Below, in pieces: positions 1-64,000 of a stretch of 64,000 bases of DNA. Position numbers and translations under genes: made by a program. The stretch comes from Ovis canadensis (Eukaryota; Chordata; Mammalia; Artiodactyla; Bovidae), in assembly GCF_042477335.2 (NCBI RefSeq), contig NC_091248.1, positions 120,736,501 through 120,800,500 of the forward strand. Direction: 5' to 3'. The stretch's first letter is position 1. Each line of letters begins with the position of its first letter. The notes under the pieces are model-generated. The model had not been told where the DNA came from, did no database searches, and worked only from the letters and a program-made list of their open reading frames with translations.

Positions 1-169
1 GTAGCTCTCCAGGTTCCTCTGTACATGGGATTCTCCCAGCAAGAATACTGGAGCCGGTTGCCATGCCCTCCTCCAAGGGATCGTCCCAACTCACGGATCG
101 AACCCATGTCTCTTACATCTCCTGCACTGGCAGGCGGGTTCTCTACCATGAGTACCACCTGGGAAGTCT
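1..169 (-). mobile_element. Bov-tA SINE (truncated by window edge)
   Basis: Reverse-oriented ruminant tRNA-Glu SINE: CAAGAATACTGGAG-type core, GGATCGAACCC (B-box complement), ends CACCTGGGAAG. Confidence 0.85.
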
Positions 170-1501
170 AAGAGCAAAGATGGCTACAGCCAAATTGAGA
201 TATGAGAGTAAAGAGAGACACAGTTCAGCACAGGTAAAGGAGAAAGTCACAGCTGAGGCAGGACCACAGCAGCTGTGGACAGAGTCCACAGGGATGGACT
301 TAAGTCCATCCTTAAGTCCACAGGGATGGAGGTAGTCAGAGCTTGAGAAAGAACTTAATACAAGACAATTGGTGTCAAAGCTGTATACTCAATGACTGCT
401 GAGTCAGAGCCTCCTTTCAGACCTCTGCACATATGAATGTGTTTAAGGAAAACGTCTGTAACATAAAGCTGGAAAAATACCTTTCAGAGGAATTAACCTG
501 TTAACTTAAGAGGGGCAATGACTTTAAGAGAAGAGGTTGCCAGCTTGCTTATCTTAGAGTAAAGCCTGGTAGTCCATATACCACACCCACAAAGAGCATG
601 TGCAGTCAATTTTCTCGTGCCGGGGAAAGACCACACTATCAGGAGGAATGTTGTCAGTTACAGGTCACTTATGCTTATTTCATGAACATGACTGGACGAT
701 GGAGTATCAGCGTTGTGTGTCTGTGTGCTCAGTATCAGTAGATATTTGGTTTTCCAAGAAAAACAGCTGTTTCAATGACATGCTATAGATTTATTATACC
801 ATTTTATTAACCTCTTGGGAGTATAGGAAAATAATGTTTCCCAGATCCCTTGTCTCCAGATCCAGCCAGACAACTAGTTCTGAATATGGAGGGTGAGCAG
901 AACCATGTGCCATTTCCAGGCTTGGCCCCAAACACCAAATCTCCCATGTGTGGTCCTCCTCTCTCACTGTTGTGACATCAGTAGGAAGGTTTGTGTGGCA
1001 TGTCCTGGCTCTCATAATCAGCTTTCATTAGAAGAGCTGTTCAGGTGAGCTTCCCGACCAGGAAGATATGCATCGGACACTACACGAAGAGGAAACTAAG
1101 CAAACACACACAAACATCTACAGGGTTAAAGCACTAAGAATCGGGGGATTGTGTCACAGGTGTTATGAATTACTCTTACTTATGTAGTAACATAAAGGCA
1201 AGGGAAAGTGTTAGCCACTTACGTCCGACTTTTTGTGACCCCATGGACTGAAGAACATAAATGAAAAGACCAAGTCAAAACAGAATATTAACTCCAGAGG
1301 AGACAGAGGTAAGTCAGGCTGTTTGCACAAACAACCAATAAACACTCTATAATAAGAACAGAAGAGAGTTTTATTCAAGCTAAACTGAGGGCTACAGTTT
1401 GGGAAACAGCCTCTTAGCAGCTCTGAAGGGGCTGCTCCAAAGAGGTAAGGAAAGAGACAGTATATACATGAGATCCTTTAGCTACAAATACCCATATTCT
1501 G

Positions 1502-1708
1502 GGACTTCCCAGGTTGCTCAGAGGTAAAGAATCCACCTGCCAGTGCAAGAGACATGGGTTCGATCCCTGGGTCAGGAAGGTCCCCTGGAAAAGGAAATGG
1601 AAACCCATTCCAGTATTCTTGCATGAGAAATCCTAAGGACAGAGGAGCCTAGTGGGCTATAGTCCATAGCGTCGCAAAAGAGTTAAGACAAGACTTAGTG
1701 ACTAAACC
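1502..1708 (+). mobile_element. Bov-tA SINE
   Basis: Starts GGGACTTCCCAGGTTGCTCA, B box GGTTCGATCCC near 1557, ends in the AGTGACTAAACC tail. Somewhat diverged. Confidence 0.88.
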
Positions 1709-3112
1709 ATAACAACACATAGTCTAATATACAGCCTGGTGAAAGATTACTGCTGATCACAAAGAACAGCTATCTCAAATGAATGATTTTAGTGTTTTTC
1801 CAAGTATGGGAAGAAGCAAGTATCTGAGATCACTGAAATTCTTCCTTAGATATTCATCTTAACTATGTAGGAGACAGTCTATAAATTCAAAGCATAGAAT
1901 GCTTCATCCTGTTTTGCCGAACCTGAATTTCCCTCAAGGCACACTGTTGGTGAGTGACTGCAGTGGATCGCAACATAACTCTTTGTAAAACTGGATGAGT
2001 GACAATCTTTCCTTTAACATTAAAGTAGATGCATAAGATATGTTTGTCAGGCCATAAGACAGGCTGCTTTAGTTAGCATAAAGTACAAACCAAATTATGT
2101 ATAAGCCACAATGACGTCTCCATACCTCAAAATCTCTTACATCAAGGGCAAAGACTAGGACCTTAACTGAAATCCAAGTCTCTTTTTTTCTTTTCAGAAA
2201 TATTTGAGCATATATTATGTCCACTGGTTAACAAAAGGATAAAAGAGAAAAAAATCAACAAGAGAGAGTCGTTAGAAGTGAAAAACTTTTACTTAAATGA
2301 AGATTTCAGGAGAAAAATGGAAAAATGTTGGCCCTCCAAAAAGCAAACAAGCATATAAAAAAAGATGAAAAGCATGAGGGGAAAGTTAAGCAGTAATGGG
2401 TACATATTTTTGACATATATTCATAAAGTGGTCCCTGTGTTAGCTTGAGTGAATGGTCCCCATGACCAAAGGGAGGTCTGGGGGTTGTTACGTAATGATG
2501 TTGACCAGGACTGTGCCTAGAACCCAGAGCAACGCTGGAGGGCCTCTAGTGTTTCTCCGTCCAATACTCGTAGACAGTGAAAACCACAGAATCCCGTTGA
2601 AGCTAGGACCCTACGGGCTCAGATCCCCTGGGAATGAAGGTGTGATTCATCCAACCAAAAACGAACTCTGTCTTGCTGAAGTGCTGGTGGAGGGTAAAGT
2701 GAAAGCGGAACTGAGCTAGGAGTGTGTAAGAAGAGTGCAATGACTGTTCATTTAGACCTCATCACCAGCTATAGAAGCAAGGACTGCGGTAGCCATGTTT
2801 TGGTTATTCAGTGCTTTCCTTTCCTTCCTTCCCTGCAACATACTCATGATAGGAAGAGCTCTGGAATAGAGGCTGACATGTTGGTTTTCAACCATGTCAC
2901 ACTCAAACCACTGCTCCATATGCTAACAATAAGATAACTGTCTTCTCCGATCCTTGGACTCTGGCATACACATGAACAATCACTAATTTCTCCATAGACC
3001 AGCAGAATATATCAGGTAGGAGAACATTCCTGGCTGTAACAAGCAAACTCTAAACTTCATAATGGCACATCCATGGTAGAAGTTTCTTTCTTACTCAGGG
3101 AAACTCCTAAAT

Positions 3113-3308
3113 GGGCTTCCCAGGTGGCTCCGCGGTAAAGAATCCACCTGCAATGCAGAAGATGTGGGTTCAGTTCCTGGGTTGGGAAGATCCCCTGGGA
3201 AAGGAAATGGCAACCCATTCCAGTGGGGAATCCCATGGACAGAGGAATCCAGTAGGCTACAGTCCCTGGCATTGCAAAAGAGTTGGATATGACTTAGTGA
3301 CTAAACAA
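3113..3308 (+). mobile_element. Bov-tA SINE
   Basis: TGGGCTTCCCAGGTGGCTC start, AGTGACTAAACAAC end; imperfect target duplication CTAAATGGG / CTTAAATGGG. Confidence 0.88.
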
Positions 3309-3459
3309 CAAAAGTCTTAAATGGGTATTCCTGGTTGATGGCTAGCACCTCTCAAAGGAATAATTCAGAGACTGGGGTGTTATTATTTTTCTCATCTTCC
3401 TTTTTTAAAAAATGTGATTCCCAAGATCCTTGTATTCATTTATATCAGGTCAGTAAAAT

Positions 3460-3582
3460 GGCATCACCAACTCAGTGGACGCGAATTTGAACAAATTCCA
3501 GGAGATAGTGAAGGACAGAGAAGCCTGGCTTGTTGCAGTCCATAGGGTCACAAAGAGTCAGACATGACTTAGTGACTGAACA
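3460..3582 (+). mobile_element. BovB LINE 3' end fragment
   Basis: Matches the BovB terminus: GGACAGAGAAGCCTGG, CACAAAGAGTCAGACATGAC, ends GTGACTGAACAA. Confidence 0.8.
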
Positions 3583-3616
3583 AAAAAAGAGACCATAGAT
3601 AAAGAATTGTTGTTGT

Positions 3617-3824
3617 TGCGTGCATGCTCAGCTGTGGCTAACTCTGTGCAACCCTTTGGACTATAGCCCATCAGGCTCCTCTGTCCATGGGATTTTCCAG
3701 GCAAGAATATTGGAGTGGGTTGCCATTTCCTCCTCCAGGGAATCTTCCTGACCCAGGGATTGAACTCAGGTCTCCTGAATCTCCTACATTGGCAGGCAGA
3801 TTTTTTACCACTGTGCCACCTACC
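3617..3824 (-). mobile_element. Bov-tA SINE
   Basis: Reverse copy; core TGGAGTGGGTTGCCATTTCC and terminal CTGTGCCACCT; preceded by a short GTT repeat at about 3608. Confidence 0.87.
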
Positions 3825-4263
3825 TGCCTATTAAGCTTCTTCACAGGAGGTGACACAGGTTATATCTAGTTGCAAACATTATGATGAGTTGCGAACTCAG
3901 CACATGGCCCCTCCCCTCTGAATTCTCTCCCTTCAGTTTTACCGTCTCTTTTATTTCCCCAGATCCTCTTCCTTTTATCTCAGAGTGCACATTAAAGTCT
4001 TCAAGTGGCCCTCCAGGCAAAGCTATTTTTACATTTTAGGGAAAAGGAACACGGGTACTAACAGATATGACCATTATCTTAAGAAAGGAAACTCAGAAGT
4101 CTTTGCATTCTTTTTTAAAGATACATGCCTGCCTGTACTGAGAGCAATAAGCCTTATCTGCCAATGCTTTCTTAAGGGACCTGGTTTGCTTACACTTTTG
4201 CTTCATTAGTAAATTAGAAATAAAATTATTCTTTAATATCTTAAACAAGACAAAAATAATCGT

Positions 4264-4386
4264 TAGGACATCCCTGGGCCATCCAGTGGTTAAGACTCTG
4301 TGCTTCTGATGGAGAGGGTGCTGGTTCAATCCCTGGCCCAGGAACTAACAGCCCATGTGCCTCAGGGCATTAAAATTAAAAAAAAG
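4264..4386 (+). mobile_element. CHR-type tRNA SINE, truncated
   Basis: GGACATCCCTGGGCCATCCAGTGGTTAAG-like head, box GGTTCAATCCC, ending in an A-rich tail. Family by recall of the cetartiodactyl CHR pattern. Confidence 0.7.
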
Positions 4387-4787
4387 AAATTTGTTAAGGG
4401 ATTTCCTCACATGACTCCTGGGAAACAAACGTAAGTGTCCTACCCCAGGGAGAGTAGCCTTTATTACCATGATACACCTGCCTTTTGGTAGAACAGGAAT
4501 CTGAGGAGAGAGAGCTGTGAGGCCACCACCAGGCTGTCATTATCCACCCACTGGCACCCCTGCCCTGCCTCAAACCGATAAACCCAGAAACAGGAAGTAG
4601 TGTTGCTGACAGCTACATCCTTGACCAGTACATTTTATCGAGAAGAAAGTGTGCTATCATGAAATTTCCACCTAATTGCTATTTAAGAAGTAATTAAATA
4701 CAACCCCCTAAACACTCACCCCTTTATTATGTAAAGCAATTTAGCCCTGCTCCTGCTGCTATACCCGAATTTACATAAGCATATAAT

Positions 4788-5180
4788 TGTTGCTGTTGTT
4801 CAGTTGTTAAATCATGTCCAACTCTGCGACCTCAGGGACTGCAGCATGCCAGGCTTCCCTGCCCTTTACTATTTCCAGGAGTTTGCTCAAATGCATGTCC
4901 ATTGAGGCGATGACGCCATCCTATCATCTCATCCTCTGTCGCCCCCTTCTCCTCCTGCCCTCAGTCTTTCCCAGCACCAGGGTCTTTTCCAATGAGTTGG
5001 CTCTTTGCATCAAGTGGCCAAAGTCTTGGAGCTTCAGCATCAATCCTTCCAATGAATATTCAGGGTTGATTTCCTTTAGAATGGACTGGTTAGATCTCCT
5101 TGCAGTCCAAGGGACTCTCAAGAGTCTTCTCCAGCACCACAGTTTGAAAGCATCAATTCTTTGACGCTTAGCCTTCAGCC
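4788..5180 (-). mobile_element. BovB LINE 3' end fragment
   Basis: Reverse copy of the BovB 3' region (TTTCCAATGAGT..., CTCAAGAGTCTTCTCCAGCA), preceded by GTTGCTGTTGTTC. Confidence 0.85.
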
Positions 5181-6078
5181 AAAAAATTCAAAGTGACAGC
5201 CACCCTGATGTAAGAATTGGATTCAGAGCGCAGCTTAGGATCAACTTGCTGTATCTGAGTATACACGATGCAATTGCTCTTCCCCCAAATAGCTCACCAA
5301 CACATTTCCTCCAAACACAACAAAACAAAACTTTCCCCAAAGAGAATTTTCAAACCAGCTGCCAAGAGGGAAAAAAAAACACCCCAAACATTCTCTATCA
5401 TATTATACTAACTTCTATTGCTTGAATGTTGTTTCTCTGCCAACCAGTTTCTCAGCAGCCTTTTTGTGAAACTATTCAGTGGCATTTAGCAGATGGGAAA
5501 ACCCTAGATCATGGAGAAAGACACACATCATAAGCATACACAAACTTATTAGAGCCCCAACAGAAACAGTCTTAATCATTTATTTACAAAAAACATGAAA
5601 TTGTTTCTCTTTGGAACAACAGACTAAGTGGCGCAACCAGAGAATGTACTTCTTAATAACAAAGCAGATTAAGAAAGAATAGGCACACGGTAAAATAACT
5701 TCAATATAGTTAATGTGAACTAGAGAAATTTCCCATTTTAAGCAGCACTGAATCTACCAGCCTCACCAGTATTATCATAACTACTAAAAAAAGAGAAAAA
5801 AAGCATTTGACTAGAAGGAGATTTGCTTTTTAAATATGCTTACAGAATAATGTTTGTCAATATTCTGCCAGGTATTCAGAATCTCAAGTATTCAGCAAAG
5901 AAACTATTCTTAAATCTTAAACTCTAGTTGAAAGAGAAAAGAAAAAAAAATTGGAGCTGGAGCAAGCCTCACTTTTCTTTGTTGTTTATCCTTTGAACTG
6001 TTAAAAACTGCTTGAAAAGTTTTTTGCAAGTTATTACGTGTGTATATCCATAATACTTCCCACTTTGTTAAATTAAAT

Positions 6079-6580
6079 CTAGACAGTGTATTAAAAAGCA
6101 GAGACATCACTTTGCTAACAAAGGTCTGAATAGTCAAAGCTATGGCTTTTCCAGTAGCCATGTATGGATGTGAGAGTTGGACCATAAAGAAGGATGAGCA
6201 CCAAAGAATCGATGCTTTCAAACTGTGGTGCTGGGGAAGACTCTTGAGACTCTCTTGCACAGCAAAGTGATCAAACCAGTCAATCCTAAGAGGAAATCAG
6301 TCCTGAATATTCATTGGAAGGACTGGTGCTGAAAGTGAAGCTTCAATACTTTGACCACCTGATGCAGAACTGACTCATTGGAAAAGACCCTGATGCTGGG
6401 AAAGATTGAGGGCAAGAGAAGAGGATGAAAGAGGATGAGATGGTTGGACCCATCACAGACTCAACGGACATGAGTTTAAACAAACTCAGGGAGATAGTGG
6501 AGGACAGGGAAGCTCGGCGTGCTGCAGTTCATGGAGTCGCAGAGTCAGACATGACTTAGCGACTGAACGATAACAACAAA
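6079..6580 (+). mobile_element. BovB LINE 3' end fragment
   Basis: Forward copy with the VMYGCESW-coding region (around 6150) followed by the 3' UTR; ends GCGACTGAACGATAACAAC. Confidence 0.88.
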
Positions 6581-7244
6581 ATATGTGTATTTTCAGAGTA
6601 AACTTTGTTTATTTACCACGATTCTCAGTCTTCAGATGAATCACCTAAAATCAGAATGTGTGGCCATACCCCTTCCTAAATCACTCAATCCCTATCAAGT
6701 TCAGATTAAAGAAAATGATGTCTCAGAGAGCATTAGGAATAATTGTCCTTTCTACAACCTATAATTTGATCATGAATAATTATGTGATATAACAATACAA
6801 TAATTGGATTTGTTTCTCGGTGTTTCTGTGTGGCCTAGTCATGCCACATTTGCTAAATCATATTTTTAAATGACCTATTAAAATTAGTCAGCTTTATAAA
6901 TGTCATGGCTAGAAAAGATTTAGATAATTGCAAAGCATGTGGTACTCAAGATTGTATTTTAGTTTTCTTCCATAATACTGGAAAAAATAATTCAATAAAA
7001 AATTTTACACCAAATTATTTCAATGAGCTAGACACTACTGGAGATAAGCAAACCCGACAGGGAAATCATTATATATACAGTTCCAGGGAAGAGAAAGACA
7101 TTCCTGAAAACCCCCACAAATAAATACATATTTACAAACCAGGATAAAGTGATGAAAGAAAAAGCATAGTCATCAGTGAGTGAATATAATAGGATTTCAG
7201 AAGTTTTCCCTAAACCAGCCATCTGTGAGCTAAGATTGTTATAT

Positions 7245-8345
7245 TGTTATAAAATATATGTAACTTCACATTTATCATTTTAGTCACAATTCAGTAGCAT
7301 TAAATACATTCACCATGCTGTGTAACCATCACCACTATCTATATCTAAAACGTGTTCATTTTCCCCAACAAATCTCCCTACCCATTAAGCAATAATTCTC
7401 CCTCCCTCTCTCCAAGCCCCTGGCAGCCTCTATTCTATTTTCTGTCTCTATGAATTTGCTTTTTCTAGCTACCTCAAAAAACTGGAGGAGAAGGGGATGA
7501 CGGAGGATGAGATGGTTGGATGGCATCACTGACTCAGTGGCATGAGTTTGAGCAAGTTCCAGGACATGGGGAAGGACAGGAAAGCCTGGTGTGCTGCAGT
7601 CCATGGGGTCGCAAAGAGTCAGACAGGACTGAGCAACTGAACAACAAAACTCTGTACAATATTTGTCCTTCTATATCTGGCTTATTTCACCTAGCTTAAT
7701 ATTTCCAAGGTCCATCCATGTAGCATATATCACAGTGTCATTCTCTTTACCGGTTGAGCAATATTTCATTATACGTATATACCACGTTTTGTTTATCTGT
7801 TCATTAGTTGATGGACACTGAATTGTTCCAACCTTTTAGCTATTGTGAATAATGCTGCTATGAACATTGGTGTACAAATATCTATTCTAGTTCCTGCTTT
7901 CAATTTTGGGGGATATATTCTTAGAAGTTAAATTGCTGGGGCATTTGGTAGTTCTACATGTCACTTTTTATAAAACCACAAAATTGTTTGCCACAGCTGT
8001 TATATCATTTTACATTCCTTACCAGCAATACACAAGCAGTCCAATTTCTCCTCAAGCAACACTTTCTATTTTCCATGTTTTAAATTATAGGCATCTTAGG
8101 AAATATGAAGTGGTATCTGATTGTTGTTTTTATTTGCATTTCCCTAATAATGAATGATAATGAAAATTTTTTTCATGTGCTTATTGGACATTTGTATATC
8201 TTCTTTGGATAAATGTCTATACAAGTCCTTTGCCCATTTTTGAATTGGACTGTTGGGTTTCTGTCATTGAGTTTGAGGAGTCCTTTACATAATATGGATA
8301 ATAAACACATCAGATATTTAATTTGCAAATATTTTCTCCCATTCT
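7245..8345 (-). mobile_element. Old L1 3' region, interrupted
   Basis: Antisense of the L1 ORF2 end and 3' region: ATTGTGAATAATGCTGCTAT near 7842, ATTTGCATTTCCCTAATAATG near 8135, GTCCTTTGCCCATTTTTGAA near 8224. Split by a BovB fragment at 7484-7646. Confidence 0.75.
7484..7646 (+). mobile_element. BovB 3' end nested in L1
   Basis: GGAGGAGAAGGGGATGACGG to CTGAGCAACTGAACAAC; sits inside the older L1, dating the insertion as later. Confidence 0.82.
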
Positions 8346-8741
8346 TTACATTTACATTCAGCTCAAAGCTGAGACTTTTAAGAATAAATAGGAGTTATCT
8401 AGATGACAAAAGACAGAGAAAAAAAATCTCTCTAAGTAGAAAGATTAGTCTGAGCAACTGTAAATATTGCCTTTTCCCCCCAAGGAATGTAGCATTGATA
8501 TCTCATTTTTCTGTTCCTCTTACACAGACTGCATTAAATTAATCTGATATCTAACATTTCTTTGGGGAGATATGCTGAGGTATTCACTTTACTCTGGGGT
8601 CGTCAACAGAATAATACAGGGAAGCACTAAATCTACTCTCCACTTCATCTTGCAAACAAAGTGAGTCATAAATGTGCCACTTCATTTTTCTTTCAGTATC
8701 CAATAGGTAGTAGTGATTCAGAAAAGCACAACTCACAGTTC

Positions 8742-9765
8742 AGTTCAGTCGCTCAGTTGTGTCCGACTCTTTGTGACCCCATGAATCACAGCACGCCAGG
8801 CCTCCCTGTCCATCACCAACTCCTGGAGTTCACTCAGACTCACGTCCATCGCCTCAGTGATACCATCCAGCCATCTCATCCTCTGTCGTCCCCTTCTCCT
8901 CCTGCCCCCAATCCCTCCCAGCATCAGAGTCTTTTCCAATGAGTCAACTCTTCGCATGAGGTGGCCAAAGTACTGGAGTTTCAGCTTCAGCATCAGTCCT
9001 TCCAATGAGTACCCAGGACTGATCTCCTTCAGAATGGACTGGTTGGATCTCCTTGCAGTCCAAGGGACTCTCAAGAGTCTTCTCCAACACCACACTTCAA
9101 AAGCATCAATTCTTCGGTGCTCAGCTTTCTTCACAGTCCAACTCTCACATCCATACATGACCACTGGAAAAACCATAGCCTCTACTAGACAGACCTTAGT
9201 CGGCAAAGTAATGTCTCTGCTTTTGAATATGCTATCTAGGTTGGTCATAACTTTCAAGAAGCAAGTGTCTTTTAATTTCATGGCTGCAATCACCATCTGC
9301 AGTGGTTTTGGAGCCCCAAAAAACAAAGTCTGCCACTGTTTCCCCATCTATTTCCCATGAAGTGATGGGACCAGATGCCATGATCTTCGTTTTCTGAATG
9401 TTGAGCTTTAAGCCAACTTTTTCACTCTCCTCTTTCACTTTCATCAAGAGGCTTTTTAGTTCCTCTTCACTTTCTGCCATAAGGGTGCTGTCATTTGCAT
9501 ATCTGAGGTTATTGACATTCCTCCTGGCAATCTTGATTCCAGCTTGTGTTTCTTCCAGGCCAGCGTTTCTCATGATGTACTCTGCATAGAAGTTAAACAA
9601 GCAGGGTGACAATATACAGCCTTGACGTATTCCTTTTCCTATCTGGAACCACTCTGTTGTTCCATGTCCAGTACTAACTGTTGCCTCCTGACCTGCATAT
9701 AGGTTTCTCAAGCGGCAGGTCAGGTGGTCTGGTGTTCCCATCTCTTTCAGAATTTCCCACATAAT
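8742..9765 (-). mobile_element. BovB (RTE) LINE, 5'-truncated, reverse transcriptase remnant
   Basis: About 1 kb carrying the C-terminal half of the RTE reverse transcriptase read on the minus strand, then the 3' UTR. Motifs in order: GIRQGCILSPCLFNFYAEYI, the palm motif [64 protein letters not shown]. The palm motif normally reads YADD; here the second position of the Asp pair region is Asn. The frame also shifts near 9240-9350, and the endonuclease half is missing. A dead copy. Confidence 0.9.
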
Positions 9766-10199
9766 TACTCTCAATTACCTAATGTTCCTCTTCTTATTGC
9801 TTAGTGATTTGCAAGTTTGTACTTTGTTTTGTATCTTATTTACCCTACAATTTTAGTTTCAATGATTATAACCACTTTTTCCTCAATCACAGTTTCCCTA
9901 ATAAAGAATGCAATTGCTTATTCATCTCTTAATTGTTCAGAGTACATTTGCTGTACGTCTTGCTGGAAAACAGACTTGAGTAGTAAATGTTCCAAGAATT
10001 TCCAGATTCGAGAATTGACCTCATCTTGCCTCTTGAAAAGAATAGTTCCTTAGCTGGGGATATAATACTTGAGTCTATATTCAATAAAGTATGAAGTTGC
10101 AGGTAACAAAAATCACAATTATAGGTGTTTATTTTATTTTGTGCAACAGGAAGTATTTGTGGTTGCTGACTTTGGCTCAGCTGCCAGTGTGGATGCTGT

Positions 10200-10615
10200 G
10201 GCTACAGCCATCATGTCTGTGGTACCAGAATAAAAGTCCCCAAAGATATCCACGTCCTAATGCTTGGCAACAGGGAATCAAGGTTGCTAATTCCTAATTG
10301 GAGATAGAAAGAATTATCTGGGTGGATCCAATATAATCAGTGATTATAAGTGGAAGAGGGAGAGGGTGGAGAGTCAATGAAAACACAGCCCAACATTGCT
10401 GGCTATAAAGACAGAGGACGATATGAGTTATGGAATGCAGTTGTATCTAGAAATGGCCCTAGGAAAGGCAAGGAAACAGTGCCTCCAAAAGGAACACAGA
10501 CCTGCCTACATCTTGATTTTTTTCTTTTTTAAACCCAGCTGGACCTATTTCAGACCTCTGGCCTCCAGAACTATAAGATAATACCTTTGAGTTGTTTTCA
10601 GTCACTAAGTTATTT
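10200..10615 (+). repeat. Old interspersed repeat, family not assigned
   Basis: Segments such as CCCCAAAGATATCCACGTCC, TCTGGGTGGATCCAATATAAT and CCTCCAGAACTATAAGATAAT resemble a widespread ancient mammalian repeat. I could not name it with certainty. Confidence 0.5.
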
Positions 10616-10626
10616 TTTGTTTGGGG

Positions 10627-10628
<2 letters not shown>

Positions 10629-10694
<66 letters not shown>
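10629..10694 (+). repeat. (GT)n microsatellite
   Basis: About 33 GT units with one GA interruption near 10657. Confidence 0.95.
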
Positions 10695-10697
<3 letters not shown>

Positions 10698-11801
10698 GCA
10701 TTTGGTAGGAAACCAGGCCAATGTCCAAGGGATGATTTCAAAGCAAGACAGAGGGGAAAGGACCAGATTGGCCAGATTTGTGTCTTTTTATCAGAAATCT
10801 AAAGGCTTTCTCAGAAGTGCCCCCAGTTCCTTTTCTTGAAGCAGAATTCGGTTTGGGAATCTGCTCCTAACTGTAAGAAAGACTAGGAGGGCAATTACTG
10901 AAGATTTTCAGCCTCTACATTTCAGGTAGCTAAGCAGAAGAGTTGGAAATGGCTTTTTACAAGATGATCAATTGTGTTTTATCCTTTTCTTCTGAACACT
11001 CTGAAGGTATTATTCTACAACTATGGACCTTCTCATTAATCAATGCCCCAGAAAAGAAATATGAACGTATCCTGACTTTGACGCTTGTTAAAAATGAATT
11101 CTGTGTATAAATTTTTAAGGTCCTCAATGAAAAACTTTTACCAGAATATATCTTGGTATTGACTTCTGCCCATCAGTTTTGCTTAAAAGATGGCAAAATC
11201 TCTTTCAGTCTCCTGACTCCTTGAAGTTAATTCAACTCCGTCATAAATCCTTGTTAAGAACTTAGCATGTGCCAGATACTAAAATAAATTTTGTTAAATT
11301 AGTCTTTTTCTTTCTCTTGTGTTTTTGATCTGTCTTCTCATTCTGGCATTATTGTCATTTTAGGGGTAGAATTCCCTTTTGTATTTTTCAGACATCTTAC
11401 CTTCTCTGTTGTTTAAAAGAGAACTATGTCTCACATGGCATGTCTTCCTAGGTTCATGTTATATTTCACTAGTTTGTTTTCTGGAGTTTTAAGTCATTTT
11501 TCTTTTTTTTCTGCATGACTGAGATGTTATTTCAGCTATTGTGCCTTTCTTTTTTTTTTCACACTCCCTTTTCATCCCAACCTTTAAAAATAGGTTCTGT
11601 ATCTGCTTTTAACTCACTAAGAATATAAAGTGAAAACTTTTTCTTTAAACTCTTACATCATTACTCCTTTTTCACTTTGCCTCAGATTTTTAAAATATCT
11701 CAAGTTTTGTTGTTTACTTGTTCTTAACACTGACTTGCTCCCATTGTTACTGGTGCTTAAAGGTCTGGTGGGATGATTCCAGAATCCCGTATGTATGGAG
11801 A

Positions 11802-11984
11802 TAGAAAGAAAGTGAAAGTCACTCAGTTGTGTCCGACTCCTTGCGAGTCCATGGAATTCTCCAGGCCAGAATACTGGAGAGGGTAGCCTATCCCTTCTCC
11901 AGTGGATCTTCCTGATCCAGGAACTGAACCAGGGTCTCCTGCATTGCAGGTGGATTCCTTACCAGCTGAGCTATCAGGGAAGCC
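11802..11984 (-). mobile_element. Bov-tA SINE with target-site duplication
   Basis: Reverse copy ending GCTATCAGGGAAGCCC. Flanked by 11-bp direct repeats ATGTATGGAGA at 11791-11801 and 11986-11996. Confidence 0.9.
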
Positions 11985-12421
11985 CATGTATGGAGAGAGA
12001 GCTATGGTCTAAGACAAGGGAACATCCTGAGAACCAGGAAATGCCCCAGCCACATCCAGAGCTATAGACAGGTCCTGCAGCAACACAGGTCATCCTTCTG
12101 ATCTGGGGGGATGAGGATGTTTCCAGAAAACACAATCTAGGACCAGAGTTAGAGGACAAGACTGCATTTGGCTGGAAGAGTAGCTGCTGCTGCTAAGTGA
12201 CGCCAGTCGTGTCCGACTCTGTGTGACCCTATAGAGTAGACAGTGGGACCATCTGCTCCATGTTGCTGATCACTGCATCTTATCTGGATCCAAAGGGAGA
12301 AGAACACAGCTCATGCAAGGGAAGGGACAGAGTGGTGTGGTGTACTTGTAAACCCTGTCCTGCATATGGGGACTGCCTAATTCTTATTAAAACCTGAGAT
12401 GTTTTCAACTTCAACTACTAT

Positions 12422-12545
12422 CTTTTTTGGCCACATCATTCGATATATGTGTTGTGGGATCTTAGTTTCCTAAGCAGAAATAGAACCCATGCCTCCTGCA
12501 GTGGAAACACAGAGATCTAACCATTGGACATCCAGGGGAATCCCT
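12422..12545 (-). mobile_element. CHR-type tRNA SINE
   Basis: Reverse copy: TTTTTTGGCCACATC, GATCTTAGTTTCCTAA, GAACCCATGCCTCC, terminal CATCCAGGGGAATCCC. Confidence 0.75.
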
Positions 12546-13065
12546 TAACTGGATGTAAATCTGAGTAACTGCAGAGGATATTTCTTTTGAGATGGTGTCA
12601 TATTTATTTTAGCAAGAAGAAGAGCCTAGCATTCCATTCACTCCATTAACTTCCTAGAAATCATCTTTGAACATTAAAAGTATGTATCAAAGATGGTGCT
12701 TTGGAAGGATGAGGCTTCAAGAATGTCTTATGGAAAGCTGTCCTCTTCATAGATTACAGGAAAAGTAGGTAATTGTGATCATATCAGCTCATTTGTGATG
12801 GAGACTGCTGGTTGCTGGTCTAACATGCTTCCCCTTCTCCTTCACTAATAGATCTTTAATTTTATTTGGTACACATGCATTCCCTGGCCAATAATACACA
12901 AGAAGTCAGTGGGTGGAATGCCCAGAAAGGATCTTTAAAGGGCCTTAACTCAGCTGAAACTATGCCCTTTATTCTGCGCCCATCTTCTGTTTCTTGACTG
13001 AAACTAATAGACCTAACTGGAACTCTGGCTAAGGGGCCAATAACCTGAGAACAAATGCGTGTGGG

Positions 13066-13287
13066 TCATTCAGTTGCTCAGTCATGTCTGACTCTTTGTG
13101 ACCCCATAGTCTGCAGCACGCCAGGCTCCTCTGTTCATGGGATTTTCCAGGCAAGAATACTGGAGTGGGTTGCCATTTCCTCCTCCAGGGGATCTTCCCG
13201 ACCTAGGGATTGAACTCACATCTCCTGTCTGTGTCTCCTGCATTGGTAGGCAGATTCTTTAACCACTTGAGCTACCTGGAAGCCCCC
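13066..13287 (-). mobile_element. Bov-tA SINE
   Basis: Reverse copy with TGGAGTGGGTTGCCATTTCC core; internal duplication of TGTCTCCTG near 13230; ends CTACCTGGAAGCCCC. Confidence 0.88.
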
Positions 13288-14147
13288 TAAAGATGGAGGA
13301 GCAGAAACCTAAGTCTCATTGACCTGGGGCTGCCATAGCACCCCCAGATGCCTCGGTTTGTCTAAAGCACCGCTGTACAACTTCCTCTGACATCCAGCTG
13401 GCACCAATCTCTAACCGATCACCCATCCTATCAGGAAAGAAGCGCCTTTCTCTTTTTTCTGTGTACTAACACCTCTGAATGTCTTTTTATTATTTTTCAG
13501 TTAAAGTGATGTCAAAGTGTAAGACTCTGATGGGTAAACTTTGAAGATCACTCACATCCAATGAGCATTCAGTTATCAATCACCATTGGTGTACAAATCA
13601 GTTCAAACTAGATTTGTCTTTCAAACAAACCAGTCCTGAAGGTTTACTCTGGAAGTTTCTAAACATTAAAAAAAAAAACCACAAGGTATAAATTGAGTTT
13701 TTGACATTTTTATTGGACAAAATGCTTGGAGATCAGATTCCAGCTTTTGGGAAGACGGCCCGTAGAGTCCATAGGGCCTGAAGTTCAGGGGAGCCAGAGA
13801 CCCTGTGAGCTTGTGCGTCTGGAGCAATGGAACACCTGCCTTGGATAAGAGGTCGAGGGGCTCAGCAAATTCCTTTATTGCTTTTCATAAGAATTATTAT
13901 CACTGAAATGACTTATAAAGCTCTTTGTTTATAATAACATCAGCTTACACTAGCCATTCTGAAGGGAAATATAAAAGGAGAAAATTGCACATCCTTGGGG
14001 AGTGGTAGATGTTGGAGAGAGAAAAACCCAAGGAGGAGGCAAAAACAGGAAACAAACAAACAAGCAGAATCAACCGAAAAACCATCTCAAACTACCTGGA
14101 GGCTTCTACTCAGGACCTTCTTTTGGCTCCAAATTTACATTGTAGAG

Positions 14148-14455
14148 GGCTTCCCTGATAGAAACTGAAGTCACTCAGTCGTGTCCGACTCTTTGTGACC
14201 CCACGGACTGTATGTAGCCCACCAGGCTTCTCCATCCACGGGATTTTCTAGGCAAGAGTACTGGGGTGGGTTGCCATTTCCTTCTCCAGTTGGTAAAGAA
14301 GCCACCTGCAATGCAGGAGACCCAGGTTCGATTTCTGGGTCAGGGAGATGCCCTGGAGAAGGGAACGGCTACCCACTGCGGTATTCTGCCCTGGAGAATT
14401 CCATGGACTGTATAGTCCATGGGGTCGCAAAGAGTCGGACACGACTGAGTGACTT
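14148..14455 (+). mobile_element. Bov-tA SINE split by an inverted Bov-tA
   Basis: Head GGGCTTCCCTGATA at 14148-14161, then a reverse Bov-tA piece (14162-14299), then the rest of the forward element starting TTGGTAAAGAAGCC and ending GACTGAGTGACTTTCAC. Confidence 0.8.
14162..14299 (-). mobile_element. Inverted Bov-tA fragment nested in a Bov-tA
   Basis: GAAACTGAAGTCACTCAGTC to CCATTTCCTTCTCCAG; opposite orientation to its host element, creating a foldback pair with 14352-14455. Confidence 0.8.
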
Positions 14456-16329
14456 TCACCTCACTTACACTGTAGATGATTGGGTCCCAAGATAATGAAT
14501 TCTGTGAGCCACAGACTTTATTTACTAGGTCCTGGCCTTCCGGATGGAGCAAATGTAAATACTATAATTTTTTATTCACTTATTCTAAAATACTTCTAAG
14601 TACCTAATGTGTGCTAGGCAAGGCATTGAATATATTTTAGAAAGGATTTATGTCCAACTTAAAGAATTTATTACTTTCCTTTTTAATAGCTGCAGCTGGC
14701 AGCACGACTTAACCATACGTTGTAAGTCATCCACCTGCTTTTAAAATTCAGTTTGATAACACATAGGAGATTACGATACAGGGCAACCTGTCATCACAGA
14801 ATTAAACCTCTTTGCCTCCAGGGTACAATGAAGCTTTCTTTGAAGTCTGAATGCCTCTCACGCTTTATTAACAAAAGAAAAATAATTACATAAGCCTCAA
14901 ATAACAAAAACTTAATTTCACATTACAGGCAACTAACAGGCAGTATAAACAATGAGCTATGTCAGACAATAGAAAGGAACAGAATAGAGATATTTTTGCT
15001 TTAATGTTAATACATGATGGATTGCAAATCACTACTGGAGTTTCTGGGCTTTTTAAAGTTACTTCTATGTTTTGGTTTGATTGATACTTTTATTTTTAAC
15101 ATAATTTAATCATCTGCCTTTTTAAGTTTCCAAGATACCCGTAACTATCTGACAATCAAATTATTACTGTATCTAGGATCATGAGTTATGTAATATTGCT
15201 CATCATGTGAAGGTAAGTTTCTTCACAAAAGTCTCTCAAGGCCTTGGAGAGAACTGATGTGGAAATAGAGGCCACAGAGTTTCAGAGCAAAGAGAGGAAA
15301 CAGATAAACTCCCCAGTGTAAGGGGACTTACTGTTTGGATGTTCAAACGCAGAATCCCTCAACGGCATTAGGCTTGTTAATTGACTCAGATACTGCCAGT
15401 GAACAAGCCCCTTGCCCAGGAAACGCTTGCTCAGCCGCCTTTATCTTTCTCTCTCTCTCTCACTCATTCACCCAATTCATTAAAGCCTGTTTCTCCCAGG
15501 TGCGTCCTGAAGACTTTCATTGTTCTGCCTATTGTACTTGTTGGCTCACAGACCTCTTTCACAATTTTCCTGCGTTTCTGAAGGCTCCTCGAGTACCAGT
15601 TTTGACCAGCCCATTTGCAGCTAGTGCTTTAATAAAGGGGCCTTGAATAAACGGGGAAGATAGGCGACTGGCGAAAGACAGGGTAATACGAAGAGCTGGG
15701 GCAGGGGAGGCCAGACTCCCCCTAATGCTTGTGCTCTTTGAAAGAGCCAGCAGGTGGTAGCAACACTTCGCTGGAAGACCTCGGCTCTGCCTTGGGAGGA
15801 CCGGAACAATGGACCCTCCCTCCCCCCAGTCCTATCCCGGGTTTGAGAGGAGGCTCCCGGTGGGCACGAACATTTTTTTCCTCGCGGTGCCCCCCTCGGT
15901 TCCTCAACGTTTCCAGGCACCCGCAGAGAGGACCTCCCACCGCCTCTCACTGCGTGGGGAGGCTCTCTCTAGGGAGAGGCACCCAGAGGTGCAGCGACTT
16001 GCCCCGGCCCTGTAAGCGCCTGGCAGCGACTTCAGGACCTCCCCTTCCAGACCCAGGCTTCCCTGCCCTGGAGGGAGGATGGAGGGATGGAGAGTGGAGT
16101 CAGAAGCCCCAACGCCGAGCAAGATACGGGGTCACCGGCGCCCAGAAGAAGGCTCAGTCAGAGCCTCTTGTCGGCCCTGCCTGCCGATCCAGCGCTCCCC
16201 ACCCCGCGCCCGCCCCCGCACCCTCCAGATTCTCAGTTTGTCTTTCCCTCCACCCACTTTCTTCTCTTTTTCTCAGCTCACGCCCACCTTAATTCAAATC
16301 TGAGTGGGAACTAAAACAGTGGGTTTAGT

Positions 16330-17120
16330 TCCTAGAGTTGAAGCAGAAGAGCCGGGGAGGCGAGGGGGCGAGGGGGCCCCTGCCCTGCCCTGGGTACCAC
16401 TCGCGCTGCTCTCCGGCAGCCGGAGCCCGCACGCCCGCCCCGGGGTCTTAGCACCCCGCTCCCGGCCGCCCGCCCCAGGCCCGGCCGGTTTTCATCCTCC
16501 GCGCGCACGTCCACCGGCCGGGCGCACCAGCGGGCCCGGGGCGAGCCCCGCGCCGCCACCCCGCTCTCCCCAGCGCGCCCGGGCCGCGCACTCGCTGCCG
16601 AGGCCCGGGAGGGCGGGCTGGGCGCCCCGGAAGAGGGGAGAGGGAGGGCGGCCCGAGGGGCCGGAGAGGGGCGGGCGGGGCTGGGAGGGACGCGGAGGGG
16701 GCGGGCCGGGCTGCGCTCGCTGCAGCCGCCGCTCGGGCGCAGAGCAGCGGGCGGCGAGCCCCGCGACCCAGCGCGGCTGCGACGAGCGCGACGCGGGCTC
16801 CGCACCATCCCCGGCGCCCCGCCTCCGGAGCAGCCCCTGCCGCCGGCCGCCGCCCCCCGGCCGCCTCGTAGCCCTGAGACCCTCGGCGCCGTGTGGATCC
16901 TGGCCGCCGAGAGGGGTGGGGGTCCCCGCGCCCGAGCGGAGACCCGGAAGGCGCCGGGCGAGCGCCCAGAGCCGCACCTCCAGTGCGGGGCCTCGGGGAG
17001 GGGGCAGACCTGCGGAGCCTGCGGCCGGCGCGAAGGTGAGCCAGGGGGTCGCAGGCGGCGTTGGGGGGCGGGGGCCGGCGTGCCGGGGGACAGGGATGCA
17101 GAAGTCGAGGGCCCCTCCAG
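16330..17120 (+). promoter_or_regulatory. EPHB6: CpG island, probable EPHB6 promoter
   Basis: About 800 bp of very GC- and CpG-rich DNA, with GC boxes of the GGGGCGGGGC type around 16660-16705. It is the only such island upstream of EPHB6 and lies about 8.7 kb before the first coding exon. TATA-less CpG promoters are usual for Eph genes. Assignment to EPHB6 rests on position and on the splice donor at its downstream edge. Long open frames on both strands here are a by-product of GC richness. Confidence 0.7.
16880..17035 (+). other. EPHB6: Candidate EPHB6 non-coding exon 1 (3' boundary only)
   Basis: A strong donor, GCGAAG|GTGAGC, follows 17035 at the downstream side of the CpG island. I infer that this is the end of the first, untranslated exon. 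The 5' end shown is arbitrary because the transcription start cannot be read from sequence; further non-coding exons in the following intron are possible. Confidence 0.4.
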
Positions 17121-18457
17121 ACAGGGCCTCTGCAGATCCGAGGGTCCTCCTGGGGGAGCGCTGAGTATCCCCCAGCCCACGCGAGAGCGAGGTTTGTGAT
17201 GGGTGTGTAACTGGCCCACCTGGCTCCCACCCCACCCAACCCCTGCCTGTGCCCAGCCATAGTGACACCCCCCTAACCCTGCTGCTGCTGTCCCCCACTG
17301 TGTTTCTGGAGACACTTGGTTGGTTCTGACATCGGGGGTCCTGAGCTAGGGGTCCTGGAGGAGGCGGCTCCCAGCCTTCTGAAGAGGCTTGCCCACCCAC
17401 TCTGACTCCGATGGCATCTCTCCAATCCCAGTGGAGCTGGGAGGAGCATGGAGGTTGAATGGGCACCTGCCCCCAGCTCCCCGCAGCCTATCCTGCCCCC
17501 CCACCCCCCTCACCACCCAGGAGCCTTGGAGTGGAGGGAAAGCTGGGTTCCTGCTCCCCAGCCCTGAACCCCAACTTGCAACCGAAGTCATTGCTCACTG
17601 CTCCCCGGACTCCACCCCCTCGCTTTACATCTGGGTGCGTGGCCCTGCCTGCCCAGCACCCGCACCCACCAATCTTGGCTGTCTAGCACTCTCTCTCCTC
17701 CCATCCCTGGGGGAGCTGGCAGGGGCCCAGCCTAGCTGATGTTGTAATGTCCCTGGCAGTGCCCAGGGAGAGAAGCCGCTGGGCCTGTTGCCAATCAGTT
17801 AACCCCAGGCCCTGCGCCCGCCTGGGCAACTTGACTCAGGCGCTAGAAAGGGGAGATGCTGGTTCGGTGGGAAAGGAGCTGTGGGACATGGGCAGTGCAG
17901 GAAAACTGCCCAAGTCACGGGTGCTGGGGTGCTCAGATTTGCCAGGTACTGTTCAGAAGGGCAGCTGGGCTTATTCAGGGCAGTGCACATTTTTGGTGCC
18001 GAAAGATCAGAGTGAGGGCTCCTATGTACCCACCTAGTGGCCTGGGGAAGAGGACTCTTTCAGAGTCTATTGGTTCACGAGGGGCGCGAGAAGATGGCCA
18101 GCACTGGCCGCTCTCATCAGAGTGCAGGGGAGCAACAGGCAGTGATGGGCTGAGCGTGGGAAGGGCAGGACCACCCCTCCTTCCCCTCCCAGCTGATCAC
18201 TGTCTCCAGACCTGGGCCCTGGGTCCCCAGCGCACTCCTCACTAGGTGGAAAGGGGATGCTGAGGTCTGGGGGGGCTTTGAGCCTGAAGTTTCTCTTTGT
18301 CCTCGCTCCCCTTTTACCTTCCTCTCCTAGTCCAGGTGTTTCCACAGAAGCAGCTCCTGGGACAGAACACAGTTGAGACCCTGACTAGGGGCGGAGTAGG
18401 GGCAGACCCAGGGCGAGAGGGTAGGGCTCATGGGCGTCTGCCACTCGCATGCGGGCC

Positions 18458-18486
18458 ACTTGGGATCTGCAGGGATGTGCCTGCTG

Positions 18487-18522
<36 letters not shown>

Positions 18523-18614
18523 AGCATGTACTCTCCTGCTCCACACTTGGGATCCGCAGGGATGTTCCTGCTGTCACACACACTCACACCCAGCACGCTC
18601 TCCTGCTTCACACC
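18458..18614 (+). repeat. Tandem duplication containing a (CA)n tract
   Basis: Two copies starting CACTTGGGATC at 18458 and 18543, each with GCAGGGATGT.CCTGCTGTCA then a CA tract (long in copy 1, 18487-18520; short in copy 2) and CTCTCCTGCT.CACA. Confidence 0.85.
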
Positions 18615-21600
18615 CGTTTTACCTCATATACACTCCATTACACACTCTCACACTTGAGCTCACAGGCACTGTTCCTGGCACTCATGGGCTTTCTTCCACC
18701 ATCTTCCACTTACTCATCTCTCCTGCATATGTACCGATGGCCCCAACACCCTCCTTCATGCCCTTTTCCTGGGGCCACACGTATCCCCTCGCTCCCCCCC
18801 CACCCCATGGTACAAGCCTGAGTGGCTCATTCTAAATGGCTGTCTGGCTAGACCCAGACACTGCCTGCATCTTAAAAGCCTCCCCCAGCTCCACAGCCAG
18901 CCAGGGAGTGGGAGGCACATTTCTCTGCATCTACGTGCTCTGGGGGACATTCTCTGGGGCTGCAGGCCTCCGGAGACCCAGCACTGTCCTCTGCTAGGTA
19001 ATCCATGCATCAGCTTCTCCGGCCCCAGGCGGCAGGGGCCAGAGGCACCGGAGGAAAGCCACCTCCTCACTGTGGGCTCTATATGTCTCCTTAAAGGCCA
19101 CCAGGATCCTTTTCAAGGCGGGTGGCAGGAGCTTGGAGAGACAGCTACCAAGCCCATATCCAAGGTGGAGATTAAGGGCAGAGGCTGCAGCAGTAAGCTG
19201 AGCAAGGATTATACTGGAATTTCCTGCGCATTTAACAGCTGCAGAACAGGACAGAGGATAGGGCCCGTGGTGCAGGGCCCTCCCACGCTGGCCCTGCGAC
19301 TAACAGGTGTGCAGACCAGCTCAGCAACCACAGCAGACACACCGGCCACTTAAAACCATTGGCCTCTTTGCCCTCCGGACCTCGTCTCACCCTGCTGGCA
19401 GGCAGGCTGCTCTGCCTCTGTTCAGTGATGCCTGCGTGTGTTCTGAGCCTCTCTTTCTCTTTGAAGTTGCAGGTCTTGACATCACTGAGACATCGTTGAT
19501 GTCATCAGTGCTTGACATCACTGACAAACATGGCATTATCATGGGACAATTTCAATTTCTTGGGAGAGAAGCTTAAAGGGATAAAAGTTATTTGCTTTTA
19601 TTGTTGACATCCTTTCACTCATCCGTTTCCAGATCCTACTGTCTCTCTAGATCTGCTTTCACCAGATATCTGAAAATTTCTAGATATTTTGAAACCTAAA
19701 GGCCAAAGGCAGGGAGATAAATTGTAAAGATGTTATACTAATTGAGGTTTTATAAATATTTTCCTTTTATATTTAGATTCTAAATGTGAGATTTTGCTTT
19801 AATTATAGAAATAAAATATGCTCATTGTAACAAGAAAAACAATTCAAGTATGTATAAGAGACAGTTCATAAGGGCCCCCCCATCCTCCATTTCTACCTCC
19901 TACAGTAACCAGTTTTAATGGCCCTATATATCTTTTGCCATACCTTCCTCCAAGCTCATTGGCCTTATATTACTTAATTTTTACAATTTATGAATCCAGG
20001 TACATAAATTATATTTAAGTCAGCTTGGTTTGTTCATAAATTTTCACATTTAGCATTTTAATGTGAGCACAGTTAACTTTTTAAATTCTTACAGGTTTAC
20101 TCATGTATTTTTAAATCTTTCATTTCTATAGAAAACAACTCTCATAAGCTATGATTTATAAGCTAAGACTCTACACATCTTTAATCTTTGCCAGTTTGGA
20201 AAACAAAATACAATCCTGATGTTATGAAACTGCCATGTTTTTAGTAAACTAAAAAAAATGTACCAAGCTTGTGGCTATAGTGTTTTTACTGTATCCAAAA
20301 GATAGAAAATGGTATAACCAGATAAGGAGCTGAGACAAAAAAAATAACAAAAACGGATCTGGTCATGGAATGCAATTTTTATCACAAGAAACTTGGTCTA
20401 ATCAGTCTCATTTTCTGAGCTATCGTTTTACATCCACATTTCTGCTGCTCCTGGTGTTTTTATTTTTAAAGCCAGTACCCATCTGAAATGTGAATGTTTT
20501 CCTGATGGAGAAAAGTCTTCTGCTTTTTCAGAGGTTAGCAGAGTTCTAAACCCTGATCACCTGAGCTGGAGAAGACAGAGAAATCTCAAACAGGTTGAAG
20601 GGAAGAGGCTGATGGGACCTGACCTTACAGAGGCCTGTCTCCCTCTGTGTGGCAGCTCGGATGTGATCAGCTGCTCCCTGGGCACCCTCCTGGACCAAAT
20701 GCTGAAAGATGTCCTAGTCCTCAGCCATTGAAGGCACCTTTGAACATCAGGTTCTAAGTCCTGCCTGTTTTGTATTCCAGGCATGTAATGGAGCTGCGTG
20801 TTCTTGTCACTTACATTTCTGCCTTTGAATCTTGTTTCAAAAGAATCTGCAGTGGCAGGAATTAGTTGACAGCAGTTTCTCCATATCTTGGTAATGTTAC
20901 CTCTATCCTTATTTTTATCCTTGCCATAGAGATACACTCAGTTTCTTTTTATACATTAAAAAATAAAAGACTTGGATTTATCTGGTTGGTTGGATACATA
21001 AGAGCTGACCTTACTTGCTAGTCTCACTCAGCAACAATTTTTTTCTGAAGAAACTTATTTATAACCATCCATCTTCTGGATCCGAATCTAACAGAGGTCC
21101 TCATCAAACAGCAAAAGTACACTTCTGGGTACTTGAAAGTCCTCAACCATTTCTTTTTAATGAATACTTTGTTCTTTGTAACATTTCAAAAAATTACTTG
21201 CGGCAATCTACATGTGATGTCTCCACTTCATTGTTTTTTTTTTTTTTTTCTTCCTGATTCCTCTTGACATTAGTAACTGAGGGCTTTAACTTGTTTTATA
21301 ATTGCTTCTGTTCTTTTCTGGATCTTCTGGAGAGAGGCCAGCTTCACGTTGTCATCTAGATGCATACTAAAGCTATGCAGACACCCTATTGGAGCCACAA
21401 GCTATTTACTTGTACTGTTGGTCATCAAAGCAGATGCTTGGCCATTCATCTTCTAGTATGTTCCATGCTTCACAGCAGATGTGATCGGCAGTGTGCATCT
21501 TTTCCTCTCATGTTTCACTGTCTCTCCAAAAATTCCCTGGTATCCAAAGTGTTCATTATTCCTTCTCCATGATTATTTGTCTCATTATAAGTTTAAGAAG

Positions 21601-22188
21601 ACACAGTGCTTATAGTTTCGTCTTTGTACAGATTCCAGATTCCATCCGTGTTCTGACTGAAAGAGGCTATTTTAAAGAATATCTGCTGGCCGAATGGTAT
21701 AATAGCCTTCACTGTTTAAAGACGTCTTGCTGGCATTTTCAGTTCTTGATAACAGCTTTCCTAAAGACTCTGTAACAGAGGGTGGGACAGAATCTGGTCT
21801 ACTCTCGTGTGTGAAGCATGTCTTCAAATTAAGCCATTAAGATTGGGGCTTGAGGGGGGTTGTACCCACACCATGAATTACTTTAGGGCATTTCTTAAGC
21901 AGCCGTTTATTATTTTTTTTAATTCTTTTTTTGTGCCAAATTGCCATTTATTAGTGTTATGTTTGGATTATGTAAGAGGACTGAAATATGGAAACTATCA
22001 ACATTTAAACAGCCATTGTTTATGGGACCATGCTTTTTACTTTACCATCTGGTTCTTCTTTGAAACATTAATATAATCTGTGAATGATTTTTGTAGCATT
22101 TGGGACAGTATTTGCAAATAACTTCTGCTTCTTAGTAATAATTTGCTTTATGGAAATGATTCTCCCCCCGCTCACCCCAGCTTTAAGA

Positions 22189-22386
22189 AAGTGAAGTCAC
22201 TTAGTCGTGTGTGACTATTTGTGACCCCATGGACTGTAGCCCACCAGGCTCCTCCATCCATGGAATTTTCTAGGCAAGAGTACTGGAGTGGGTTGCCATT
22301 TCCTTTTCCAGGGGATCTTTCTGACCCAGGGATCGAACCCAGGTCTCCTGCATTGCGGGCAGACGCTTTACCATTTGAGCCATACT
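22189..22386 (-). mobile_element. Bov-tA SINE
   Basis: Reverse copy, GGGATCGAACCCAGGTCTCC and GACGCTTTACCATTTGAGCC near its end; followed by a short L1-like AT-rich fragment. Confidence 0.88.
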
Positions 22387-23159
22387 GAGATACAATTGAC
22401 ATAGAATATTGTGTAAGTTCAAGGTATACAAGGTGGAAATTTCCAGATGCTCCTTACTTGTCTCCATACGCCATAAACTGAACTCTTTATTTCTCATATG
22501 GTGTTCTAGAGGCCTGAAAGGTAAATTTTAGTGGCCGCTTGGCAGACTTTCACTCATGTCAGGCCATGCAGATGTACAGATGGTGTCTTTTCATGAAAAT
22601 CACCTGGAGATAACACTGAAGGATTCAGCCTACAGCACATCCAGCATTAACTGAAAAAAGCGAGACTGGTAGGAATCAAATCATGATTTTCACATTTGTC
22701 AAAGTAGAATGTCGTTTAATAGTCTGGTCTCAGTTTCATTGTGAAATGTGTACTTTTTTTTGGTTCCAACTTCCGATTGGCTTTTATTTTTACCCTCAAT
22801 CTTTGAGTCTTTTGAGCAACGTGCCTCTTGTTTTCTTCTCAAGAGAAATCAATGGCCTCTACTTCTCTTGTCCATGCAACTCTGCAACTCACAGGCTTTT
22901 GAGACTCAGTTGCAAGGAGAGAGAGAGCTCGCCTTAGACCAACAAGCAAAGAAAGGTCTGAGCCCGTTTTCCTTCACCGTGACCCTGGAGGCAGCCACAG
23001 CTCTTGGTCCTGTGTTTGTGAGCTGCAATGTTGTGCTTCTTAAGGCTGGAGAATGTTTTCTATAAAAACATAGCTTATCACATAGTCCTGAGAAACCATT
23101 TTGAGGGCATGAACATTTTGATTCATTTTACTGAATAGTTATTATTTTTAGATAATAAT

Positions 23160-23372
23160 AGGGCTTCCCCGGTGGTTCAGATGGTAAAGAATCTCTGTGT
23201 AATACGGGAGACCTGGGTTCAATCTCTGGGTCAGGGAAGATACTTTGGAGAAGGGAATGGCAACCTACTCCAGTATTCTTGCCTGGAGAATTCCATGGGC
23301 AGAGGAGCCTGGCAGGCTATAGTACATGGGGTCACAAAGAGCTGGACACGACTAAGCAACCAACACTTCCAC
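23160..23372 (+). mobile_element. Bov-tA SINE with target-site duplication
   Basis: GGGCTTCCCCGGTGGTTCAG start; flanks carry AGTTATTATTT on both sides (about 23136 and 23385). Confidence 0.88.
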
Positions 23373-23479
23373 TTTTCACTAAACAGTTATTATTTACAGA
23401 TTTAAAATTTTGATGATCACTGAAAAATAATATGCATGCAAGATTTTTATCATTAATAGTTTCATCTTAATTAATCAAT

Positions 23480-23597
23480 TTATTTATGGCCATTTCCTTT
23501 GGCATGTGGTATCTTAGTTCCCTGACCAGGGATCCAATCCACACCCCCTGCGTTGGGAGCAAGGAGTCTTAAGCACTAGACTACCAGGGAAGTCCCA
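23480..23597 (-). mobile_element. CHR-type tRNA SINE
   Basis: Reverse copy: TGTGGTATCTTAGTTCCCTG, ACCAGGGATCCAATCC, terminal CTACCAGGGAAGTCCC. Confidence 0.78.
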
Positions 23598-23809
23598 AGA
23601 TCTTAAACTGGAAAAACTAAAGGTTTATATAGCAACTTCCCATTAGCTATCTATTTTACATATGGGAATGTGCATGCTTCAGTGCTTCCTCCCACCCTCT
23701 TCTTACCCATGTGTCCAAAGTCTCTTCTCTATGTCTGCATCTCTATTCCTGCCCTGCAAATAGGTTTATCAGTACCATTTTTTGACATGGTACTCTGTGA
23801 CAAGCTAGA

Positions 23810-23928
23810 GGGGTGGGATGGGGTGGTTTCTAGAGGGAGACTACATGTGTATTCTTATGGCTGATTCATTCAGGCAGAAATCAACCCAATATTGTAAAGG
23901 ACTTAGCCTCCAATTAAAAATAAATTTC
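23810..23928 (+). mobile_element. Ruminant L1 3' end
   Basis: GGGTGGGATGGGG, then CCCAATATTGTAAAGGACTT, CCTCCAATTAAAAATAAAT: the terminal segment of the ruminant L1. Confidence 0.7.
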
Positions 23929-24059
23929 TAAAAACTGAAGGACAAGGAAAGAAAAAAACGAGGATATGAGAATAAATGTTTCTCACGTTATTCCTCATGT
24001 TTTCCCTCTCCCTTTCTTCCCAGATTTTGTCTACCCTTCTTTAAGATCCTTACATACAT

Positions 24060-24281
24060 GTGTGTATGCTAAGTCACTTCAGTCATGTCCAACTCTTTGC
24101 AACCCCATGGACCATAGCACACGTGGCTTCCCTGTCCACTGGATTCTCCAGGCAAGACTACTGGAGTGGGTTGCCATGCCCTCCTCCAGGGGATCTTCCC
24201 AACCCAGGGGCTGAACCTGCATCTCTTTTGTCTCCTGTATTAGCAGATGGATTCCTTACCACTAGTGCCATCTGGGAAACC
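24060..24281 (-). mobile_element. Bov-tA SINE
   Basis: Reverse copy; TTCAGTCATGTCCAACTCTT, TGGAGTGGGTTGCCATGCCC, terminal GCCATCTGGGAAACCCC. Confidence 0.87.
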
Positions 24282-24329
24282 CCTTTACAAACCTATGTAT
24301 TATATACGTAGGGCCTTCTTAGGCTAACA

Positions 24330-24640
24330 ATGAGGAGCATACTGTATATGACTCTGCAGTGGACTGTGTACTTTCACTTGGGCATTGTTTCCATATCTAT
24401 CAATACATAAACACTAGCCCTTATTCCTTTTGGAGGCTGTGCCATAATTTTTTAGTCATCTTTCTATTGATGAACAGTTACTTCGCTGTATTTTCCCTTA
24501 CCAACAATGATGCAATAAATATTTTCTTGTTCCAACATCTGTGCAAAGGGTTCCAGGTATAGATACCTGAAGGACAAATTCTTAGACATGAACCTGCTAG
24601 ATAGACATCCCCAATGGTCCTTCTAAGAGTATACACCAAC
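24330..24640 (-). mobile_element. Old L1M 3' fragment
   Basis: Antisense L1-type signature TCTATTGATGAACAGTTACT, ACAATGATGCAATAAATAT, GGACAAATTCTTAGACATGA. Confidence 0.55.
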
Positions 24641-25229
24641 TCGAACCCATAAGAGTAGACACTAACTTGAACCCACAGTGAATACAAGAGAGCCTATTTC
24701 TCACACCTTCTCCTACTCAGGCATTGTTAATTTCATAGAACAAATGGCATGCTTCCCTTTCATTGTGAGTAAGCTAGGGAGCATCTTTCTATGCATATAA
24801 GGGCATACATTTATTTTTCTGTAAGCCAGAGAAAAAAACGTGCTGCTTGTAGAGAGAGGACCTAAATAGCTCCATCCCTTCTCTATCCTGACTGCTTTAA
24901 CAGGCAGAAAGATTCTGCTTGCTCTTGCACCCTCCCTCCCTTCATACCCCGCAGCTCTCCTGCGGTCCCTCTCGCTTCACTGCCTCTCTGAAATGTCCTA
25001 GAGTGTCCAAGTCTGATGGGGGTTGGGAGGTGTTGGGGAGAGGGGACCGCATGTCCCCCCAGGGAAGGAGTAGCTTGTAACTCCCCTGCTTTTAATGAGA
25101 AGCATCTTCTGACTTTCTATACAGGGCGACCTTAGGAGGAAGGGAGGAGAATAAATGAAGAGAAAGAACTTGAATAGCTCCTTCCAGAAGAAAAGGGGTA
25201 CAACTGGCTCAGAGCTACCCTGTGCTCTA

Positions 25230-25433
25230 AGTTGTTTTGTTGTCTAGCTCAGTCATGTCCAACTCTTGCGACACCATGGACTGTAGCCTGCCAGGCTCCT
25301 CTGTCCGTGGAGATTTCCCAGGCAAGAATAATGGCGTGGGTTGCCATTTCCGTCTCCGGGGCATCTTGCTGACCCAGGAATCAAACCTGCGTCTCCTGCC
25401 TTGCAGGCAGATTCTTTATCACTGTGCCACCTG
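25230..25433 (-). mobile_element. Bov-tA SINE
   Basis: Reverse copy 266 bp before the inferred acceptor of the EPHB6 start exon; GACCCAGGAATCAAACCTGC and CACTGTGCCACCTGG. Confidence 0.87.
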
Positions 25434-25698
25434 GATCAGGGAGGGCCACAGATGCTCAGAGATGGGTCGCCTGCACAGCATAGGAGGTAGACCAACTGGG
25501 CATGTGGTCCCCCAAGATGGTGGACTTGACACAGGTCAGGAGGGATTGGGCTTCCTGCTCGCCCCACCCATGGTTGGTGCTGGGGCACTTTGAGAGCTTC
25601 AGGGGGAGACCCAGGGCCAGGTTTTGGAGGCTGTACCAACTGTGAAGCAGTGCAGTTACTTCTCACTGACCTCTTCTTTCCTTTGTATCTGGAAGCAG

Positions 25699-25789
25699 GC
25701 TCGGCTGCAGACTCCAGCCTTGCAAAGCGGCAGCCCCACTTGGGAGCAGGGTGGTGGCAGGGCCACGGTGGGAGCCCTGAAGATGCCTC
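25699..25789 (+). other. EPHB6: EPHB6 5' UTR part of first coding exon
   Basis: A pyrimidine-rich stretch followed by GGAAGCAG at 25691-25698 makes a credible acceptor, so the exon carrying the start codon probably runs 25699-25889. This boundary is non-coding and therefore not supported by protein conservation. Confidence 0.5.
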
Positions 25790-25889
25790 ATGGCTGCTGA
25801 GGGGGCTGCCCCGCCAGGGAGCAGAGCGGTGGGCATGGTCAGCAGCCTGTGGGTTCTAGCCCTGGTGTCCTCAGTCCTGGCTCTGGAAG
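25790..25889 (+). CDS. EPHB6: EPHB6 coding exon 1: start and signal peptide
   Basis: Residues 1-34. Met1 at 25790 and Met16 at 25835 are both in frame. The hydrophobic core [15 protein letters not shown] follows Met16. Donor GAAG|GTAAGT. Confidence 0.93.
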
Positions 25890-28800
25890 GTAAGTGGGGA
25901 GGGGAGATGGAGGAAGTCCCACCTGCTCGTAGAGACCCAGCACATGTGGGAAGTGGGAAGGATTCAGAAAAGAGTGAGACATCAAGAGAGGAAAAGGTAT
26001 GGGGAAAGTTTCAGAGAAGGGCTCCCAGGAGACAATCAGGCTCCTGTTGGTCACTTAAATGAATCTGGGAGGAAAATTCTCTTCCCAGTGGGGCTGGGGT
26101 GGGCTTAGCCCTGCAGGCTGAAGACCTGGCCACTGAGTGTCCCTTCTTGTCTCTGGGCAGAGGTGTTGCTGGATACCACTGGAGAGACATCTGAGATTGG
26201 CTGGCTCACCTACCCACCAGGTGGGGTGAGTATTACTCTTGTGTTCTGAGCCCGCTGCCCCTCCCCATGCCCCATTCAGAAGCTCTGTGATTCTGGGGAG
26301 GAAACCCTCAGTGGAGATGGCTGGGCTAAGAGGTCTGCCCTCCAGAGGAATAGGACTTCAGGGGCTTTGCATGTGCTTAATTCTAAGATGGGCTGGAAGG
26401 GATATGCCCCACGTCCCTGCCCCCTATGGACCCAGGAGCCACTAACCATGCCTCTGTGGTTCCTCCCTGCAGTGGGACGAAGTGAGCGTTCTGGACGACC
26501 AGCGACGGCTGACTCGGACCTTTGAGGCATGCCATGTGGCTGGGGCCGCTCCAGGCCCGGGGCAGGACAACTGGCTGCAGACACACTTTGTGGAGCGGCG
26601 AGGGGCCCAGCGGGCACACATCCGACTACACTTCTCAGTGCGGGCCTGCTCCAGCCTGGGCGTGGCGGGGGGCACCTGCCGGGAGACCTTCACGCTTTAC
26701 TACCGCCAGGCCGAGGAGCCGGATGGCCCTGACAGCATCTCCTCCTGGCACCTCAAACGCTGGACCAAGGTGGACACGATTGCGGCGGATGAGAGCTTTC
26801 CTGCCTCCTCCGCCTGGGCAGTGGGCCCCCCGCGGGCCGGGCAGAGGGCAGGGCTGCAGCTGAATGTCAAGGAGCGGAGCTTCGGGCCCTTGACCCAGCG
26901 CGGCTTCTACGTGGCCTTCCAGGACACCGGGGCCTGCCTGGCCCTCGTGGCCGTCAAGCTCTTCTCCTATGCCTGTCCCTCTGTGCTCCGCGCCTTCGCC
27001 TCCTTTCCTGAGACGCAGGCCAGTGGGGCCGGGGGGGCCTCCCTGGTGGCAGCCGTGGGCACCTGTGTGGCACATGCGGAGCCGGAGGAGGATGGAGCAG
27101 GGGGCCAGGCAGCGGGCAGCCCCCCAAGGCTGCACTGCAACGGGGAGGGCAAGTGGATGGTTGCTGTCGGGGGCTGCCGCTGCCAGCCGGGGCACCAGCC
27201 TGCGCGGGGAGACAAGGCCTGCCAAGGTGAGACCTCTGCTCGCTTGCACTTGAGATCGCTCATGAACGGGTCCACACTTCATTTTGTACCCCCTGCCCAA
27301 AGGTCAACAATAAGCTGTTTTAGGAAAGGACCCTTGTTTTCTCCAGATTTATTTCCTAAAGCACCCAGGCTTGCTTTCATCCACTCATCTGAAACTTCTG
27401 GAACTTTCTGGAGAATTCCACAGCACTTGCTGGGGCTCCCAAGGCTACAGGCTTCTGAAGGGATGGCGATGAAGGGCGTTGAACTCCTGGGCTGTTGTGG
27501 GATGGGGCCCTTTGTCTGCGTTTGCTGTCTAGCTAGGGATGGATCATTGTCCCGGGAGGCAATGGGTACAACTGAACAGGGTGATTCTGCTGTGAGTGCA
27601 GGCTGCAGACAGCCTCTGCAGAGGCAGGTTGTGAAGGCAGACCAGGCCCTGCCTCTAGTGCCTGGCCTGCTGCAGCCCCTACCACACAGGACCTTTTCCA
27701 TCAATGGAAATGTAATTCCACCCCCAGCAAAATGGCAGAAGTCGTGTCAGGATCTGCCCGAAGGAGGCGGAGAGGGAGGAGAGGGGTGAGGAGGAGAGGC
27801 AGATCTCGGGAGGAACGGCAGGCCTGGGGGAATGGCAGTGCCAGTGTTGAGGGGGCTCAGGATGGCAGAGTGGACCTGAGGCTGCTCCCTTCTCTGACCC
27901 TTAGCCTGCCCTCGGGGGTCCTACAAAGCCTTGGCTGGGAATGCCCCCTGCTCACCATGCCCTGCCCGCAGCCACGCCCTGGCCCCAGCGGCCCCTGTGT
28001 GCCCCTGCCTGGAGGGCTTCTTCCGGGCCAGTTCAGACCCCCCAGAGGCTCCCTGCACTGGTGAGTCCCCCACCCACCCCAGGGATGGAATTGGGATGCA
28101 ATGGGGCCAGGAGAGGGTGAGCCTGAGGGCACAGGGGTGGCTGGTCGGCATTTGCAGTGACTTTTTCCTCCTCTGTCCTTGCTTTCTTTCCCCACCACCT
28201 TTCCCTGCTGCTCCCCTCCGGCCCACCTGCTCCCTCCCTCCACTGCCTCCTTCCTTCTTCCTTCCCCCATCACCCCCGCCCCGGAACTCCCTACTCCCTG
28301 GTCCTTGTCCGCCTCCCACGCGCGGTCTCCCCAGGCCCCCCGTCAGCCCCCCAGGAGCTGTGGTTCGAGGTGCAGGGCTCTGCCCTCATGCTGCACTGGC
28401 GCCTGCCTCGGGAGCTTGGGGGCCGCGGGGACCTGCTCTTCAACGTGGTGTGCAAGGAGTGCGGAGGGGCCGGGGGCCAGGGCCCTTGTCGCCGCTGTAG
28501 GGACGAGGTGCATTTCGACCCCCGCCAGAGGGGCCTGACTGAGAGCCGCGTGCTCATCGGGGGGCTGCGGCCACACGTACCCTACATCCTGGAGGTGCAG
28601 GCTGTCAACGGGGTGTCGGAGCTCAGCCCCGACCCTCCCCAGGCTGCAGCCATCAATGTAAGCACCAGCCACGCAGGTGAGCCTCAGCTGCCCCTAAGCT
28701 TCCGGTCTCCTCCTTAGAATGCCCCCGTGCCCCACTCCTGCTCTCCAGCCCGTGGAAACCCCACTAATATCACCCCCTCATCAGTTCCCTCCGCAGTCCC

Positions 28801-31800
28801 TGCTGTGCATCAGGTGAGCCGCGCCTCCAACAGCATCACCGTGTCCTGGCCGCAGCCTGACCAGACCAACGGAAACATCCTGGACTATCAGCTCCGCTAC
28901 TATGACCAGGTAGGGAGCAGAGGGCGCCCCTGGCGGGGCTGGTGGGAAGTTCCAGGGGCCCCACAGTGGGGCGAGAGGTGGGGGGACCGGAGGGGTGCCT
29001 CAGGGCCCTGCAGCAGGGGAGTGGGGAATGTGGGAGGCGGGCGGGGGGACCAGGACCCCACGGCCGGCAGGGAGTGAGTGGCTGTCGCCCCCCTCCAGGC
29101 AGAAGATGAATCCCACTCCTTCACCCTGACCAGCGAGACCAACACGGCCACCGTGACGAAGCTGAGCCCCGGCCATATCTACGGCTTCCAGGTGCGGGCG
29201 CGGACAGCCGCGGGCCACGGCCCCTACGGGGGCAAGGTCTACTTCCAGACGCTGCCTCAAGGTGAGGGGAGGCCTGGGTGGGGTGGGGGCAGCCCGAAGG
29301 GATGGTGAAAAGGGCTTGGGGACCATCCAGACCTTGTACCTTCACCCTGACCCTCCAGACCAGGAGAGTGTCTGCTCCTTGATCTTCAGTTCCATGGTGG
29401 GGTGAGGGGTGGTGCAGGTAGGTGGTTGCATGAGGGAAGGATGCTCCGGCATGTGAGATCTTACTCACCTGTGCCCCTGGGCGGCTGGTTCTCCAGGTGA
29501 GCTGTCCGCTCAACTTCCCGAGAGGCTTTCCTTGGTGGTTGGGTCCATCCTGGGGGCGCTGGCCTTCCTTCTGCTGGCGGCCATCACTGTGCTGGCTCTC
29601 GTCTTCCAGAGGTAAGCCCCTCCCCGCCACGGCCGGGTACCACTCCCTCCACATGCCCCCAAGTCCTGACAGCCCCGGAGTTCCCCAGGGAAACCCCCAC
29701 CAGCACCCTCTACCCCCAGCAGCCCTGGCCCCTCGGTCTGGCTGTCTCCCGCCCCAGAACCCTGGCAGGACCTTGGCCTCTGTGGGGTGGACTGGGGAGG
29801 GGACAGGCGGGAGTGTGACTGCAGGACTGTGGTTTTTGTCCCCCAGGAAGCGGCGTGGAACTGGCTACATGGAGCAGCTGCAGCAGTACAGCAGCCCAGG
29901 TGGGGGTGGGGCCGGGAAGTGGGGGTGGGGCCGGGAAGTGGGGGTGGGGCCGGGAAGTGGGGGCGGGGCCGGGAGGTGGGGCGGGGCCGGGAAGTGGGGG
30001 CGGGGCCGGGAAGTGGGGGCGGGGCCGGGAAGTGGGGGCGGGGCCGGGAAGTGGGGGCGGGGCCGGGAAGTGGGGGCGGGGGAGTTGGAATCAGAAGGCC
30101 TGAGAAGGAAGGATGAAAGAAGTGGGGCGCGAGGGGGTGGAGGAATGGGACAGTGAGTCTGGGACAGCTGAGAATGGTCCAGGGGTACCCCCGGGCCTGG
30201 CCCCCCAGGTTGCGGGCAGCTCCTTGGTGCCATCTTTGGAAGTGAGAGAGCAAGCCTGGGGTGTGTGGGGACGTCCCTTCTTCATGGACCACCCCCTACA
30301 CCTGCAGGGCTTGGGGTGAAGTACTACATCGATCCTTCCACCTACGAGGACCCCTGCCAGGCCATCCGAGAATTTGCCCGGGAGGTCGACCCCACGTACA
30401 TCAAGATCGAGGAAGTCATTGGGGCAGGTACCGCATGGGAGCAGAGGAGGGCATGGAAGGGGGTCCCAGGAGGGTCCCTTCTGAACAGGGTAGGACACCT
30501 CGAGTCCTTCCTGGGGAGCCCCCCCAGCCTACACCTGCTCCCCCAGGCTCCTTCGGGGAGGTGCGCCGGGGCCGCCTGCAGCCCCGGGGACGGCGGGAGC
30601 AGTCCGTGGCCATCCAGGCCCTGTGGACCGGAGGCGCCGAGAGTTTGCAGATGGCCTTTCTTGGCCAGGCCGCCATGCTGGGCCAGTTTCAGCACCCCAA
30701 CATCTTGCGGCTAGAAGGCGTGGTTACCAGGAGTCGGCCCTTCATGGTGCTGACGGAACTCATGGAGCTGGGCCCCTTGGACAGCTTCTTGAGGGTCAGT
30801 CAGGCTGGTGGTGAGGCGGTGCTGGCGGCGGGAGGCTTGGGCCGGGAAAGTGGGCAGTTCTTAGCTGTCTGGGACCCATAGCCCCATCCCTCAGGTCCCT
30901 CCTGCCTCTGGGGTCTTCAGCCTTCATTCTCAGGCCATTCTGATTCCAAATGGCCCTTGCCCTGGGGTGCCAGTGTGTCTGTGTGATGTGTCTACGTCCC
31001 CCCCCACCCCCCCCACCCCGCCACTTTTGCTGACCTCTGTTCCCCTCCGACCATCCCCCAGCAGCGGGAGGGCCAGTTCAGCAGCCTGCAGCTGGTGGCC
31101 ATGCAGCGGGGCGTGGCCGCTGCTATGCAGTACCTATCCAGCTTCGCCTTCGTGCACCGCGCACTCTCTGCTCACAGCGTGCTGGTGAACAGCCACCTGG
31201 AGTGCAAAGTGTCTCGTCTGGGCCGCAGTCCTCAGGTGAGAGCATGGCCTCGGGGGCCCGGCCTCTCTCGGGGGTGGGGGTGGGGTTGCCATGCAAAGTG
31301 GCTCCACTCGGCTGGCCGCAGTCCTCAGGTGAGGGCACAGCCTCGGGGGCCGGCTTCTCTCAGGCTGGGGGCGGGGGGGGCGGGGGGGGGCGGGGGGGGC
31401 GGGTTGCCAGAGGACAAGCTGGAACCAAGGGTGGTGGATGCCTCAGGTGGCGAACCTTAGAGTCTGAAGGGGTGGAGCTCACCTGTGTAGTGGAGCAAAC
31501 TGAGGGCGAAGGGGCACAGCAGGACATCAGGAATGGACTAAGGACACTGAGGGAGAGAGGGGAATCCCTAGAACCACCTCCTGCCCTTCCCTAATGCTGA
31601 CCAGTGTCAGAATCCCTGGATACCAGTCCACACACCACCCTCAAGCTCTGTGACTTTGCACAAGTTTGTATTTCTCTACGTCTCAGCCCCTGTACCTGCA
31701 AAAATGGAGACAACGCCATCGGTGATACAGGGTCATCACAGGATTAAACGAGATGCTTGCTGTGAAACCCTTAATGCCCATCTGAGCACGTAGTAGCTGC

Positions 31801-32918
31801 TCTGTAACTAGGACCACGGCTCTGATTATTGCTATTGTTACTTTCAACCTTATCCCGCAGGGCCCAAGTTGTATGCTCCGCTGGGCGGCTCCAGAGGTCA
31901 TCGCACATGGGAAACATACAACATCCAGTGATGTCTGGAGCTTCGGGATAGTGATGTGGGAAGTGATGAGTTATGGAGAGCGGCCCTACTGGGACATGAG
32001 TGACCAGGAGGTGAGCTCATGACCTGGACAGTGATGATTCCCCACCCCTGTCCGTCCAACCCACCAGCCTCACAGACTCAAACATTCTAAGCCCTCCATC
32101 CTGGAATACATTCGCGTTCTAAGACCTCACAGGTCTCACAGCTCCTTTCCAGCCTCATGCTTCCCTAACGACACATTCTTTTCCACTAGCAATAGCCTCT
32201 CAGCACTGTCTTCTTCCTCTAATCCCCAGGTGCTAAATGCAATACAGCAGGAATTCCGGCTGCCCCCGCCTCCAGGCTGTCCGCCTGGACTGCACCTGCT
32301 TATGCTGGACACTTGGCAGAAGGATCGTACCCAGCGACCTCACTTTGACCAGCTGGTGGCCGCATTTGACAAGATGATCCGCAAGCCAGACACTCTGCAG
32401 GCTGGCGGGAGCCCTGGGGACAGGTCTGGAGCTTTGGTGTTAGAGCCCGGGAGAGCCAGGGAGGGTTGGTGCAGACCCACAGAGGAAACTGAGCAGAGGG
32501 GACAAGGATGAAGAGGAGACTGTGACCTGCCTGCCCCTCCCTCCCAGACCTTCCCAGGCCCTGCTGAATCCCGTAGCCCTGGACTTTCCATCTCTGGACT
32601 CCCCTCAGGCCTGGCTGTCGGCCATTGGCCTGGAGTGCTACCGGGACAACTTTTCCCAGTCTGGCCTCTGCACCTTCGGTGATGTGGCTCAGCTCAGCCT
32701 GGAGTAAGCCAGGAGGGTCTGGGAGGGGAGCCTCAGCCCAGGGCCAGGGGTGGGCCCAGGGTCTTGGAGACACGGGCCCCAATTGTTTTTCCCTTCTGTC
32801 CCCCTCTAGAGACCTGCCCGCCCTGGGGGTCACCCTGGCCGGCCACCAGAAGAAGCTGTTACACCACATTCAGCTCCTGCAGCAGCACTTAAGGCCGCCG
32901 GGCCCCGTGGAGGTCTGA
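25790..32918 (+). CDS. EPHB6: EPHB6, Eph receptor B6 (receptor pseudokinase), 16 coding exons
   Basis: Single-pass ephrin-B-binding receptor of the plasma membrane that signals through partner Eph and Src-family kinases because its own kinase domain is inactive. Exons: 25790-25889, 26161-26225, 26473-27226, 27905-28060, 28335-28676, 28785-28909, 29099-29261, 29497-29611, 29847-29899, 30308-30427, 30547-30794, 31062-31235, 31861-32010, 32230-32423, 32548-32703, 32810-32918. They join to 3024 nt (1007 residues; human about 1021), all with GT-AG junctions in frame. Domains: signal peptide (about 16-33), ligand-binding domain (about 34-237), Cys-rich region (about 250-358), FN3 (359-472 and 473-568), membrane span (about 582-604), juxtamembrane tyrosines ([11 protein letters not shown]), pseudokinase (about 656-905), SAM (920-1000) and C-terminal VEV, a PDZ-type end. 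The Gly loop GAGSFGEV is kept. The beta3 Lys is Gln688 (VAIQ), HRD is HRA (Ala781) and DFG is RLG (799-801). EPHB6-like wording throughout excludes EPHA1 or other EPHB genes. Start: Met1 matches the human start; Met16 directly precedes the hydrophobic signal and is an alternative. The human poly-Ser tract in the ligand-binding domain is absent. Confidence 0.97.
26161..26225 (+). CDS. EPHB6: EPHB6 coding exon 2: start of ligand-binding domain
   Basis: Residues 34-55 ([20 protein letters not shown] region), nearly identical to the human protein. Acceptor GGGCAG|AG, donor GGG|GTGAGT. Confidence 0.95.
26473..27226 (+). CDS. EPHB6: EPHB6 coding exon 3: ligand-binding domain, start of Cys-rich region
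   Basis: Residues 56-307. Carries the ephrin-binding jelly roll ([10 protein letters not shown], then [12 protein letters not shown] and [18 protein letters not shown]) and the first Cys-rich segment (CHCNGEGKW-type, [11 protein letters not shown]). The Ser run found in human after ESFP is reduced to PASS. An in-frame continuation into the intron reaches 27789 but is not conserved. Confidence 0.96.
27905..28060 (+). CDS. EPHB6: EPHB6 coding exon 4: Cys-rich (EGF-like) region
   Basis: Residues 307-359, with regularly spaced cysteines ([25 protein letters not shown]). Acceptor CCTTAG|CC, donor CACTG|GTGAGT. Confidence 0.95.
28335..28676 (+). CDS. EPHB6: EPHB6 coding exon 5: fibronectin type III domain 1
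   Basis: Residues 359-473. FN3 start [19 protein letters not shown]; ends at NVSTSHA. The loop after CKEC is shorter than in human. Donor CGCAG|GTGAGC. Confidence 0.95.
28785..28909 (+). CDS. EPHB6: EPHB6 coding exon 6: FN3 domain 2, first half
   Basis: Residues 473-514 ([20 protein letters not shown], ending YYDQ). Acceptor CATCAG|TT was chosen because it keeps the human VPSAV junction; a second AG at 28796 would delete four residues. Confidence 0.93.
29099..29261 (+). CDS. EPHB6: EPHB6 coding exon 7: FN3 domain 2, second half
   Basis: Residues 515-569, [20 protein letters not shown] to YFQTLPQ. Acceptor CTCCAG|GC, donor CAAG|GTGAGG. Confidence 0.95.
29497..29611 (+). CDS. EPHB6: EPHB6 coding exon 8: transmembrane segment
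   Basis: Residues 569-607. The hydrophobic stretch [20 protein letters not shown] is the single membrane span, followed by the basic stop-transfer RKRR that begins at the next junction. Confidence 0.95.
29847..29899 (+). CDS. EPHB6: EPHB6 coding exon 9: juxtamembrane
   Basis: Short 53-nt exon, residues 607-625 ([17 protein letters not shown]). Its donor AGCCCAG|GTGGGG is immediately followed by the GC-rich 19-bp minisatellite. Confidence 0.94.
29901..30082 (+). repeat. EPHB6: 19-bp GC-rich minisatellite in EPHB6 intron 9
   Basis: Nine units of TGGGGGYGGGGCCGGGAAG (one of 18 bp) plus a partial tenth, beginning at the second base of the intron. The first three units have T, later ones C, at the variable position. 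Each unit carries G5 and G4 runs and a GC box. Confidence 0.95.
30308..30427 (+). CDS. EPHB6: EPHB6 coding exon 10: juxtamembrane tyrosines, pseudokinase start
   Basis: Residues 625-665. Contains [11 protein letters not shown], the conserved Eph juxtamembrane phosphotyrosine segment, and [10 protein letters not shown] leading into the glycine loop. Confidence 0.95.
30547..30794 (+). CDS. EPHB6: EPHB6 coding exon 11: pseudokinase N-lobe
   Basis: Residues 665-747. GSFGEV glycine loop intact; VAIQALW shows Gln688 where active kinases have the ATP-positioning Lys. Ends DSFLR at the hinge/C-lobe boundary. Confidence 0.96.
31062..31235 (+). CDS. EPHB6: EPHB6 coding exon 12: degenerate catalytic and DFG motifs
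   Basis: Residues 748-805. [12 protein letters not shown] replaces the HRDLAARNILVN pattern and SRLG replaces the DFG motif. The donor CCTCAG|GTGAGA at 31235/31236 is duplicated 93 nt downstream. Confidence 0.95.
31203..31408 (+). repeat. EPHB6: Tandem duplication across EPHB6 exon-12 donor
   Basis: Copy 1 is 31203-31290 and copy 2 is 31292-31408. Both start TGCAAAGTG, contain CCGCAGTCCTCAGGTGAG, then CCTCGGGGGCC.GGC.TCTCTC, and end GGGTTGCC. Copy 2 is longer because of an expanded G/C tract at 31365-31402. Confidence 0.9.
31612..31850 (+). mobile_element. MIR SINE remnant
   Basis: Ancient MIR pattern: CTGTGACTTTGCACAAGTT, CTGCAAAAATGGAGACAA, ACAGGATTAAACGAGATGC, GTAGTAGCTGCTCTGTAAC. Lies in EPHB6 intron 12, ending 10 bp before exon 13. 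Confidence 0.72.
31861..32010 (+). CDS. EPHB6: EPHB6 coding exon 13: pseudokinase C-lobe
   Basis: Residues 806-855: [20 protein letters not shown] to YWDMSDQE. The APE motif and DVWSFG are kept, so the fold is preserved although catalysis is not. Confidence 0.96.
32230..32423 (+). CDS. EPHB6: EPHB6 coding exon 14: end of pseudokinase
   Basis: Residues 856-920: [37 protein letters not shown], then linker AGGSPGD. Donor GGACAG|GTCTGG. Confidence 0.95.
32548..32703 (+). CDS. EPHB6: EPHB6 coding exon 15: SAM domain, first part
   Basis: Residues 920-972: [18 protein letters not shown] is the SAM helix-1/2 signature. Donor CTGGA|GTAAGC. Confidence 0.95.
32810..32918 (+). CDS. EPHB6: EPHB6 coding exon 16: SAM domain end, stop
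   Basis: Residues 972-1007: [20 protein letters not shown], then [10 protein letters not shown] and TGA at 32916-32918. The C-terminal VEV fits a PDZ-domain ligand. Confidence 0.95.
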
Positions 32919-33110
32919 GGTCTGGGCGGGAAGCTACAACGTGATGATGCCTGTAACCAAGCCCTGGATGAGAGTCCCAGGGGGGCCAAGGGAGATGTGA
33001 GCCCGGCTCCATGCCCGCCAGCCACACACTAAACCCAACCCTTGGGGCACCTCCCTCCCCGGTCCTCCACTGCCCTCCCCACATTAAAGGGAAAGAAGGG
33101 ATTTTGCACA
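32919..33110 (+). other. EPHB6: EPHB6 3' UTR with poly(A) signal
   Basis: Short 3' UTR of about 190 nt. ATTAAA at 33083-33088 is the only good signal before the TRPV6 end; cleavage should fall near 33100-33115 (exact site not visible). Confidence 0.7.
33083..33088 (+). terminator. EPHB6: EPHB6 poly(A) signal ATTAAA
   Basis: ATTAAA, the commonest variant hexamer, 165 nt after the stop codon, followed by G/T-rich sequence at 33112-33155. Confidence 0.65.
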
Positions 33111-33189
33111 TCGGAGTAGTGGTGAGGCCCTGTGGTCTGCATCAAAGGGGTGGGAGACCCCATCGCAGAGAAGGCTGCGGAAGAAGAGA

Positions 33190-33559
33190 GGCGTATAGGA
33201 AGTGACTTTATTGGAAGGTGGGAGGCGGTATCACACCCCACCCCCTCCCAGCAGTACCCATCTGCTCCGTACACCTCCTGAACCTCCGCGGCTGTCTGCA
33301 GCTGTGACCCTGGATGGAGGCTGGTGCCCGAGGTGGCACCCCACCTTTTGTAAAGTGCTTTGCTCAGACAGGGCAGTAAGGCCAGGGTGGGTGAAGCTGG
33401 GTCCCTACTCATGCTGGGTCCCTGTGCTTTGGGTGAGGTGTGAGCCTGCTCCTTGGTTTCCCTGTATTCTGTTCTACACACCCCCCCCCCCCACCCCGCC
33501 CCTGACCTGGCAGGTGAGAGATCTGGACTTTGGTGGGAGGCAGGAGGCGGGAGGAGAGC
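33190..33559 (-). other. TRPV6: TRPV6 3' UTR
   Basis: Runs from the stop codon (33562-33560) to just past the AATAAA. It contains a homopolymeric C run on the + strand (about 33479-33492), i.e. a G run in the transcript. Confidence 0.65.
33207..33212 (-). terminator. TRPV6: TRPV6 poly(A) signal AATAAA
   Basis: TTTATT on the + strand reads AATAAA on the minus strand, about 350 nt after the TRPV6 stop. It lies only 118 bp from the EPHB6 signal on the opposite strand. Confidence 0.7.
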
Positions 33560-49445
<15,886 letters not shown>

Positions 49446-49745
49446 CTCGGGGCCTTCCAGGCCCCGCGGAGTCTCCCCGAGGTGTAAGCAGCCAGACACA
49501 AGAGGCCTCCCTCGGAGGAGTTCGTTACACTTGGCAGAGCTGGGACTCCGCCACTAAGCTCCCTGGGCAGGAGCTCTCATCCTGGGAGACGCAGAAGCCC
49601 TGAAGACACTCCCTTACTCCTCCCAAATTACCTGGGATTTAAAGAGACAGGCCAGCAGCTGTGGGGGCCTGGGAAAGCTCCCTCTCTCAGCTCCCCGACA
49701 GCCAGTCCAGGGAGGGGAGGCCTTCTGAGAGAAGGACAGGACTCC
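49446..49745 (-). other. TRPV6: TRPV6 5' UTR (inferred extent)
   Basis: From the predicted start near 49745 to the ACG codon. The frame of the N-terminal extension stays open back to a TAG at 49556-49554 and contains no AUG, so the extension can only be translated from a non-AUG codon. Confidence 0.5.
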
Positions 49746-49770
49746 CTGGACTTTGGGACACCTGGCGACC

Positions 49771-49777
49771 TTTTATA
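49771..49777 (-). promoter_or_regulatory. TRPV6: TRPV6 TATA box
   Basis: TTTTATA on the + strand reads TATAAAA on the minus strand within CTATAAAAGG. It predicts a start near 49745 and a 5' UTR of about 300 nt before the ACG codon. GC-rich sequence (GGGGGCGGAG) lies about 55 bp upstream at 49832. Vitamin D response elements, known for this gene, could not be assigned by eye. Confidence 0.6.
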
Positions 49778-50228
49778 GAAAGGCCTGGACGGGTCAGTTG
49801 AGTCTCAGGTACTCCAGTCAGTGTGGGAGAAGGGGGCGGAGCTGGGCAGGGCGCTGGGTCTGAAGGGCCAGGATGCCCACCTTCCCCGCAGGGTGTCTCT
49901 GAACCTCTCTGTCCCACAGGCGTGATTTTTCTTCGTCTCTCCCCTGGCCCATGACAGGTGCATAAATATTGAAAACTCTCAGCCCCCTCAGCAACTGTGG
50001 GTCAGCACAGTTAGTAAATGCAAATATTCTGGCCTTGGCAAGCTGCACACAGGCATACAGCGTCTGATACGCATTCTTCTTTTCTTGCTTTTATAGCCCT
50101 TAAGAGGTGAAAAATCCATTCTGAACACACAAACTAGAGCATAAAATGGCACCCCTGGACCGTGTGTGGCCCCTCTGAACACAGTTCTCAGACGCCTACT
50201 CCAGAATTCTAGAGACTGTCCCCAACCC

Positions 50229-50432
50229 CACACCGGTGGCTCAGCGGTAAAGAATTTGCCTGCAATGCAGGCAACTTGGGTTCGATCCCTGTGCTGGGAA
50301 GATCCCCTGGAGAAGGGAATGGCTACCCACTCCAGTCCTCTTGCCTGGAGAATCCCATGGGCAGAGGAGCCTGGCGGGCTACAGTCCATGGGGTGGCAAA
50401 GAGCTGGACACGACTGAAACGACTTAACACAC
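50229..50432 (+). mobile_element. Bov-tA SINE
   Basis: CCGGTGGCTCAGCGGTAAAG, B box GGTTCGATCCC, end ACACGACTGAAACGACTTAA. About 450 bp upstream of the TRPV6 TATA box. Confidence 0.88.
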
Positions 50433-50594
50433 TTGCAAGGAGTGGGTTGCCAAGTAAAAGACAGGATGCTCGATTCAATTTGAGTTTCGGATAAACAGCA
50501 AATATATTTTTAGGGTAATTATGTCGCAAATATTTTCCCTGGCAGCCTCCAGTGGAGACAGCATTTATTTACCCACTACTGCCTGGCAGGGGCC

Positions 50595-50800
50595 CTTAAC
50601 CAAGTCTTCTCATGTCACCTCACATCAAACCTGCAAGGCAAGCATTAGTATCTGCATTTTACCAATGGAAGGGGAAAAAAAAAAACACAACGAAGCTCAT
50701 AGTGGTAAAGTAAGTCCCCCAATGTCATAGAGCCAGCTTTATAGCCAAGGCCAGATTCAAGCCCACTCCCCTGATGCCGGAGCCCTCTGTCTTTCCGACC
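50595..50800 (-). mobile_element. MIR SINE remnant
   Basis: Resembles reverse MIR: TGCATTTTACCAATGGAAG, AAGTAAGTCCCCCAATGTCA, GCCAGATTCAAGCCCACTC. Assigned by pattern recall. Confidence 0.6.
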
Positions 50801-53019
50801 ACAGCTGGCAAAGAATGTTCCAGAAGGAAAGGGCCTGCACAGTCGCACTGGAGAGTGCTGACAGGAAGCCCAGCCCCTCTTGGTCCTGCCAGAACTCTGA
50901 CCAGAGCAAGCTGAGTGCCCTGGGAAGATCCTCTTCCCACAGAAGAGGAACGGAGGACCTGGCCTCAGCCCAGCCCACAGCGGGCCAGGACCCAGTGGCC
51001 TGGGGCATGGGCGGCAGGCTCAGAGACGGAGAGGTATGTGTGGATCACTCCCAGGCTTTGGAGTCTTTCCTTGCCTGTCTCTGATTCAGAGAGCTGGAGG
51101 GAGCAGCAAAGAGTGTGTGTGTGTGTGTGTGGTCTGTGCAGTGTGTGTGCACACGCGTGCTATGTGTAGGGGAGAAGGCAAGCTCGGGGGCAGGTCTGGG
51201 GTGTCTCCACGGAGAGGAGTGGAGGAGGGCCACGCTCAAATCTCGAAAGAAAGCAGTTGTGCCAGGCGGCGGTGCCTGAGCAAACAGTACAGCTGATTAG
51301 TTGAGTTCCCCACCCACCCCGGGGTCAGCAGGTTCTGGCTGGGTGGCGGGGGAAGACGCTGGAACCCAAACCTTGAACCCCAGACCTTTGCGCCCATTAA
51401 GCCAATGTTTGCCTGCCTACCGACCCACCCACCTTCTCTGTCCCACCAGGCTCCAGGCAGAGACCCTCATTCACGATAAGGCGTTGAGGTGTTTGTCTCA
51501 TGGGATGGGGTGGGGGGGTGGAGGGTGGGGTTGGGGAGCTGCAGGAAGACATGGCTGCAGTTACCAACTTTCCTTTCCTTTCTCACCTCCCGCCACCCAG
51601 TGCCAACTCTGTAGGGTCACCAGGGCCAATGGGACTCCAGTACAGACTCCAAACAGGTGTGGAAGGCAGTGGCCCAGCCCTGACCTGACCTGACCAGGAG
51701 CATGGGCAACGTGGGTACGGGGTTCTCTCTTGGGGACATGGGTCCTCAGACTGGCACGACTGATATTTTGGAACAATTAATCCTTTCGTGTGGGGGCTGT
51801 CCTGCCTGTCATAGGGTCCGTGCACGGGCCGACAGCAGAACCCGCTCTGCTGAGCTGTGGCCCTCAAGAGCACCTCTAGGCATTGCCTGAGGTCCCCCCC
51901 ACAGCGGGAAGCAAAGTCATTTTCCCTTGAGAACAACTGATTTAGGGCCCCAAAGTGTCTACATATCATTTTATTTTCTGTGTTTCCATCTGGTTTTCCC
52001 TCTCTTGCTCCTCCTATTCTTTCTACAATTGGGTCTGCTCCCTCCATCTCTGTGCTGGTGAGTGTGGGGTTTGTGTGCTTGTGTGTGTGTGTGGTTTGGG
52101 GGTTGTGGTGGATGCTATGGGGTGTGTCTGTGGCTGTGACCCTGAATGATCTCTCTGTGGGAACCTGGGTTACTTTCTCTTCTTTCTCTCGACCTCTGCC
52201 CCTGTGTTTGTTTCCCCGTCCAGCTTACTCGTCAGCGCATCCTTGCCCCCTGAGTCCTTTCAGGAGGCATCTCCTTAGCTGAGTTGTCAAGTGGGAGGCC
52301 AGCAGGGCAGACCAAGAGGCTGCGAGGATGGAGCCGGGCTGGGGCATAGAGATCAAAGCCACCGCTCACTCAGCTTGGAGTTTGATCCAGTCACTGGGTT
52401 CGCAAGCCCCACTGTGTGCCAGCTCATAAAACCGGCAGCAGATGACATGTCAGCAGGTGAACACACACACACACCCACACACATGTCAGAAACTCCACCC
52501 AGGCCAGGATGGTGTTCGGATCTGGTGTCTTAACTGAGAACCAGGTGAGCCGGGCCTGGTGCTGGATCTCTCTGGCTGCCTGGATGGCAGTTTGTGCGAA
52601 TAACCCTCCAGGGTCCTTTTCAATTCAAACATCCTGTGATTCTGAAGAGAAGTGAATCAAGGGGGCTTCGGCGTGTACACACGGCCACTTTGGCCTCCAC
52701 AGGTTAAGGGGTCTGAATTGTGGCAGAGCCCGCGTGCACTTTTCCCCACTTAGTGACCTTAATCCCTGGTGCTCTGTTTTCATTCCAGTTGCTGATTGCA
52801 GCTCCATCTCTTTGCCTGTCCTTCTCACAACCCTTCCCTCCTCAGAGCCACCTGTGTGCTCATACCATGGGGTCATCATGTAGGACCTGCTGACCATCTG
52901 CTCTCTTGTAGGGACCTGGGGAAGGACTTTCAGCTGGTCCCACTTTCCCGGATAGGCATGTGCACATTATTTGACACGTCTCTGCAGGACATGTTTTACA
53001 CTGCGTGCATGCGTGCATG

Positions 53020-53226
53020 TGTGTGTACTAAGTCTCTTCAGTCGTGTCTGACTCTTTGCAACCCTATGGACTGTACCCCGCCAGGCTTCTCTGTCCATGG
53101 GGATTCTCCAGGCAAGAATACTGGGTGCATGCCCTCTTCCAGGAGATTTTCCCAACCCAGGGATCAAACCCAGGTCTCCTGCACTGGCAGGCGGATTCTT
53201 TACCACTAGCACCACCTGGGAAGCCC
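53020..53226 (-). mobile_element. Bov-tA SINE
   Basis: Reverse copy; TTCAGTCGTGTCTGACTCTT, GGGATCAAACCCAGGTCTCC, terminal CACCACCTGGGAAGCCC. Confidence 0.88.
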
Positions 53227-53306
53227 GTGTTATACATTAACTAAATCAATATGTCATAGCAATGTTTCACAGCAGTCGTTTATGTGTGCACATGTGCATA
53301 CGCGCC

Positions 53307-53572
53307 TGATGCTGAAGCTGAAACTCCAGGACTCTGGCCACCTGCTGCGAAGAACTGACTCATTGGAAAAGACCCTGATGCTGGGAAAGATTTAGGGCAG
53401 GAAGAGAAGGGGACGACAGAGGATGAAATGGTTGGATGGCATCACTGACTCAATGGACATGAGTTTGAGCAAGCTCCAGGAGTTGATGATGAACAGGGAT
53501 GCCTGGCGTGCTGCAGTCCTTGGGGTCGCAAAGAGTCGGATGCAACTGAGCGACTGGACTGAACTGAACTGA
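53307..53572 (+). mobile_element. BovB LINE 3' end fragment
   Basis: GATGCTGAAGCTGAAACTCC, ACCCTGATGCTGGGAAAGAT, ends GGACTGAACTGAACTGA. Confidence 0.88.
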
Positions 53573-54334
53573 TGTGTCTGTTTCCTGGCTTCCTTGAAAT
53601 TGTAGATTTAAAAATTCACAGGCATTGATCCTCCTGGACTCTCACCCCTTTGCAGAAGGTGCCCAAAAGGCATAGGTGGTGACATGGACATAAGCCTGTT
53701 CTCCTTTCCTTTCTATTTCCCTCCAGCATGGGTCAGTTCTCGCCCTTCCTGCCCACCTCTGCAGGAAAATTGTTCAGCCTTGAAAGTTCTCACCTGATTT
53801 GCAACCTCCTCCTGCCCCTCAGTGATTCTGAATGTCTTGTTTCCTAAACCACCCATCCAGGAAGTGGGTGCTAGTCTGGGGAGAAGTAGGTTCTGGCTCT
53901 CATGGTTTGTAAGAGGTCTGGAGCTTTAGAGGGAGCCCTGCGGAGCTCTGACCCAAACCCAGCTCTCTCTGGAGGTCTCTACAGGCTGGAGTCAGGACTC
54001 GTAATCCAAGTGTGGCCCCTCTGGAAACTGAGAAGGATACAGAAGGGTGTCCAGAGCCTTCCTGGGGCAATGCCTCTCGTCCTGCTGGCCCAGTTTCCTG
54101 AAGCCTTTTTTTCCTCCCTCTCTTCTTATCCAGACCCCAAGACCTCTCCCCTCCACAGCCAGACCCCTCTGCTCTGTCATCTCCCTCTATCTGTTCTCAC
54201 CCACCTTACCTGATCAGAGGTACTCTGCCTGCAGACCTGGAAGTCACCCAGGAGCGAAGCCACTGAAGTGTGTGCCACTCGCAAAGGACTTTCCAAATGT
54301 GTCCAAGAATGCCTGGCTTCTGGAAGAGAAACTG

Positions 54335-54480
54335 ATGTGTAATCAGAACAGCTGTGTTCCAGCTCCTGTTCGAATAAAAATCACGGTGGGGCCTCGGCCA
54401 AGGCACTTAACCTTTTTAGTGTCCTGATCTGCAAAACTGAGCACTTGAGTTTTTAAGATCTCCTGTTCCTTTCAACCCTC
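54335..54480 (+). mobile_element. MIR SINE remnant
   Basis: CTGTGTTCCAGCTCCTGTTC, GGCCAAGGCACTTAACCTTT, CTGATCTGCAAAACTGAG. Confidence 0.6.
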
Positions 54481-55002
54481 TCTGCTCCCCCAGGAAAGCC
54501 CTCTCAACTTCCACACACAGAGAGAATAGAAGTCAGAAAGGACCCCTTTTCAGAAAAGGCTCTTGTGTCTCAGGTGAGATCTGACTCTGAACCCCGGGGC
54601 CAGATGCTCCACTGAGCAGAGAGCAGAGGGGAGAGGGAGGCAGAACACGGGGACACATGGCTTCTGATCACCCTTAACCTGATCTGTGGTAGGATTCTGC
54701 GGTCTTGAGCGGGGAGAAGGTGACGTTCTCCCAACCCCAGGACTCCCAGGGCTGTGGACAGCCAGAGGTGGGGCTGGGGGCCAGGTGCGTGGTTCTTCTG
54801 ACCTCTCTGCTCTGGGCAGAGTCCCAGAGATGCTGGGTTTGGGGTGTATGGGATAAAGAGCCACGAACCCACCAAGTTTCAAGGAAACAGCACTTGTTTG
54901 GGGCCCAAGAGATGGTACCTAGCTGATCTCTCTGATCAGATCATTGCTATTAAAAACCCAAGCCCATGAGTGATTGAGATTGACACATACACATTGAGTG
55001 AG

Positions 55003-55208
55003 TGAGTGACATTGCTTAGTCGAGCCCGACTCTTTGCCACCCCATGGACTGCAGCCCACCAGGCTCCTCCATCCATGGGATTTTCCAGGCAAGAGTACTG
55101 GAGTGGGGTGCCATTGTCTTCTCCAGGAGATCTTCCCGACCCAGGGCTTGAACCCAGGTCTCCCACATTGTAGGCAGACGCTTTACCATCTGAGCCACCA
55201 GGGAAGTC
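55003..55208 (-). mobile_element. Bov-tA SINE
   Basis: Reverse copy; GACCCAGGGCTTGAACCCAG and terminal GAGCCACCAGGGAAGTC. Confidence 0.88.
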
Positions 55209-55632
55209 ACTACTACGTATAAAATAGATAATGAATAAGAACCTACTGTATAGCACAGGGAACTCTACTCAATACTCTGTAATGACCTACACAGGGAAAG
55301 AATCTAAAAAACAGTGGATATATGTATGTATATGGGCTTCCCAGGTGGTTCAGTGGGTAAAGAATCTGCCTTCAATGCAGGAGCCACAGGAGTCGCAAGT
55401 TGGATCCCTGGGTCAGGAAGATTCCCTGGGGGAGGGCATGGCAACACACTCCAGTATTCTTGCTGGGAGAATCCCATGGACAAAGGAGCCTGGCAGGGTA
55501 TAGTCCATGGGGTCACCAAGCTATACACGACAAGCGACAAAGCGCACACACACATATAACTGATTCACTTTTTTTGAAATGAACACAACACTATAAATCA
55601 ACTATATTCCAATAAAAATTTTTAAAAAGACA
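55209..55632 (+). mobile_element. Ruminant L1 3' end, split by a Bov-tA
   Basis: Left piece 55209-55333 (AATAAGAACCTACTGTATAG, GGGAACTCTACTCAATACTC), right piece about 55552-55632 (ATAACTGATTCACTT, ATCAACTATATTCCAATAAA). A Bov-tA lies between. Confidence 0.78.
55334..55551 (+). mobile_element. Bov-tA SINE nested in L1
   Basis: GGGCTTCCCAGGTGGTTCAG to ACACGACAAGCGACAAAGCG, inserted in the ruminant L1 3' end; ATAT-rich flank on both sides. Confidence 0.85.
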
Positions 55633-55884
55633 ATAAAAAAACCCAAGCCTAAAGCAAAACCCTTTCCTTTACCAGAAATGGTAGCCTTTCCCCACAGTCC
55701 TTCAGGGGCACATTTTACTGGCAATCTTCCCCCAACTTGTCCCCACCTGCACTTTTTGGTCTCTCTCTCTCCCCACCCAAAAGCAAACTCAGGGAAACAG
55801 CAAACATGGTGCTGATAAGAACTCTCAGATTCTATTTGTTTAGCGTGATCACTCACCCAAACACCCTACCGCCTGTGTCCTTTT

Positions 55885-56024
55885 CACTTTCATGAAAGTG
55901 AAGTCTCTCCATCATGTCCAACTCTGCAACCCCATGCACTGTGGCCCACCAGGTTCCTCCATCCATGGAATTTTCTAGACAAGAGGAATGGAGTGGGTTG
56001 CCATTTCCTTCTCCATCTGTCAGA
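55885..56024 (-). mobile_element. Bov-tA fragment
   Basis: Reverse partial copy: CATGAAAGTGAAGTCTCTCC to GGTTGCCATTTCCTTCTCC. Confidence 0.82.
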
Positions 56025-56679
56025 AAAACCAAGTGAAATGCCAGACTGGTTATAAAAGTAGGGACCACAGTTGAAAGTGGGGGAGGAACAGTTGGAGCAG
56101 GTGGGCACTCTTGCCTGAGTCAGGACAGGTATGAAGGGAGGGCCCTGGGGACCAGCGCCTGAAGATCCCACCCAAAAGGCAGGCCTGACCTGGGGATAAG
56201 GAGCTCTGGGCCTCCTCTTCACCTCTTGATGGAGAGGTAGCCAGGAGAGGGGGTGGGGCTCCCCTTAAGGACTGTAGGGCAGCGCCTGGCAGGGGCACTA
56301 GGAACTGGGCATATTCTAAGGCAAATACTTGAGTGAGCCAGGGGGCAGTGCGCAGTGGGAGGCTAAGAGAAAGAGGGAGAGGCCAGACCAAGGGCCCGGA
56401 GGTAGCCAGCGGCTACTATGGATGGATGGAAGCCAAACAGTGCCTGTCTAGACAGACAGCTCTTGAGCAATTCTGACCCTCCGTAGGCAGGTCCCCTGGT
56501 CAGGCCACAGCAATAAGAAGAACTGGAAAACAGAGAAAATGACTTTCACCACCTCACCTTCCTCCATTCCCCTGCGCAAATACCTAGGCTTCAAGGACCC
56601 AGAGCCATGAGTGGGTAGAGCCCCACCGGCCCCTCCCATAGAGGGTGGCCACAGGCTCTGCATCAGCGCATGTGACAGA

Positions 56680-56930
56680 GGATCCAGACCGGTGGACCAC
56701 AGTCCACGGGGTGGCAAAGAGTCAGAGACGACAGGTGAGTAGGCACGCACACACGTATACGTATAACTGATTCACTTCACTGTTCAGCAGAAACTAACAC
56801 AACATTATAAATCAACTGTATTCCAATAACAATTTTTAAAAAAGAGCAGTAGAAAACCCAAGCCTAAAGCCAAACCCTTTCCTTTACCGAGAGGGCACAT
56901 TTTATTGGCAATCTCCTCCCAGTTTGGCGT
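56680..56930 (+). repeat. Second copy of SINE/L1 junction and flank
   Basis: Bov-tA 3' end (CAGTCCACGGGGTGGCAAAG), L1 remainder (TATAACTGATTCACTT, AACATTATAAATCAACTGTA), then flank AAACCCAAGCCTAAAGC. The same order occurs at about 55490-55740; here about 30 bp are missing after CCTTTACC. Confidence 0.8.
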
Positions 56931-57659
56931 CCGCTAGAGGCCCTGGCAGAGTATCCAGTGAGCTCCTGATACAATCAGTTCGCAGGCCAGGGGGCATCAG
57001 TCTAGCATCAGCAGGCTGTCCTGGGGGCAGTTCTCAGGCCACTGGTTCCCTCCCTGACCCTCCCCACTTCTCTAGGACAGGCTGATTTCCAGCTCCAAGA
57101 GCTAACTCTGATCTGTCCCCAAGCTACGGGAAAAAGTCCAGAAACCAGCAGGCAGTCCGGGCTGTCCTGGGAATCTTTGCACAGGAGCCGGAGTGCAGGA
57201 AAACACAGAGCCCCGGGCTGCCATTGGCGTGCGCGTAGGAGTGCACGTTGGAGGGGCTGGTGTGTGGTCTGTGGCCAAGGTTGTGCCCACCACGGCAGGT
57301 GGTGGGTGGATGAACCAAAACGTTTACTGTCAGGGATGCCCCTCTGGGCTTTAGTGACCTTCTGTAGAGGAACAGCAGCAGCTAACAGGTTAGGAGACTC
57401 AGCGGGCAGCCGTGGGGGATGCCTGGCCAGAGGTAAATGTACAGTCACAGCCTCTATTTTTATCCTCTCATTCCTCTCACCTGCTGTTGTCTCTGTGTCC
57501 TGGAGCCCTTTCAGTGACCAGCTTACCCATCCATGGCCACATTCCCTCCTGGGATCAGAGACCAGCCAACCGCTGCCTGTTTTCCCCACACAGTGAGGTT
57601 TCTGTATCATTCATCCGATGGACCTCATCCCTTCTCCCTCCCAACAGACTGTGTAATCA

Positions 57660-57762
57660 GGCCCTCCCTGGCAGTCCTGTGGTTACGACTCCATTCAATC
57701 CTCAGTTGGGGAACTAAGATTCCACGTGCCTCCCAGTATAGTCAAAATAAATAAATAGAATA
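57660..57762 (+). mobile_element. CHR-type SINE, truncated
   Basis: TCCCTGGCAGTCCTGTGGTT, TCAATCCTCAGTTGGGGAAC, TAAGATTCCACGTGCC, A-rich tail. Confidence 0.68.
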
Positions 57763-57909
57763 CTTTTAAAGAGAGACTGATTACATCAAACTCTCTTGTT
57801 CACCAATGAACTACATAGGGAGGAATTAGGGTCTGTGGCATTCCCCCATCACCATCTCCGTAACCATGTCAATCCTGCCCCAGTTCAGGAAGATGCCGTA
57901 CGTTAGGAA

Positions 57910-58325
57910 TTCAGTCAGTTCAGTTGCTCAGTCATGTCTGACTCTTTGTGACCTCATGGACTGCAGAGCGCCAGGCTTCCCTGTCCATCACCAACTTCTG
58001 GAGCTTGCCCAAACTCATGTCCATTGAGTCAGTGATGCCATCCAACCATTCCATCCTCTGTCATTGCATTCTCCCCCTGCCTTCAATCTTTCCCAGCATC
58101 AGGGTCTTTTCCAATGAGTCAGTTCTTCACACTAGGTGGCCAAAGTATTGGAGTTTCAGCTGCAACATCAGTCCTTCCAATGAATATTCAGGACCGATTT
58201 CCTTTAGGATGGACTGGTTGGATTTCCTTGCAGTTCAAGGGACTCTAAAGAGTCTTCAAAACCACAGTTCAAAAGCATCCATTTATGGGACTCAGCTTTC
58301 TTTATAGTCCAACTCTCACATCACA
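57910..58325 (-). mobile_element. BovB LINE 3' end fragment
   Basis: Reverse copy: TTCAGTTGCTCAGTCATGTC, CCCAGCATCAGGGTCTTTTC, AGTCCAACTCTCACATC. Confidence 0.87.
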
Positions 58326-58851
58326 TTAGGAGTTATCTGATCTTAAACTCTATCACATTAGAAATTATGTGATTCTTAAATTCTAGCTCATGGCTTGAAG
58401 CTCAACTCCAATGTCATGTTCTCCCTTTTCTTCTCTCTGGATCCATCCTCACGCTGCCAGGCAAGTCCCAGCCCATCTTCTCTTCTTCACGCCCTTCTTG
58501 CAAAGAAGTGCACTGAATTAAAACCATCTCTTGACCTGACCATGCCCTGCTTCTTGCATGCAGAGCCTTGGAGGAAGAGGTTTAATTACACCATGCTCTT
58601 CTCTTGCCCCACTCGAGTATATGTTGGACTGTGTTTTATGGACAGTGGCTGGTACCAAGGACATTGCAAACTATTTCATTTCTCAGGACTCAAAGGCTAA
58701 TGTTGGGCTCAGTGTGCAAGAAACAGGGCCAGAGGTGGCAGGGGAACAAGGGAAGGTGGCAGGGGCCTGAGTGTGTGGGTGGGGTACATCAGACCCCAGA
58801 CAAACACAGAGAAAACAGCCTCTGCCCCCACCAAAGGGGCTTCCATGGGGT

Positions 58852-59024
58852 CAGAATCTGCCAGCAATGTGGGACACCTGAGTTTGATCCCTGGGTCAGG
58901 AAGATCCCCTGGAGAAGGAAATGGCATCCCACTCCAGCATTCTTGCTTGGAGAATTCCATGGACAGAGGAGCCTGGAGGGCTACAGTCCATGAGGTTGCA
59001 AAGAGTCGGACATGACTGAGCCCC
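58852..59024 (+). mobile_element. Bov-tA SINE, 5'-truncated
   Basis: CAGAATCTGCCAGCAATGTG, TTTGATCCCTGGGTCAGGAA, ends GGACATGACTGAGCCCC. Confidence 0.85.
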
Positions 59025-59621
59025 CTGAGAGGGTGACGGACCCACAGAAGGTGGGCAGTGGGCAGCAGCTGGGAGGAAGGGAGGGTGTGGCATGCTTGCA
59101 GCCTGCCAGTCCTGAGCCTGGGACCAGGGGTGCTGACAGCTGAGCAAAGTCATGGGGCCTGGGAGCCACCCTGTCTTGCCTACCGGATTCACCCTCAGTG
59201 GGAGAGAGAAGATGAAGGGCAGAGACTTCTGGGTAAAGGAGGACCACTTGGCAACTGTTTCCTCCAGACCTGTGAGACCAGGGTGGTGGGAGCCTGAGAG
59301 TCCCTGGGAGGAGAAACTAGACATCCACCATAAGCACGCGCTGGGACCCAGGGGCAGGAAAGAGTCTGCGAGGCCTGGGTCGGAGGTCAGCTTCATACCA
59401 CTCTCTGAAGCATCTGTCTGGCTCCCTTACCTTCTAATTTCTGAATCTGGGGGCCTTGACCAGAGAGAGATGAGGAGCGAAGGCCTGAGAGAGACTTAGG
59501 GGGAGGCAAAGATAGTGCGATCATGACTGCCTCCATTGCTGAGATGCCTGTGCCTCCACGTGTGTGCTGCTGTGTCACGGTCCCCATCATGGCAGGTAGA
59601 CAAGTCAGAAGTCATCAGCAG

Positions 59622-59872
59622 AACTTCCCTGGTGGTCCAGGGGTTAAGAATCCTCCTGCCAATGCAGTGGACATGGGTTCAATGCCCGGTCCGGGAAGAT
59701 TCCACATGCCACTGGGCAACAAAGCCCACGCACCACAGCTACAGAGCCTGAGCTCTAGAGCCCCAGGGGCTGAAACAAGGGAAGCACTGCAATGAGAAGC
59801 CGACCCACCACAACTGGAGAAAGCCCTCGTGCAACAGTGAAGACCAAGCGCAGCCCAAAGGTAAAGTCAGTA
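59622..59872 (+). mobile_element. CHR-type tRNA SINE, near full length
   Basis: AACTTCCCTGGTGGTCCAGG, GGTTCAATGCCCGGTCC, then GGGCAACAAAGCCCACGCAC and the CAACAGTGAAGACC tail region. Confidence 0.8.
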
Positions 59873-60542
59873 AAGAAGCCATCCGCTAGCCCCATGGTGG
59901 AGTGGGCCCCTGAGACTGGGTTTTGACCTGCACCCATCACCCTGCAGGGGCTCTGGCTCTCCACTGGGGATGAGGAAGTCGGCAGAGGACAGTGGAATGG
60001 CCCTAGGTTAGCTCAGAACCTAAGGCAGGCTGGCCCTGGTCAATGGAGGTGGAGGTGGTGGGGGGCAGGGAGGCAGCAGAGGTGGTGTTTCTTGGAGGAA
60101 GCTTGTGCTGGTCCCACTCAGTCGACTCCAGCGCTTGATCAGGGAGGGGTCAGGCAAGCAACAAGCAGGAGGAAGAGAAGCAACCACTGGCGCCTGCGTG
60201 CACGTGGCAGACCCCTCCTCAGATGCCCGCCACACTGCACAGGTGAGTGGGACCCCCACCTGGGCCCCACCCTGGACAGCAGCCTGGCCTCGCACAGCCC
60301 CACTCTGGCCCCGCGGGCAGCTCCTCGATGCCACGGACAACAGAGAAGTGGTACAGGCCACAGGAGACCGGTGTGTCCAGTCCCGCCCAGGCGGCTCCCT
60401 CCTGGCTGCCCTCCTGGGGGCAGAGAGAGGGGCCCCTTGACCCAAGCTCCCTGTCGATGTGACACCACTCAGTGTGTCAAGGACTTCTTTCCTGGCACAT
60501 TGTCATATTTTTTATGAGCCTTAAGGAACTGCAGATGGAGAC

Positions 60543-61097
60543 AACAGCCGTGAAATTAAAAGACGCTTACTTCTTGGAAGGAAAGTTATGACCATCCTTG
60601 ACAGCATATTAAAAAGCAGAGACATTACTTGGTCAACAAAGGTCCGTCTAGTCAAGGCTATGGTTTTTCCAGTGGTCATGTATGGATGTGAGAGTTGGAC
60701 TATAAAGAAAGCTGAGCGCTGAAGAATTGATGCTTTTGAACTGTGGTGTTGGAGAAGACTGTTGAGAGTCCCTTAGACTGCAAGGAAATCCAATCAGTCT
60801 ATCCGAAAGGAAATCAGTCCTGAATATTCATTGGATATGTTGAAGCTGAAACTCCAATAATTTGGCCACCTCATATGAAGAGCTGACTCATTTGAAAAGA
60901 CCCTGATGCTGGGAGGGATTGAGGGCAGGAGGAAAAGGGGATGACAGAGGATGAGACAACCGTTGGCATCACTGACTTGATGGACATGAGTTTGAGTAAA
61001 CTTTGGGAGTTGGTGATGGACAGGGAGGCCTGGTGTGCTGCAGTCCATGGGGTTGCAAAGTCGGATATGACTGACTGACTGAACTGAACTAAACAGA
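60543..61097 (+). mobile_element. BovB LINE 3' end fragment
   Basis: Starts in the reverse-transcriptase tail (AAATTAAAAGACGCTTACTT), passes the VMYGCESW-coding part at 60679, ends ACTGACTGAACTGAACTAAA. Frame broken. Confidence 0.88.
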
Positions 61098-62199
61098 AAC
61101 AGGTGGGCCCAGCCCTGAGAGGTCAATGGTGCTAGCTCCCATGCCAAAGCCAAGGCGTTTTCTCCAATTTCGTGGAGTGATCTCAAGGCAGGAGGGCCCT
61201 TGCGTGCTGCCCCCTGTGCCTCTGATCTGTGCTCACAGGGCCCACAGGGGCAGCCCAGCATGGGGATGGGAAGCCTGGCCCCTGCCCACTCTTCTCTGGC
61301 TGCAGGCAGAGTCCTTCCCCAGGGTTGTGCCACCGTGTCACCAGAACTCAGAACCCCGTTAATCAAATACTTAGCAAACAGCTGAGAGGTGATGCGTTTT
61401 TAAAATCCAGAGCTACCTGTCCTCCCATCAGCTGCCTGCCTTTAGCAGGTCAGGTGCGTGGGAGCCAGACTGTTCCGCTCCTCTATTCAGGGCAGGGGGA
61501 GAGAAGGAGGGACACGGTGAGTGTTTGTGGGGGGACCCGAAGACTTCCCAAAGCAGGGACCCTGGTATTTCCTTTCCTCTGTCCCCCCAGCTGGTCCAGT
61601 CTCTGCAGTCTCTGTAGCCCATGAGCCTGGCAGCGTCACCCCATCGTGTTGGGTCCAAAACACTCCTTTAACCCTCCAGCACCAAGGGGATTCTCTTACC
61701 GCATCTGTCTTGCTGCACAGCGATGCCTGGGTGTCTCTCTTTTCATGTCATACTTGGGCTCCCACAGGCAGATGCAGAAGCTCATAGAATAGAATCCCAT
61801 AGATGTAGAATCTCAAGAATCTCATGCCTTGACTACTTCTTACAGCAGGTACCACATGCCTCGGGTTTCCCAACCTTTGCCTCAGAGCGTTGCTTCTGGA
61901 AATCCTTCCCTCTTTTTCTCCTTCTTCATAATATTCCACTTCCCCTCCTTTCCCCCGCTCCCTTTCTCTTTCTTTGTCTGTCTCTTGAACACACGAAAGT
62001 ATATATAAGCAGGGAAAATTCCCCAGTGATGACTGATGTTAGCATTTTTTTAAAAATCCTTTGCAATGTGCTTCCACCCCTATGATGTCTTTAACTATTA
62101 CAATCCTACACAAAGGCCAGTATTTTTCTCTCTACTGCCCTTGACAGGTGAAAGAAATATCTGAAATACGTCCATAGAAGAACTTAGAATAAAAACAGG

Positions 62200-62400
62200 T
62201 CACTCATTCATAGATTTGATTAATGAATATTTATTACAGACTACATTGTACCAGAAATTATGCCAAGCACTGGGAACACAATACTTAATAATATGGGCAT
62301 CACATTCTCCTCTGTGGAGCTTACAGTCTATTAAGGAAAAGATTAAAAAATGAGCACCCGAAGTTCAGGATGTATAATGAAAAGAAAATATAGGTGGCTT
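62200..62400. repeat. Old L2/MIR-like remnant
   Basis: TTAATGAATATTTATTACAG, GCCAAGCACTGGGAACACAA, GTGGAGCTTACAGTCTATTA follow the common ancient-repeat pattern; family uncertain. Confidence 0.5.
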
Positions 62401-62465
62401 GGAAATTGAACAGGCAGACTCCAATCTAGCCTCTGAGCCAGTCTCCCACGCTCACCCCCTGCCCA

Positions 62466-62467
62466 CC

Positions 62468-62517
<50 letters not shown>
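62466..62517 (+). repeat. (CA)n microsatellite
   Basis: About 26 uninterrupted CA units; likely length-polymorphic. Confidence 0.95.
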
Positions 62518-62521
<4 letters not shown>

Positions 62522-63011
62522 ACAATTGTTGAGACTCATAGGAGGAGCAGAAGTTACAAAGATGGAAGGGAGGATGGGTGCAGAGAGGTAGAAAGATCCA
62601 GAAACTGTGAACGCTGAAAAGGAGGAAAAAAGAGGAGGAACCAATAATGATTATCATGATGAAAGAGAGGCCCAGAGAAGACAAGGGTGAAGAGGCTAGG
62701 GAGGTTGCCAGGTGTCAGCTCAGGGAAGGGCTTCCAGACCACAGGTTGAGGCAAGACTTGCATCTGACAAAGATCAGTGTGGCTCCAGTGTGGATGGTGG
62801 AGTGGAAAAAACCAAGACTGCAGTGGGAAAAAACAAGATTACAGGAACCCACTCCTGGAAGGCAGTGGGGAGATCACAGGGGCCTGTTTCAGAAGATTAG
62901 CAAAAGAGTAGAGACAAGTGCAACAGTCTTCAAAGAAGTGAAAAAAGCAAGAACTGTTCTTCTTTACTACATTGTACTATATTGCATATGTTTTTAAAGG
63001 CATGTATACAT

Positions 63012-63131
63012 AAGAATACTGGAGTGGGTGGCCATTCCCTTCTCTAGGGGATCTTCCCAACCCAAGGATCAAACCCAAGTTGCCTGCATTACAGGCAGAT
63101 TCTTTACCTTCTGAGCCAGCAGGAAAGCCCA
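63012..63131 (-). mobile_element. Bov-tA fragment
   Basis: Reverse partial copy: AAGAATACTGGAGTGGGTGG to GAGCCAGCAGGAAAGCCC. Confidence 0.83.
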
Positions 63132-64000
63132 TACATAGGTAGGCTTGGACATGCATAAAGTATTTTTGGAAGGATAAAGAACAAACTTACTACTGAATGT
63201 CCCTGAGGAGGTGGATACCTGAGGGGCTGGAATAGAGGCAAGAATGCTCTTTTCTCTGTATGTCCTATGTGCTCTTTGAATCTCGGGCCATGGGATGTAT
63301 CGTCTACTCAAAAGTTATTCTTTTTCAAATGAGATGTTTTAGGGAGTAGAATCCACCAGACCTGAGACAGACTGCAGATGAGAGTTGAGATGGGTGTGTG
63401 AAGGAAGACGCCTAGGTTTGGGGCTTAGGCAACTTCACCTGCTTTTATTTGATTGGAAATGCTGGTGGAGGAGCAGGTTTGGTGAGGAAGAAAAGCTGTT
63501 CAGTTTGGGACATGTCGAGTTCCAGATATCTGTCAAATATCCAGGTAGAGTTGTCTAATGGAGAGGCATCTGAGCTGTCTCCTGGGGCTCAGGAGACAGA
63601 ACTAAAGCCAAGATAAGAAGTCTTGAATCACAGACATGTGTGTCAATATCATCCATGGAGGCAGCAGGAACTTCCCAGGTGGTGAGGAAAACAGAGAGCT
63701 TCATGGACCAAAACTATTTAAGAGATGGGGAGAAGAGAGGCAGGCAGAGTGGGAGGCGGGCATGGCACTAGGGGCGTGCTGAGAGGGGGTGAGTGGTCCA
63801 GTGGTATTGAACCCTACAGAGTTTGTGCAAGACTCAGATGGTTCAACGGGGTCAGCTATGGGGAGATGACCTTGATAAGAGTCCTGTTAGTAGCTGGAGG
63901 GGGAAGGTCAAACCACAATGGGGTGGGGACTCACTGTGAGTTCAGCAGACAACAGAGTCTCCTTTTAAGAAGTTTGGCCCTGAAAAGGGAGTAAAAATAT

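Follow-up and report, generated by a model that had tools for sequence, protein, structure and literature searches.

Neighbouring donor sites that compete for one acceptor, or that arose by duplication, have been described in several systems, and what is said of them below rests on the available parts of the respective papers. In designed minigene libraries, with donors spaced at 2-77 nt, the upstream site was favoured among equal-strength tandem donors in general, and when both donors were set to consensus, the first one was predominantly used (p = 3.3e-5; PMC6783452). In intron 4 of DOK7, donor choice is tuned by strength and by a nearby exonic element; the stronger, intron-proximal donor is preferred there, and the preference against the upstream donor weakened once the two were made equal (PMC5585400). 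An 8-bp donor duplication in ATP11A led to splicing at the downstream copy (PMC9035003), and in Drosophila, novel intron positions have been traced to regional tandem duplication (PMC2891723).

The EPHB6 gene of Ovis canadensis, located in the window analysed here (the whole stretch of DNA, 64,000 nt), resembles each of these systems in part. Two donors of similar strength precede one acceptor, as in the minigene libraries, some variants of which carry one donor copied onto the other; the libraries, however, were designed, whereas EPHB6 offers a natural, genomic arrangement with diverged copies and 93-nt spacing (PMC6783452). As in ATP11A c.3322_3327+2dup, the duplication crosses an exon/intron boundary and copies the donor GT, but the ATP11A change takes in only two intronic bases, shifts the frame and is linked to hearing loss, the use of its downstream copy being a minigene result (PMC9035003). 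DOK7 likewise has one exon with two competing donors; unlike in EPHB6, the available text does not present its native donors as duplicates, and the intron-proximal site is the preferred one (PMC5585400). Regional tandem duplication yields new splice positions both here and in Drosophila, with the difference that there duplicated coding sequence gave new introns, whereas in EPHB6 an existing boundary was copied and no intron was gained (PMC2891723).

The EPHB6 gene is intact, with 16 coding exons (25790-32918, plus strand) and a spliced coding sequence of 3024 nt, which encodes 1007 amino acids and contains a single, terminal stop. Its Pfam matches (Ephrin_lbd, Ephrin_CRD, fn3, EphA2_TM, PK_Tyr_Ser-Thr and SAM_2) follow the full Eph domain order of ligand-binding, Cys-rich, FN3, transmembrane, kinase-like and SAM domains, the kinase-domain match covering residues 656-900. 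With residues 1-359 as query, the solved EphB6 ectodomain (7k7j_A, Ephrin type-B receptor 6) matched at 690.9 bits, far above every other Eph chain listed, the next being EphB2 (285.4 bits). Of the degenerate catalytic motifs tabulated for EphB6 in the available part of PMC13259870 (VAIQ, HRS and RLG), VAIQ and RLG are identical here, RLG occupying the DFG place in exon 12 as given in that paper, while HRS is replaced by HRA, which is as degenerate with respect to HRD as HRS is.

Several further observations were made on the gene and its surroundings. The exon 12 acceptor (31059-31064) reads CAGCAG, a NAGNAG motif, the second AG of which would give one glutamine fewer. Donor 9 (CAG/GTGGGGGT) is followed directly by a G-rich array (29900-30085) made up of 19-bp units, in which a repeat finder, begun at 30000, returned 30000-30081 with 100% matches. 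In exon 3, positions 26788-26826 within the ligand-binding domain are a candidate for the polyserine site of the J-K loop, which we take them to be by comparison with human EphB6. If this is the same place, the polyserine run, in EphB6 consisting of 11 inserted serines according to the available text of PMC13259870, is nearly absent in this ruminant EPHB6. Twelve probes for interspersed elements revealed pieces of Bov-tA, BovB and cetartiodactyl CHR-2; no match came from those directed at SINEs of primates, rodents, carnivores, pig, horse, rabbit and bats. A lone weak tRNA match (22318-22389, minus strand, 30.7 bits at a gathering score of 29) possibly stems from a tRNA-derived SINE.

At the boundary of exon 12 and intron 12 the sequence is present in two adjacent, head-to-tail copies, both beginning with TGCAAAGTG and ending with GGGTTGCCA, as is characteristic of a local tandem duplication (Table 1).

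Table 1. Positions, within the window, of the duplicated boundary of EPHB6 exon 12 and of the associated features
Feature	Position	Strand	Donor score	Remarks
EPHB6 coding exon 12	31062..31235	+		174 nt, both boundaries in phase 0; canonical end at donor 1 (Gln805); spliced gene model
EPHB6 exon 13	31861..32010	+		acceptor partner for donor 1 or donor 2; gene model
Donor 1, CAG/GTGAGA	31235/31236 (31236..31241)	+	6.89	intron-distal
Donor 2, CAG/GTGAGG	31328/31329 (31329..31334)	+	7.31	intron-proximal
Segment that donor 2 would add	31236..31328	+		93 nt, 31 codons, open in frame
Repeat copy 1	31203..31291	+		89 nt: final 33 nt of exon 12 and initial 56 nt of intron 12
Repeat copy 2	31292..31409	+		118 nt: 37-nt exon-like part, donor 2, expanded G/C tract, GGGTTGCCA end
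G-rich tract between the donors	31270..31285	+		GGTGGG twice, GTGGGG twice
Expanded G/C tract after donor 2	31367..31403	+		period 9, 4 copies; length may be assembly-sensitive

Local alignment of the copies without their G tracts scored 79, compared with a mean of 16.3 and a maximum of 39 among 2000 dinucleotide-shuffled pairs, far beyond chance. The repeat noticed in the sequence-only reading is real; the bounds proposed there (31203-31290 and 31292-31408) are corrected to those in Table 1, while the two donors and their distance of 93 nt had been placed exactly. A DNA search of the whole genome (2.97 Gb) with the unit pair gave three matches, the full-length one being the window itself and the other two covering the G tract alone (query 165-202). 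The greater length of copy 2 is mostly due to its G/C tract, with a further 4 nt in the exon-like part; because the latter measures 37 nt as compared with 33 nt in the parent, the register of the repeat shifts from 89 nt at the start to 93 nt at the donors, and a 38-nt block of 92% identity has the spacing of 93. A gain of these four nucleotides in copy 2 seems likelier than their loss from copy 1, since the loss would shift the canonical frame.

When the copies are aligned ungapped save for this 4-nt step, 7 of the 56 columns are mismatched (K2P 0.137), and the duplication is probably old: its age would be about 57, 31 or 23 My at 1.2, 2.2 or 3e-9 substitutions per site per year, estimates which, with seven changes, carry a wide error. 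So few changes do not suffice for placing the event relative to the sheep-cattle split. A gapped alignment, with one substitution and six gap columns in the exon-like parts and four substitutions and three gap columns in the intron-like ones, could be read as showing fewer substitutions in the exon-like copy, so that the choice of alignment matters; neither alignment fits an echo of a single read. As a separate observation, intron 11 carries a C-rich tract (31002-31017) with 88% complementarity, across 16 nt, to the tract at 31270-31285; if the two paired in the RNA, exon 12 would be looped out.

Both copies retain an intact GT donor before the single acceptor of exon 13, that is, the arrangement of a tandem alternative 5' splice site. 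Scored with a frequency-based weight matrix, donor 1 exceeds 11 of the 14 other modelled EPHB6 donors, and donor 2 exceeds 14 of all 15, donor 1 included. Among the intronic sites of the gene, a score of at least 6 is reached by just two, namely donor 2 and a site at 29418 (intron 7); the in-frame extension to the latter meets a stop, and of the two only donor 2 extends the exon in an open frame. Throughout the window, GT sites scoring as high as donor 2 number 6 of 3160 on the plus strand, including donor 2 itself, and 2 of 3288 on the minus strand. A strong second donor is an unusual feature of EPHB6 intron 12.

Donor 2 is also predicted to be less paired than donor 1 at all three folding-window sizes tried (0.46, 0.41 and 0.44 vs 0.11, 0.18 and 0.33). 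Intronic G runs are able to enhance an upstream donor, and runs of at least three G within 93 nt downstream number six for donor 2 and four for donor 1. An identical run of 20 nt spans the donor in both copies; with P = 0.29 such identity needs no selection, and by this measure selection on the copied donor was not detected. A search of the sheep's own genome with spliced exons 11-13 gave, from 8 scored candidates, 11 matches, each confined to one exon, three of them in EPHB6 and eight elsewhere; within this limit of 8 candidates, under which a weak copy could escape, no processed EPHB6 copy recording splicing across an exon junction was found.

The interval between the donors contains no stop in its 31 codons, as had been maintained, and splicing from donor 2 to exon 13 would yield a product of 1038 amino acids that ends only at the terminal stop. 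The insert is rich in tryptophan and glycine and has no Pfam match at E 0.001. Its openness is matched in 0.87 of 5000 dinucleotide shuffles of the segment, in 680 of 980 93-mers sampled from the plus strand of the window at GC of at least 0.65, and in the first 93 nt, read in frame, of 7 of the 15 EPHB6 introns, intron 12 counted; a spacing divisible by three has a chance of 1 in 3. Both properties lie within chance and carry little information. The sequence-only reading was exact in ending exon 12 at Gln805 in the spliced gene model and right that the insert ends again in GRSPQ, but these five residues are the only in-frame match to the parental peptide, so the segment was not kept throughout as a coding copy. 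In addition, the in-frame spacing looks secondary and would be an accident, since the repeat starts in a register of 89, which is out of frame, and the four extra bases of copy 2 make it 93. Nor does the insert follow immediately upon the degenerate DFG motif, as had been supposed: four residues (RSPQ) separate it from RLG.

EPHB6 exon 12 was matched at 12 places in the genome: EPHB6 itself, ten Eph-like copies, and one locus (L031) in which the sequence is not interrupted by an intron at the site and which is not Eph-like. Patterns for the exon gave 11 matches in viral and 100 in prokaryotic contigs, none of which was confirmed, as expected. One of the Eph-like copies (L027) is partly N and was left out. 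In 8 of the 9 others (L021-L026, L029 and L030) the donor lies 42-54 nt past the glycine codon of the xFG motif, always at a multiple of three, and in the ninth (L028) no donor exceeded the low cut-off of 1; the corresponding distances in EPHB6 are 12 nt for donor 1 and 105 nt for donor 2. The next exon starts with GGKIPIRW in all three paralogues where it was seen (L021, L025 and L026) and with GPSCMLRW in EPHB6. On account of these distances and exon starts, the intron position appears to be common to EPHB6 and its paralogues, EPHB6 appears to have lost most of the loop at the 3' end of the exon, and use of donor 2 would lengthen its loop beyond that of every paralogue compared. In the interval of 150-560 nt from the match start, the nine paralogues together hold one site scoring at least 6 (L030, 500 nt, 6.19), and EPHB6 holds both of its donors. 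One of the copies, L029 (G000:C1:13199442-13199588, minus strand), has HRG and GFG replacing HRD and DFG, the pattern given for EphA10 in the available text of PMC13259870.

As regards the sequence between the donors, the methods list of PMC6783452 includes, by name only in the part available, GGTGGG among silencers for the interval of tandem donors and GTGGGG among general silencers. Both occur twice at 31273-31285, their only places within exon 12 and intron 12, but they are not special to this intron: introns 1, 6, 7, 9 and 15 contain one or both in their initial 93 nt. Among the six listed hexamers looked for in exon 12 and intron 12 (PMC6783452, same part), CACCGC occurs once in the exon (31155) and CGAACC once in the intron (31451), GGGGGG is confined to the tract downstream of donor 2, and TTGTTC is absent.

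Taken together, the locus comprises two diverged copies, two intact donors of similar score and an open in-frame stretch between them. A short tandem duplication over the boundary of exon 12 and intron 12 copied the splice donor. Presumably, the upstream donor still terminates exon 12 in the majority of transcripts, both through being encountered first and through the G-rich, silencer-like interval separating the donors, which would disfavour donor 2. The latter would then be a latent or low-level alternative 5' splice site, rarely used, with the 31-residue insert tolerated as noise rather than kept as a selected module. We consider this reading, with donor 1 dominant and donor 2 latent or minor, the probable one; the first-site rule is thereby extrapolated to 93 nt, outside the 2-77 nt of the library (PMC6783452). 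It is weakened by the higher score of donor 2 (7.31 vs 6.89) and its greater accessibility in predicted folding, as well as by the DOK7 and ATP11A cases, both favouring the downstream site, with the reservation that in ATP11A only two intronic bases were duplicated (PMC5585400; PMC9035003). Of the two outcomes left side by side in the sequence-only reading, an isoform or a silent repeat, the silent repeat is the better supported, since donor 1 is intact and its product is an EphB6-like protein, the library favours the first of equal tandem donors (PMC6783452), and the open frame carries little information; an isoform may exist, but on present evidence a functional one is unlikely.

The same facts leave some room for substantial use of donor 2, in at least 10% of transcripts, giving a 1038-residue EphB6 with a 31-residue activation-loop insert that has no selected function. 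We regard this as rather unlikely: equal donors obey the first-site rule (PMC6783452), and the hexamers between the donors resemble silencers; at the same time, the slightly higher score and the greater predicted accessibility of donor 2, its six downstream G runs as compared with four, the wholly open alternative frame and the downstream-site precedents of DOK7 and ATP11A all speak in its favour. It is distinctly improbable, further, that a duplicated splice boundary gave birth to a ruminant EphB6 isoform in which the four-residue loop from xFG to the intron is re-extended by 31 residues, altering the binding surface for active Eph receptors.

A regulated isoform, lineage-specific and selected for altering the activation-loop surface of the pseudokinase, we judge to be very unlikely. 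The site does lie within the activation loop, the insert would change that loop strongly, the EPHB6 donor being 12 nt past the xFG glycine as opposed to 42-54 nt, and the copied donor has stayed intact though 7 of 56 aligned sites changed; yet frame and openness are expected by chance, the exon-like copy is largely outside the parental frame, the identity at the donor has P = 0.29, and the insert is without a Pfam match. Harder still to accept is a replacement of donor 1 by donor 2, which would make the insert constitutive in this species and which agrees with the at least equal score of donor 2 and with the use of the downstream copy in ATP11A (PMC9035003). Donor 1 is unweakened and yields an EphB6-like protein, and the insert would fall within the Pfam kinase-domain match. 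An assembly artefact, in which one copy of the donor region was doubled, hardly deserves credence: the repeat adjoins a 37-nt G/C tract, and tracts of this kind are hard to read, but the copies differ at 7 of 56 sites and by indels, which an error of read duplication would not yield.

No description of a duplicated EPHB6 donor or of a ruminant EPHB6 loop isoform was found in the open-licence literature searched by titles and abstract beginnings. The isoform passages of PMC13259870 name HER3, EphA10 and PTK7 and no specific EphB6 isoform, the sole 'splice variant' in the available part of PMC6620610 is that of ephrin-A4, in a reference, and the two mentions of EphB6 in the available part of PMC1431701 refer to no variant. 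EPHB6 represents a natural counterpart of the laboratory test: a donor has been duplicated along with the adjoining exonic and intronic sequence, and both copies are available to the same acceptor. As the published systems disagree, in the parts cited, on which copy wins (PMC6783452; PMC5585400; PMC9035003), the gene would offer an in vivo case of donor competition at 93-nt spacing, and if donor 2 is used, the activation loop of this pseudokinase would gain 31 residues.
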